This document shows positions 1 to 64,000 of a stretch of DNA of 64,000 nucleotides, piece after piece. Source of the stretch: Pseudeuparius sepicola (taxonomy: Eukaryota > Arthropoda > Insecta > Coleoptera > Anthribidae); assembly GCA_963920635.1 (NCBI GenBank), contig OY987298.1:41075787-41139786 (forward strand), in the 5' to 3' direction. The translations under genes and the position numbers were made by a program. Position 1 is the first letter of the stretch. Each line of letters begins with the position of its first letter. Under the pieces are notes generated by a model. That model was not told the origin of the DNA, ran no database searches, and saw nothing but the letters and a program-made list of their open reading frames with translations.

Positions 1-505
1 CACATAATTATGTGAGTATTATTTATTCAAACACTTACAAACAATACCATAATTTTATAGTCACATGGTAAGTGTTAAAAAGTACTAATTTCGCTTAGAT
101 GGTCCGCAAAACGTTCAAGTTCTTTTGTGGCAAGACTCCTCTTTCTATCGTTCGACATAGTATCTAGTCCCAGACACCAAGATATTCACTAAACTGCAGT
201 TAAAAACACGAGAACCACCGCTGTTTACGCACCAACCGACGCTAATATCGCCAGAGATCACGTGCCTGGAAATTGCAGTGTTGCCACTGTAATTTGAATG
301 ACACCACCAAACTATTAAAAAAAAAGTGGAAGCCACGACCTGGATGTTGACTAATCTCGATATAAAAGTGCGTAAACTGTGTTCGTGCAGGATACACAAC
401 CGCATGAATGTGCTCATTTTTGGTGTATCAAATATGAACACATAGGTTGAGTAGAATATTTTTTTGTGTATTAAGGGCAATACACGCAGGGGTTAACGTG
501 TTAAA
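1..505 (-). mobile_element. Possible end of a piggyBac-like element
   Basis: Read on the minus strand, this stretch ends in TTAA (501-504), then CACGTT, a second TTAA (493-496), CCCCTGCG, and a third TTAA at 471-474. This resembles the ends of the clearer piggyBac-like element at 42011-43217 (TTAA-CACGTTCACTGCGGCG). An open frame of 111 codons (145-480, minus) follows, but I recognise no transposase motif in it. The other end would lie outside the window. The call rests only on the terminal resemblance and the TTAA sites. Confidence 0.3.
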
Positions 506-574
506 AACATTGGAGGCAACTGAAGATAAATAGTGATATTTCTTCAGTATAGGATAATATTGAAACACTTTTCT

Positions 575-612
575 GTCGACGTTTCGAATTTAATTAAATT
601 CTTCCTCAGGAC
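575..612 (-). ncRNA. Hammerhead-ribozyme-like motif 1
   Basis: On the minus strand the core reads CUGAGGA, then a stem II of at least six base pairs (GAAUUU/AAAUUC), then GAAAC and the cleavage triplet GUC. This fits the hammerhead consensus CUGANGA-stem-GAAA-NUH, in which position 7 is free. Stem I is short (GUC/GAC). Stem III is the palindrome ACGU, too short to fold within one molecule but able to pair between two copies, as in minimal dimeric hammerheads. Such motifs are known in Penelope-like elements; no Penelope coding region is visible nearby. Confidence 0.5.
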
Positions 613-805
613 TACAATGAGACATTTTGGTTGTAAGTGTAAATTATCTTATTAGGAAATTAAAAAGTGGTACCTACAATGTCGTACAATCAAGTAATAT
701 AAAATCTAACGTTACAAATCTATTGTTAAAAATCTAATCCAAACAGCACACATACGTATTAAAAGTGTAACATATATGTACATCTTGGACGAAACATATT
801 ATGTA
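613..805. other. AT-rich spacer, nothing recognised
   Basis: AT-rich DNA between the hammerhead-like motif and the first foldback element. No gene or repeat structure is visible. Confidence 0.5.
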
Positions 806-1639
806 CAGAGTGGTTCGTTATAAATAGACACCCGCCCTAACTTGTTAGTTTTTGAGGTTAGAAAAAAAAGTTTTTTTACAAAAGTTTTAGATACTAATAG
901 AAAGCCGTGGCAGACATAACTTATGTTTTTTAAATGGAACACCCTATATATTTTTGCATTTTTGAAATCTGCTCATGAAGGCAATAATTAAAATGATATT
1001 AAACTTTGTGGCATTATCTTTTTCCGTTTTTGAAAAATTCCGTATTCAAATTTTATACTAAATTTATTTAACTTGAATTTGCGGATCTCGTGATAAAGAT
1101 AGACGATCAATGTAATAACGAAAAATATTTGTTTTAAACAAGAGAGTAACATATAGTGAAACTCCAAACTGTTTAGTAGCTTTTACGATTTTCCTGAAAT
1201 TCTTTATTTCGAGAATATAATCAGTAAAATTTGAAAAGGCTCCTACACATTTTGGAGTTTCACTATATTACTCTCTTGTTTAAAACAAATATTTTTTGTT
1301 ATTACATCGATCATCTATCTTTATCAAGAGATCCACAAATTTGAGTTAAATAACATTAGTATAAAATTTGAAAACGGAATTTTTCAAAAACGAAAAAAGA
1401 TAATGCCAAAAAGTTTAATATCATTTTAATTGCCTTGTTGAGCAGACTTCAAAAAATATATAGGGTGTTCCATTTAAAAAAACATAAGTTATGTCTGCCA
1501 CAGCTTTCTAGAACACACTGGTCCAATAGCGTCACAAAAAACTTTGTATTAGTATCTAAAACTTTTATAAAAAAACTTTTTTTTCTAACCTCAAAAACTA
1601 GCAAGTTAAGGAAGTGTCAATTTATAATGAACCACCCTG
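806..1639. mobile_element. Foldback element with TA target duplication (copy 1)
   Basis: The two halves (about 806-1200 and 1255-1639) are inverted copies of each other, so the element would fold into a hairpin with arms near 400 bp. It starts CAGAGTGGTTC, ends GAACCACCCTG and is flanked by TA on both sides (804-805, 1640-1641), as expected for a Tc1/mariner-type insertion. No transposase is present. Parts of the arm sequence recur in diverged form at 61.3-61.7 kb and 62.96-63.9 kb. Open frames in it are palindrome artefacts. Confidence 0.8.
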
Positions 1640-2572
1640 TACATAAGACGTACAGTTTATGTCCTTGTTTGTGTTAAAATGTGTCAAAAAAAATATTCCT
1701 TTATTTCTTCTTTGTTAAAAAAAATATATAAAACTATACGTGTTTTGTCTATTGTTCCTGTACCTATCAGGAGCCAAAGCCAATTTTGGATGGCTGTCTC
1801 GACTTCTTTAGTTTCCTTAGAAGTTTGTCGGGCTGCACCTGAATAAAGAAAACAAATACTTATAAGTACACAAAACAAAGTAGGTACATAAATATGAGAA
1901 CATGTTATCATAATTTACGGGGAGTTCTAAGATTGCTTTAAGGTGTGTAGGTATTTTTTAAATCACGTCCTTATATAAAAAAGTCATTAAAAGTCTTATT
2001 TTGACGAGATTTACCTAGCTCCTAGGTGCTTTAAGAGTCCTCACACTAGGTATGTATTATAAGGTGTATTATATTATGTATATTGTATGTGGCAATTGGC
2101 AATTGGTAATAATTATCACAAATTCTGTTCTTATTATGGACGAAATAACGAAATTCCTTATAAAAGATTCAAATGCGCCCTATTTCCCGCCCTTTTATGA
2201 GGGAGGTTTTGTGCCCCTGCCAATAGCATTTCTGGTACCTAGGAAGGTACACATAAAAATATTAAAAGACTAAAATGGTCATTTTTAAACTAAACCACAG
2301 AAAATACCATGCGAGTACTGCTACGGAAGTTGCACAAACCCACCAAGACCCATTTAGACGTTATTTGCTTTCCGCTTTCAAATGGAATATACCTAACCTA
2401 TAATAAAACAGAAGGTACTTATAGTAAAACATAAGAGAGAACGCTAAAGACGCAGAGGGGAAGTAAAATAAAAAACGCGTGAATAGGCCATAAAATTGCT
2501 GCCGCCACAGGCGTCCGTAATAACGGCGGTGAAAATTTTGGTAGTCAGTTGAGGAGTCTGATTAAATAAGTA
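1640..2572. other. Unassigned stretch
   Basis: AT-rich to about 2430, then somewhat GC-richer (2450-2560). Short open frames at 1684-1911 (minus) and 2052-2273 (plus) show no recognisable domain and I do not call them genes. No tandem or inverted repeat stands out. Confidence 0.5.
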
Positions 2573-2675
2573 ATTTGAAAGCGTTATTAGTTGCCTCCTC
2601 ATCGAAAACCCTTATTACGTTTGCGATAATTTCCTTGGCTTGGCTATGTATGGTCCTTCCGCGGACATTGGTCAT
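2573..2675 (-). pseudogene. N-terminal fragment of an insect transposon-type protein
   Basis: Read on the minus strand from an ATG at 2675, the frame gives about 34 residues with the pattern R-x-I-x-S-Q-A-x-E-I-I-x-N-V, then a stop. This resembles the helical N-terminus of a widespread insect transposon-encoded protein family that I cannot name with certainty. No continuation is visible on either side, so it is a fragment. The resemblance is short and by eye; it could be chance. Confidence 0.35.
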
Positions 2676-3900
2676 TATACAACCACTACTAACACCGCAA
2701 AACTCAAATTGTCTCCCTTCGCGCACTGCTATGAGGCGAAGACTAGTGTTCGTGATATTTGCGACCGCCAGTCGCTCTAAGAAATATTCAGTTTGGAATA
2801 CTGATTGCAGGATGAATCTTTACTGGGCTTGCTAGGAGTTGCCGGATCGCAAAAAACCTGTACAATTCTGGTGCACTAGCGTACTGGCTTTGGTGTATTA
2901 TGTTTCCTAAAGAGAATTATATTTGGAAGTTCGGCAACATTCGAAATTTTTTACTCGCATTCTTGAGGCTCGTATTCTCTGGTAAGGTGGACTAATTCTG
3001 GACTATACCTCCTTTATTTACCCGATACACCACTTGCACATGACGTACAAACGATGAAAACACCCAACTTTCTTTTAAGTCTCTAGAATTCACTAAAGAA
3101 CGAACAACTTCTACACACCAGAGAATACTATCTATACTCCAAAACACAGCGGCCGGCAAATGGCAGACGCGGACACAACGCGAGACGCGATCGACGCGGT
3201 CCGATGTGTCAAGAGCAGTCATTGCATTGTTGCCAAGTCACTTCCACTAGATTTTCATATTTACCGAGCCAAAGATGGAAATGAACTAGATGTAATTTTT
3301 AAGTTGAAAATAAGTAATTATAACTTTATGGCCTTTCGTCCAATTTACCGGTGAAGTAGTAAAGTAATAATAATTAGGTATATTGTCAACGAGAGGAAAT
3401 AATATCGGGTCCTAACATATTTTTAGACAAATTCGGAAAGTTCATAAACCTCAAAATTATTGCTAAATTGCAAATCCAACTTTTCCGTTAATGCCAAATC
3501 GAACCATATCGGGCGATTGCCCGCGAAGTGCTGACTCGGTTTCCTCTAAAGGTTTAAATACCGGTGGTCCGTATTTCGGGGGATCAGTGATCGACGATTG
3601 GTTCCAGGCGCCCCGGTTCGTACTGCACTACTCAACTTACACCTCAACTCTACTCAACCCTACGGAACGACGATAGAATCCTCTTCGGGATGACGACGAG
3701 ATACTCTGGTTGACAGCCGGTGACTTCCCTGGTCGGCGAGCGAGATGTTGGACCCACCAGTAACAAGCATTATTATCCTATAATGTAAGTTTCCATATTT
3801 CTCCCTTCTGGGAAATGATTCTATCTCCGTACAAGGTATACCCAAAAAGTACGAAGCTGTAAAAGGACCACTTAATATTTTACCACTTTATATTTTATTC
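2676..3900. other. Unassigned stretch with short GC-richer patches
   Basis: GC-richer patches lie at 2690-2900, 3150-3230 and 3490-3740 in AT-rich DNA. Small open frames (3160-3354, 3491-3676) lack recognisable domains. No terminal repeats were found. The patches could be conserved noncoding sequence or decayed transposon exons. Confidence 0.4.
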
Positions 3901-3999
3901 CTAGATCTCGACTTTAAACTCGAGATCTCGACTTTGAACTCGAGATCTCGACTTTGAACTCGAGATCTCGATTTTGAACTCGAGATCCCGACTTTGAAC
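3901..3999. repeat. 20-bp tandem repeat, about five copies
   Basis: The unit CTCGAGATCTCGACTTTGAA repeats head to tail about five times, the first copy partial and the last two with single substitutions. Each unit contains the palindrome TCGAGATCTCGA, so the array is made of overlapping short dyads spaced exactly two helical turns apart. Confidence 0.9.
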
Positions 4000-4412
4000 A
4001 AATTTACAAATTAATAATACAAAGTAATAATACAAATTATTAATACAAACTACAAATTAAATTGGCACAGGTAAAATGCTTGCATACCTACTTAATAATA
4101 TTTTATATTTTAACACCACATTTAAATTAGGTGTTGAAACAAATTTAAGGTTTTCCAAGTAGATACAGAAAAGATTATTATTATTATTCAAATAACAATT
4201 TATTATAAAAAGTTACCTAAATTAAGGAATCTGCTAGAAGGCTTAAATTAGGTAATTAGGTAGACAATGCCTACTTGATAAATAATTTTACCAGCTATGC
4301 CAATTTAATACCTGGATCCTTCCATAGTGGGTATAAAATAAATTTACTTTGGGACTCGCCGTCATTTTCATAGTAGATTTTGCCAAAGTATCTTTAACAT
4401 TTTCCTGTTATC

Positions 4413-4650
4413 ATGGTTTACACTGTAGATGAAAGGGTTGAAATGATTTTTATATACGGGCAAGAAGCTAAATGTGCATTGAGAACAGCTACTTTTAATG
4501 CAAGATATTTGGGTGTCCATTTGGATACAGACATGCGATATCAAGAGCATGTTTCCTCAATAGTGAAAAAATCAATATCAGGCATAGGCTTTGGGAGTCG
4601 ATGGTTTTGTCGCATATCGACTACTGCCTCACCTTGTATTGGCCGGCCTT
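4413..4650 (+). pseudogene. DUF4817-like fragment joined to a LINE RT fragment
   Basis: The open frame begins with about 33 residues of the M-V-Y-T-V-x-E-R-V-E-M-I-F-I-Y-G type, the start of the DUF4817 helix-turn-helix domain found at the N-terminus of many insect mobile-element proteins. After about 4515 it changes to a Y-L-G-V-H-L-D-x-D-M-R-Y pattern followed by H-V-S-x-I-V-K-K, typical of the post-catalytic region of jockey/CR1-type LINE reverse transcriptases. The frame stays open across the junction. Both halves are truncated, so this is a chance chimera rather than a working gene. Confidence 0.55.
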
Positions 4651-4662
4651 GACTGCTTGTTT

Positions 4663-4698
4663 GGAGGGAGGGAAGGAGGGTTGGGGTGGAAGGAGGGA
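4663..4698 (+). other. G-rich run able to form a G-quadruplex
   Basis: Five or more runs of three or four G separated by 1-5 bases (GGGAGGGAAGGAGGG, then TTGGGG and AGGG) meet the usual G-quadruplex pattern on the plus strand. It directly follows the DUF4817/LINE chimera. Confidence 0.5.
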
Positions 4699-5368
4699 AA
4701 TATTCAGATACGTACTCAGGGCCGTCGCTAGACCTTGTCTATGGGGGATCACAAAATAAATGAAATGTGGTTAAAAATTGAGGCGCAGGAAAGTTTTCAA
4801 GGTGTAACAGTTCAAACGAATGAAACAAAAATCGAAGTAATCTGTCCCTAATCATATGAGCAGTAACCGAAAAACGTTTAGAATATAGAAAAGAGAAGTG
4901 ATGACAAACTTATAGTTTAAGTAGGTATTATTGATTTTAAACTGACAACAATTCAGTTATTAGTTGTTATCAGTTCACAATTAATATCAGTTAGTGCCTA
5001 TAAAATTTTCGTGACACCCTCTTACAAATAAATTAATTCATTTGTTTAAATTTAGTAATTATTTGAAAGGGCCACATTACATCTAATTTTTGCCGGTTCA
5101 CTCATGGATCTATCGAAATCTGCGCTTATATACAAGTAATCTGTTCGGAGTACAAACGACGTTTTTTTTACCTATAGCGCTATACTCCTTTGTGCACTCG
5201 CGCGCGGTTCAGTGTTCTCAATTAAATTTTGTAAATATTACTTTGGTTTTTTTTTGTTTGAGCTCCAACTTCTGAATTTAGTTGTCAGATTGTTCATTAT
5301 TAAACAAAAAAGGTATAATTTATTGGCAACCAACTCTAAAAGGCCTTTCCAACGCGGAGTTTGTTATA
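4699..5368. other. Unassigned, with an orphan hAT-like terminus
   Basis: At 4728 the sequence CAGGGCCGTCGCTAGA resembles terminal inverted repeats of hAT transposons, but no matching inverted end was found. The rest is AT-rich with no recognisable gene; open frames at 5090-5275 and 5282-5470 show no domain. Confidence 0.3.
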
Positions 5369-6160
5369 CAGGGTGATTCAGTTTTAATCTGCAACACTTC
5401 AACAGGTGATAGAAAACCAAAAAATAACTGCACTTTCTTCTATAAACTATATCATTTTAAGGCCTTATAAAAATGTTACAGGGTGTTAAAGTTGCAAGAA
5501 GTATGTAGAATTTATTGAATATTTTACGAACTAGTTGAGATATTGAAGTCATATTTGGTACACGTTATAACGGCATGGGTTAGCATAAAACCTGTTAATA
5601 TCAAATATCTTGAACAACCAGTGGCGTAGAAATGGGTAATTAGTATAATTTATTTTAGAAAAAAAAATAGAACCACCTTGTATAGCAATAAAATCTATTC
5701 AAATCCTTATGTAAATTTTTATTGTAAACAAAAACGTTCTCTTAGCATTTTTTCATATGTGTCATGGTTTCATAGCAAATTTGATTTTTTCGTAATATTT
5801 CGGGGTACTTCTGAAAAATTATCTAAAAAATTTGCTTCATAAGTAACACTTAAAGTGGAAATAATGTGTTTGCGCCTGAAATAAAGTAACTTTATTAAAT
5901 AAATTATACTAATTACCCATTTCTACGCCACTGATTATTCAAGATGTTTGATATTAACAGGTTTTATGCTAACCCATGCCGTTATAACGTGTACTAAATA
6001 TGACTTAAATATCAATATCTCCACATATTTCTTGCAACTTTAACACCCTGTAACTTTTTTATAAAGCCTTAAAATGATATAGTTTATAGAAGAAAGTGCG
6101 GTTATTTTTTGGTTTTCTATCACCCGTTGAAGTGTTGCAGATTAAAACTGAATCACCCTG
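5369..6160. mobile_element. Foldback element with TA target duplication (copy 2)
   Basis: It starts CAGGGTGATTCAGTTTTAAT and ends with the inverted complement, flanked by TA (5367-5368, 6161-6162). The arms are inverted copies for roughly 300 bp each (e.g. 5369-5480 against 6045-6160, and 5550-5660 against 5910-6000). It encodes nothing. It shares the CAGGGTG terminus and TA target with the elements at 806-1639 and 25900-26611 but differs from them inside, so it is a separate family within one group. Confidence 0.8.
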
Positions 6161-6244
6161 TACAACAGACTAACTAAAAATAAAATTGGTAAATAAAAAT
6201 TAAGGTCTTGATATTCTCACAGCTCAAATTTATTTTTTCAAATA

Positions 6245-6290
6245 GGCGACCGGTTTCGTGATTTTTAAAAATTAATCACATCTTCAGGCC
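6245..6290 (-). ncRNA. Hammerhead-ribozyme-like motif 2
   Basis: The minus strand reads GGC, CUGAAGA, a hairpin with stem GUGAUU/AAUCAC, GAAACCGGU, the cleavage base C, then GCC. The core matches CUGANGA-stem II-GAAA-NUH. Stem I is GGC/GCC and stem III is the palindrome ACCGGU, again suited to dimer formation. It is unlike motif 1 outside the core, so it belongs to a different repeat family. No associated coding region is seen. Confidence 0.5.
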
Positions 6291-7079
6291 AAGACTACAA
6301 CACAGAAATGTAAATAAGTTATAAACAAAATACAAACAAATGACTTACGCAGCCATAATGGCATTGTACATTCTCTAGTCTCTTTTAACTATGAAAGAGG
6401 ATGTTTTATTGAGAACTGCGCTCGCTAATTATTATACCTAACGAAATTTTATTTTAAAAAACTCTCTTCGCACGTCACGTCAAATTTGTATGAGCTTATG
6501 TCGGCTGGGCCCGAGGCGGGTCTCGAGAGCTAACAGCTTTGGAGCGCCGCGTCGCCGCGTGGACAGTTCGGGAAAAATAAGACGGCTCTCTGATAAATGC
6601 CCCCTATATGAAGGGACTCCATGTCAAAGGTGATTTATGGCTCCGGCCTGATGCCTGAAAGAAGATTGTCTTCTGTATTGTATCTTATCTCGTATCAAGT
6701 TTTCCCCGACTTTCTGGGAGCCATATTATATAGGTTTAAGTATATAACATAAAGCGAACTGACGGACAGTTCGATAGCGAGCCTATATGTTTTCGGGAAA
6801 ATTATTTTAGGGAAGCTACCGGTTGGCGATGATGTTCTGCTACCAAGGCAAGGAAATAAAAAGTAAATAATGTACGGGGTGATTCATCGGAAATGGGAAA
6901 TGATGAACCCGCAAGATCAAAAGACATCCCCAAAAAGGGCAGCCGCCCATTTCTTGTATGCCTAAAACAAATAAAATTACTTAATTCCAAATACTTCACA
7001 ATGTATTGAATAGGTACATATGAAAACCTATTTCGAAAAATATTGTGAACACGCAAATAAATAGTGAGGTGCGATATAA
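6291..7079. other. Unassigned, GC-rich island at 6470-6750
   Basis: The 6470-6750 island is clearly GC-richer than its surroundings and holds short motifs such as TCAAAGGTGATTTATGG, reminiscent of developmental enhancer sites. No coding potential or repeat structure was recognised. Candidate conserved noncoding DNA only. Confidence 0.3.
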
Positions 7080-7401
7080 TTATGCATAGTTTCCTTCAAG
7101 TGATGCAGGGAACTCCGTATCATCCTCTGCTTCTTCTTCAATTTCTGCAACGGGCTTGTTACTACAGCTGTTACTACAGGTATTCATGTATTTGCAAGAT
7201 TTAAGTTTTAAAACTGTTTCTGGTGCTGGTGGCTGTAGCGTTGGTACTGGCTGCCCCCTTTGGTTTTCTTCCAACCCCATTGTTCATGACCTTTTTTATT
7301 TCCAAGCCATTGTTGTACTTACTTGAAAGTATATCTACTCTCAAAGAATAAAAAATGTTGCTACTGTGTTTTGCAGCATCGGTAGGAGGTAGGGACGCCA
7401 A
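7080..7401 (-). pseudogene. Fragment of an insect transposon-associated protein
   Basis: Two overlapping minus-strand frames (7201-7401 and 7080-7280) together give a pattern of L-P-P-T-x-x-A-A near the start and P-P-A-P-E-T-V-L-K-L with scattered cysteines later. This order is familiar from C-termini of uncharacterised insect mobile-element proteins with a Cys-rich tail. The change of frame near 7240 shows a frameshift. It is truncated on both sides. The assignment is by resemblance only. Confidence 0.35.
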
Positions 7402-8903
7402 ATGTGATATTGTTCTGTATGTTGAAAGGCAAGGAAGTACAGATAAAATAATTAAATTAAAAAAATAAAAAAATTAAAAAAAATAATGGTTGCTTGAATT
7501 TACAACACGGGCCGTAGAAATCTTAACTCTGGTTGATTCAGATTTGATATCCTACCTAGGATGGATACGAAATTTTATCCGATCAGTTAACTTATTCATT
7601 CTGTAGACTGTGAAGAAACTACAAATATCCACGTGGCAGTAGGAAAAAACAGTTTTTCCGCATATTTGTCATTTTTTTTATAATATAAGGTTATAGCAGG
7701 AATATCGGATCGAAAGAAAGCTATATACAAAGTGTAGTACAAAGTGTAAAAGTTATGGTAGTTAGTTACTTTCATTGTTAAAACCTAAGAATAAATTGAG
7801 TTTATCATTGATATCAGCCTTTTTATTTATTGAACTATCTTCTTTATTAATTGCAGTCATTTCTATTTAAGTTGCGTTCTTAAAATGGTAACTTGATTGA
7901 AGTTAGTAATATGACCTTGTTGGAGATGCGTGTTCACATAAAACATAAGAGTTTTTATTTAGTCGAACATCACTTACCTATTTGTTAAGATATCCTGATT
8001 TTTAGATTTTGCGAGATATGGCCAATATATTTTTTTATCACAATTAGATTGATTTAGAGCTGGTGTTGGGCCTTTTAATTTTCTGTATAGTTTTCCAATA
8101 GGTTTGAAAATTGTTTGAAGCAATCTTTACATTTTTATTATGAAAAATCTTAATAGGTTTTGGTGTTAAGCCATGTATATATAAGGAAAATAAGGGCTGT
8201 AAAAGGTTTTATTAATAAAATGACATTATTCTATAAATAACAATTATTATTAATATTACTGTTCATATTATTTATGACATTTCTTGTATTAGATAAAATT
8301 TTGTGTAATAGTTTAACAGGATAAATATTATGTTCTATAAGAATTTGTTTTAATTTAATTAAATTATGTTGACTTAATGTTAGATGTACTGCATATAATT
8401 TAATAGTTCTTTTTTTAAGCCAAAATCACATAATATCCACCTATGTGCTGCATATATTGTTTTTAACCTAGAAATTAATGCTTTAATTTAAGAGTAAGTG
8501 TCAACGACAATTTTATTTGAATTTTCACATTGAATACATTTTTAGCCCTAAAGAAGTTCAAAACCATGAAAGAAAACTTGGTTATTTGAAAGATGTATAT
8601 TAAATAATATTGTAACGAAAAATACCTTAAAGTTATTATATCAGCTTTTATTTAATGAACACGTTTGCACTGTTTCCTAATCTACTCAAAGATTTAGCAG
8701 ATAAATTTTAGGATTCAGTATTCTACTTCCAGTTTTATAATTTTTAAGATTAGTTTGGAGGCATTTTCCGTTACAGCTTTGTTGGCCTGTGGCCCCCAGG
8801 ACCCTATTTTCTTTTAGTTTTTCATTGTTTTCCCTGTAGAGGTTCCTTACGTTTTTTTAGAACTTTTCTAGAACTTTATGATTTGTAGAACTGTCATTGT
8901 CCA
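7402..8903. other. AT-rich stretch, nothing recognised
   Basis: Very AT-rich with no open frame of note and no clear repeat. A possible LTR-like start TGTAACGAAAA lies at 8611 but no matching LTR end was found. Confidence 0.5.
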
Positions 8904-8950
8904 GGAATATTCTAGAGTATTCTCCAGTCTTCCATTTGAGTATATATAAG
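8904..8950 (+). promoter_or_regulatory. Heat-shock-element-like array plus TATA box
   Basis: At 8904-8923 the sequence reads GAA-TA-TTC-TA-GAG-TA-TTC: four alternating half-sites at the 5-bp spacing bound by heat shock factor, one with a single mismatch. A TATATATAAG box follows at 8941. Additional TTCTAGAA half-site pairs lie just upstream (about 8867-8874). Downstream, an AATAAATAAGG polyadenylation-like signal lies near 9078. This could be the promoter of a solo LTR rather than of a host gene. Confidence 0.4.
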
Positions 8951-9180
8951 CCCTTGGAATTAGGCCTGGAAGTAAGTAAATGGTTAGTATGCGATTTTAG
9001 TGAAAGTTTAAGACCTGAGGAATATTTTTGGCCAGTGACAGAGCCTGAGAAGTACCTGTATTTTGTGAATTTTACAATAAATAAGGTGGTAGTTATAATC
9101 AAGGAAAAGAGTTTGGACTGTGATTTTTGAAATTAGGTAAAAAAAATTTTTGGCTGTAAATCCGCTATTTTCAATTCTAT

Positions 9181-9233
9181 AATTATTTTCTATACATTAT
9201 TTTCTATACATATATTTTCTATACATATATTAT
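9181..9233. repeat. Short AT-rich tandem repeat (TTTTCTATACATA)
   Basis: The word TTTTCTATACAT occurs three times in a row with spacings of 16-18 bp, forming a small minisatellite. Confidence 0.6.
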
Positions 9234-9287
9234 TTCTTTCAAGACATGCAAAACTTACGTATCTAAAATATTATTATAGAAAAGTTA

Positions 9288-9402
9288 TTAAAGTCAACAC
9301 AAATATATGTGATGGAAGCCATCATGCCAATCACTAGTGCAGAATTTTGAATGGTCTAGTCACTGCATTGACGCATGCCATCACATATTTGTGTTGACTT
9401 TA
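9288..9402. mobile_element. 115-bp hairpin MITE
   Basis: It begins TTAAAGTCAACACAAATATA and ends with the near-perfect inverted complement (about 26 bp), enclosing a short centre. No coding capacity. The element is small enough to be a complete hairpin MITE; its target duplication is unclear. Confidence 0.6.
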
Positions 9403-10245
9403 AAACCTCGCCGTATATTCCTTTATTCAATGCCTATATCTGCCACATCCCAATATCTGCCACATCCCAAGAAACCTTCCTAAACATTGCCACTGTTCAG
9501 AATTCTGTCCAACATTTTTAGTTTATAGTTATTATTGTTAGGTTCCTCAGTTTTATATCACACCTTTATTGAGTTGCACAAAACACCTAGTATACATAAA
9601 AAAAAAACGAACAAGACATTGACAACAAAACAAGATACTTTTTGACGAATACATAAAAAAAAGTTTTTAATACTCGCGCGCGTGGCAAGAGGAAGTTAGC
9701 CAGTTTCGCCCAAGTCCAACCTTGGGGATCGCAGAGCGTCGGACGGGCCCGTACTGTAAGAGGAGTTACCTCCGAGACCGCGAGAACGACACCGACTAGA
9801 CCTCAGGTGAGGTGAGCTCAAAATAAGGGTTTAAACGTAATAGTTTATTTAATTATCGCCCATTTCCCAACAGCCACCAAAGGTTTTTTATTTGGAAGCA
9901 AGCTAAGTTTATAAATCAGTGGGTATAATATGTTTTCGGAAAGTGGAATATCTACATTTACTACCCCCATGTAGTAGCTACGGACTAAAACATTTGATTG
10001 TTCACATAAAAAGAAGGATTTGTTTTATTTCACTCTTTTAGGGAGGGAGTAGTTGCTTTACTTTTATTGCATCGAATAAGTATGGTATTTTTACATTCGA
10101 TGTAAAGATGGGAATATATGTATAGGTGTAACCTTGACAGTTAATTTGTTTTAGCACAATGCTTTTATTTTCAGTAAATTATATTTAGGAAATTGTAGTT
10201 TAGATCCAAGGTGTTGTGCCTGATCAATTAAAAGTTCTACAATAA
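9403..10245. other. Unassigned stretch
   Basis: Mixed AT-rich DNA with a GC-richer patch at 9675-9810. No coding frame or repeat structure recognised. Confidence 0.4.
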
Positions 10246-10668
10246 TCCCTGCAGAAAACTTTCGTCCAATAAACATGTTGGAAGCAATTGAAAAAATCTT
10301 GGAACGCAGTGTATATATACAATTTTTGGATTTTATTGAAGGATCTGGAATTTTAACAAAATTTCAATCCGGTTATAGAAAAAAAATGTGATTGTGAGAG
10401 AGCAATTCAGTATGTCTTGAATAAGTGGAAGATGTATGTGGATTATGGTAAAATTGTTGGAGTAATTTTTATAGATTTAAAGAGAGCATTTGACAGATAA
10501 AAGTTATTATATAAATTACAGTGTTATGGGGTGTGTGGAACAGTTCAGTTCTTACCTGATTTAAAAGTTATTTAAAGATAAGAAAACAAGTTGTTATAAC
10601 TGTTCAGGGAATGTATCGAGTGAAAAATTGATTAATGTTGGTGTACCCCAAGGTAGTATTTTAGGCCC
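10246..10668 (+). pseudogene. LINE reverse transcriptase fragment, 5' portion
   Basis: The frame shows the R-P-I-N start of a non-LTR reverse transcriptase, an F-Q-S-G-Y motif, then F-I-D-L-K-R-A-F-D, which carries the first catalytic aspartate, followed by stop codons and shifts. It ends with G-V-P-Q-G-S-I-L-G-P at 10638-10668, where similarity stops abruptly. It is a jockey/CR1-type RT, probably the same LINE that resumes at 13732 and 22519. The F/YADD catalytic box is missing. A non-autonomous relic. Confidence 0.75.
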
Positions 10669-13600
10669 CACCTAGCGGTGAATAGATGCACTAGGGTTGT
10701 TGTGGCTAAGTTTACAGTGATTCTTTGTGCATTATGTCGAAGGTACGTTCCAACAGTTAGCACTAAGGTGATTAGCAAGTAATCCGCCACGTATTTGTTG
10801 ATGTCACTTGTTCAGTTCAGAGCAAATATTTTCTGCGAGTCTGGTTCCATGCCCTAGGCGGGAAGCCATCGTGAAATTCTGAAGGAAGAAACCTTTTGGT
10901 TGCTCTATGATCAGATGGCCAGATGACCTCGACAAATGCAGCGTTCTGATTGGTTTTGTTACGTTTTATTTTTTATAATACAGGATCTTTCAAAACTACC
11001 TGCGATAGCCGTCTCGCTCTCTTTGCGATTGAATCTTTAGCGTGAAGTGTCCGGCAGGTACCTGGTGATTGCAGGAAGGCTGTGTGTCTCGATTTAATTA
11101 TCTCCTTTTATCGGCTTCCTGTTATCTCCATTTGGGAATATTGACTGCTTATATTGTGTTTAATTGTTTGCTGCAGCGGAATACAACCGTATTTTTCTGT
11201 TTTTCATGTGAAACCTCGACCTGGCGCACCTGGAGTTGTTTTGAAATTTGGGACCAGGTGGCCATCTTGGCGTTCAAGGGCGACGCGTGGGTTTTTTGGA
11301 AAACCTGTTGATCTTTGAGCATTTGGAGCAGGACACGGGAAGGTGGACACAAGTACCAGGTGAGTTTCATTTAAAATTATTTTTATAATTTTGGTAATTT
11401 TCCTTCTTTGTTGAAACTCACCTGCGGCTTGCCCCAGGCACGTTTATTCTTTTTGGACATTTCTCCCAGCTTAATTGCGAATATAAAAGGAAGAATAACC
11501 GTGGCTGCCCTTCAGTCCTGTTTTGCTCAAAGTAAGATTTATTTGTATCGGTAAAGTTGCACGTCGCACTCAATATTTACTAATAGCCTGACTGAGATTT
11601 TTTTTCTTTTCTAGTAATATCGTTGTTGTTTTAATAATTGTTTATCTCAATTTAGTACCGTCATTTTCATATTATATATCGGAAAGAGCAGCGTTTGTAG
11701 CTGTTCAGTAGCTGAACGTTTTGTTTTTTTTGTAAATTAAATACCTAAATTTTCGTGAACTCTTATTGTCTGATTTTGTTTGGGTTCTAAGCTCGGGATA
11801 TCTTTCTTTAAATTCAGTAATTTTCTTGTCGTCACTTTTAACTCGCAATCCAGTCAATTAAGTGTTATTGTACAGGGTATATTCTGGAATATACATTTGG
11901 GGTTTATTACGTAGTATATATTATCTTAACTTAAGCAAATTGTGGTACTTATTATAATTATTAATATTTTTTTTCGAACATTTTTTCTTGTGACGTCACT
12001 GACAGAGTATATTGGCTGTGTCCAATTGCTTCTGAATTTTCCACACGCTCAAAACTGCACGAGGACCAACGCCTCATCGAACAACAAGTCGACAACCCCG
12101 CTGACTGTCCGCAAACCAACAAGGGAGACAGGGTTGGCTGAACTAAGATCAAGACCCTGAGCTAGCAAACATCCAAGGCCCGTAACGCAGCTTTCGGCCT
12201 GTCGAACCTGGTTTGGGTCAGCTGCGTAGACTTCAGCGGAGGATAACCTCGGAAGTTCGTAAGGAGCAAACTTTTAAGTAAGGTGTTGTGTCAAAGCGTT
12301 CCACGTTTAACCTCAGAACGGTGCAGAACTTTGGTTATATTAGTTTGAGCTTGTCGGAACTTTAAATCCTGCTCGGTAGAGTCAGTTCCAGTCAATTCAA
12401 CTTTAACGCAACCTCACTTTGTCAGTTATTATCTTTAAGTTACATTTCAATTTAAACCATTGTCAAGTTTCATTCAACGACTTTTATAAATTCATATCTC
12501 TATTGTAAATCATCATTTCACAATTTTAATGTTAACACATTTCTAATTATTTTTTTAATAAACCACCATTGTAAATAATTTTAAAACGTGTGTTTTATTC
12601 CTGGGTTATCAAAAACGAGTCATATAACCAGTTTTCCTTCACCCAAGAAAAATTGTTGTTATAATATTCACACAAAGAATGTATACTATTGGCTAGTTCC
12701 ATAGTTTTTATACTAAAAGTAAAAATTTCGATGCTATTATTTTTGAGAAAACTCTAGCTAATGCGCAAAAAAAGGCGAAAGAAAGATGATAGTCCAGTGA
12801 CTCGCATCGTTTTTCCCAACGATATATTGGTATAGATACATTACCAAAGGCAACTTGTTTTGTTTCCTGATATTGAAAATATGTTATTGTTGGCACATTC
12901 AAGTTTTCCAGTTTTTTTATACGATTTAGGTTATTTTGTAAATATGTATAAGTATCTCAAAGCATATATATGATATACAAGCAGAGAACAAGATACAAGT
13001 CTATCAAAAAACTATTTTTATTATGCATTACAAAATAAGAAAGTCTGAATTTAAGAAATGCCAATGTAAACAAATTCTCGTCTTCGTCCCCCCGACCCAC
13101 TAATTATAGAAGCAAAATAAAACTGATTTATTTGTATTAGAGTAAGTCATCTATTGCTTTATATCGTTGGTTTTTCCCCTTTTCCAGTGACTCTTATTTA
13201 TTGTTTCCATTATTTTCAATAGATTCTATTGTTTCTATAAAAGGTTCAGATTTAAGAAAAAATCTTTAATGTAAGAAAAAACATAGTGTATTATATGAAA
13301 GTTAAGTTAAGAGTCCCTGTCAGTTACATTAGATTGCAATCAAAGATTCTTTGTGGCATCAGATATTCGTCCATTTTTTTTCGTATTTTTTTTATCGAAA
13401 CACCACACATTATTATTCTCCACGACCAAACGCACCTGTTCTGGATTATTAGACTCAAGATCTACTGCCAATAAAATTGAAATATAATGATTCAATTAGA
13501 CGGCGCCCGTCACGACACATTGGACTCTCATCGTTTTTTGCTGACGGATGGACATTCAACGTTTTTTCCTAGCACGCCTAATTTTATATCCGTTAAAACT

Positions 13601-13731
13601 TTGGATTGCCAGCATTATTTCGCCTTACGGGTTTGTCACAACAAAGCATAGGTTAAAAGCTACATTTTGCACTGAATACTTTTTTTGCGTCATAATGGAC
13701 TTTCATGGTTTTTCCCCCAGGCTCTTCAAAT
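10669..13731. other. Insert of unknown origin splitting the LINE
   Basis: About 3 kb separating the two RT pieces. It holds GC-richer, transcript-like segments (10830-11360 and 11980-12420). A good splice donor (CAG|GTGAGT) lies at 11357-11365 and AATAAA at 12557 near GT-rich sequence. A small palindrome at 11361-11425 has the GTGAGTTTC/GAAACTCAC ends. 12600-13500 is AT-rich. No protein domain was recognised in the open frames (11069-11311, 11942-12160). It may be a non-coding part of a transposon or an unidentified transcription unit. Confidence 0.35.
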
Positions 13732-13838
13732 GTAAGTGACTGGATGAAATGGAATAAACCAAAAATAAATTATGATAAAACTAAATGTATGGTAATTGGC
13801 AGTAATAAGTTACATAATGACTTTATACTGGATATGTA
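13732..13838 (+). pseudogene. LINE RT fragment upstream of the errantivirus
   Basis: The frame reads S-D-W-M-K-W-N-K, then D-K-T-K-C-M-V-I-G, a typical post-YADD stretch of jockey/CR1-type reverse transcriptase. It is interrupted at 13838 by the errantivirus LTR and continues in the same sense after the downstream LTR at 22519. It thus marks the insertion site. Confidence 0.75.
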
Positions 13839-14250
13839 TGTTATATCCGACCTCAAGCATCACCTTGATCATAACCTTGTTTTTACCCTTGATTCTGTTT
13901 ACTGTTGGATATTATGTTCTCATTCTCTATTGTTCAAGATGCTTACTACAAAGATATCATTTTCCATTGTATATTGTTCTAGAATGATTACTAGAACATA
14001 TCATATTCCTTTTGAGTATTGTTAAAACTTGCTTACTGCAAGAATTGCAGAATTTGATCTTCCCTTTGTCTTTATATTCTTTTCCCATGAGAACCACAAC
14101 ACCTCAGCATAACAGATCTGTATAAATAGGACCTAGTAAAGTAAGAGTGTTAATTCTAGTCTTGTCTGTAGTCTAAGCCGAAACTCTGTAACTCGCGTTA
14201 CTCGAATAAAAGTTTTTTAAAAAGTCTTCGTCTTCACGTCGCCCGTAACA
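13839..14250 (+). repeat. Errantivirus 5' LTR
   Basis: 412 bp with TGTTA...TAACA ends. A TATAAATA box at 14121 and AATAAA at 14205 place the transcription start and polyadenylation signal, giving a U3-R-U5 layout. Identical to the 3' LTR by eye. Confidence 0.95.
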
Positions 14251-14253
14251 ATT

Positions 14254-14271
14254 TGGTGTCAGAAGTGGGAT
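14254..14271 (+). other. Primer binding site, tRNA-Leu type
   Basis: TGGTGTCAGAAGTGGGAT begins three bases after the LTR. It is the complement of the usual 3' end of animal tRNA-Leu (CAG/CAA), including CCA, so reverse transcription is probably primed by tRNA-Leu. Confidence 0.75.
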
Positions 14272-14465
14272 CCTCGATAAAAGGGTCTTCAACGAGGGAG
14301 ATCCGGAGGCACTTAGAAGGACAGTCTCCTCGGGGGTCACCACACCACTACGATTGGAGCCAGCTGAAAAGGGTCTTCGACAGGAAGATCCGGAGGCACT
14401 AAGAAGGACAGTCTCCTGAGGCCAGCATCCAGCAACAACAGCAGCATCAACGACATCCAGCGAGC

Positions 14466-14488
14466 ATGAAGTTACTTCTATTGTAAGT
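14466..14488 (+). promoter_or_regulatory. Leader mini-ORF start with splice donor for env mRNA
   Basis: The leader has an ATG at 14466 followed by 14 bases in frame and then a near-consensus splice donor (GTAAGT from 14483). An acceptor (TTACAG, ending at 20185) lies just before the env frame. Joining the two keeps the env frame and would put a short, strongly hydrophobic signal-peptide-like start in front of env. Insect errantiviruses do make env from a spliced RNA. The join is inferred, not observed. Confidence 0.6.
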
Positions 14489-14590
14489 GAAAAACTTGAA
14501 GTGAATTTTATTTGTGATTTTTTTTTGAACTTTCTACGTTGCTATTATTGAACTTTCTACGTTATAACGATATTACCTTTTCATTTCAAC

Positions 14591-15787
14591 ATGCCGAATA
14601 ACGAAGCTATAAACTCTAATGTAAACAATGAAGCAAACGCTTCAAATAACGACGAAGTACCATTTAAATTAAGCGAAATATTTTCTATCATCCCTGAATA
14701 CGATGGGGATCAAATCAATTTAAATACTTTTATCATTGCATGTGATAGGGCCATGCAAATGACTGTTGGCGACCAAGCCATTTTACTTGTTATAAAAATT
14801 AAAAATCAATTAAAGGGACGTGCAGCCCAACTCATTAATTCAAGAGATTTGAGTACCTGGCGCGAAATCAAACAATTACTTAACGTTCATTTCGGAGATC
14901 CTCGCGATCTAACTTCATTAATTCAAGATTTACAAAGAATGTGTCAATCCCAAAATGAAAATGCTTTGACTTTTGTAGGCAGAGTTCAAACTCACTGCTC
15001 GAAAATGTATGCCGCAATAGGAAAACAAAGCCTTCTCACTAGGGAACAAAAAGAATCGCAAGCTACATTAATCGATAGCATGTGCCTAAATACAGTTTTG
15101 ACAGGTTTAGAACCAAGAATAGGGCAACTAATTCGTGCTAGCAATCCACCCAACATGATGGATGCTATAGCTTTAATTAAGAGAGAATTGCAACTTTCTT
15201 ATTTTGAAAATCAAAAATTTCAGAGGCAAAATCGTGTACCAGTCTTCAATAATAATGTCAAAAGAACCAGTAATAATTTTCCAAAATTTTGTAATTATTG
15301 CAAAAGAAATGGACATACTATCAATGAATGTCGAACTAAAAATCAAAATAATTATTACAGAAATGGTCCAAATCCTTCTAGCTACTATAACAATTTCCAA
15401 AATAACTCCCAAAGAAATAATTTCTCCCAAAATAGGTTCCATCAAAGACCATCTTTTCCTCAGCAAAATAATTTTCAAACTCCTTCTTTCCAACCTAGGA
15501 ATCACCCTCAAAACTTCCAACCAAGAAATCAACCTCCTAGAAATTTTTCTAATAATGCTCCAAGAAATAACTTCCCCAGAACTTTTAATAATAATTCAGG
15601 TTTCCAGCCTTCTAATCAAAATTTTACTCCTAGATTCCCAAATTCAAATCCAAATAACCAAAATAGAACTCCCCAACAACATTATCTGGGCCAAAGCGAA
15701 AATTTTCAATTAACAGCCTCGGACCAGAATCCTATTCCCAACTTCAAGAATCTTGGTATGACCAATACGGACCAAACGTTTGCATAA
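14591..15787 (+). CDS. gag: Errantivirus Gag polyprotein
   Basis: 398 codons, structural protein that assembles the particle and packages the RNA. The first ~200 residues are helical and capsid-like (residues about 20-190, with a W-R-E-I-K-Q-L-L segment typical of Gypsy gag). A CCHC zinc knuckle (C-x2-C-x4-H-x4-C) is seen at 15290-15331, residues 234-247. The tail is very rich in Asn, Gln, Phe and Pro, suggesting a disordered nucleic-acid-binding region. The start is the first ATG after the leader. The 3' end overlaps the pol frame, which is shifted by -1. Confidence 0.93.
   Translation: MPNNEAINSNVNNEANASNNDEVPFKLSEIFSIIPEYDGDQINLNTFIIACDRAMQMTVGDQAILLVIKIKNQLKGRAAQLINSRDLSTWREIKQLLNVHFGDPRDLTSLIQDLQRMCQSQNENALTFVGRVQTHCSKMYAAIGKQSLLTREQKESQATLIDSMCLNTVLTGLEPRIGQLIRASNPPNMMDAIALIKRELQLSYFENQKFQRQNRVPVFNNNVKRTSNNFPKFCNYCKRNGHTINECRTKNQNNYYRNGPNPSSYYNNFQNNSQRNNFSQNRFHQRPSFPQQNNFQTPSFQPRNHPQNFQPRNQPPRNFSNNAPRNNFPRTFNNNSGFQPSNQNFTPRFPNSNPNNQNRTPQQHYLGQSENFQLTASDQNPIPNFKNLGMTNTDQTFA
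15700..15706 (+). promoter_or_regulatory. Putative -1 ribosomal frameshift heptamer A AAT TTT
   Basis: In the gag frame the bases are A AAT TTT, fitting the X XXY YYZ slippery pattern. It lies within the only overlap where both frames are open (pol frame open from 15667; gag stops at 15787). The second errantivirus in this window has the same heptamer at the same place (45954-45960). No downstream pseudoknot was identified by eye. Confidence 0.6.
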
Positions 15788-18700
15788 ATACCGTTGACAA
15801 TAGTAACTTATATTATATTAAAGATAATACCGATAAGTACAAAATTTTAATTGACACAGGAGCTGGTATTTCAATTTTCAAACCAGAGACGGTTCAGCAA
15901 TTTTTAAATCGATGTCCAGAAAATTTTCAAATTAAAGGTATTTCTGGCCAATCAATTCCTATTACTGAAGCGGTATTTGTTTCTTTTACGGGTCCTCTTT
16001 CTCCCCATAAAGTTTATATTTGCGATCTAGATATAGGATTCGACGGAATTTTAGGCGCTGACTTTTTAGAAAGGTACGGTGCAGTAGTAGATTTTAGGAA
16101 TAAACAATTAATTACGTACTATAAGGTACACGAATTACTTAAAGACGGAGATGAATTAAACGAGTTAACGAATAATAATGATAATAATAATCGAGTCGTT
16201 TATAAAAGACACGTTAATGTTGACGAAAGGTACGACAGCCTTCATATAAACGCTTATGAACGAAATAATAATAATAATAATAATGATAATACGGAAAATA
16301 TAAATAATTTTGAAAGCGAAAATACGAGTTATAATATAAATAAGGTTACGATAGAACCGCGTTGCGAGAAAATATGCAAGTTTCATACGAATAAATATAC
16401 GAATAAAGAAATGATTTTATGCGCACAACGAGTAGAAAAGGTATACGTGCCAAATGCTATAGTAAAAATAAACGAAGACGGTAATTTTTATACGACGATA
16501 TTAAACGCTAATGCCATAACAAAGGATATTTGTTTCGAAGAATTTGAATTTGAGCCTTACATTAAAGAAACGAACGCTAGTAGTAATAGTATTTGTAATT
16601 TTAATAAAACGAAAAGCAGAGTAGAAGAAATAAAAGAATCATTAAGGCTAGAACATTTAAACGAAGAAGAAAAAGAATTAATTACTAATTTATGCTTGAA
16701 TTTTGAAGATATATTTTACTTTGACGGAGATTTCCTAAGTTTCACTAATGAAATAAAACATACTATCGATACAGGCGACGCTAAGCCAATTTTTACTAAA
16801 TCTTATCGATATCCACAAGTTCACAAGGAAGAAGTAAAAACACAAATTAATAAAATGCTTTCTCAAGGAATAATTAGACCTTCTGTTTCACCATGGTCGT
16901 CCCCAGTATGGGTCGTTCCAAAAAAATTAGACGCTTCAGGCAAACAAAAATGGAGAATCGTAATTGATTATCGGAAATTAAATGAATTAACAGTTAATGA
17001 CAGGTATCCACTGCCTAATATTTCAGATATATTAGATCAGTTGGGTAATTGCCATTATTTTACTACTTTAGATTTGGCTTCTGGTTTTCAACAAATTGAA
17101 ATGAATCCAGAAGACATTTCGAAAACTGCTTTTTCCGTTGAAAATGGACATTTCGAATATTTACGTATGCCCTTTGGCCTTCGTAATGCGCCCTCAACCT
17201 TTCAGAGGGTTATGGATAATATACTAATGGGGATACAAAACGAAAAGTGCTTAGTTTACATGGACGACATTATTATTTATTCTTCCACAATTAATGAACA
17301 TATCTCTCGTATTACTGAAGTTTTTCAAAGATTAAGAAATTCAAATCTAAAAATACAGCCAGATAAGCGTGAATTCTTACGAAAAGAAGTAATTTATTTA
17401 GGACATGTTATTACACCTGAAGGGGTCAAACCAAATCCACAAAAAGTACAAGCTGTTATCGATTTTCCTCAACCTGCCAATACTAAACAAATTAAACAAT
17501 TTTTGGGTCTTACTGGTTACTACAGGAAGTTTATTCCAAACTTCGCAAAAATGACAAAGCCTTTAACTCGACTTTTAAGAAAAGACGTACCATTTATTTT
17601 TGATAAAGATTGTCGTGAATCTTTCGAACAACTTAAAAATGCATTAATAACTTCACCAATTCTAATATATCCTAATTTTGAAAAAGAATTTGTTTTAACT
17701 ACAGATGCAAGCGCTTTTGCTGTAGGCGCGGTACTTTCGCAAGGACCTGTTGGAAATGATCTTCCCATAGCATACTTTTCAAGAACCTTAAGTCCAGCAG
17801 AAATGAAATATAGCGTTATAGAGAAAGAACTTTTGGCAATAATTGCTGCCGTAAAAAACTATAGACCTTATCTTTTCGGACGAAAATTCTTATTGGTTAC
17901 AGATCATAGACCTTTAACCTGGCTTTTCTCAATAAAAGATCCCGGTAGTCGTTTAGCACGTTGGCGACTTAAATTAGAAGAATATAATTATCAAATAATT
18001 TATAAACCTGGAAAAATTAATCGAAATGCCGACGCTTTATCTCGAATCAAAATCAATCATATAAAAGAAGCTGTTTCCTTTCATACTTCCCTAGACGAAC
18101 CATCTACTTCCCATGATAATCCTCAAGACATTGACCCGCCTATTGACAATAATGAGACTGACGAAATTGCTATAATCTGTAATGAATTTGACAGATTTTT
18201 TGATCTATACAAGACGACTTCAATGATCGACTATTCTAAAATCCAATATACAAATAATCAACTTTTAGACAAAACACACAAGGACATTGTACTAATTTTT
18301 CAACAAGACAAATTAACAGACCTTCACGAAAAAGTTATTGATGATTTACTTGAGCTAAATCCTGATTTTAACTATAATAAAGCAAATGTTCTTTCCAGTC
18401 AAACCGTAGCTAAAAGAAAATATTATATAATTCCTGTTCCTTTTAATTTTGAAACCGCAATACAAGTACTCTTCATATCTCTTTATTACAGTAAAGATAT
18501 ATTCGAAGAAAATAAAACTTATTACATTGAAAACAATCCAGATTTTCCAATTTTAGAAATGTTTAATTTTTTGTTCTCAGATAAAAATTTCCAACTAACA
18601 ATTTGTCAGAACATTGTGACTATACCAGACGAAGACCAAATACCTATAATAATAGATCAATTTCATTCAGGCAAGACAAACTTACATCGAGGAATAAACG

Positions 18701-20166
18701 AAACAATTAGACGCATCAAACAAAAATATAATTGGACAGGACTAACTAAAGACGTCGAAACATTTATTCGGCAGTGCGAAATCTGCCAAAAGACAAAAAT
18801 TTGTAGACAAAACTTGGACAGTCCCTTAGTTATTACCGAAACTCCTAAAACTCCTTTCGAAAGAATAAATATCGACATCCTAGAAATCCCAGTAAAAAAT
18901 AATATCCTTACCATAAGAGACGAACTAACAAAATTTACCCAAGCTTATGCACTTCCTAATAAAACAGCGAGATCTGTAGTAGACGCTCTTTTACTCTATT
19001 TTCAACATTTTGGAACTCCTTTAAGAATCCATTGCGATGTAGGTAAAGAATTTAATAATCAATTAATGAAAGATCTTTGTAAATTATACAATATAAAATT
19101 AACTTTCTCTAGTGTTAGTCATCCGCAATCAAATGGCTCCTTAGAAAGATTTCATGCCACCTTAACTGAAATGATACGCGCATGTAGTACAGAAAATCCT
19201 AACGAACACCCATTTCAAATGCTCCCTTACGCTTGTATAGCATATAGCAATTCTATAAATAAAACACACGGCTTTACTCCTTACGAATTGCTATTCGGTC
19301 ACACCTCGTCTCGACCTCCAGAAGTTTTGTATAATCAGCAAGAATTAATCTCTAAGTACGTTCGCGATTTAAACAATAAAATAAAGCATTATTATGAAGT
19401 GGCAAGAAAGCGTACGGATATGCGCAAGCAAAAAGCAAAACAGCGATTTGATACACACGTTTCGGAGCAGCGACAATTTCGCGTAGGAGAAAAGGTTTAT
19501 GTCAAGGAGTCCCAAATAAAAAATAAACTAGCTAACAAATTTAATGGACCCTATAAAATTAAAGAAATTTATACGAATTCAGCTTTGCTACATAACCCAA
19601 TTACTAACCAAACTACAAAAATGAATTTTGATATGCTAAAGAAATGTCACGAATTACAGGAAGAAGAACTAACGGTTAAAGAATTCTTTTATACTCTAGA
19701 TCGAAAAATCCCTATTGAAAATAATAACGTTTCCATTGAACTGGGCAATTTATTTGCTGCCCCTGAAAATATTTCATTAGCTCACTGTGTATCTAAGGAT
19801 TTAGAAATGAATGCAGGAATTGCAAAAGAATTTAAGAATAAATTTGGACACGTAGATGAACTAAAAAATCAAAATAAGTCAATTGGTGAAATAGCAGTAC
19901 TTCAACTTCCGACAAGAAATATTTATTATTTAATAACTAAAGAATTTTTCTATTATAAACCAACTTATGCTAATTTATTTAATTGCTTGAAGGAATTACG
20001 AACAAATTGTCTCGAGAGCACTGATGAAAAAGATAAAATTATAGCTATACCCAAGTTAGCTTGTGGATTAGACAAATTAGATTGGGACACAGTTCTCCCT
20101 ATGATCAAATATATTTTCAAAAATACTGATATTAAAATAATTTGTTATATCGAACCAAGTTCCTAA
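15706..20166 (+). CDS. pol: Errantivirus Pol: protease-RT-RNase H-integrase-macrodomain
   Basis: Fully open, about 1486 codons, expressed in the -1 frame after gag; it has no ATG before 16411, which lies downstream of the protease. Protease: D-T-G at 15853-15861 and D-G-I-L-G-A-D near 16039. An Asn-rich linker coded by AAT/GAT runs follows. RT: Y-M-D-D at 17257-17268. RNase H: T-D-A-S near 17701. Integrase: H-H-C-C zinc finger at about 18664-18785, catalytic Asp at 18874 and 19036 and Glu at 19144, then a G-P-Y motif near 19543. A TARG1-like macrodomain (19729-20163) ends the protein. All catalytic motifs are intact, so this Pol may be active. The last 25 bases overlap the longest env frame. 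Confidence 0.93.
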   Translation, partial: SINSLGPESYSQLQESWYDQYGPNVCINTVDNSNLYYIKDNTDKYKILIDTGAGISIFKPETVQQFLNRCPENFQIKGISGQSIPITEAVFVSFTGPLSPHKVYICDLDIGFDGILGADFLERYGAVVDFRNKQLITYYKVHELLKDGDELNELTNNNDNNNRVVYKRHVNVDERYDSLHINAYERNNNNNNNDNTENINNFESENTSYNINKVTIEPRCEKICKFHTNKYTNKEMILCAQRVEKVYVPNAIVKINEDGNFYTTILNANAITKDICFEEFEFEPYIKETNASSNSICNFNKTKSRVEEIKESLRLEHLNEEEKELITNLCLNFEDIFYFDGDFLSFTNEIKHTIDTGDAKPIFTKSYRYPQVHKEEVKTQINKMLSQGIIRPSVSPWSSPVWVVPKKLDASGKQKWRIVIDYRKLNELTVNDRYPLPNISDILDQLGNCHYFTTLDLASGFQQIEMNPEDISKTAFSVENGHFEYLRMPFGLRNAPSTFQRVMDNILMGIQNEKCLVYMDDIIIYSSTINEHISRITEVFQRLRNSNLKIQPDKREFLRKEVIYLGHVITPEGVKPNPQKVQAVIDFPQPANTKQIKQFLGLTGYYRKFIPNFAKMTKPLTRLLRKDVPFIFDKDCRESFEQLKNALITSPILIYPNFEKEFVLTTDASAFAVGAVLSQGPVGNDLPIAYFSRTLSPAEMKYSVIEKELLAIIAAVKNYRPYLFGRKFLLVTDHRPLTWLFSIKDPGSRLARWRLKLEEYNYQIIYKPGKINRNADALSRIKINHIKEAVSFHTSLDEPSTSHDNPQDIDPPIDNNETDEIAIICNEFDRFFDLYKTTSMIDYSKIQYTNNQLLDKTHKDIVLIFQQDKLTDLHEKVIDDLLELNPDFNYNKANVLSSQTVAKRKYYIIPVPFNFETAIQVLFISLYYSKDIFEENKTYYIENNPDFPILEMFNFLFSDKNFQLTICQNIVTIPDEDQIPIIIDQFHSGKTNLHRGINETIRRIKQKYNWTGLTKDVETFIRQCEICQKTKICRQNLDSPLVITETPKTPFERINIDILEIPVKNNILTIRDELTKFTQAYALPNKTARSVVDALLLYFQHFGTPLRIHCDVGKEFNNQLMKDLCKLYNIKLTFSSVSHPQSNGSLERFHATLTEMIRACSTENPNEHPFQMLPYACIAYSNSINKTHGFTPYELLFGHTSSRPPEVLYNQQELISKYVRDLNNKIKHYYEVARKRTDMRKQKAKQRFDTHVSEQRQFRVGEKVYVKESQIKNKLANKFNGPYKIKEIYTNSALLHNPITNQTTKMNFDMLKKCHELQEEELTVKEFFYTLDRKIPIENNNVSIELGNLFAAPENISLAHCVSKDLEMNAGIAKEFKNKFGHVDELKNQNKSIGEIAVLQLPTRNIYYLITKEFFYYKPTYANLFNCLKELRTNCLESTDEKDKIIAIPKLACGLDKLDWDTVLPMIKYIFKNTDIKIICYIEPSS
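19729..20163 (+). other. TARG1/OARD1-type macrodomain at the Pol C-terminus
   Basis: About 145 residues (roughly 1107-1251 counted from the Met at 16411), in frame with integrase. Family features in order: G-N-L-F, L-A-H-C-V-S-x-D, M-x-A-G-I-A-x-x-F-K, F-G, then Y-Y-L-I-T-K, K-P-T-Y-x-N-L and A-C-G-L-D-K-L-x-W. In human OARD1 (TARG1) the hydrolysis of ADP-ribose from glutamate/aspartate uses Lys84 (Y-L-I-T-K) and Asp125 (C-G-L-D). Both are present here, as Lys1177 (codon 19939) and Asp1221 (codon 20071). The length matches the host enzyme, suggesting capture of a whole host gene. Function in the virus is inferred: removal of ADP-ribose from viral or host proteins in the particle or pre-integration complex. 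Confidence 0.88.
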
Positions 20167-22054
20167 TTCTGAAACTTCGTTACAGATTTTCTTTGTTCGC
20201 TACCGCTATGGCACAATATACACTGCGACCAATTAATAACACCATAGGCGTGTTCTATCAAGAGCAATCCGGACTCAAAATTTCTAATGACAAGTGGAGT
20301 TTATTGGTATATAAAGACATTTCATCTCTAAAAACAACATTCGAAAATAATAATAAAATTTTAGAAAATATGCAATTTATAATTCAACCAAAAGACGTAC
20401 GAATGGCCGCCTTTCTAAGCGAAGTTAAGTCACATCTCACTTTACTAAATCAACTTTCCGAAAACATTGCGCTCAAATTTGAAGAATTGGCTATTGATGT
20501 AAGAAGATATAAAAGAGGTTTAATTAATGGTTTAGGGTCAGTTTGGAAATTTATTACCGGAAATTTAGACGCTTCAGACGGACAGTATTATAACGATTGT
20601 ATCGACAAAATTAACAGAGACGAACACGAATTAGAAAAATTAATGAAAAAACAAATTTTAGTAACTACTTCAGTTATCAAAAACTTTAACGACTCTATCA
20701 ACAAATTACAAATTGATGAAATTACTTTTAATAATGACATAAAACAAATCGAAAATTACATTTATAACATTTCTGATAATTTTAATTATTACACTGCAAA
20801 ATTACAAGTTTTAGAGATGGCCGAAAGACTCCTAGAATCCTATACCTTTATCGAAAGCAATTTAAATGACATTCTAAACTCTATTACTTTTGCAAAGTTA
20901 CATATTATTCACACGTCAGTTATAACTCCTGAAGACCTGGTTCATCATTTGCAAATAATCGCTCAAACTTTAAACAAAAATAATTTGCCCTTAACTCCTC
21001 AACTTCTAAATGTTGCAACTTATCTTGATTTTATAGAACTAAAGGTTTTTCAAACAGAAAATAGACTTGTTTTTATATTAGACATTCCTTTAGTAGAACC
21101 TCAATGGTATACTCTTTATAGAATTTATCCTATTCCAATTTTCGACAATAAAACTGGATTTTATCACATGGTATCCACTGATACTAAATTTGTAGCAAAA
21201 AGCGATGACCCAACTCTCTATGTAATTCTCTATGATATAAAAAATTGTAAAGAACTAGCATTTGATTTAATAATGTGCAAAGATTTATATCCTACTCCTA
21301 TTGACTCACATTCAAGATGTGAAGCTCAATTATTAGAGGTAAAAACCCATTTACCTAATACTTGTCACAATTTCAATTGAAAGTTACAATGTACAATTGA
21401 TTCAAGAGAATCAATGGTTAATAATTTTAAGTGAAATATTTCCTATAACTATTAAGTGCAAAAATCAAAATCCTTTGACTATAATGCTAGACAAAACTTC
21501 AATTTTAACGTTAAAATCTGAATGCATTGCTTATATTGGAAGTACCTACTAAAATTCAAACGAAAAATTTAAATAAATCTAATCAAACCTATAAATTTCA
21601 CCCAATTAATATACCATTTGAATGTTGCAAAGAAACTCCAAATAAACTAAAATATCCTGACTTAAAACCTTTACAACTAAATAAATTTAATTATGACGAT
21701 TTAAATGTCGCAAAGCATAAATTAGACGAATATGCAAAGGATCTTGATAATATTATTAACGAACCAACTGTAAATAAGTATACGCCAATATTGACATATC
21801 TATCCATTACTTTAATCATACTTTTAATTATTGTGTACTTTTATTTTAAATGTAAAAAGTCTAGGAACATTAAAATAGGCATTATTACTACTAACAACGG
21901 AGACGATCCTCCACAACCTCCTAGAACTCGAAATCACGTTTTTCAAAATTTAAGAAAATTTGTTACTGTCAAAAGAAGACCTTCGTATAGATTGGACGAA
22001 CCTCGCGAAGAAGAAGAAATTGAACTAAATTCTAATACTAAAACATATGCCTAA
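20142..22054 (+). pseudogene. env: Errantivirus Env (F-protein-like), frameshifted
   Basis: Membrane glycoprotein for cell entry, related to baculovirus F proteins. The first open part ends at 21380. It has a furin-type R-x-x-R site (cleavage after 20516) directly followed by a Gly-rich fusion-peptide-like segment, then long helical stretches. The last part (21527-22054) is in another frame and carries a transmembrane segment near 21780-21850 and a charged tail. Two frame changes separate the parts, near 21360-21380 and near 21540, so the copy as given cannot make a full Env. The natural start is probably supplied by splicing from 14466. Since gag and pol are intact and the LTRs identical, the shifts are either recent or sequence errors. 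Confidence 0.85.
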
Positions 22055-22091
22055 TTTAATGTCAAAATTTGTTAACACAAATTTTTAATAT

Positions 22092-22102
22092 AAGGGGGAA
22101 GG
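22092..22102 (+). other. Polypurine tract
   Basis: AAGGGGGAAGG directly before the 3' LTR, the expected primer for plus-strand DNA synthesis. Confidence 0.85.
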
Positions 22103-22514
22103 TGTTATATCCGACCTCAAGCATCACCTTGATCATAACCTTGTTTTTACCCTTGATTCTGTTTACTGTTGGATATTATGTTCTCATTCTCTATTGTTCA
22201 AGATGCTTACTACAAAGATATCATTTTCCATTGTATATTGTTCTAGAATGATTACTAGAACATATCATATTCCTTTTGAGTATTGTTAAAACTTGCTTAC
22301 TGCAAGAATTGCAGAATTTGATCTTCCCTTTGTCTTTATATTCTTTTCCCATGAGAACCACAACACCTCAGCATAACAGATCTGTATAAATAGGACCTAG
22401 TAAAGTAAGAGTGTTAATTCTAGTCTTGTCTGTAGTCTAAGCCGAAACTCTGTAACTCGCGTTACTCGAATAAAAGTTTTTTAAAAAGTCTTCGTCTTCA
22501 CGTCGCCCGTAACA
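22103..22514 (+). repeat. Errantivirus 3' LTR
   Basis: 412 bp, the same sequence as 13839-14250 by eye, followed by the TGTA target duplication. Confidence 0.95.
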
Positions 22515-22518
22515 TGTA

Positions 22519-23358
22519 TGAGTTCCTTATTGATGGACATTCTGTATAAGAAAGAGTTACTAAATTTAAATATTTAAGTGCAATTATAAATGATAATTTA
22601 AAATTTGGAGACTATATTGATAATGTATGCAGAAAAATATGAAACAAAATTGGAGTGTTGAACAGAGTAGGTAATTTTTTAAGTTATAATACCCGATTAA
22701 TGGTGTACAATTCTATTGTTCTACCACACTTTACATTTTGTAGCTCTGTGTTGTATATGTCTTCGCAAGGCGAAAAGAACAGGCTGCAAATTTTACAAAA
22801 TAGAGCGATGAGGGTGATATTGAGGGGTGGTAGAGAATGTAGAATTGTAGACATGCTACAGACACTAAATTGGTTGAACGTAGAAATTTATTTAAAATTT
22901 AGAGTTTTTATTTATATTCACAAAATAAATTTGGGCCTTGCAGCACCGTATTATCAAAATTTCTTAAAGAAACTTCATGATGTACATGAAATAATACAAG
23001 GGGAAATAATGCTTTTATCTTGAGTCACAAGAAATCTAAAATGCACAAAATTCAATTTTTTTTAAAGGGGTAATTGAATATAATGGTCTGGCAAATGAAA
23101 TAACAAAAGACACAAACATTTTGAGATTTAAAAATAAATTATTGGAATATATGCATTTAAAAATTAATTTATTAAAAAGCAATAATTAATTATTATAAAT
23201 TTTTATACTTATTATAATTTGGAATTATTTGTTTCAAGTGAAGCATTATTGTATTACCTTACTTATAAGTATGTTACATAATATAGGTAGTTCATATTGT
23301 AAGAGAATGTAAATAGCTTCAGACGCTAATAAAAATTATTATTATTATTATTATTATT
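22519..23358 (+). pseudogene. LINE RT C-terminal part and (ATT)n tail
   Basis: This continues the LINE interrupted at 13838. Stop codons occur near 22550 and 22640, then an open frame runs 22655-23023. It shows the Y-N-S-I-V-L-P-H-F-T-F-C-S motif and R-L-Q-I-L-Q-N-R-A-M-R, characteristic of the C-terminal region of jockey/CR1-type RTs. It ends with AT-rich 3' sequence and an ATT microsatellite (about 23338-23358), the usual tail of such LINEs. Confidence 0.8.
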
Positions 23359-24547
23359 GTAAGCAATTTGTCTACAAATATATTGGCATTTAGACCCCAA
23401 GTAAATGAAAATTTTCTGTTGTTTTCCATGTTCTTTTCGCCCAAGAAAGTTGCCCATTGTTTTTTTTTTTTTAAAGAAAGTAATAATACATGAAACATTT
23501 TGCTCTTATTTAGTCATAATAAAATCGACCTAATTTTTGTCTAGCTCTTCGGGTAGATAATAGGAGAAACCCGCCAAAACCGTCTAATATGAGACTCCCT
23601 GTAGGTACAGAACTGTTATTTTTGCAAATAGAGAATGCAAAGGTATAAATAAACTAAAATCGGACACCAAATAGTTCCGTTTCAAGTCGCTTAAAAAAGA
23701 AAGTGCTAATGACTTTCGTAACGACCGTGCGGGCCGAGCTGAGCCCCTTCGCGAGCGGACCCCACCTCCGCCCACATGCAAACCGTTTGTTCGGTGTTTG
23801 CATCATTACAGTTTCTCGTTTCTCCCGACAATGGGCCCTTCCTTTTAAGTAAGTCACGTTTCAGGCATTTACCGCTCCGCATCTGTTTCCATTAACGTGG
23901 CCCCCTCACGAACGTAAAAGTCCGCTGACTGATCTTCGGCTGGCCCGGAGCTAAGTGGACCAAATCCGATGGTACAAATAGACAACCTAATTTGGTTTCC
24001 GCGGGTTGAAGTTCACGGGCAATTTGGTGCGGAGAGCATCGCGCTCCTCGCGCGTAACGACGGCGGGACACAGGTTTCGTGACTATTGTTGTAGAGAAGA
24101 CCTCTTGCTATTTACCATAAATAGATTTAGAACATGGGACAACGCAGTACCTACACGTTTTTGAAAGTAGGTATCAGCATGTTTTTTATAATCGCATGCA
24201 ACTAGGTATACTGAAATTTTTATAAAATTGCTAGACAAAAAACTTGGGAAGTAGTAGTAACTCAGGCAGGCCCAACCTGTTAATAATGTATATTATGCTG
24301 GTTTTAAGTATATATATCTCTCCGGACTCAGACCGCAATGCACCATGAAGTAGTTTTTGGACTCCGGCATGAAACAGGTGTTTATAGAACCAGATGCCTT
24401 TCTTCTATCGCCGACTCTTGGCCGAGATTAGTCATGCGACCACCAACCTCGTCACTGCAATCGCAACAGTGGATGAGCAAGGACCATAAAACCACTCTCG
24501 CTCATCTTGTTGGCACAACATACGCAGGAAACAACCTAATTATAAAT
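23359..24547. other. Unassigned, GC-rich island at 23720-24070
   Basis: A sharply GC-richer block with no recognisable coding frame or repeat structure, including ATGCAAACCGTTTGTTCGGT and runs of CpG. The rest is AT-rich. Candidate conserved noncoding element or decayed exon. Confidence 0.35.
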
Positions 24548-25710
24548 CGAGGCCAACGATAAAGACAGGCCATGGCGCTAACGCATAATCGCGTAGTCAC
24601 GTGACCAACTTGGTCCTATATATAAAAGGCATTTTTGGAGATAAGTATAAAAAACAAATTTCGGAACAATTTGGTGAGTTTTCCTTCATCTATTTTATTA
24701 TTGGTATTGTGCATCCATCTAATTGTTTTCTCAAAATTTTCAACCTGCCTCAGCTGTTTTGGGCTGAGACTTAAACGGCACTGCACTGAAATATTTTGGC
24801 ACATTCTCAAAAATTGTTGGGACAGCACCTTCCTTTAGCTTAGGTGATATTCTCTATAGGTATTTTCCTCCCACAACACATTTGTTCACTTTAATTATTT
24901 CACTTTCTTGAAAATGTGTTAGCCACACATACTTAAGGGTTTTTTAGAAATTAAATCTCAGTTGGAATTTGACGAATCCATTCTTGGCGCAAATTTTCAT
25001 CCCGAGGCAAAGCAAATGTTGTTATGGTGACATTTTCTTCCTGGCTTTTGTAATATGTATAAATATAATATAAACAGACCCAATATTTGGTATTTAGGTT
25101 ATTTTTTACGAAATAAAAATGAAAACTCACCTTAGTTTACTGTAAATATTGACGAGGTCCCTGTTAATCGCCAGCGTGAACAAGGCCGAATAGGAACCGT
25201 ATCAGGGCGTGGGTCGACAACGAAAATCGTCGAGTACATTACAACACTGATTTATTTCGCACAAGGTGAATGGTGAATACAAAATACACAAACCCGAACG
25301 TGATCAACGGAAACGGCTTCCAGCCACCCGGACCGTCTGAACTCGCGGATCTCCCGTAAGCAGTTCACCCGCCTGTGTCTCAGGCTCCACTGTCCATTCC
25401 AGGGGGAGAATTCCCCTTACAGCGCTCACGCGTCGGCGAGAGCGGCACCAATACTCCTGGACGGCAGGGCTTCCATCCAGAAGCCATAATAACACCTGAG
25501 CGGTTCCCCTCCGCCAGGACACACGCGCACTAGACACAAACTTGTTTCTAAAATATAAACTAAGACGTTTAAAAACACTTTAAACATTTAAAACTTCTCA
25601 AAACCCAAGCTGCCGCTTTCAGTTATGTGACAAATGACATGTAACGTCGGACTAAGATGGTCACGTGATTTTTGTGTGCCATGGCCTGTCTTTATCGTAG
25701 GCCTCGATCG
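24548..25710 (-). mobile_element. DNA transposon remnant with inverted ends
   Basis: Inverted ends of about 30 bp (24548-24578 against 25679-25710; shared core GATAAAGACAGGCCATGGC), each followed inward by TCACGTGACCA. Read on the minus strand it has a GC-rich exon-like block (25560-25150) ending in a good splice donor (AAG|GTGAGT near 25133). An open frame with a basic, Cys-poor helical stretch follows (24616-24828). This looks like the 5' part and a second exon of a transposase gene from a deleted element. The family is not identified. Confidence 0.5.
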
Positions 25711-25897
25711 GCCCCATTATAACGTAGTTTTTGGCCATTCATTACGTCATTCTAACTAAAAGATTTGCCAAAGTTCGAGAACCGTTTCCGAACTAGCTCG
25801 GCAAACGTTTTGAAGTTGTTTTTTACCCAAATTTTAATTTGTAAATAATATAAAATAATGCGTTTTACCATACCTAGATAGCGAAGCTTTGCTCTTA
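25711..25897. other. AT-rich spacer
   Basis: Nothing recognised. Confidence 0.5.
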
Positions 25898-25899
25898 TA

Positions 25900-26611
25900 C
25901 AGGGTGATTCAAAACTATGCGGCACCCTTTCAGGGGCGTAATTCACTCGTTAAAATAAGACGAAAAGTTCATATCAACATGGGTCCAAAAACGCTTCGTT
26001 ACGAAGATACAGGGTGATTAAGCTTTCAAAAAAATATTATTATTATTATTTTCATTTTGTGCCTTAGCGCCTTTCTAGTATCAAAAATTACCTACTCCTA
26101 CTGCAATTCCATTTGAAAATAATTTTGTTTACTTAAAATAATAGTTACATCAAAGTAAAGTAAAGAGTCCAAAAAGATGAGGAATAGGAAAAACTCCAAT
26201 TTTCCGCGAAAGGGAGAGAGATATGAAAAAAATGAAAGAGACATTTTTTGTTCCATGTTGTATTGTTTATTCAACAAGATAATAAATTTTTGTATTGTAC
26301 AGGGCCGTACTATTTTTTTTGTTTAATTAATGGTACTGATTACCCATACCTCCGCCACTGGTTACTTTGGAGACCTGATATTAACATGTGCCATGTCACC
26401 CTATGAGGGTATTATTGTCTACCAAGTTTGGTTTAAATATTCTTATTGGTTTGGAAGGTGTAAACAAAAATCGATATTTTTTTGAAAGCTTAATCACCCT
26501 GTATCTTCGTAACGAAGCGTTTTTGGACCCATGTTGATATGAACTTTTCGTCTTATTTTAACGAGTAAATTACGCCCCTGAAAGGGTGCCGCATAGTTTT
26601 GAATCACCCTG
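25900..26611. mobile_element. Foldback element with nested double termini (copy 3)
   Basis: Flanked by TA (25898-25899, 26612-26613), it starts CAGGGTGATTCAAAACTATG and ends with the inverted complement. About 110 bp inside each end is a second TA-CAGGGTGATTAAGC terminus, again in inverted orientation (26010 and 26501). The arms between outer and inner termini match closely. The centre is non-coding with an ATT run. No transposase. Confidence 0.8.
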
Positions 26612-26938
26612 TATAAATAGGTAAATATATATTTTACGGGGAAGGGACCATTCGCCGCAACCGGTTCGCCGCCACTCAAATCGGTACCAAAAATAATATT
26701 GCTGGGCAATTTTATTACCATGAAAAGAGCAGTAGTTGTGTGATAAAATCAATAACAATTTCAAAGAACTGAAATAAATAAAATATGGTAAGCATTTTTC
26801 GAAGCACTTTTATTATGATGAAAAGGGCAGTTATTTTACAATAATAAAACTACAAAAATATAATATTGAAAAGAACGTCAAATAATAGTAATAATAACAG
26901 AATTATGTGCTATTCCCGTAAGAAATCAAATATAATTT
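26612..26938. other. AT-rich spacer
   Basis: AT-rich; nothing recognised. Confidence 0.4.
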
Positions 26939-27205
26939 ATGTCTGGCGTCAAAACATCTCACCAGCATGAATTGGGAATGGATCATCCCACAATATGGAA
27001 ATTTATAGAAACTTTAAAAACAATCCAGAGAGAACGAGATATGTTCTTGGATCAAATAGATGCGGGACATGAAACCCAGAAAAAATTGACGAAGTACGTG
27101 CAGGCTGATGAAAGGATTTTAATGTTGACGTCCTTTCATCAAAAAATTGTGGGATATTTTAAAATTTTTATAGTACAAGTACAAAATAATGCCGCACAAA
27201 AATAA
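26939..27205 (+). pseudogene. MULE transposase C-terminal fragment
   Basis: Open frame of 88 codons with the pattern H-P-T-I-W-K-F-I-E-T-L-K followed by helical charged sequence with T-K-Y-V-Q-A-D-E-R-I. This resembles the C-terminal end of insect Mutator-like (FLYWCH-type) transposases. The catalytic domain is absent upstream, so it is a relic. Confidence 0.55.
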
Positions 27206-27610
27206 TGTAATGTATCTAACAGCACCAGGTGATAATCCGTAGAACAACTAAAACTTTACTTCCCATAGTTACTGTAAATGTTAATGAGGGTTTTTTCAAT
27301 TAAAATTTGTGAAAAAATTAAAAGTACACTGATTGATTAAACGATTAAACTGGTTGTAGATTATTCCTTCTAAATCTAATTTGACCGTGAGCTACACGAC
27401 ACGAAAGTAATTGGATCCGTAACTGCCACAGCCCGCACCTCCTCGGAGGGACCGCTTGCCCCAAGGGGCTGCCATTAGCAAAGTAGCGGCGAGAGCCGTG
27501 GCCGGCGGCCACCCGGTCTGCCTGGAAAACCCCTTCATGATATGTTATATCGTCCCCGTTTAGTTGATTAGTTCTGCGATGCTAATATTAAACTGCCAAA
27601 AATGTTGGTA
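27206..27610. other. Unassigned, short GC-rich patch at 27420-27530
   Basis: The patch contains a GGCCGGCGGCC palindrome and CCCCAAGGGG but no recognisable feature. Confidence 0.4.
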
Positions 27611-30600
27611 GGGGAAAGTGGGGCACATTAACTGTAGGGGCACATTCAACCATCGCTTCTTATTCCATTCGCGGTTCGAATTTAGCGCCGAAAAAATTTG
27701 ACAGTACTTGTTATCACCCACAAATATGTTTGGGGAAGTTTGAGTGCACTGCTGCGGTTTTTGTTTTCTTAAAAAATTATAGCGTGTTTTTGACCCATTA
27801 AAGGTAAGTTTTTGGCAGTTAAATTTTATCAGATTCTAGTCTAATTTGTTCTGTGTTAAAACTTGTATTAAATGCTGTTATAATCTTGTGTGGTTTGGAG
27901 TCACGGTTTCAGGGGAATTCTAACCTAAAAATGTAAATTGAAAGACCGGTATATAATTTTTTGAATAGAGTAGGTGTGGGGCACATTCAACCACTCTTAT
28001 AGATGGGGTACTTCCAACCGCTGGTTGAATGTGCCCCTTGAAGCAAAACAGAAACATCCAGAGGTATCAAGATAAGTTTTTATATTTCAGATGGTACGAA
28101 ATTATAAGAACAAGACTAACAGATTAGATACCTATAGATGAAAAAGATATGAAAAAAGCAATTAAGGAAGTTTTAAGTAAAAATATGTCGGAGAGAGAAG
28201 CCAGTAGAAATTTTAATATAAAAAGAGATACGCTTCACTCGCGAATTCGCAAATTAAAGCAAAAATATTCACCACAGCGACTATCAACTATGTTTAATAA
28301 TGATTCCGGAAATGAAAATAGTGACTTAGATGAGTTCAGTAATCGTTTTTGCAATAAATATACCATGTGGCAGGTATTTACAACAAGTCAAGAGGAAAAT
28401 TTAGTAAAATATGTGCAAAAATGTTCAGACATGAATTATGGGTTAACTTATAAACAAATAAGAACATTAGCTTATGATTATTCTTGCATTTTACCAAACT
28501 GCAAAATCCCCAATAACTGGAGGCTTAATAAAGCAGCAGGCATAGACTGGCTTCGTGGTTTTATGAAGAGAAATCAAAACATTGCTTTAAGGAAACCAGA
28601 AAGTACGAGCATGGCCCGTTCTACTGGTTTTAATAAGAAAAGTCTAGCAGAGTTTTTCGACAATTACCGCTCACTGTTGGAAAAATATAAATTCAGACCT
28701 GAACAAATATACAATATCGATTAAACTGGAGTAACTACTGTACAGAGAGCTATGAAAGTAGTTTCAACGAAAGGAAAGAAACAGGTGAGCCAAAATGCGT
28801 CAGCGGAAAGGGGAGAACTCACTACTTTTATAGGAATCATAAATGCGGTAGGGATAGCGTTGCCTCCAGTATATGTCTTTCCCCGTTCAAGAAGTCCAGA
28901 TGATTATTTAATTGGTACTCCTACTTCTAGTTTAGCTTTGGGCAATCAGTCTGGCTGGATAACCGGTGATTTATTTGTTCGCGTTTTGGAACATATTAAA
29001 ACTCACACAAATTGTTCTGTAGAGAAGAAAATACTATTACTCATGGATAATCATGAGTCCCATGTCACCGTAAGAGCGATCAATTTTTGTCGTGAGAACG
29101 GGATGGTTATTCTGTCATTTCCTCCTCATACCTCCCATAAGCTTCAACCGCTTATGTACGTTTAAATCGTACTGTTCAGTTGCGTTCAATGACTGGATGA
29201 CTTCAAACCCCAGGAAGACAATTACGATTAGACAGATTACCAATTTAACAAAAATAGCTTATCAGAATGCATTCACTCAAAAAAATATAATAAAATCGTT
29301 TGAAAAACCAGGATTATGGCCTTTGAATACATTGGCTTTTCGGGAGGAAGAGTTTATGCCAAGTTATGCAGAACACCTCGAAGAAGAGGTTACAGTCCCA
29401 CATCAAACTGCTGAAGCATCATTGATAGCAGAAAAATACCATGCTACAACATTCTCAAATACACTTCCACAAACAGAAGTTCAACAATCAGAGTGTAAGT
29501 TTTCTTCAATATTATTGACAATAAGACTACCTACCTTTTCCCATTTTTTCGTAAATAAAAAGTTCCTTAGTTTGGTTGTTTTTTTGACCATTTGATGACT
29601 GATCTATCTAGTATTTTTTAATTACAGGTGAAGCAGAAACATCTGTGACGAAAAATCCTGCAGGACCCGATATTTCCATGACAGTTACACCTCCAATGTT
29701 TCTTTCACCTATCTGTGTAAATCCTGATGGTAGGTATATGGTATATGGGTGTCTGCATAAAATAAAATCACCATTTTCTTCTCTTAGAAAACCTTCAACC
29801 TCCAATCTTACTCCAGAAATTGACGTTATATCCAAGGCCGATTGTAAAAAATACTTTGAAAGAGAATAAAAGAAAAGGAAAATCTAGAATATTTACAGAC
29901 ACCCCAGAAAAGGACCGCTTAGAAGAAATGGAACAAGAACGAAGAAGCCGTAAACAAGTGCAAGAAGAAAGAACCCGCAAGAGGATTTTAAAACAGGTGT
30001 TTCCTACAAACGAACCAAAGAAAGTCACTAAAAAGATAAGAAAAAATAGCACAAGTAGTTCCAATAGTAGCAACGAATCGATTCTTTTAGAATCAGATGA
30101 AATTTCTGATGATTTTAGTGATCTAGATAATCCAAACACACACTTAATTACTGATGATGACGTTCTAAAAGAAAATGACTTTGTTTTAGTACAGTTCCCA
30201 ATGAAAACGACTGTGTTCTATTACGTGGGAAAAATTATTGAACCTTTAAATTTGAATGAGTTTCAAGTAAAATTTCTAAGGCGAAAGGCACCTGGGTACA
30301 AGTTCTATTATCCCGTTGTTGATGATATATCCACAGTTGACCGAAGTGACTTGGTTATAAAGTTACCAGAGCCCAATTCATCAAAAACTGCTAGAACATC
30401 TTCTCTACTAACTTTTAACATTGATTTATCGGCATACGCCATTAAGTAAAGAGGTTGTTTTCAAAATAAAGCATTTTGCAAAATAAAATGTAGTTTTGTT
30501 ACCCTATTAGACCCCGGTTTAAACTGCTCCAGGCTGTGGTTGAATGTGCCCTACCGGTGGGGCACAATAAACTATTTACAGTCAATTTTTTAAATGGCAT

Positions 30601-30760
30601 TTTCGGCAATTTATTATAAATTACATATTACTGTTTTCCTTGACTGTTGGCCAAAAACTATGAAATAAATTACTGTATACCTATCATAGCCGTAATAGAA
30701 GCCAATGCTGTTTTATGTGTTACAAAAGCAAGAAGTTGGTTGAAGTGCCCCATTTTCCCC
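27611..30760 (+). mobile_element. pogo/Tigger-type DNA transposon
   Basis: 3150 bp with terminal inverted repeats GGGGAAAGTGGGGCA and (inverted) GGGGAAAATGGGGCA, flanked by TA (27609-27610, 30761-30762), the target of the pogo group. Inside both ends the word GGGGCACATTCAACC is repeated in both orientations (near 27637, 27977, 28022, 30537). It encodes a transposase gene that has several disabling changes. Ends and target duplication are intact, so it could still be mobilised by an active relative. Confidence 0.85.
28091..30449 (+). pseudogene. pogo/Tigger-type transposase, disrupted
   Basis: A splice acceptor (TATATTTCAG) directly precedes the first ATG at 28091. A pipsqueak/CENP-B-like helix-turn-helix follows (R-E-A-S-R-N-F-N-I near 28200), then the DDE nuclease. 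The first catalytic region reads Y-N-I-D and is cut by TAA at 28722 where a Glu codon is usual before T-G-V. The second is L-L-M-D-N-H (near 29045). The third region (H-T-S-H-K-L-Q-P-L, near 29130) is frameshifted just where the last Asp is expected. An intron fits at 29495-29627 (GTAAGT...TTACAG). The C-terminal exon is shifted once more (to the frame 29820-30449), which is rich in charged residues. Another shift lies near 28130. Clearly inactive. Confidence 0.8.
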
Positions 30761-30762
30761 TA

Positions 30763-33700
30763 TAGCCTTTTCCTCCTCCTGGATTAAGCGCGGCAAGATT
30801 TGATATCAAAATGAAACAGACTATAGTAAATTCAATACCAAGATGTAGTGCACTTAAACGTTGATAAGCACGTGATCGACCAGTGCTTCAGTTGCTATTG
30901 GCTGTAGTGTCTCGAACGAAACGCGGCAAAAAGCAAAGAAGACTGTGAGCGTGGTTGGTATTAAAAAAAATTGCTACACTCCGTCGGCTCGGTCGGTTAT
31001 TATTCATAATGTTGTCTTTCTTAATTATTTATAATTAATATTTATTCACATATACGCACAAAGAAAAGTATATTCGAAATGAATATAGACATTTCAACAT
31101 GAGATGCGCATTGCTTTATTATGCCCCAGCAGCTGATCCAGAGTTCGTTGATATTTCGCCGGTTTGTGTTGATGTGTTTCGAGTGTTTACTTTTGCGTTA
31201 TTCTTGTCTTTTAGGAGATTTTGGGGTTATTGGTCAAAAGGCATATAGTTAAGTTAGTAATAATTAGTGCATGGGAAAAGGAACCTCTGGTTATCATGAT
31301 GCAGGCTTAAAAGTGTCAAATTTGTTGTTTTTGTTTTGAGTATGCATTTTTTATGTTGGCTGATTACAATGCAGCCTTCAGGTCAGTCTATGTTTATTAT
31401 TTGTCTGAGCTTTTACCTCAAACTGATTTATACCTATTCATAATGAAGATAATGTCAGAATCACTTAAATATTTGAAAACAAATGATATAAGTTATTTTC
31501 ATAGTTCTATTAAATATAAGGCATTTGGTTACAAGTATAGCCTATATAGCTTCACTTTCAAGTCGAAGCCTACGTAGAATCCCCCCAGTTGAGGCCAATA
31601 TCTAGGCTACCCGCAAAGTTTTCAAATATTAAAAAATATGTCAAAATGATAACAGAAAATAACTTCAATTTTTTTCTGTTATAATTTGGATCATTTTTTT
31701 ATATGCGGTCCTAAAATGTATAGGTAATAGTTAATTATTAAACATAATTAAAACGAACGTTTTAATATTCTCATGGTGTTTAATGCAGCAGTCGAAATTT
31801 GCAAATTTTGCTGCTATAGCCTGGACTATTGGCCCCAACTGTGGAGATTTTACATAGACTTATAGACACTTCTCTAATATCTAAAGGAAATAAAGAGTTT
31901 TTACATAGGTTCATAAAATTTTACTTTAAAAATATAAGGCAATACATCATAATTATTGCCTTAAGAACAAATTCAATCTGTAACATTAAGAAACTATACC
32001 TAGGTACCTACTTATGTATTACCTATGCATATACAGGTGTGGAATAAGAAATAAGGATCATATGAGGAATTACAATAAGAATAATATAAACGTAACTTAT
32101 ATGTCAAAAATGTAAGCGTTGTATGTTCAGGGTGACTATTTAAATACGGGCACCCGAAAAGAGAAACAAAAAGACATTTTTAGGACTTACTATCTCACAA
32201 AATAATGAAAATATGGGTATTAGCGTATTAGTGTCACATAACATAACCAACGCACTATACACCTTTAACATACTAGACCTTTTCAACTGTCTGGGTTTTT
32301 TGTCTGTACACGATGGCCAGCGAGAAAAAACAGTGTCGGCTGCACGACGCTTAAAATAAAAACTACTGTATTTTATACCGAACGAAATCGCTTGCCCATG
32401 TAGTCGCGCGCTGACGCGCTCTAACTAAAATTATTGGTTGAATACTTACTTCCCAAATCTCATATGAATGATGTACATACTTGGATAGAGTATAAACTAA
32501 CAATAACAGTTTCTTTAAAGCCGTTATTATTTCAATTCTTGAAAGTGTTTGATCCAAGAACTGGTATACGTATTTATTAATTCTATTTGAATATAATGTT
32601 AATGTCGAATTTAGATTATGAGTAATTGAATATAACACTATTCTCAAATTTAGATATTGGATGTTATTCTTGAAGCCATCGGAAGTGTAATTGGAGAATT
32701 TATTCTAGACAATTTCGTGAAGTTTCCAATGAATCTGACTGATTCTTGATTGAGAACATTCCGTGAACATTTTATAATTTTAAATGTAATGTCGTTTTGC
32801 TTTAGGTCTATATTATTTTTTTGAATTGAATATATATTTTGAAGAAAATTAAAATTTTTAATTTGAAAATAGATTTTTCTGTGTGTAAGGTGCGATATAA
32901 TCATATTACCTATGCAAACTAATTCGGTATTGCTCTTAATGCGGCCCTGTTCAGCTAGAGTGTCCACACGCCCTTGGGCGGCGTTTGCTTTATAAAGCAA
33001 GACAGAGTCATATGCGGCGCGTGGCCCCTAATAAAAATATTAAAATTTTATTTAAATGCTCTAAAAAAGAATAAAACAAACTTTGAAATAATTCAAAACA
33101 AAGCAAACCAACAATTTTGGTACGCACAAAACAACACCACACAAAAATTTATACACAAAACTAGAATCTCCGAAACGCCGACCAATCAAGTCGCTACGCT
33201 CGCTTTCTTATTGGATGCTTCCTTGACTAGGTCGACGTCGACCGCTTGAAAACCTTTGAATTTTATACGGGTGATTTCTGCTGATAAGTCTGGTAGCAGA
33301 GCTACTGGTAAATGCTATGAAATAGATCGCGCCCCGTATATCACTGTGTTTCAAGTGAATTCATTTACATTTGCATTCACTGCGTCTTGAAAACGAATAG
33401 AATTTAGACGTCGAAATAAGTAACGTTTATTCCAAGTCCATAGTCCAAAAGTTTCACTTCATGAATCCTGAATCCTTACATTAGCCTGGACGCTGGTTTT
33501 GTTTATTACTATGTCAATTATTATTGTACATAGATAATATCTCCAATTCGGACTTTCAGGAAGGCAAATGTGTTATCGAAGTTGAAACTAAACTAATACT
33601 TAGTTTGTGAAAACTATTGGCAAAGCTTTAAGCGGTCCTTAAGGTCTCGAATCATTTAAGAAAATCTCTCCCCGAAAGCGTTTATCTAGATTGAACTATA

Positions 33701-35574
33701 TGTTTTCAGGGATTTCCTTATCTCGCTCGCCGAAGTCGAAGCTGTCTCAGCTGTGAGCACTTTGTTGCTTTAGTTGATTAGTTCTGCGCAGATTGCCGAT
33801 GATTATCTTGGCGTGTCGAAAATCTAGAGATGCTTTAAAGGCAAATTTTACATGTTGGCTTCTTTAAACATTTTCCAGCAGAACTGCAATAGCATATTGT
33901 GCAACAAGTTAAGCAATCAAGCATATTTCATTTGAGTGCACACGTTGTGACACGGGGCGAAGCCGAGTGCCTTCAAGTGTACTAGCAAAATATCGTTTAA
34001 CATATATTCCCATCTTTATACTCCAGCCTGCAAATGCAAAATGTGAAGGTATAGAAGAAACTGCCCATAACCAGGGGTATGCAACTGGGTCCGGCGCATT
34101 GGCAACACAGGTCGGCCATTACGTCGGGTTGTTAAGGCCGAAGGGTATGATTGAAGGTAGCAAAAAGTGAGCTATATTCGCTCTGAACGCGACCCTATGT
34201 TAAACGGGTTGCCTATACATTACGGGTTGGAGGGTTGGACCAATAGAATCGCCGGATCAGACGCCTTGGCAATCGATGAATTTGCATATTTTCAAGTTTT
34301 AATAAAAAAATATATCAACAATCTCGAACAAGGTAAGTCAAATATGTTATTATTTATTAATGCCATAACTCATAACAGTTCTTCCCGAATTATTATCAAT
34401 GTGTTATTCGAGGAATAGTCCGAATATGAATAGGCAGTGTGAAAAGTATGGTTAGGGGGCTATTTTTAGAGACACTGTTACAAGTTATATTTATTCCCTT
34501 TATTCCTGTTGTTTCTTCTTGTCTATGTTATTACCACTAGATTAATAACAATAGTCAGTAAAAGCATAGTCGAACCAGTTTCGTTCGACTGCTAAAATGA
34601 CTCGTACTGAAAGCCCCGTCTACTTAGTAGTCGTTGTTTTTCAGCAGTTATTATTTTCTGTGTTTAGTGTGTTTTATTGTGTTTTTTATTGTTTAACTCC
34701 AGTAGTAGTTTTCTGTTTGATTTAAAGATAGGTGGTACCGATAGTAAAAAATAACACCTTTTTATTATTTTAGATACAATGGAAACTGTTGAAACGGAGA
34801 ATGGAGGCAACTTAATTTGAGAATAGAAGACGCAGCAGGTGGCGTGTCCCCGAAGAATCTCAGACATGGCCGGAGTTACTTCAACATCATCCACAATAGG
34901 TCAAATTGCTTTATTCATTAATAAATACCTAATGTGTGAGATTAACTATTTTTAAGTATATCAGGGAGAAAAAAGGTACGAAGCGAATTAGTGAGGGACA
35001 TACTAAAAAACTCAAGAAGTTTAAAAATTCCTAACTGTCTTTTTATTTTATCTTTATTACATGTTTCCGGATTGCCGAACCAAGTTCGGTAGACTGGGAA
35101 TATTAACAATGACCAAGACTGTTTATCTGTGATTTATCCGGACTGAAAGAGGACCAAGGACCTGTGATATGTATTTTCTAAATAGGAGTTAATTTTTATT
35201 TTGTTTCTATTCATTAAGTTTTTGTATATGGTTTTATTGGTGGTGGTGACAAAAATAACCCTAAATAATAGTAATTGCCACCCCTCCCCCCACAATACTC
35301 CTAGATTGGAGTAGAGAATGGGCGAGAATTATTATTATTATACCTGCCTGATGTTTCTTTGCTTTTTGTTTTAAATATATATAAAAAAAAACGAAAATAC
35401 TTTAATATGTCCCTGTAGTCCTTTTAATTGTCTTATTTCTGAAAAGGAGCACATAATGTGGCGGAATATATCACATTATGCGCTCTTTTTTTGAAATAAA
35501 GCAATAATTAAAAGTAATTCAATATTCCAGTGGGAGATCCTAGTTCCAATTTCCCGCTTCTCCCCCTTTGCCCC
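30763..35574. other. Long unassigned stretch
   Basis: AT-rich DNA with GC-richer patches near 30840-30960, 33200-33420, 33960-34270 and 34560-34650. Minus-strand open frames at 32363-32647 and 32650-33000 adjoin each other and may be remains of one mobile element, but no motif identifies it. At 32130 a lone CAGGGTGACTATTTAAATAC resembles one terminus of the TA-foldback group. No host gene recognised. Confidence 0.35.
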
Positions 35575-35584
35575 CCCCCCCCCA
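35570..35584 (+). repeat. Poly-C tract
   Basis: About 14 consecutive C. Of note only as a likely sequencing and alignment weak point. Confidence 0.8.
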
Positions 35585-36954
35585 CCCGCAGAATTCCTTA
35601 CAGAAATTCCAACCAAGGTTCATCCAACCCGGTAAGGTGGCGCTGACCGTTCTGCCTCCTGTCAGCGGTGTTGCCAGGCAAAAGCATTGACGCCGCATTT
35701 CTTAACCTATATATTTTGTGCCCATAACGACGATATCTCGTATTCGTATTACTACCTTCGCTCTGCGAGCTGAACGAGTAATGACTCTCATATAACCCGC
35801 TCGTTGACTAATTTAAAATTAGCTGCCTATAAGGAGTCCTAATGTATGTTTAAATACATGGGGTGCCAAAAAATTGTGAAAAACCAAGGTGCCTCTTCCG
35901 TAAAAGAATACCAAAAATTTATTCGTAAAGTTGGTTTTGTGTCTCATAACGAAGCTCATTGCGATATTATCAACTCTAATTAATTTCGCGCCGATAACAC
36001 GTCACATAACTTAGGTATAACTATCCACATTCACATGATGTCACTCGGTGTCAATAATAAATCAACTTCGGTGAACCACAGACACAAATATAGGTATACC
36101 CGTCTAGTAGCGGTCCCTGACAATTATTTTAAACATTCAAACTGTCGGCTGTGTATTTTGAAACAGTTTGTAATACGTTATGGCAACCCCTGGCGATTCG
36201 ACAATATCTCATGATCAGGGCTCATATTTTATGTTCCCACAGGCGATTGTTCAGTTTGATTTTAATGCCGATATGGCTCATACTATGCCTGAATTTATGC
36301 TTGGGTTGAGTAGGCAATGTTCCTAAACAGTGAGGGCATGAGGGATATTGAAATATTGAATAATTAGACCTACGCCAGTCGACAGTTAATATCTTAGAGA
36401 TATATCGTTAGAATAAATTTCTGTAATCTAGTGGGCCTTTTTCACGATGTTTGAAGTTAAATAATTTGTAACGGGTTTGATATAGGTGTGATATTTTTTC
36501 AAATTGATATAGCGGAGAAATTAGAAATGTCAAAATTATCTCCCATTATTAAGTGTGTTTAGTAAAGTGTGAAATTTAATCATGGAAGGATATTCGTCTC
36601 AACAACGTTTGTAAATTGTCTAATTTTTTATCAAAATATCTTTACTTTTATATTTATTGTAACAGTTGCAATAATAAGTTACTTATATCGGGTCCTTTCT
36701 TCAATTTTTGGTCGTCGTAATCGACCTACTGTGCTGTCATTTGTCAAACTGTTGGAAAATTTGGAGCGCAATTTTTTTAGATACGTACATAATACTCGCA
36801 ATGCAAATGGCGATACTCTAGATATTTTTATAAAAAAAAAGGTTCACATGTTGTTGAGACGTATACCATTCTGTGATGAAATTGCACGTTTTACCAAACA
36901 CACTCGAAAATAACAGAAGATAATGTTGCCATTTCTTTTTTGGCCGCTATGTAA
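35585..36954. other. Unassigned, with an unidentified ORF at 36569-36913
   Basis: A GC-richer patch at 35620-35800 is followed by AT-rich DNA. The 114-codon frame at 36569-36913 has a hydrophobic segment followed by a basic, helical stretch. I do not recognise it and it may be a transposon scrap. Confidence 0.3.
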
Positions 36955-37200
36955 ATTTTGACGTATGAGACAATTTGTACCTGTAACCAAATTTGAGTTA
37001 TAAGACATTTTGTAAATAAAAATATGTCAAATTTACAACCAAATTTGATGTAGGTATGACACATTTTGTAAATAAGTAAACATAAATCTGTCAAATTATT
37101 TATGTTCAAAATTTGACAAATTAGACAATTTTTAAACAAAAATTGATCATATTTATAACCTAAAATATTTAAATTTTGACATTTTGCAAACAAGTATCAA
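36955..37200. repeat. Degenerate tandem repeat, units of about 60-75 bp
   Basis: The pattern AACCAAATTTGA ... ACATTTTGTAAATAA ... GTCAAATT recurs about three times with much divergence. It accounts for the open frame on the minus strand there. Confidence 0.5.
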
Positions 37201-37447
37201 AAAACATGAAATTTTGTTATCAAGTCTTTCATAATATAAATACGTTGTATATAAAAGTTGAAAATTATATATTTAGATTAAAAAAATTACAATTTTTCAA
37301 ATTTTGAGTCTTGTAGGAAATACATCTGAAGAGTTTTTATCATAAATTTGTCATGGATACAATAGTTTTAAAACAAATCTAGCGTTAAGTAAGTAAAATG
37401 TTATATTATAATATAATGTGTATATATTAGTTAAACATATTGTAGCT

Positions 37448-37484
37448 GTCCCGAAGAAGGAATAAACAATTCAGAAAGCTTGGC
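37448..37484 (+). ncRNA. Degenerate hammerhead-like motif 4
   Basis: The sequence GUC-CCGAAGA-hairpin(GAAU/AUUC)-GAAAGCUU-GGC follows the hammerhead order with stem I (GUC/GGC, one G-U pair) and a palindromic stem III (AGCU). The essential U4 of CUGANGA is C here, so self-cleavage is unlikely. Confidence 0.3.
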
Positions 37485-39655
37485 AATAAACAAATAGTTT
37501 CTATTAAGACCAAAAGATACGATCACTGTTACAAAGTTTCAAGCATTATAAATTTTTGATATCAAACACCTGGAGATGATGCCCCAGTGAAACCAGATTT
37601 AACTTAGGATATCCTAATCTAGGGATCTGCACTCACTGAGCTCATGGTTAACTTGCAGGTGTACCAAATTGGATCTTCAATAACAAGAAATATAACAATA
37701 ACAAGAAATACAAGCGAGCTTTCTATGTAAATAAAGTCTGCCCACGTAACGTAACCACGCTTACCTTGCTCCCCTGCTGTTGTCGAGTCTTCCAGATCAT
37801 ATCAGATAATTGACTTAGCAGTATCAGATCAAAAATAACTTTTATTATTTATTCAGAATATATCTAGGATAAAAATACATCCATTAATTGGGAAAAAATC
37901 ATTTATATATTATGTGATAACAAAGAAAACATAATAAGAAAAGTTGTTGTTAAATTAGTGATACATAGAACTTGCCAAATTTAACTTTTGTTTCACTTCT
38001 AATTTAATAGACAGTAAAAATCATCCATGCCTTGCCTTTTATGAATTATTCTTTTTTGTGTCTATTTGCCCTATCAATGTCACATTTAATGTATTAGGTA
38101 TTATACTTTGTAACAAATATTTTTGACTTTTTTTTAATTTGATGTAACCATAGAATATTCACTAGCAGATAAGCACGAATACCGCCGAGGCAGTCCGACC
38201 GCTGTTACCCCTTATCTGTCGTCCGCGCTGATATTCATGCACACTCACAGTTCTTCTCTAGTTCAGTCGAGATAATGGTAAAGTCCACCACCGCCTGCAC
38301 TTTTAATTGTTAGACCAGAAAATTAGAAAATTCAAGGTTACCCTATAGATCTGGACGATAGCGGCGAGTCTCTGACTCGAAGAAATCAAGGGTGTCTATC
38401 TATGGAGGGCCACTCGAAAATATCTCGACAAATATGTATTTGTCAGTGAACTTTATTTGAAAGAAAAAAATCTTTTTGATAGGCTATAGCTTCGTGTGAA
38501 AGCGAATTTGACATTCACGGCCTACTTTCCGAGATATTTTCGAAAGACCCGAAAACTGCCGAAACTTCTTCGGCTTGTGTTTCGAATGAAGCATACTCGG
38601 ACCTGGCCGGCCAGCGGCCTTGCCCGACGTCCCGCAGGCACTGGCCGATCGTCCCAGTATCTCCCGGGACACGTAAATCAGCCTTCGGTCGGCCGTTCTC
38701 GGCCAGCTGGGCGCATCTCCCGCCTGTAAAAAAGATAACCAAGACTCGATTTCCTCCCGCTATGTGGTGACGGCGATAAGAATGATCAGCTCCGCATAGC
38801 TTTAGAAGGTTTTTGACACGATTACCTACATCGTAAGACCCGATTCAGAGAAGGGCGACAGTATTTTCATCGGATCGCTATTAATAAAGTAAAAGCAACT
38901 TACAGTACCCTCTTGGTGTCTGGTGTGTTTGTCCGGTTGTGTTTCTGCAAATTCCTCTGATTAGTAATTTCACAATCGATCTCGTGCCAAAATGCGGTGG
39001 GCGCAGTATATAGTGCGTAGCGACCGCTTGGTTTCCCTAAGACGATGCAGGTTGTTTGCGGCGATGTATGCAAACTAGGTATTAAAACTGCGCTCAAAAT
39101 ATGCAAACACGCACCAAAACCATCAACATCAAGATTTGATGTTGATGGTCGCCTCCAAGATTTGATGTGGATGGTCGCCTCCAAATTCTTGGCGAGGCAA
39201 GAAATGCTTCTACTCGTTTTGCGACGAACTCAGACTAGAACATCAGAGCTCTCTATCAGGGGGTGGCAGAACTTGGCCGCCTACCGTATAAAAACTTTAT
39301 ATAAGTACCTGATAAGTTTCAGACCATGTAAATCTGTGGATTAAGTGAAGAACGTCACTGGGGTTGCTGCATTCTGTCATTAAATTGCGCAAAGGTGTTA
39401 GTAGCCACTAGCCGGTGTTTGGTGGCCACTAGCCAGTAAATCAACCATAATATCACAACCGTGAAGCTTTTTTCTCGCTTACTAAAAGAACACTGAAAAC
39501 GTACAAAACCGATGGTCCTGTAGATATCGTTACAATTTGGTGGTGTTGCCGGGAGCAATTTTCGTGTTATCTTGGCATTTAAAGAAGTAAGGCTGACAAC
39601 ACCGGTAATGCAGATGAGAGAAGTATTTCCTATTTCTTCATAACATTCAACAGTA
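37485..39655. other. Unassigned, GC-rich island at 38480-38740
   Basis: The island is CpG-rich, with GGCCGGCCAGCGGCC and similar short palindromes, but no clear coding frame. At 39118-39150 ACCATCAACATCAA faces its complement as a perfect short hairpin, and an adjoining 27-bp direct duplication (CAAGATTTGATGT...GTCGCCTC) is seen to 39188. At 39403-39440 GCCACTAGCC is duplicated. Confidence 0.4.
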
Positions 39656-40006
39656 TGGTCATTCCGCCGAATAGCGAAGACGTTGACAGGTCATTTGACG
39701 TTAGCGAAACTCCCTAGATAGCCTGGAATTACAGGATAAACCAGGGATGTATTGGATACGCTGAATTTTCGGACGTTTTCAAAAAGTCGAAACGAAACTA
39801 AACCGATCTATTTTTTTATTGTTTCTGTCTAGACGCCCAAGTAAACAGCTTTGGAAGAAGCAGCAACACATTTTCGCATTTTGTGGTGTAAACAAAAAAT
39901 TGTGATAAAAATGAAGTACGGCCCTGGCACCTCTGTCTTGTCAGTTAGTATGAACTAAATTACCCATGTGTTAATTCTGCTGTCTCGCTATTCGGCGGAA
40001 CGACTA
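39656..40006. mobile_element. MITE with TA target duplication
   Basis: Ends TGGTCATTCCGCCGAATAGC and, inverted, TAGTCGTTCCGCCGAATAGC, about 24 bp of inverted repeat, with TA on each side (39654-39655, 40007-40008). 351 bp, non-coding. Mariner-type by target site. Confidence 0.65.
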
Positions 40007-40232
40007 TAATAAGCTGGAATGATAAAATATGGCAAGAGGGCTCACCTTGGTCGTTTGCTTTCAATCAGGAGCGTCAAATTATTTAGGGCTAAGATTCATT
40101 TGCCTCGCGTTTTGAACTGAATCAGCCTGCATAGGAAAACATAATGGAGAGCAGTCGCATTAAAAATATGGTTTCATTTCACAGATTCCAAGTTTAAACA
40201 TACAACTTATTGATAGGTCTAGTAAAAAAATT

Positions 40233-40981
40233 CACGGGCGTAGCCAAGGGGGGGGGTTTCGGGGGTTCAAACCCCCCCGAAATAAGCAAAATATTACCTA
40301 ATATTATCTATCCTTGTTAAGGATAGAGACGTGAATCATTATTACTGTCGAAAAATGGAGGGGAAAAAAAGGAAGGGTGGTAAACCTAAAGGTATGGACT
40401 ACTGGAAAAAATGGTGTAGTCAAGGTCAAGGGGTTTCTAATAAAGAAACAAATTTGGATTTAGCTATCAAAGCTTCAGCTACCTTGCGTGCTGATAAGAA
40501 GACTGCCTACCCCGAAATCTAGTTTGGAATGCCTAGATATGTGCGATAAAAACCTTTATCCTAATATTTACACATTACTACAAATCTTGGCTACCATTCC
40601 TGTATCCACTGCTACCCCAGAGAGGTCTTTCTCGAGCCTAAGGAGACTGAAAAACTATTTACGAAACACTACAAGTGAAAACAGACTTAATGGTTTGGCT
40701 CTAATGAACATTCACTATGGAACAGAAATTCATGCAGATGAAGTAGTAGATATATTTAAAAGAAAAAGCCGAAGATTTCTTCTTTAATGGTTTTAGATTT
40801 AGCGCAGAGGAACGAAATTAATTTATCCATTTCATTTAAAGTTAAGAACTTTATAAATATATGTCCTAGTTTTTCGGATGGATATATAGATATTAAATTT
40901 CATATAAGTATATTTTTGTTGTTTTATTTACTTCTCAAACTAAACCCCCCCCCCCAAAACTAAATCCTGGCTACGCCCATG
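40233..40981 (+). mobile_element. hAT transposon, internally deleted
   Basis: Terminal inverted repeats CACGGGCGTAGCCA and (inverted) CATGGGCGTAGCCA, flanked by 8-bp duplications that differ at one base (AAAAAATT / AACAAATT). Long G and C runs lie inside each end. Only the first and last parts of the transposase remain (see next entry). Non-autonomous. Confidence 0.8.
40331..40787 (+). pseudogene. hAT transposase remnants incl. dimerisation domain
   Basis: The first frame (40331-40522) is a basic N-terminus with a K-K-R-K-G-G segment. The second (40488-40787) carries the hAT C-terminal dimerisation motif: Y-P-N-I ... L-L-Q-I-L-A-T-I-P-V-S-T-A-T-P-E-R-S-F-S-S-L-R, followed by R-L-N-G-L-A-L-M-N-I-H. 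The catalytic core between them is deleted and the halves are out of frame. It resembles the TTF-type/zinc-finger hAT proteins common in insects. Confidence 0.75.
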
Positions 40982-42006
40982 AACAAATTACATTAAATTT
41001 AAAACAAAATTGGAAATTGACAGATTTAAATAAAGAAAAAATATACAGTGTGTTCTGATTGACAAATTATAAGCTTGTTATGTCTGTTTTCTTGAAGAGT
41101 TTGACACAATAATTGAAAATAAATAAGTAATTAGAATTTTTGTATAAAGCTTGTTTCTGACTTCAGAAAATATAGCCATAAGAGGAATAATAAGCGACAT
41201 TTACACTCGGTCACCTTGTGCCTTAGGTTAACATAAATTTCTATTCTCCGTTTTCTTTTTTCTCATTCGCAAATGGAGGAAGCAACTGGCGCGACTATGA
41301 GCGCATAGGTTTAAAATGTCGCAATGTCACCGTACTACTGTCCGGGCCCCGTTGAAGTTAACACAGTCCCCGAATCAATTTCGTTACAGCTTCCTGTCAT
41401 GGTCCCTCGATTTGTCCCAGAACGGCCCATATTTCGAGGCGGCCCCCTCGGCCGTATTCATGAGGGCGCGTCGACCGCTGATTTACGCCGCGCCGGGAGC
41501 GCGCACCCCTCCGGAGGTGTTCGACGCATTTACATAATTCTCTGTGGTGATGGCTGGCCGCTCTCGCCGCCCCCGCCGCCCCCGCCGCCCCCGCCGCCCC
41601 CGCCGCCCCCGCCGCCCCCGCCGCCCCGCCCGGTGCACGTTGTGAATCGTGCGTGCCTCGGAAACTGAGACGGTTCTTGGGGCAATGCGAGGCGGATGTG
41701 CCCTTAAAGTCCGCCCTGCAAATTTGTACGTCGACGGAGCAAAATTTATCAGATAATATACAAAAATGCGTATATTAAGGAAAATATGTTATATGTATAA
41801 CACCCGTCAATGTCAGCTAACATATTTTTATATTACAAAATAGTAATATACAAAGTTTTATATTCAATAATTTGCTTTTTACTATTTATTAAATTCGTTT
41901 AATTAAATTTTGATATATTCTATTGTAATATACGAATTTTAAATATAACTTTCTAGAATGCAGATATTTTACCAATGAATAGGGCATTTAATAACATTCC
42001 AGTGTA
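40982..42006. other. GC-rich block 41320-41710 in AT-rich DNA
   Basis: The block is rich in CpG and includes a 9-bp satellite. Frames through it (41316-41537, 41324-41668) overlap each other, one ending in a proline run coded by the satellite, and show no domain. Outside it the DNA is very AT-rich. Confidence 0.4.
41566..41630. repeat. 9-bp satellite (GCCGCCCCC)n
   Basis: GCCGCCCCC repeats about seven times without change, then GCCGCCCC and GCCCGG. Strongly strand-asymmetric; the minus strand is G-rich and G-quadruplex-prone. Confidence 0.92.
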
Positions 42007-42010
42007 TTAA

Positions 42011-43217
42011 CACGTTCACTGCGGCGTCAATTTTGTGAGCCTTTCTGAAAGTGAACATACCAGACAAATATGTCCGGTATATGGTAATTCCATTTCGGCG
42101 GTACAAGACATATATGTCTGGTACATATGACTTCAATTTTGCGTAGTATTTCCCTATTTCTAATAAAAAATTGTTTGTTTCACATTGATATTCGACCTAA
42201 GGAAAGTGTCATCCGTTACTGTTTTAAATCGCCAGAAGCAGAATAAAAAATAAACCAAAATATAACTACAAGAAAAAATAATATATTATAGGTACACTTA
42301 GGTTGAGAAGTGAGCCGCTATTTTCCGTGCATTTTTATATCCTGAGGCGCGTATAATAGGAGTATAATATATGCGAGGTAAATAATGGCCTTCTCAACCG
42401 AAGTTTATATAGAATTTTTTCACTACCAACATTGAAATATTGCCATATTTTACATATTTGATTAGATTTAGTCTGGGAATTCAGTTGTCAAGCTGATAAA
42501 ATGAAACTAATTTTTAAATGTCACATATAAAATTTTTCATTATTTACCTAGGAATTTTTTTATTATCATTATTTACCTAGGGAGAGAACTATTACTTCTC
42601 ATTAGAGGTGATTTCTCAGAGGTTAGTAGTAAAAAAATATTTTCTCATAATCACAAATAGTGGCATAAAAAACAAATCAAAAACAATATAAATCTAAAAT
42701 ATACAGTTTGTTCGGCGAATGTTCGGCCCTACGTCACAACTCCCGTCCTTGTCTGGCTCGTGAATATACCACCGATATCCGTCGTATAGTCACGAGTAAG
42801 ACGGACGGGAGTTATGACGTAGGGCCGAACAATCGCTGAACAAACTGTAGATATGATTTTACATAGGAAAATATCTTTTTACTACAAAAAGACATCTTGG
42901 CACTTGCACGTTGTCCCAAATAAACGCTCACCAACACACCACCAAAATGCCGTTACAAGACAAATTCGTCCGGTATCGCACCAGTGTTAAATTATTTTTA
43001 TCTGGGGCAATACCAGACAGATTTGTCCGGTACATAGTATCCAACCTAAATAAATTTGCCTTTTTACGCTCTTCAAGTAGGTATCTGTAACACGTGTGGC
43101 GGATTATTAGTTTAGAAGATACGGCTTTCGCCGCAATGGAATAGATGGCGTGACTGGCACCCGTGGTAATGTAATCACCGATACCGGACAAATCTGACTT
43201 GTATCGCAGTGAACGTG
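42011..43217. mobile_element. piggyBac-like non-autonomous element
   Basis: Flanked by TTAA (42007-42010, 43218-43221) with inverted ends CACGTTCACTGCGGCG and CACGTTCACTGCGATA. Just inside both ends lie five copies of a palindromic box of the form TACCRGACANATNTGTCYGGTA, at about 42058, 42104, 42956, 43011 and 43182. No transposase frame. A mariner-type MITE is nested inside at 42704-42847. The subterminal boxes would suit binding by a transposase dimer. Confidence 0.75.
42704..42847. mobile_element. Nested hairpin MITE with TA target duplication
   Basis: 144 bp whose two halves are inverted copies for about 60 bp (CAGTTTGTTCGGCGAATGTT and its complement at the end), flanked by TA (42702-42703, 42848-42849). 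Non-coding. Confidence 0.8.
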
Positions 43218-43888
43218 TTAAACGCAAGTAATTAAATTTACAAAATCCAATTTTTTAAAATAAAAATATATATTGTAGAATGGCGCCTTTGGGCCTGGTG
43301 CCTGGTGTCTTAACTTGACCGGGTCATTTGGTGTCGCGCTTGATCAGTTAGAGCAAGTGCGTGTAAAGTAGCGAAATATCCGACTCCCTATTTTCAAATA
43401 GTAAATGAAAATTGAAAATTGTCAATTCATTTATTGTGCTCTATGGACTCAAGAAGATGTGGTGAATTAAGTTAGCTTTCTTGGACTGTTCCTGTGATGG
43501 TGCGCATTCCTTTTATGTTTACTTGGATATAATGGGCCAGTGCCAGTAAGGCTTATTATATTAATAAAAGTGCGTTTTTTTATTTATTCGATAGTATCGA
43601 TAAAAATCGTTATTTTTTAAAAATGTTCCAAATCCAAAGGCAAGTTTGTTTATATTTTTTACCATCAGTTTTTATAGCAAATTTTGTAAGTTCATGAATA
43701 AATATGTTTATTTGTTTAAAAACGTTAAAATAAATGGGCGTTTGTTAAATGTGAATTTTATTTTGGATTCCCTTCGATGCAAAAGTGTAAGTAAATACGT
43801 AAATAGTTTTTACCTCTATGCAATTTTTATTTCTCTTATTTTTAGGCTTTCATGGCTGTTGTCCATGTCAGAATGAATTTCTGAGCTG
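43218..43888. other. AT-rich spacer
   Basis: AT-rich, with a short frame at 43646-43876 lacking any known domain. Confidence 0.4.
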
Positions 43889-44133
43889 TTGCTCCGTGGT
43901 CGATGGAAATCTTCTAGAGATTTTGCTAGTCGTACCTAACTGAAAGCATCTTTAGTGGTGACTCGTCCATTGAGAGATTGTAACTGATCATCAAATGCTT
44001 AAGTAATATCTAGTGCCAATCTTACTGGTAATAAGTTGCGATCCAACATAGGACGAGTCGTCACTTACGGGTACGATCAGCAAAAACGTCTGGAAGATTT
44101 ACATCGACCACGGCACGACAACCACAAAATTTG
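43889..44133. repeat. Imperfect hairpin (foldback) repeat
   Basis: CCGTGGTCGATGGAAATCTTC at 43894 is matched by its inverted copy at 44094-44118, and GTGACTCGTCC at 43962 by GGACGAGTCGTCAC at 44052. Arms of about 90 bp with several mismatches. It lies 34 bp before the next errantivirus. Confidence 0.6.
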
Positions 44134-44166
44134 TTCTCGTATATTAATTTATATTATATGTAATTA

Positions 44167-44346
44167 TTATGTTCCTAGAAACCGCACTGCTGGCACCAGT
44201 TCCCACGGTCAGCTTTTATTTTGCATTATCAGCTTTTAATTGTATAAAAACACTTGTTCCCATGTCATACACGATTTTCACTGTTTGTACGTTGCCAAAT
44301 AAAGTTCTGTCTTTTTTAAAAAGATCTTCGCTCAATCTCCCTTCGT
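44167..44346 (+). repeat. 5' LTR of the deleted errantivirus
   Basis: Shares TTATGTTCCTAGAAACCGCA through CTCCCTTCGT with the 3' copy without visible change. A TATAAAAA box lies near 44241 and AATAAA near 44299. The downstream leader has a possible splice donor (AAG|GGTAAGAG) near 44427. Confidence 0.85.
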
Positions 44347-44730
44347 CGTCGGAAAATCGCTTTCCATCAACTACTAGAACCTCGAAGAAGATCCAGAGAA
44401 GACCCAGAACTTCCAGAACGACCAAGGGTAAGAGCCAATCCGTGTATCATTTCCTTGTGTTTTTCTGTGGCAAATTAAGCAGTGGAGTCCCCAAGGTTTT
44501 TCAGAGAATATTATTTTTCCTAGTTAGGTTTAGTTTGGATTTAAGTATAAAATCGTGTTCCTCTGAATATTAAGGCATATAATATTCAAGACACATATTT
44601 AAGTTATTTTTAAGAAAATCATTTTTAATTTAGAAAAACTAAATCTGTCAAAATAGACGAATTAATTGATATTTTAAATAATTTAGCTTTAGATTCAACT
44701 AATTTAGAAGTTGATAATAATACTAACGAA

Positions 44731-45993
44731 ATGCCCGGAAATAATGATTCTCAAGTCAATTATCAGTTACTGAAACTGTTTATTGATACAATTCCGAACT
44801 TTAATGGCGACGAAAATACCTTAGAGATATTTATCGAACATTGCAATTCTCTTTATTCTAATTTTGCAAATCAAAACCCCGAAGATACTTTCAATGGTTT
44901 TCTGCTCCGCGCAATTATTAGTAAATTAGTTGGAACCGCCCTAATCCTTGCAGGTTCGAGACCCGAAGTTCGTAAATGGGATGATTTGAAAGCTTTACTC
45001 CGTCTTACATTTGGTGATCAAAGAAATTTAGATTGCCTTGTGCAAGATCTCATGATAATGCAACCATTTAAAAACGAATCATTTTCTATTTTTGGACAAA
45101 GAATTCAAAAATCCAGAAGCTCAATTTGTTCTAAACTAAAATCTATGAATATTCCAGCAAACGAAAAATTATTACAAATTAAAAACTACGACGAGTTAGC
45201 TCTCAAAACATTTCTACGAGGATTAAACGGCAGAATACAAGATATGGTTCGGCTTAGAAACCCAAATTCAATAGAATTAGCAATTTCATATGTGCTCGAA
45301 GAAGAAAACTTTTTACTTAATCAAAGACAAACTTTATCTTTTAGAAATGTAACTAGGACACCTCAACAACAACCCTTATTTTCACGACCTAATATTCCAA
45401 GAGCAAATTTTTCAAACTCCTACAGTCAAAATGTTCCTCACTATCAACCTCGACCAATTTTTAACGCTTTTCCACAATCTTACCCCCAGCAACAATACCC
45501 TACGCAACAACGACACATCCCGCAACAAAATTATATTCCTTCTCAACCGCAAAATTTTCCCCAGCAACAATTTCGGCAACATTTCCCGTCACAACCAATA
45601 AATATCCAACCACGACCAAATTATAATCAAAAATTCTTTTCAAACAGAGACGTTTTTGGTAACCAAAATGTATTTAGACCCACAGGTCAAGTTCCCAATA
45701 ATAGACCCAAACCGATATCTACCAATACTAGAAATTCCCAACCTCCACCTAAAAAACGACATTATTCCCAATTACACAATATCGAAGAGTACGAAGAACC
45801 CACCTATTCCCAGAATCACGCTCAACCCGAAACTTCCGTTGAATACGACTCTCATTATGACGTATACCCCGATTACTATGAACCCGAACCCTCGACATCT
45901 AACACCACATATGACTTTACAGAAGACTACAATAACTTCCAAGAACAAAACGCAAATTTTTCCATAGACCAAGCTCAAAAACGAATGACGTAA
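44731..45993 (+). CDS. gag: Gag polyprotein of the deleted errantivirus
   Basis: 420 codons, open. The N-terminal ~200 residues are helical and line up in pattern with the Gag at 14591 (e.g. the F-G-D-Q-R-N-L-D-x-L-V-Q-D-L segment against F-G-D-P-R-D-L-T-S-L-I-Q-D-L). The C-terminal half is rich in Gln, Asn, Pro and Arg. Unlike the other Gag it has no CCHC zinc knuckle. The pol frame overlaps its end by -1. Being intact in an otherwise deleted element suggests recent loss of pol or use of Gag by the derivative. Confidence 0.88.
   Translation: MPGNNDSQVNYQLLKLFIDTIPNFNGDENTLEIFIEHCNSLYSNFANQNPEDTFNGFLLRAIISKLVGTALILAGSRPEVRKWDDLKALLRLTFGDQRNLDCLVQDLMIMQPFKNESFSIFGQRIQKSRSSICSKLKSMNIPANEKLLQIKNYDELALKTFLRGLNGRIQDMVRLRNPNSIELAISYVLEEENFLLNQRQTLSFRNVTRTPQQQPLFSRPNIPRANFSNSYSQNVPHYQPRPIFNAFPQSYPQQQYPTQQRHIPQQNYIPSQPQNFPQQQFRQHFPSQPINIQPRPNYNQKFFSNRDVFGNQNVFRPTGQVPNNRPKPISTNTRNSQPPPKKRHYSQLHNIEEYEEPTYSQNHAQPETSVEYDSHYDVYPDYYEPEPSTSNTTYDFTEDYNNFQEQNANFSIDQAQKRMT
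45954..45960 (+). promoter_or_regulatory. Putative -1 frameshift heptamer A AAT TTT
   Basis: In the gag frame the bases are A AAT TTT. The pol frame is open from 45936, and gag stops at 45993, so the heptamer lies in the short two-frame overlap, exactly as in the element at 13839-22514. Confidence 0.6.
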
Positions 45994-45999
45994 TAATAG

Positions 46000-46405
46000 A
46001 CCTTAATCACTTACTTAGCAATTTACCCTACATATACATTCCCGAAATCGACGCAAAATTTTTGATAGACACAGGCAGTTCACGCAGTTTAATAAACCCT
46101 GACCTAGCTTATAAATTCTATCCAAATTCAATTCTTAACGAAAATTTTGGTATACAAACCTCACATGCAGTCACTTCCCATGTTAAATTGCAATAATTCC
46201 TATGTTTCAAAATTTTAACACAAATCAATTTTATAAATTTTATTTGTATGATTTTTCCACGAAATACGATGGACTTATTGGAGTGGATTTAATCAAACTT
46301 TTAAAAGCAAACGTTCTTACTAATGAAGATTTTTTAGTCACACCCTATGCTCAAATTCCTTTGAATTATGATCACACTATGCCTTCAAAAAATTTAAAAA
46401 TATAA
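46000..46405 (+). pseudogene. Protease remnant of the deleted errantivirus
   Basis: D-T-G at 46068-46076 inside F-L-I-D-T-G-S-S marks the aspartic protease, and Y-D-G-L-I-G-V-D-L follows near 46266. A stop and frame change near 46190 separate the two parts. After a few more codons the pol sequence ends and env begins at about 46414. Confidence 0.75.
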
Positions 46406-46415
46406 ATCTCTCTAA

Positions 46416-47738
46416 CGTGGATTATTCAACCTTGGTGGAACGATACAAAAATGGATTTTTGGAACCTTAGATTATTCTGACGCTGAAAAATACGACAACG
46501 CAATTATACAATTAAAAAAGAATCAAGCTAAAATAGTAAAAAATGCTAATTTTCAAATTTCTTTATCAAAAAATTTAATTGGAAAATACGAATCTACACT
46601 TTCCACAATTATCAAAAACCAGCAGAAAATTACTGAACAGATCAATCAAATCCATAATGAAAGTATTTCAGATCAAATAGTTCATTATGTATCAATATCC
46701 AGTATTTTAGATCAAATCTCTTTAAATATTAATATTATTATGAACTTTTTAAATAACGTCGAATCGGCAATTACATTTTCCAAATTACATGTTACTCATC
46801 CTGATATATTTACAGTAGATAATTTAAAGGAAATTTTGAACGAATTAGAAAACCATTATCTTAAAAGCGAAATTTTAAAAATAAATGTTCACTCCTGGTA
46901 CTCAATAGTGAAAACAAACTGCTACTTTTCAAATAATAAATTAATATTTGCCATAGAATTTCCAATTATGTTTCCCAAAATCTACCAATATTTTCATTTA
47001 TTCCCTATTTCTAACAATGAAAATTCCATAATCATTCCTAATAAACCTTATTTGGCTCTGGAAGAAGCATCACTGCAATATATGGAATACCCTTGCACGC
47101 CACTTCAAGACACACTGTATATTTGCGACCAAGAAGAACTTAATTGGGACCCGAGAGAAGACTGCATATCAAATTTAATCCAAGGTAGAAGAAATTCCTG
47201 TTCTCCAGTTCCTATTGAGCAACCATCAATGATTTTTAATAAAATTAACGAAGAGTTCTTAATAATAATCAGCAATATATCAATCACAATTAAAACAAAA
47301 TGTCCTGATGAAATATTCAAATCTATTCAAGGAAAAGTTTTGGTTCAAATCCCGCAAAACTGCAGCATCGAGTACAAGTCACTGAAATTTGGAAATACTA
47401 AAGAAAGCAAACCAGAAAAACCAATATTTTTACCAAAAATTGAAGAAAATTCAAGAAAATTAGCAAAACCCTCAAGAAAACCACTTCGCATCGACCACGT
47501 TCCGTTAGAAAAACTGCATCAATTGAAAGAGTATGTAAAAACAATCAATCCAATCAATTTAGAAGACATCACCGAAAATTCGGCAATCAATTGGCCAATT
47601 TGGACTGTTATTTCTGTTATATGCATTCTAATAATTTGCCTAAATTTAAAGAAGATTTCAATGGTTCTCTCAAGAAAGAAGAAAGAAATCAAGGATCAAT
47701 CGGTTCCGATCGGATTTCCTGCTGGAACCTCAAACTAA
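46416..47738 (+). pseudogene. env: Env C-terminal segment of the deleted errantivirus
   Basis: Open for 440 codons but without its natural start. It opens at the residue before the fusion-peptide-like Gly-rich segment that follows the furin site in Env proteins, so the surface subunit is missing and the membrane-anchored subunit remains. Long helices follow, then the Cys-rich distal part and a transmembrane segment near 47595-47650 with a basic tail. The first ATG in frame is at 46740. Whether any protein is made is unknown. Confidence 0.75.
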
Positions 47739-47747
47739 CAGGGGAGG

Positions 47748-47933
47748 AGTTATGTTCCTAGAAACCGCACTGCTGGCACCAGTTCCCACGGTCAGCTTTT
47801 ATTTTGCATTATCAGCTTTTAATTGTATAAAAACACTTGTTCCCATGTCATACACGATTTTCACTGTTTGTACGTTGCCAAATAAAGTTCTGTCTTTTTT
47901 AAAAAGATCTTCGCTCAATCTCCCTTCGTAACT
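47748..47933 (+). repeat. 3' LTR of the deleted errantivirus
   Basis: Taken with AGTTA...GTAACT ends (186 bp). The core 47751-47929 matches the 5' copy. AATAAA lies near 47881. Confidence 0.8.
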
Positions 47934-48407
47934 CTGTATATAAATATTACCAATTACTATAAAATATATTTAAAGTAACAATTCAATATTTTCACCACTA
48001 ATATGCATATATTTTTTCTGAATATTTGGACATTATAAATAAATATATTTATATTAAATTTTATAATAAGTAATACTGCACCCTGGAAAAATATTTTTGA
48101 AACTATTATACACTTTATTAATAATGAATGTAACAAATAGTCAAATAAACATGAATATTATATGTGATATCATAACACAAGTTGTTAAACCAAATACCAG
48201 TATATTTGCTCTAAAAATATTTTACTTTGTAAAATAGGTATAGTATTGCTGTGCCAAATAGTATTAAATTTCCTAATACGTATTATTATTTTTATTTTAG
48301 CTCTAAATATATTTTTTTCTCCGTAAATGGATTGGAATAATTGGTGAAGTCCATTTCCAACATAGCTGAACACAGTTTAACAAAGATAAACAAGTATAAT
48401 ATAGATA
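47934..48407. other. AT-rich spacer
   Basis: AT-rich DNA between the errantivirus and the P-type element. Nothing recognised. Confidence 0.5.
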
Positions 48408-48962
48408 CAGCCGCGGCCACAAAAAACTTTCAGGCTGGTCCTTGAATCTCTCTCCGAAGCGCGAAATCCGGCAACGTGGCGGCCCGCCCGCTCCGCCCGT
48501 CCCGCTGGCCGACGTGGACTGGCCAGAGAAATGGAGGAGGGAGAATGAGCGTCCAACATGCGCAAACTTTCTAATCAAGAATCCGCCATATTATACACAG
48601 ATCAGAGGCGTCCGCAATTTTCTTATAGGGTATCGAGAATTTAAATTAAAACAATAAAATTATCATTCTGTATTTCATTTTTAAATAGATATTGAGAATA
48701 TCGAACAATTCATATTTGCACAGTACCAAGTTAATTTTCTATATAATTTGTAGATATATTTCTAAATAATCGCGATTTTCATTGCCAGTGGTTTGAACAC
48801 AAAGTTATCGGAGTTTGAACGGTACCTATCTATTTTATTGTGCATTTTTATTCTAATGGTAATAATTTTTAATAACAAAAATAACAATAACATTGCATTC
48901 TACATATGTTTAAAAACTATTTTAACTACAAAAATATGTTATTAACACAAACACAAAAATCA

Positions 48963-51900
48963 TCATTGATGGTGAAATAAAATCAATTTATGTAGTTCTC
49001 TCCTAACTAAGGGTCCTTGAATTTTTGCAGTATACTTTTTTGATAAATTATATAGTCTAATTTTTGTATAGGCTGCTACTATTTCTTTTATTAAATTGTA
49101 ACTATGATTTTCTTCATTAGGCGATGACACAATATGTTCTTCTAACTCTGGGAAAAGCTTTGAAAACATGAAAAAGAATTTTTGTCCAACTGCTATTATA
49201 AATTTGTTTAAAAAATCTTCCTCCGATGGTATACGGTTATCTGTTGCCTGCAACAAATTTATAATATTGGTTTCAACATTCTGGCATATTTTCACTACAC
49301 CAGCTGATGGTACTTGTAAACCTCCTAAAAAACAAATTAGGACATATTATTTAAAACAATTCATTTTCTTCTAGAATAAATGATATTCCAAAAAGAAAAT
49401 GAGATTAGTTAAAAGTTGATTTTTCAATGCATGCTCGCCGTCAAAATGTTTACACTCCGAGTTAAACTGTAATACTAGGTTAAAATAAATAATAATAAAT
49501 AAAAAGTAGTTTAACTAGCTTGGAATTTAACAGAATATATTGATAAATCTCTAAAAAGACATTACCTCTATTTTTCTTAACAATTATTAGTCTATAACTC
49601 AAATCATCTTCAACAGTTTCCATGTCGCATGAACAACTTGTTAAGCAATCTATACATTTAATTTTTCTCCTTAATATTTTTATTACATAGCCTGCTACGT
49701 ATGTAACTACATTTTTAGAGACATTATCGAGGTCGATGAAACATGTCGTGTCCAGAACTTGGCAATTTCCACCTCTTGGTGATATTTTACTATGCAATAA
49801 GAGCTTCTTAAAATGGACTGTTGCCTCTGATTCTTTAAATTCTGACAGTTGGCAGTCCTTATCTAAAAATTCTATAGCTGTTGCAACACTGCCACTTAAC
49901 GTTTGCGCAGCTAAGTGGACCTAAAGCAAATAAAGTAATAAATGTAAATTACAACAGTTAGTTATACTTACTTTCATTTTCTGTTTATGCCACTGTATAT
50001 GACTGACTCTGATTTTGTTAGCAACATAAAGATTGGTCTTTTCATATACATCATAAAGTCTCGTAACGTAAGCCCAATTTATTATTTTGCCTGATGGATC
50101 CTTAAATTGTTGCAAATTTGCAAAATTATTTCGAATCAACTTTATCATATGGCACACATCAAGAAAACAGAAGACTCTCTGTGCAGGGTTCACAGGATGC
50201 GAGAACCATGGCTTTATATTATGTATGTCCTCCAAATTACATCCCAACTCACGTAACATACCGAAATGAACCGATGGGCCATCACATGTTATGGAAGTCA
50301 CAGTTACACCAACATCGTGCAGTCTTATTAAAGATTCATTGACGAGATTGGCTTTCTCTCTTCCTGTCAATGACTTTATTAAAAAGTAAGCTATGGGAAG
50401 CTTCCAGTGCGACTGGTGGGATACTACCATAAGAACTAAAGCTTCTGATGCAGGTGGCAATGAATCATTATCCACTGGAACACCAATATCTACATAGCCG
50501 ACTGATCTTTTACCATCAAACTCGATCTGCTTCTTTATAGACATTTCATCTAACATTAAAGAACATATTAGTGACCTCCCATTTGCAGTTGATTCATCTG
50601 ATTTATGTTTTAAAACACTAAAAGCTAGATCAATAAAACCAGGGTTACATTCAACATTGCTTGTCCACTTTCTTATGGTAGCCTGGTGTGGTAATGCTAG
50701 TGCAAACTCACTCCGAACATATTCATAAGCTTTGCAAGAATAGAATTGGAGAGTCGCTGCAAATTCTCTTAGGGGTGGTGGATATTTTTCATGAGTGACA
50801 CTTTGGTTTTGAACATTTTTTAAATAGCGAGTCATTAATATATTCGGCACACTATCAAAACTCTTAGATAAATGACTAGTTGCATGCTCAGATAGATAAT
50901 CCTCTTTCTTTAAGTGATTTGCAAGATCTTTTAGGGATGACACTTTTTTTTCCAGAGATTTTATTTTCTTATTGGCACTGTACAGCTTTTTTCGATATTC
51001 TTCCTGTCGTCTTTGTAATTCAATATTTCTTTTCTTTACAGTATTTGGGGATGTACTAAAAATTAAATAAAAAAATATTATTTTCCAAGAATCTGCTAAC
51101 TTGGAGTTTACATTGACATTAAATTTCTGAATGAATATTAAGAGAAAACCTTCTTCTTCATCATCAAAAATTTTGCTTGCAATAAAAATAAGCTTTGGAT
51201 TGTCTTCAATAAAAATGAATGTAAATTTTATTACATGAAAGTTTTGCAATAAAGATTTGCGATTATTTATGGCAACAATTATAAGAGATAAGTAAAAAAT
51301 CGATAAAAATGTTTTCTCCGTTTAAAGGCCTCTTGGATACATAGTGTAAGTCCTTTTTGCTTACCTATAGTTGTGAACAAAATTTATAATACACCTCCTT
51401 CTTTTAGTACTGCTATCAGTACTAGTTCCACTCGCCACTTGTTTTGCACCAACACTATAAAATATATAAAAAAAATACTTAAAATACACTCAGGTGCAAA
51501 AAACCCGGGCCATCTAGTATATTTTCGTATCCTCGTTTTAAATGAACAACAATATGTTTGCCTTTATTTATGTTATTGTTTATTAAAACGAGAATACATA
51601 TTGTTTTTTGAATTGTCCGGAAGGACGTCCTTTATATCAATAAAAAATCAAGTGTAAACTGAAAGCCAAAATATGAAAAAAAACACCCGATTTTGAAAAA
51701 ATATTAGGTGGCCCAGTTTTTTTGCACCTGAGTAATAATATTGGTATTGTTGTGGAATTCGACTTGAAATAAATAGTACTAGACCGTGAGCCAACCACAA
51801 AAACACGTATCATAGAAACCTGGTTAATATCTATAACATAACTTGCCATTAATGGTAGCAAACGAATAAATCAAGCGCCGCACTTATATGCTGCCAGAAA

Positions 51901-53809
51901 TGGATTATTCGTTTGCTACCATTAATGGCAAGTTATGTTACGAATATTAACAGGTTTCCTATATAATACAAGTTTTTTTTGATCGGCTCACGGTAGGTAC
52001 AATCTTTGCGTGAACAATTTACATAAAGACGGATAACGGCTGTCAAATATGACAGTTATTTTTTCGCGAAAAACGCATGTGATTGAAAAACTATTATTAA
52101 CAATAATATTAATGACATTGTTGAAAACTCCTGTGTTTTTCAAAGAATCATTTGACAGCCGTTATTCCTCTATCCAAATATTTCTCGCAATGGTACAATA
52201 CATTGGTAATAATTATAACAATATAAATGGCCGCATATATTATTATGAGGTAAGACAGTGGCTGACAACTTAATATGCATATATTTTTTCATTGTTTCGA
52301 TAAACCAGAAAAACAGATTCAATATATTATTGTCTCAATGAGTTCGCGAAGCAATTGTGTCGATCATTTCCCCTTGTTATCACTAAACGTGGCCATTGTG
52401 TATTGATATTTTTTCCAATCTTATTGTTAACTATTTTATTATAGGAAGTGGCTATTTATATGTCCGACGTATATAAAAGTCGGTATATGTCTTGCGTTCC
52501 CATTGGCATTGGCGAGTTGAGTCACGTGAACTTATTTAGATACGTCGGAAGCCATCGGAAGTGCATTTTTCTCAAGCATCTTTGCAATAAGGAGCATATG
52601 CCCTCCTTTTTGGGGGATAGGCGCTGCCGTATTAAAAAAGAAGGGGGCATTCGCACCATATTGTGACAGTCGGCAGCGATGCGTGCTGCCGTATGAAAAA
52701 AGTGGTAATCATTTCCAATGGTGTAACCCATCCCCGATTTTCTTGAAATTTTGGCTAGGTACCCCCATTCGAAATAATTACCACTTCATTTTTCATACCG
52801 TAGCGCCCATCGTCGAAAAAGGAGGGCATACGCAATATAAAATGTGAGACAAAATAGGTCTGAATAATCTCGGACATCATCCAATCGACTTAGTAAACAA
52901 GCCGATTCATCATCCATCGGACGGTAGAAATAAAGTTATGTGTCACGTGACTCAATCCACCAATGAGAGCGCAGGACGTAGGTATACCGACTTTTATATA
53001 CGTCGGACGTATAAATAGCCACTTCCTTTATTATATTACATACCACAATTTTCTCTTATGACCACTTCTCTTTTGGCTTTCATTACTAGTAGTAGATGTG
53101 TCTTGATAAACAGTTCTAGAATAAAATATTATTATAACATAAAAATAATAATGGAAATATGAAATAGCAAAGTAGCACTTCTTAAATATTACTTGAAGCA
53201 TAGATAATACACAAAATTAAAGTCAATAAAAAAAATTTAAGTATGAAACATAGACAAGAGATTTATATATAGTTTGAAATTTAGAGTGTCAAATATTTAT
53301 ACCTTTGCTTAATTGGTTTTCGGCGGAAAGATTTTTTCCTTTTCGGTTCAGGGTGTTCGCTCACACTAGTGTTTGTGGTGGTTGAAATATCTAAGGGCAC
53401 ATTTATCCCCGATGGACCAGCAACAGGCTCAACCAGTTTTTCTAAATTGGTAGTTGGGACTGAATTCTTTTTTAAAACTATTTTACCGGGAAATTTCAAA
53501 AAATCTTCCTTTCGAAAATGATCAGAACAAACTATTTTGTTCGGTGTCCATATAAAATTTTCTATTTTAATTCCAAGGGCCTCCAACCATAATTTTTTGA
53601 GCCATTCATCACGTGGAAACCTAATAATACAAAAATGAAGTTGGGACTTTCCTTTAAAAAAATACAAAAGATAGAATCTCCACAACATCGCGTAGCATCC
53701 ATTCATTAACCCTGTCAAACGCCACTGGAATTATTACTAACCTGTGAAATGAAACTCCTTCCCGCTTTCGAGTGCGGTAATTTTTACATTTCTTCACAAT
53801 ACGAGACAT
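48963..53809 (-). CDS. P-type (THAP9-like) transposase, seven exons
   Basis: Exons, in transcript order: 53809-53742, 53620-53303, 53115-53044, 51454-51365, 51055-49972, 49920-49566, 49324-48963. Every junction is GT-AG and the frame stays open, giving 782 residues plus TGA; P transposases are of similar size. Residues 1-90 form a THAP DNA-binding domain (C8, then C-S-D-H-F and N-S-V-P-T). The first zinc ligand expected at residue 3 is Arg. A charged coiled coil follows (~190-250), then the RNase-H-like core with L-M-L-D-E-M-S (Asp 352), C-D-G-P (Asp 441) and a Glu-rich stretch near 576 as candidate catalytic residues. The end shows V-A-G-Y-V and the C-x2-C typical of THAP9. It may be functional except for the missing zinc ligand. 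Confidence 0.85.
51489..51732. mobile_element. MITE 1 in the P-element intron
   Basis: Inverted ends of about 36 bp starting CTCAGGTGCAAAAAA, with TA close outside each end, suggesting a mariner-type MITE. 244 bp, inside intron 3 of the transposase gene (51455-53043). Confidence 0.7.
51783..51995. mobile_element. MITE 2 in the P-element intron
   Basis: About 213 bp, the halves being inverted copies for ~90 bp (ACCGTGAGCC ends; shared TTGCCATTAATGGTAGCAAA near the centre). Same intron as the other two. Exact boundaries uncertain by a few bases. Confidence 0.7.
52444..53026. mobile_element. MITE 3 in the P-element intron, 9-bp target duplication
   Basis: 583 bp with inverted ends of about 90 bp starting GGAAGTGGCTATTTATA. 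TTTATTATA is present directly on both sides (52435-52443, 53027-53035). A 9-bp duplication fits Mutator- or Merlin-type elements. Its right edge lies 18 bp from the splice donor of exon 3. Confidence 0.8.
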
Positions 53810-54270
53810 TTTGTCGTTTAGTAATTCAATAAATTACTGGGAATTCACTAAAAAAACACCTTTAAATAATAATCCAAAATATCCAAAATCTAAACGCTCC
53901 AAACTAGTCCAAACGTAAACAAAGGGTCGCTACCAACTTGGAATTCTAAAATTTATCTGCATTACTATTGGTCAGATTTGAAAATCGCGCAAAAAAATCT
54001 ACCAATAACATTCCGACATGCTCATCTAAAAATTTAAGTTGGCAACATAAGTGTAGAACATGGCTTCCATTCAATTTGCCTGGAAATAGGATGCGCAGTA
54101 GGTCAAAGCGCGTTCTCCTCCTCCATATCTCTGGGACTGGCACACCGCGGCCGGTCGTCCGCGACCGGCCGGCGGCGGCGTCACGAGACGGGCAGCCGCG
54201 GCGTTGCCGAGTTGTGCGCTCATTTGCACGGACGTCCACCAGCCTGAAAGTTTTTTTGTGGCCGCGGCTG

Positions 54271-54919
54271 TACATTACAAATTTGTAAGACCCCTTCTGC
54301 CTCATTGTCACCATCCCTTATTTTATTAAAATGTGTGATCCAGCAAGAAATGGCCACCGTAAATAGTTTTTTTTTTGGTAGAACCTTATTTTTCATCGGA
54401 TTTGATTTATTTTACCATCGTATTGCTAAGTGAAAGGGCTTTCCAATAAAGTATCACAAATGATATGATCCCATAAAAAAATACGGGTTATGGCTACGGG
54501 GCAGAGAGGGTAAGTTTTGCTTTGAAAAATAAAATTTCATTCAACAAGTGTGGATGGAATTGCATTATGAATATTATAGTATGAAATCATTTACCAAACT
54601 GTTGTACTGTTGGAGTTTCGGGAAAATACCTACGTTGATAAAATACATAGGAAAGTAAATTGTTCTACACTCTGTGCTATATATTTCTACAATGAAAATA
54701 CTTTATTTTCAGAATAATTGTACATTATTTCGTTTCATTCTTCTTCCAACAATACCATTTTTACAAGCTTTTATTTAACTTCACCTGTTATAATAGTATG
54801 TATGTGTCGAATCTTGCAAGCTGAATTAGAACCACTTCCTGACATCTGATTGGGCTGAAATTTTGCATACACCGTTAGTTCCGCTGACAATACAATATGC
54901 AATACTCAATATTGTAATA
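54271..54919. other. AT-rich spacer
   Basis: AT-rich; nothing recognised. Confidence 0.5.
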
Positions 54920-55330
54920 CTTTCAAAATGGACGCCGCTCCAAGATGGCGGATGATGTATTTTTTATCAACCCTTTTAATATGGGTATAAAATTAAACGG
55001 CTTGAAGAGTAGAAAACGAAAAAGTTAGTGATATCACACTAAATTCAATATGGCCGCCGCTACAAGATGGCGGATGATGTATTTTTTGTCAACCTTCTTA
55101 ATATGGATATCAAATGAAAGGGCTTGAAGAGTAGAAAACGAAAAAGTCAGTTACATCACTAATTCAATAATAATATGGCCGCCGCTCCAAGATGGCGGAT
55201 TACTTATTCGATACTCAACATGGGTATCAAATGAAAGGGCTCGACGGGTAGAAAACAATAAGGTGAATGACTTCATACGAAATCCGATATGGCGGCCAAC
55301 CGAAGATGACGGGCTAAATTTTTTTACCAC
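54920..55330. repeat. Tandem repeat of ~120 bp with AAGATGGCGG boxes
   Basis: Four copies spaced 114-125 bp (anchor ATGG at 54928, 55050, 55175, 55289). Each begins ATGGMCGCCGCTNCAAGATGGCGG (the fourth is diverged) and contains a TATGGGTATCAAATGAAAGG-type stretch. The AAGATGGCGG box matches the binding site of YY1/Pho zinc-finger proteins. Confidence 0.85.
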
Positions 55331-55780
55331 CCTCCTGACATGGGAATCAAATAGGTACTAAAAAGCATACAAAAAATTAAAATAAAAACCTTTTTAAAAA
55401 CAGCTTTTATTTAAGCCATGTACTAAAACGAATAAAATAAGTTTAGGCTTCGTTAAGATATATCAAGTTTTTGCATATTGAAAAGCTTGTCGCTCAAATT
55501 GTAAAGAAAAAATGCATACTTTGGCAAATAGGTACTTGCTTATTATCCAATCACGGTCTAATAAAATTGATTGGTACCTACTTTCATCAACATTTCTCGT
55601 GACAAGCTTTTCAATTTGCAAAAACTTGTGGCAATTTGGAATTGAATTATCTTAACGAAAACCTAAACTAATTTTAAATTCTTCTATCGTCCTGGTCGTA
55701 ACATTCGTTATTTCGTAATAATAATCCCGGGAATCGACCACATTTTACATAAGTTTATTTTCCAAAACATATAGGTACAG

Positions 55781-55819
55781 TAGTTTACGCGTTTCTGCAA
55801 AATACCATCATCAGAACTA
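55781..55819 (-). ncRNA. Hammerhead-like motif 3b (left palindrome arm)
   Basis: The minus strand has UAGUU-CUGAUGA-stem-GAAACGCGUA-AACUA, the inverted copy of motif 3a. Stem II is weakened by two changes (UGGUAUUUUGCA), so it is probably less active or inactive. Confidence 0.45.
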
Positions 55820-56102
55820 TATACTTATATTATTTATAACATTAAACCTTTCACTATAAAAAAGAGAACAACAATATAAAAACTTATAACTCCAAAAGGT
55901 AGTATTGAGCACTTACATTTATAAATAATATGTGTCGAGAATTTTAACTTTTTAATTTGGTGTTTACTTCTCGACACATATTATTTATAAATGTAAGTAC
56001 TCAATACTACCTTTTGGAGTTATAAGTTTTTTTATATTGTTGTTCTCTTTTTTATAGTGTTATAAATAATATAAGTATATAGTTCTAAATAATATAAGTA
56101 TA

Positions 56103-56141
56103 TAGTTCTGATGATGGCATTTTGCCGAAACGCGTAAACTA
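56103..56141 (+). ncRNA. Hammerhead-like motif 3a (right palindrome arm)
   Basis: Best match in the window: stem I UAGUU/AACUA (5 bp), core CUGAUGA, stem II GGCA-UUU-UGCC, GAAA, stem III palindrome ACGCGU, cleavage triplet GUA. All conserved core bases are present. Stem III can pair only between two RNAs or between two tandem copies. Such type I motifs are reported from Penelope-like elements. Confidence 0.6.
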
Positions 56142-56290
56142 CTGTACCTATATGTTTTGAAAAATAAACTTATGTAAAATGTGGTCGACTCCCAGGATTA
56201 TTATTACGAAATAAACTAATTTTATACGTTACATGGTTTAAATAAAATCTTGTTTTTAAAAAGGATTTTTTTAATTTTCAATTTTATTAA

Positions 56291-57256
56291 GCAGCCAATT
56301 TCAGCCCAATAATTATGATATTTAACCCTCTGTATGTTTGAGAAACCAATAATACAAATTGCTTAATAGCTTTAGGATTTTGTTTCCGCCAGACAAGAGA
56401 ATTTCATTTTTATGATATACCTAGGCATAGTACCTAATTTTCAATATTTTTTTCTAAACGGGTTAGTGATTAAGGTTTTTATTCAGAAATAAGTTGGATA
56501 TACCAACTCATTTTTTATGAAGTAAAAATTTCAATGTCTAAATAAAAATGTTATATTAACTACCTGAACTCTATATCCGTAATCCAAAATTGTATGATAA
56601 ATAATAGCATTCACTAATTTCCAATAATTGTAACCAAAATGGATAGATCTAAGAAACATTATGTATACATGTAAATTTATTTTCTCCACGACCATTCGTG
56701 AATGTAAGTATTCTAAAATCATTTTTAATAATATAACTTAAAAATTCTCACTCTAGAGCGAGATGATTTATTCTTAAATACTTGCTTCTCGAGTGTTTTG
56801 CATGTATTTCCAGGATCTTAATATATAATTTTTGTAATCTATTGCACATAAATAAACAATATAATAATAGGGATACTAATATTTCGTACTAATAATAATA
56901 AATCATTGCATTATTTTATATATTTTCATTCCACAACAAGACAATAAATGAATATACGCTAATCGAACTAAACACAGCATAGAGTGCCATGGATTTCAAG
57001 ACTGTCAACCTCGCTGTCAGCAATAGAGGCGTGGGGGTGCGCGTCATAATAAGTATTTTCGAACGTGTTTTAAGTTAAATAAAATGAGTGAAAAATCGAG
57101 TAATTTTGATATGGAATTTGATAATACTCCACCTGAAATTACAAATTGTGCAAATAATATACCTAAGTGAGAATCTGCTCGTTTTGTTCAAATTTAATTC
57201 GTGGAGAATAATTACATTCACGAATGGTCGTGGAGAAAATACAGTCTGTTACTCGG
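56291..57256. repeat. AT-rich region with a split inverted repeat
   Basis: TTTTCTCCACGACCATTCGT (about 56682) recurs inverted at about 57205-57243, some 500 bp away, giving ~35 bp of dyad. In between, at 57084, an ATG starts a short open run rich in Asp, Glu and Asn that meets a donor-like AAGTGAGA at 57168; no family recognised. Confidence 0.4.
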
Positions 57257-57351
57257 TTAGAATGAAAAAATTCGATACTCGTGGTTCCTCACGCTCGCTA
57301 ACGTTCGCGTTCGGAATCTTCCACTCGTATCGAATTTTTTCATCCTAACCT
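57257..57351. repeat. Short hairpin
   Basis: GGTTAGAATGAAAAAATTCG and its inverted copy enclose about 35 bases of CG-rich loop. Arms ~30 bp. Confidence 0.6.
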
Positions 57352-57829
57352 CATTACAGAATCTACTATTATGTAAACATAAAATCGCTTTGAACAAAAT
57401 TATTTCCGAAATATGCAAAATATAAATACAGAATTTGCGGCTGCTGTAAAACGGTTAGGGCTATCATCCGCAATTCTACGGCGCCAACTGTGGGAACATA
57501 GCAAATATTTATAGCCTATTTTATACTTAATTAAATTTCTACTGTGGCTATGAGCAGAAAAGACAGAAGCTCTTCTCAATTGCTGCTGCGACATCAAGCT
57601 AATACAAGCGTTCCGCGAATTCAGAGCCGACTTCAAAAAAAGCCCTATGTTGAATAAACTGGCAACAAGGCTAATTTTAGTTGATTTTAAGAATTTAACC
57701 TATGCTGAATGGTATCATTGGGGATTACTACGACGTGACGAGGCAATATATATCTCTGTGCGAATAGACTGCCCGGAGTGTTATGGTGACAGTTTTTTTA
57801 TAACCTTGTTCTCGACCTATATACTAGCC
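57352..57829. other. Unassigned spacer
   Basis: Mixed composition; nothing recognised. Confidence 0.4.
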
Positions 57830-59455
57830 CAGTGAAATAATGCAAAATTAGGACAATCGAGGGAAAAAATTCCTAGAGAGTTGATTTTTTTTAAAACGCT
57901 TTCTTTTCACTTGGGTAGACATATATCAAAAGTCCCCGAGGGTGGGGGGGTGAGCTCGAGGTAGGGGTTAAAGTTACCATTTTTCAGTTTTTCGCTTAAA
58001 TCTCGAAAAGGATCACTCCTATCGATTTTAATAATTTATAACAATTAAAGCCAACAAAATTTTATGCAAAAATGGCCCTATGTACTTTTGTCGTAGAACT
58101 AACCGTAAGCAAGCTACGGGCTTTTGAAGTTTGGATTTATAAAAATCCCCATTTTTTCTCCCACGGATACAGGAATATGCGACAATTTGGCAACGCAGCA
58201 CTCCTTGCACAACAATTTTATCCGCGCTGTCGCTAAGCTCTTTATTTTTCGGTTCGGACAGTATCTCGAAGAACATCGTAGCGTTCACGTGTGGCCGTTT
58301 TGTTGCTTTTTTTGTTTAGTTTCGTATTTAGTTGCCAATCGCGTCGTGGTGTGTGTGCCGAGATCGTGACTTTAGTTCCACCCCCGCTACATAATGGCTA
58401 AGAGGTGCTTGGTATGTGATGTACCTGTTGAGAGTGATAGGAGTGTTGTGCGTGAGAAAGGTATGGAAGGACTGTTTAAAGCCAGCATTGCAAGAAAGGA
58501 TGGCAAGAGCTAGGTTTTTGAGAACAAAACATGTGGAATTGTTCGCAACTCCTGTCGGAAGCGTTACACCAGGCCACAATCTGTCGCTTCCGATTTAAAA
58601 AACGCAGAAGTCGAGTCCCACAGCTCAGCAGGAAGCTGTCGACGATCCAAGGTTCCTACATTTCACGTCAAGACTAATTGTTTGATTTGCTGTGGTGCAA
58701 TTAATGCTGAGTTTTATCGAAAACAGAAAAAAAATCATTGTAAAAGCGGGAGGCAGTATTTCTGTTTTCTCTTGCCATTTCTTGCAATACTGGCTTTAAA
58801 CAGTCCTGCCATACCTTTCTCACGCACAACACTCTTAACACTCTCAACAGGTACATCACATACCAAGCACCTCTCAGCCATTATGTAGCGGGGGTGGAAC
58901 TAAAGTCACGATCTCGGCACACACAGTATGACGCGATTGGCAACTAAATACGAAACTAAACAAAAAAGCAACAAAACGGCCACACGTGAACGCTACGATG
59001 TTCTTCGAGATACTGTCCGAACCGAAAACATAAAGAGCTTAGAGACAGCGCGGATAAAATTGTTGTGCAAGGAGTGCTGCGTTGCCAAATTTTCGCCTAT
59101 TCCTGTATCCGTGGGGGAAAAATGGGGATTTTTTCTAAATCCAAACTTCAAAAGCCCGTAGCTTGCTTACGGTTACTCGGGTTAGTCCTACGACAAAAGT
59201 GCATAGAACCATTTTTGTAGAAAATTTTGTTAGTTTTAATTGTTATAAATTATGAAAATCGATAGGAGTGATCGTTTTCGAGATTTAAGCGAAAAACTGA
59301 AAAATGGTACCTTTAACCCCCACCCCCTCCTCGAGATCACCCCCCAACCTCGGGGACTTTTTGTATATGTCTACCCAAGTGAAAAGAAAGCGTTTAAAAA
59401 AAATCCACTCTCTAGGAATTTTTTCCACCGATTTGCTTAATTTGACTGAGCTATA
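57830..59455. mobile_element. Large foldback element with ~670-bp arms
   Basis: 57840-58510 and 58762-59450 are inverted copies at roughly 90-95 % identity by eye. Both arms contain the same gene start: the left arm reads inward from an ATG at 58394, and the right arm holds the mirrored copy. The unique centre (58511-58761) continues the left frame. Target duplication unclear. It looks like a head-to-head duplication of the 5' part of a transposon. Confidence 0.8.
58394..58757 (+). pseudogene. Cys-rich N-terminal ORF of a transposon
   Basis: From ATG at 58394: C-L-V-C in the first ten residues, R-E-K-G, a stop (TAG at 58511), then in the same frame N-S-C-R-K-R-Y-T-R, C-L-I-C-C-G and E-F-Y-R-K-Q-K. 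The Cys pairs and the S-C-R-K-R-Y element resemble the zinc-binding N-terminus of an insect transposon-encoded protein family that I cannot name. One stop and truncation by the right arm show it is not functional. Confidence 0.5.
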
Positions 59456-59910
59456 CTGAAAAAGTCACAGTTGGAAGTGAAGAGGCGAGAGGGGATAATT
59501 TTATCGGTTCCTTGTATGATTTACCAAAACAAAAGCGCATAGAATTCGATACTGCTCCGGGTCGGCGTTTTCGACTGCGAAACATCGAAACAAATGGACC
59601 ACTCGACGCCGCCGCCGCTCGCCCCGAGGGCCGGCGCGGCACTCCATCGCCGCCCCCCGAACGCTCCACTTCGGGCGAGGGCGCTTAATGCATTCCGGGC
59701 CGGTGGCCGGGCGCTGCGAGGCGCGCCATGAATGAAATGGCACGAAAAAATGTTAATGGAGTGGCGGGGGTTGGATTAATTGCCGTCGCGGACGGGCATT
59801 GCGCGTGTCATTTGGCCGCTTCCGTCCCCACAGGCCCCGAAAATTAAAAACACCCCCACGGAAATGAGTTTTGGCGCCACCCGAAGCGCCACTTAGACGC
59901 CAGGTCCAGT
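59456..59910. other. GC-rich island, candidate conserved noncoding DNA
   Basis: Strongly GC-rich compared with the window. Between 59690 and 59900 it contains GGATTAATTGCC (a paired-type homeodomain site), TTAATG and CATGAATGAAATGG. No open frame with a recognised domain, no repeat. It could be an enhancer of a neighbouring host gene. Confidence 0.35.
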
Positions 59911-61147
59911 CTGCTAAGTCGTTTTAACTCTCTTCTCTGGTCATCCCAAAAATGATCCAGATCAAGAACCTGAAGGGACTTAAAAGATAATTTAGCATCT
60001 TTGGTTTCTTCATTGCTCTAATTTTAGAATATCTAAGGTGAGATGGAGGAAACTAGATAATTTTTTAAAAGTACCTACCTATCTTAGATGATTTTTTATC
60101 ATCATGCTAGGTACTTAACAGATCTACCCTACTTAAGTTTAGATACAACATCGAAACTTTTCTAAAAGTATCCAAGAAAAGATAAATCTCAACTGGACAC
60201 TAAAGGGATCCAAGATAATCAAGCACTATATTTGATCTTAGATCTTTGAATTGATATATTTTTTAAAGATTTTCTCAGATCTGTTTCCCTATAAATCCAT
60301 CCATTATTCGTTCATTCCCCGTTCATTTGTCCATTCAATTTTTGTCCTATAGTCGGTGTCACGTGTACCAGTCTCGTATGGCATAGAATGTTGAGCATAA
60401 TAATTATCGATTGACTACGTCGAATAGAATAATAATTGGTTTGTTTGTTCGAATTTTGTTAGCTTCTTAACAGATATAGTATAGCTTGGGGAACATTTTG
60501 ACGATTTCAACGAAAACGGTTGATTTCATCTTTATGAAACTTTCGTTGAAAAATTAAAAGGTGCGCTAAAGTGATGAACCAACAACGTCAAAACGATAAC
60601 CTCAAAAAAGTTGAGAGTAATAGCACGAACCAAAAATGGCGCATGTGGCGCCTTCTGCGAGATACGTAGTAACTGACATCTTCAGCTGATTCGCCGTCCA
60701 AAAAAACAGAGCAGAGCCAAATTTCAGTACATCAGTTTGATTATTTCGGTAAATAAAGCCGTAATTCAATTTAAAAAACAGAACAATCACCCTGCATATA
60801 TTATTAGGAAATATTCCAACAAAAATCACAAATCCGTCAGATTTTAAATTCCAACACCTTTCTTGACATTTAATTGTCTCTGACCAGTTGGGCACTTTCT
60901 GTTGGAATAAACCGATTTTATAAGTAAGGCACTTAAGCCTTGTATCTATATCTAATTACTTCATTGATTGCACTGAAAGGGGTAAATAATTTTTGCACAA
61001 TTTCACCAACCTAACGTAATCCTCCTACATATGCTATTAAATAATTCCTGGATGAAACACTCGGCCTAACCATATGTGGTATGTGGGAAATGATTTCGCA
61101 GCGCCCTGGAATAATTTTCCATCCCCAGCTCTCCACTTTCGCAAATG
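59911..61147. other. Unassigned stretch
   Basis: AT-rich. The minus-strand frame 60602-60895 has no recognised domain. Nothing else seen. Confidence 0.4.
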
Positions 61148-61740
61148 TACAGGGTGTCCAATTTAAGTCTCCCACTAGGCCGCACTAGGCATATAACTTT
61201 TTAATTTTTACTAGTACAAAAAAGTTGCAAATAAAAGCTGCAGGGAATTTTATGCAGTAAATAGCAAAAAATGATATTCAGGGTGTTTTTCAATTACTTG
61301 TAAAACCAAACTTATGTTCTTTAAAACCGTATAAAGGCATTTTTCCATTTTTGAGATCTGCTGGTCACGGTAATCAAAATGATATAAAACTTTGTATCGG
61401 GTGGTATGAATAAAAACGAAGTACTTGCTAGTACTACAAGTATTAGTATCTTCTACCTAGTATTACTTCACCTGTCAGAGAACTACGGAAATGTAGTATC
61501 TACTTCGTTTTAAAGTAAATACTAGGTAGAAGATACTAATACTTGTAGTAGTAGCAAGTACTTCGTTTTTATTCATACCACCCATTTATCTTTTACCGTT
61601 TTTGAAATATTACGTTTTCATTTTTTTTTTTCTAAAATTATTTAACTCGAATTTGTGGATCTCGTGATAAATATAGAAGATCAATGCAGTAACCAAAAAT
61701 ATTTTTTAAACAAGGGAATAACATAATAACATGATAAAAT
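61148..61740. mobile_element. Diverged foldback-family copy with nested MITE
   Basis: TACAGGGTGTCCAATTTAAG at 61148 is a family-type terminus. From 61300 to 61720 the sequence follows the arm of the element at 806-1639 (e.g. ATTTTTGAGATCTGCTGG, GGATCTCGTGATAAA). The inverted second arm is missing or lost. A hairpin is inserted at 61399-61583. Confidence 0.6.
61399..61583. mobile_element. Hairpin MITE, 185 bp
   Basis: Begins GGGTGGTATGAATAAAAACG and ends with its complement; the arms are about 64 bp with few mismatches. Comparison with the uninterrupted arm at 1000-1025 shows it to be an insertion. Confidence 0.75.
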
Positions 61741-62950
61741 AAAATCCAAAAATGCCATTCTTCATAAGAACAATAATTTGCTTGCCTTAACACCCTCTGA
61801 AAATATAGCTATTTGTTAGGTTTAATAAACCTACAGACGTTCAAAAATTTTAAAATTTAAAAACAAGAAAACAAATTATTCAAGTCAAAATTTACCATAG
61901 CCACAAGTTGAATTCCGTATGGAATAGATACGTCTTGAACGCCTAAAAAATAGCATGTTTATTGTATTATTAAAATGGCATTAATTGTTTTTTATTATGA
62001 AGAAAATTTTACATTATTTTATGTGTGTTAATTTTTGTTCTATTTGGGGTAACCACCTGCCATTGAAGTTGTGGATATTTGGCGGAGTGAAATACATCTA
62101 AAAAAAATTTTCTGCGGGCAACGATTGTTTTTAATAACACAAAAGTTTTGCAAAAATTATATATTTATGTTAACGCCGGTGCGATGACTTAAAAAATGAC
62201 TTATTTTGTTTAACTCTTAATTCACTGGTTTGGACAGCTCGTCGAATGGCACACAAAGTAACTTGTAGTAGGAACTAACAGAACTTGAATGAATATGGAC
62301 GTTAAAAGACGAAAGACTAGACTAGACTCTATGGGTTTGGAGCTTGGGGGATTTATAGGAGACAAAATCCTTTGGCAAGATTCTATAGAGATAAAATAAA
62401 AATAACATTGATTTATGAACAAGATATTAGATACAGGTTTTAAATTATATATACTATTAAAAATTTTAAACCACTAATTCAGTGTAAGTCGAGGTGTAAG
62501 TATTTATTATACACCATATGACACAACCTGGGAAACAATTTAATTAAGTACGAATTTATAGGTAAATACTTATATATTTTAATAAAGTGTCGGTTAACCA
62601 GACTAACCGACCCCCGGGCTGCCCAAAACAAACGCCATCACCGGCAAGATATGAATATTCTGTATGCGTTGGCCGAGAGTGGTGAAACTGAAACTAAGCA
62701 TATTCCGACTGATGGAGCAGATCGGTGATGGAAGTGAAATTCAATTACCATTATCTGTTATTAGCAGAAATACGTAAGTATTTCCGTATAATCTACAATG
62801 TATGAAAAACAAATTTAAAATTATTTACTGGATTCAACACTGATGAAGTAGGTACCCGCAAGGTAATTCCAGCTCTGCAATTTTTTATTTTTCGACCTAG
62901 GGAAAAATGGTAGGTAAACACAAAAATTTTAGGGAATTTTCTCGCAAGTC
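61741..62950. other. Unassigned stretch
   Basis: AT-rich, with a GC-richer patch at 62590-62740. No gene recognised. Confidence 0.4.
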
Positions 62951-63890
62951 TAATGGGACTATCAGGGGACACGTGTGTACGATGTTTTTAAACGGAACAC
63001 CATATATACTTTTACTCACTATGGTGGTTAAAACTATATAAAACAGGTAATTTTACCGTTTTTGAAATGTTTCACTTTTAAGTTTTATTTGAACGTGGAT
63101 TTGTGAAGCTCGTGGAAAAGACTGACATAAAAATGTTTCAGCCAAGGAAATTACATATTCAAACTCTCGAATGTTAGGAAAGTTTTGAGATTTTACCGAG
63201 AAGCATAAATCTATTTTATTTGCGGAATACCTGTCAGCAAAATCTGAAACAGCTTCTAATGTTTTGGAATTTTATTATAATATTTCTTTGGTTTACATCT
63301 TTATTACCAGTCGGAGTAAACTCGAAAATAATGTTACTCGTATGGATCGATGAAGATAAATGTGATGAATACATTTTAGAATTAGAATATTGTCCAAACT
63401 TATTGACACTCATAGTGGATATGATGATAATTTTGACTCGCCCTTGTATTTATATTAGCGAATAATGTTAGCTTCTCTTAACTCATTGATAATAGCAACA
63501 ATTTCATTATCGTGAGAGGTGTTTCCAGCATGATTAGAGGCTACGAGGAGTCTTAATCTATCTATCAACTCATTTTTCATTTCAGTTAATTTTCATTCAA
63601 ATCCACAAATTCACGTTAAATAAATTTAGTAGGTATATAATTTTAAAAGGGAATTTCGTAGGTATATAATTTTAAAAGGGAACATCCTGAAAAGTTAATT
63701 AGCATCATATCAGAAAAAAATATTATTAGTTTTTTAAAATATTTCGAATACCTACTTTAGCTCAAAGAAGGTTATGCTGTTGTATCGTTTAGGTATATGT
63801 CAAATTTGACATTTTGGCAACTTTCCTGCACACACTGTATAATGGCGTGAAGTTATATGGGCGCTCCATTAACAAAAAACATAAGTTTAT
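62951..63890. mobile_element. Diverged copy of the foldback family
   Basis: The left side (AAACGGAACACCATATATAC, then TTACCGTTTTTGAAATGTTT near 63050) and the right side (CGCTCCATTAACAAAAAACA near 63860) correspond to the outer and inner arm parts of the 806-1639 element in opposite orientations. Heavily diverged. The frame 63220-63465 inside has no known domain. Confidence 0.45.
63624..63680. repeat. 28-bp tandem duplication
   Basis: GTAGGTATATAATTTTAAAA with its flanks is present twice in direct succession. Confidence 0.85.
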
Positions 63891-64000
63891 TTCACCGACC
63901 AAGGATCTATTGATCGGAGGTTTGGTTAGTATCTTGACAACACTTTCTATCACGTGACTCGCAGGAAAACTCTTGTAATTCCCAATTTTCGCTAGGACCA

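What the first reader, a model, noticed from the sequence alone, without database searches (positions are those of the whole stretch)
19729..20163. Errantivirus Pol ends in a TARG1/OARD1-like ADP-ribose hydrolase domain
The intact Pol frame runs past the integrase G-P-Y motif into ~145 residues with the full motif order of the TARG1/OARD1 macrodomain. Both residues used by the human enzyme, Lys (Y-L-I-T-K) and Asp (C-G-L-D), are kept at codons 19939 and 20071. Host TARG1 removes ADP-ribose from Glu/Asp. A retroelement carrying it inside Pol would place the enzyme in its particle and pre-integration complex, where it could counter PARP signalling at DNA breaks or an ADP-ribosylation-based defence. 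RNA viruses such as coronaviruses and alphaviruses use macrodomains this way. I do not know of this arrangement being described for errantiviruses, but I could not search.
Basis: partly seen in the sequence, partly recalled or inferred. Interest (0 to 1): 0.92.

Follow-up and report, generated by a model that had tools for sequence, protein, structure and literature searches.

The report
Retrovirus Pol with built-in TARG1 enzyme
A recently inserted insect retrovirus-like element carries, joined to the end of its integrase, a complete-looking copy of an animal enzyme that strips ADP-ribose from proteins and DNA ends, and related beetle elements carry the same enzyme at other places in their Pol, which may help them past a host defence.

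Summary
Window 19729-20163 is the last 145 codons of an uninterrupted Pol ORF (16411-20166) inside an element with two identical 412-bp LTRs and a matching TGTA target duplication. These codons encode a TARG1/OARD1 macrodomain: phmmer against human TARG1 structures E=1.2e-37, 48% identity, predicted model pLDDT 96, 0.8 A rmsd over 139 residues. Human Lys84 and Asp125 align with window codons 19939 and 20071; 40 of 42 strongly conserved family positions are kept.

It is not a one-off join. Six other Ty3/gypsy Pols (two from the ladybird Harmonia, four unnamed) carry TARG1: five between RNase H and integrase, one between protease and RT. A Molorchus beetle protein has it behind Gag-like parts. 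Retroviral dUTPase shifts place in the same way. Most likely the domain is an active ADP-ribose hydrolase delivered with Pol that cleans element proteins or nucleic-acid ends; activity and purpose are inferred. Serine ADP-ribosylation, the main Drosophila damage mark, is probably not its target. Macro-domain reading frames are already reported in fish endogenous retroviruses, and insect viruses have TARG1-like domains, so the new part is the in-frame Pol fusion in Ty3/gypsy elements. The window's own genome could not be searched.

The parts
19729..20163 (+). TARG1/OARD1-type macrodomain, last 145 codons of Pol; catalytic Lys codon 19939-19941, Asp codon 20071-20073
16411..20166 (+). Pol ORF from its first ATG, 1251 codons: RT, RNase H, linker, integrase, TARG1; the same frame is open upstream from 15667 and holds a protease-like D-T-G-A segment
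   Evidence: the protease motif was read by eye
18634..19710 (+). Integrase (approximate borders): H2C2 zinc-binding domain, rve core, G-P-Y module
   Evidence: Pfam PF17921 E=1e-16 and PF00665 E=5.3e-11; G-P-Y alignment with relatives
17986..18633 (+). Linker between RNase H and integrase (approximate borders); no TARG1 here, unlike five of the six related Pols
   Evidence: no Pfam match at E up to 1 for 17965-18651; no TARG1 profile match, best 'match' E=1
14591..15784 (+). Gag ORF
   Evidence: weak Retrotrans_gag match, E=0.0042, 17.7 bits, below its cutoff
20208..21380 (+). Env, first part (Baculo_F type), from the first ATG of the ORF; the transmembrane and tail part lies in another frame downstream, so this env copy is interrupted
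   Evidence: Baculo_F E=6.9e-32 for 20142-21377; frames read
13839..14250 (+). 5' LTR, 412 bp
   Evidence: identical to 3' LTR over 412 bp; TGTA on the outer flanks
22103..22514 (+). 3' LTR, 412 bp
   Evidence: identical to 5' LTR

Best explanation
An env-bearing Ty3/gypsy element carries a captured TARG1 gene, read in frame as the C-terminus of Pol. Shown: the sequence family, the conserved active site, the open frame, the recent insertion, and relatives with the same domain in other Pol positions; the fold is a confident prediction. Inferred: the domain is an active mono-ADP-ribose hydrolase; it is made at Pol stoichiometry, packaged, and stays on or near integrase; it removes ADP-ribose that host transferases put on element proteins (Glu/Asp) or on terminal phosphates or bases of the element's RNA or cDNA, so that reverse transcription products reach integration. 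It would be the ADP-ribosylation counterpart of the retroviral dUTPase, an accessory enzyme that sits at different places in different Pols.
For: TARG1 sequence match and predicted structure (the model was built from an alignment of TARG1 relatives, without templates). Catalytic Lys and Asp and 40 of 42 conserved sites kept. Two identical LTRs and a target duplication, so the copy is recent and was carried with the domain. Relatives: six other Pols carry TARG1; five (P0044, P0045, P0047, P0048, P0049) between RNase H and integrase, one (P0050) between protease and RT. A fragment, P0011, begins with what reads by eye as the RNase H end motif and goes on into TARG1; P0051 has TARG1 behind Gag-like parts. 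The Lys and the G-L-D Asp are kept in all ten rows counted here as retroelement rows. Human TARG1 removes ADP-ribose from Glu/Asp and, in vitro, from 5' or 3' terminal phosphates of dsDNA and ssRNA (PMC8053099, passages) and from thymidine, with K84A dead (PMC8501950, passages). Insects have DNA-ADP-ribosylating proteins thought to be defensive, the pierisins of cabbage butterflies (PMC8053099, passage). dUTPase likewise sits upstream of protease, between RT and integrase, or after integrase (PMC2427051, passage).
Against: No activity, packaging or phenotype data exist here, and no ADP-ribosyl-based defence against retroelements in beetles was shown. Drosophila TARG orthologues did not remove serine-linked ADP-ribose, the major damage-response form there, so the main PARP mark may be out of reach. 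Evolutionary rates give no clear answer: between P0044 and P0047 TARG1 (63%) changed more than RT (89%), RNase H (91%) and integrase (86%), but a linker (67%) and the degenerate macrodomain (64%) changed as much, and between P0048 and P0049 TARG1 (51%) is no faster than integrase (43-54%). No codon data, so no dN/dS. Pfam's Macro model does not report P0044, P0045 (E up to 0.1), P0047, P0049 or P0050 (E up to 0.01), and P0048 lies below cutoff (18.9 of 22); their assignment rests on a TARG1 profile built here (162 to 185 bits). This copy has an interrupted env. Related Pols without TARG1 were not sampled.
Confidence: 0.58

Rival explanations
1. The domain is mainly a reader or tether. Sitting right after the G-P-Y module, where chromoviruses carry a chromodomain (recalled), it could bind ADP-ribose marks at DNA breaks and steer integration, with hydrolysis secondary.
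For: Position directly behind the integrase G-P-Y module. P0044 and P0047 carry a second, degenerate macrodomain that lost the G-L-D motif, as a binding-only copy might.
Against: The catalytic Lys and Asp are kept in all ten retroelement rows aligned. Relatives carry the domain between RNase H and integrase, between protease and RT, or behind Gag-like parts, where it may not stay fixed to the integrase C-terminus.
Confidence: 0.2
2. A captured host fragment carried along without function.
For: Only one copy could be read, and no codon-level test was possible because the genome search did not complete. TARG1 changes as fast as linkers in the P0044/P0047 pair.
Against: 40 of 42 conserved sites kept, an open frame in a copy with identical LTRs, and the same domain with both catalytic residues in eight other proteins that have retroelement parts (six Pols, P0011, P0051).
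Confidence: 0.12
3. The domain works on a small molecule (O-acetyl-ADP-ribose or free ADP-ribose) rather than on modified macromolecules.
For: The PDB molecule name of 4j5r is O-acetyl-ADP-ribose deacetylase 1.
Against: Fusion to a nucleic-acid-handling polyprotein suits a macromolecular target better (inference).
Confidence: 0.08
4. Assembly or annotation join of a host OARD1 exon to a Pol.
For: No second copy of the domain in the window.
Against: The domain lies between integrase and env inside two identical LTRs, in frame, with third-position G+C (0.20) inside the range of the element's other segments (0.18 to 0.27); Pol-TARG1 proteins exist independently in Harmonia axyridis.
Confidence: 0.02

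Closest known systems
Human TARG1/OARD1 (C6orf130)
   Same: 48% identity, catalytic Lys and Asp, predicted fold within 0.8 A over 139 residues
   Different: Stand-alone host enzyme; here the C-terminus of a retroelement Pol
Pol-TARG1 proteins of Harmonia axyridis (P0044, P0045) and unnamed sources (P0047-P0050)
   Same: Ty3/gypsy Pol with a TARG1 domain; 37-59% pairwise identity among the seven domains, the window's included
   Different: Domain between RNase H and integrase (five) or protease and RT (one), not after integrase; the listings name them only 'uncharacterized protein' or not at all
Fish epsilon-like endogenous retroviruses with macro-domain reading frames (Basta et al. 2009)
   Same: Retrovirus with a captured macro domain (one sentence seen in PMC4977317; primary paper not held)
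   Different: Described there as additional open reading frames in vertebrate retroviruses; which macrodomain class was not seen
Macrodomains of insect and other viruses (Kadipiro virus VP8, thrips virga-, flavi- and negev-like viruses, iridescent viruses; alphavirus nsP3)
   Different: RNA or large DNA viruses, not a reverse-transcribing element
Retroviral and retrotransposon dUTPase
   Same: Accessory enzyme at varying places in the polyprotein, thought captured more than once (passages of PMC2427051 and PMC5408684)
   Different: Different enzyme and substrate
Bacterial DarG antitoxin
   Different: Far below the DarG cutoff of 250 bits; a toxin-antitoxin partner in bacteria

Membership tests
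TARG1/OARD1 ADP-ribose hydrolases | Sequence closer to TARG1 than to other macrodomains | tested here: met
   TARG1 chains E about 1e-37; next PDB chain (a DarTG) E=0.098
TARG1/OARD1 ADP-ribose hydrolases | Catalytic Lys84 and Asp125 | tested here: met
   Aligned K71 and D115, invariant among 39 rows
TARG1/OARD1 ADP-ribose hydrolases | TARG1 fold | tested here: met
TARG1/OARD1 ADP-ribose hydrolases | Hydrolase activity | not testable with these tools
   Needs purified protein
Ty3/gypsy LTR elements (Metaviridae) | Two LTRs, target duplication, RT-RNase H-integrase order | tested here: met
Errantivirus | Env of the insect errantivirus type | tested here: met
   Baculo_F E=6.9e-32, though interrupted in this copy
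Errantivirus | RT placement among reference errantiviruses | not tested
   No reference sequences fetched; tree only among seven TARG1-bearing Pols
DarG antitoxin | Curated DarG score | tested here: not met
   37.6 bits against a cutoff of 250

The most novel reading that the evidence does not exclude
TARG1 is a recurrent accessory enzyme of arthropod retroelements, as dUTPase is of vertebrate retroviruses: captured or moved several times (behind Gag, between protease and RT, between RNase H and integrase, after integrase) because the hosts ADP-ribosylate retroelement cDNA, RNA ends or particle proteins as a defence not yet described.
Probability: 0.33. Interest if true: 0.88.

Novelty: new variant of a known kind. 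Interest (0 to 1): 0.73.

Why it matters
If the enzyme is active, it points to ADP-ribosylation as a barrier that retroelements must overcome, and gives a direct handle to find the host transferase. It would extend TARG1-like counter-enzymes from RNA and DNA viruses to Ty3/gypsy elements, and the shifting position parallels dUTPase, which makes a clean comparative test possible. The prediction is simple: the purified Pol C-terminus should remove ADP-ribose from Glu/Asp, terminal phosphates or thymidine, and a catalytic-Lys substitution should not.

Tried and rejected

Single versus repeated capture: in a 29-row TARG1 tree the ten retroelement rows (P0028 counted by its likeness to P0051) need 2 changes against a shuffled mean of 8.4, 0 of 500 shuffles as low. 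One clade of all ten is not rejected (AU p 0.23). WIN with P0048 and P0049, its nearest Pols by RT core (73% and 72%), is disfavoured as a TARG1 clade (p 0.026), but the same set with P0051 and P0028 added is not (p 0.128); WIN with P0044, P0045, P0047 and P0011 is the best tree's own grouping at 81/76, short of firm support. I chose these sets after seeing the first tree. The RT/RNase H tree of seven Pols does not resolve where WIN sits. A 53-row TARG1 tree placed WIN without support. Transfer of the domain between elements is therefore only a possibility. No named insect host OARD1 was in the sample, so the donor is unknown.

Fast evolution of TARG1: seen in one pair, not in the other; not claimed.

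Viral contigs: the integrase query and the six-Pol alignment found no relatives; the TARG1 alignment found 124 of 139 candidate stretches that encode a relative, 80 kept, which I did not study further.

Protein searches have limited reach: P0044, found, was not listed.

Own-genome search for copies and for the host gene: the genome search was busy at all 11 attempts.

Literature: the ten searches listed no paper that, by title and start of abstract, reports a TARG1 or macrodomain fused to an errantivirus or gypsy Pol. Searches showed 20 of 55, 15 of 17 and 10 of 111 papers; only open-licence PMC papers are held.

Full report
The element. Two LTRs of 412 bp (13839-14250 and 22103-22514) are identical at every base, and TGTA stands outside both, so the insertion is recent. 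Between them lie Gag (14591-15784, weak match), a Pol frame open from 15667 with its first long ORF 16411-20166, and an Env of the Baculo_F type. The RT, RNase H, H2C2 and rve domains match Pfam above cutoff. Env is interrupted in this copy: its transmembrane and tail part lies in another frame. Pol itself is open to its stop at 20164-20166, before the first ATG of env at 20208.

It is not a one-off. Two further protein searches, set so that Pol-sized proteins could be candidates, gave 3 matches among 123 candidates and 8 among 313, one of them the query itself. Six different Ty3/gypsy Pols are among them. Harmonia axyridis P0044 and P0045 and unnamed P0047, P0048 and P0049 have TARG1 between RNase H and integrase; P0050 has it between protease and RT. 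Pfam's Macro model itself reports none of the six above cutoff; the TARG1 profile built here scores them 162 to 185 bits. The remaining matches are not Pols: P0046 (PHD-like below cutoff, TARG1, GDSL lipase), P0051 (PNMA-like below cutoff, CCHC knuckle, TARG1, CCCH below cutoff), P0052 (an Entrophospora protein), P0053 (NADAR, TARG1, AAA domain) (for P0046, P0051, P0053; for P0052). From the first search, P0011 (Rhamnusium bicolor, partial) begins with what reads as the RNase H end motif and continues into TARG1. P0016 (Molorchus minor) is a TARG1 fragment split by sequence with a weak zf-RVT match below cutoff. The catalytic Lys and the G-L-D Asp are kept in the ten rows counted as retroelement rows (window, P0044, P0045, P0047-P0051, P0011, P0028; P0028 by its likeness to P0051) and in P0046. 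Where the window has TARG1 behind the integrase, P0048 and P0049, its nearest Pols by RT, end shortly after the integrase C-terminal module.

Evolution. RT-core identity of the window to P0048 and P0049 is 73% and 72%, but their TARG1 domains share only 42% and 45% with the window's, against 53% with P0045, whose RT is 58%. A TARG1 clade of window, P0048 and P0049 is disfavoured (AU p 0.026), but adding P0051 and P0028 makes it acceptable (p 0.128), one clade of all ten is not rejected (p 0.23), and the RT/RNase H tree does not settle the window's place. So the domain may have moved between elements, but one old acquisition with position changes is not excluded. Between P0044 and P0047, TARG1 (63%) and the degenerate macrodomain behind it (64%) changed far more than RT (89%), RNase H (91%) and integrase (86%); between P0048 and P0049 TARG1 (51%) was no faster than integrase (43-54%). 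No rate claim is made.

How it most likely works. Human TARG1 takes ADP-ribose off Glu/Asp and, in vitro, off 5' or 3' terminal phosphates of dsDNA and ssRNA (PMC8053099, passages seen). It also takes it off thymidine, and K84A cannot (PMC8501950, passages seen). An enzyme made as part of Pol, next to integrase, is well placed to clean ADP-ribose from element cDNA ends or from its proteins. Insects have DNA-ADP-ribosylating proteins regarded as defensive, the pierisins (PMC8053099, passage). Serine-linked ADP-ribose, the major form in the Drosophila damage response, was not removed by Drosophila TARG orthologues (PMC10238386, abstract and passages), which speaks against a role in erasing the main PARP mark at breaks. 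Retroviral dUTPase is the closest functional parallel: it is found upstream of protease, between RT and integrase, or after integrase (PMC2427051, passage), and in rotifer LTR elements between protease and RT (PMC5408684, passage). Shown: sequence family, residues, open frame, recent insertion, recurrence. Inferred: activity, packaging, target, benefit. The main rival is a tether that reads ADP-ribose at breaks.

Known or new. A sentence in PMC4977317 says that fish epsilon-like sequences occasionally include reading frames for CNPase or macro-domain proteins, citing Basta et al. 2009; that paper is not held. TARG1-like folds occur in Kadipiro virus VP8 (44% identity), thrips viruses and iridescent viruses, and 124 of 139 candidate IMG/VR stretches encode relatives. 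So virus-borne macrodomains, and a retroviral one, are known. Ten literature searches listed no report of the in-frame Pol fusion or its shifting place in Ty3/gypsy elements (judged by titles and starts of abstracts, three of the lists capped), within an open-licence library only. I rate it a new variant of a known kind.

Limits. The window's genome, which would give copies, dN/dS and the host OARD1, never answered (11 attempts). The host species is not established; beetles are suggested only by the named relatives. No catalytic activity can be claimed from sequence.

Noticed in passing
P0044 (residues 567-735) and P0047: A second, degenerate macrodomain follows the intact TARG1 domain and has lost the G-L-D motif.
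   Followed up: partly
P0051 (Molorchus minor) and P0028 (Brassicogethes aeneus): TARG1 followed by a weak CCCH zinc-finger match; P0051 also has PNMA-like (below cutoff) and CCHC parts in front. CCCH plus ADP-ribose parts recall PARP12/PARP13 (recalled).
   Followed up: partly
P0046 (535 aa, unnamed source): PHD-like finger (below cutoff), TARG1 and a GDSL/SGNH lipase in one protein; such lipases occur in retroelement reading frames (PMC5408684, passages), so this may be another TARG1-bearing retroelement.
   Followed up: no
window 44677-47735: Remains of a second, different env-bearing element: gag 31% and env 26% identical to the first; no match there to the first element's RT core, integrase or TARG1 at E up to 1e-3.
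   Followed up: partly
window 49924-51249, minus strand: P-element-type transposase fragment (Tnp_P_element, TNP-like RNase H).
   Followed up: no
window 28149-28721: HTH_psq and Tc5-type DNA-binding domains, probably a pogo/Tc5-like transposase piece.
   Followed up: no
L001-L080 (IMG/VR): 124 of 139 candidate viral-contig stretches encode a TARG1-like macrodomain; the 80 kept are up to 42% identical to the window's, and many lie on contigs over 100 kb.
   Followed up: no
P0053 (1015 aa, unnamed source): TARG1 with NADAR and an AAA/helicase-like part in one protein, two ADP-ribose-related domains together.
   Followed up: no
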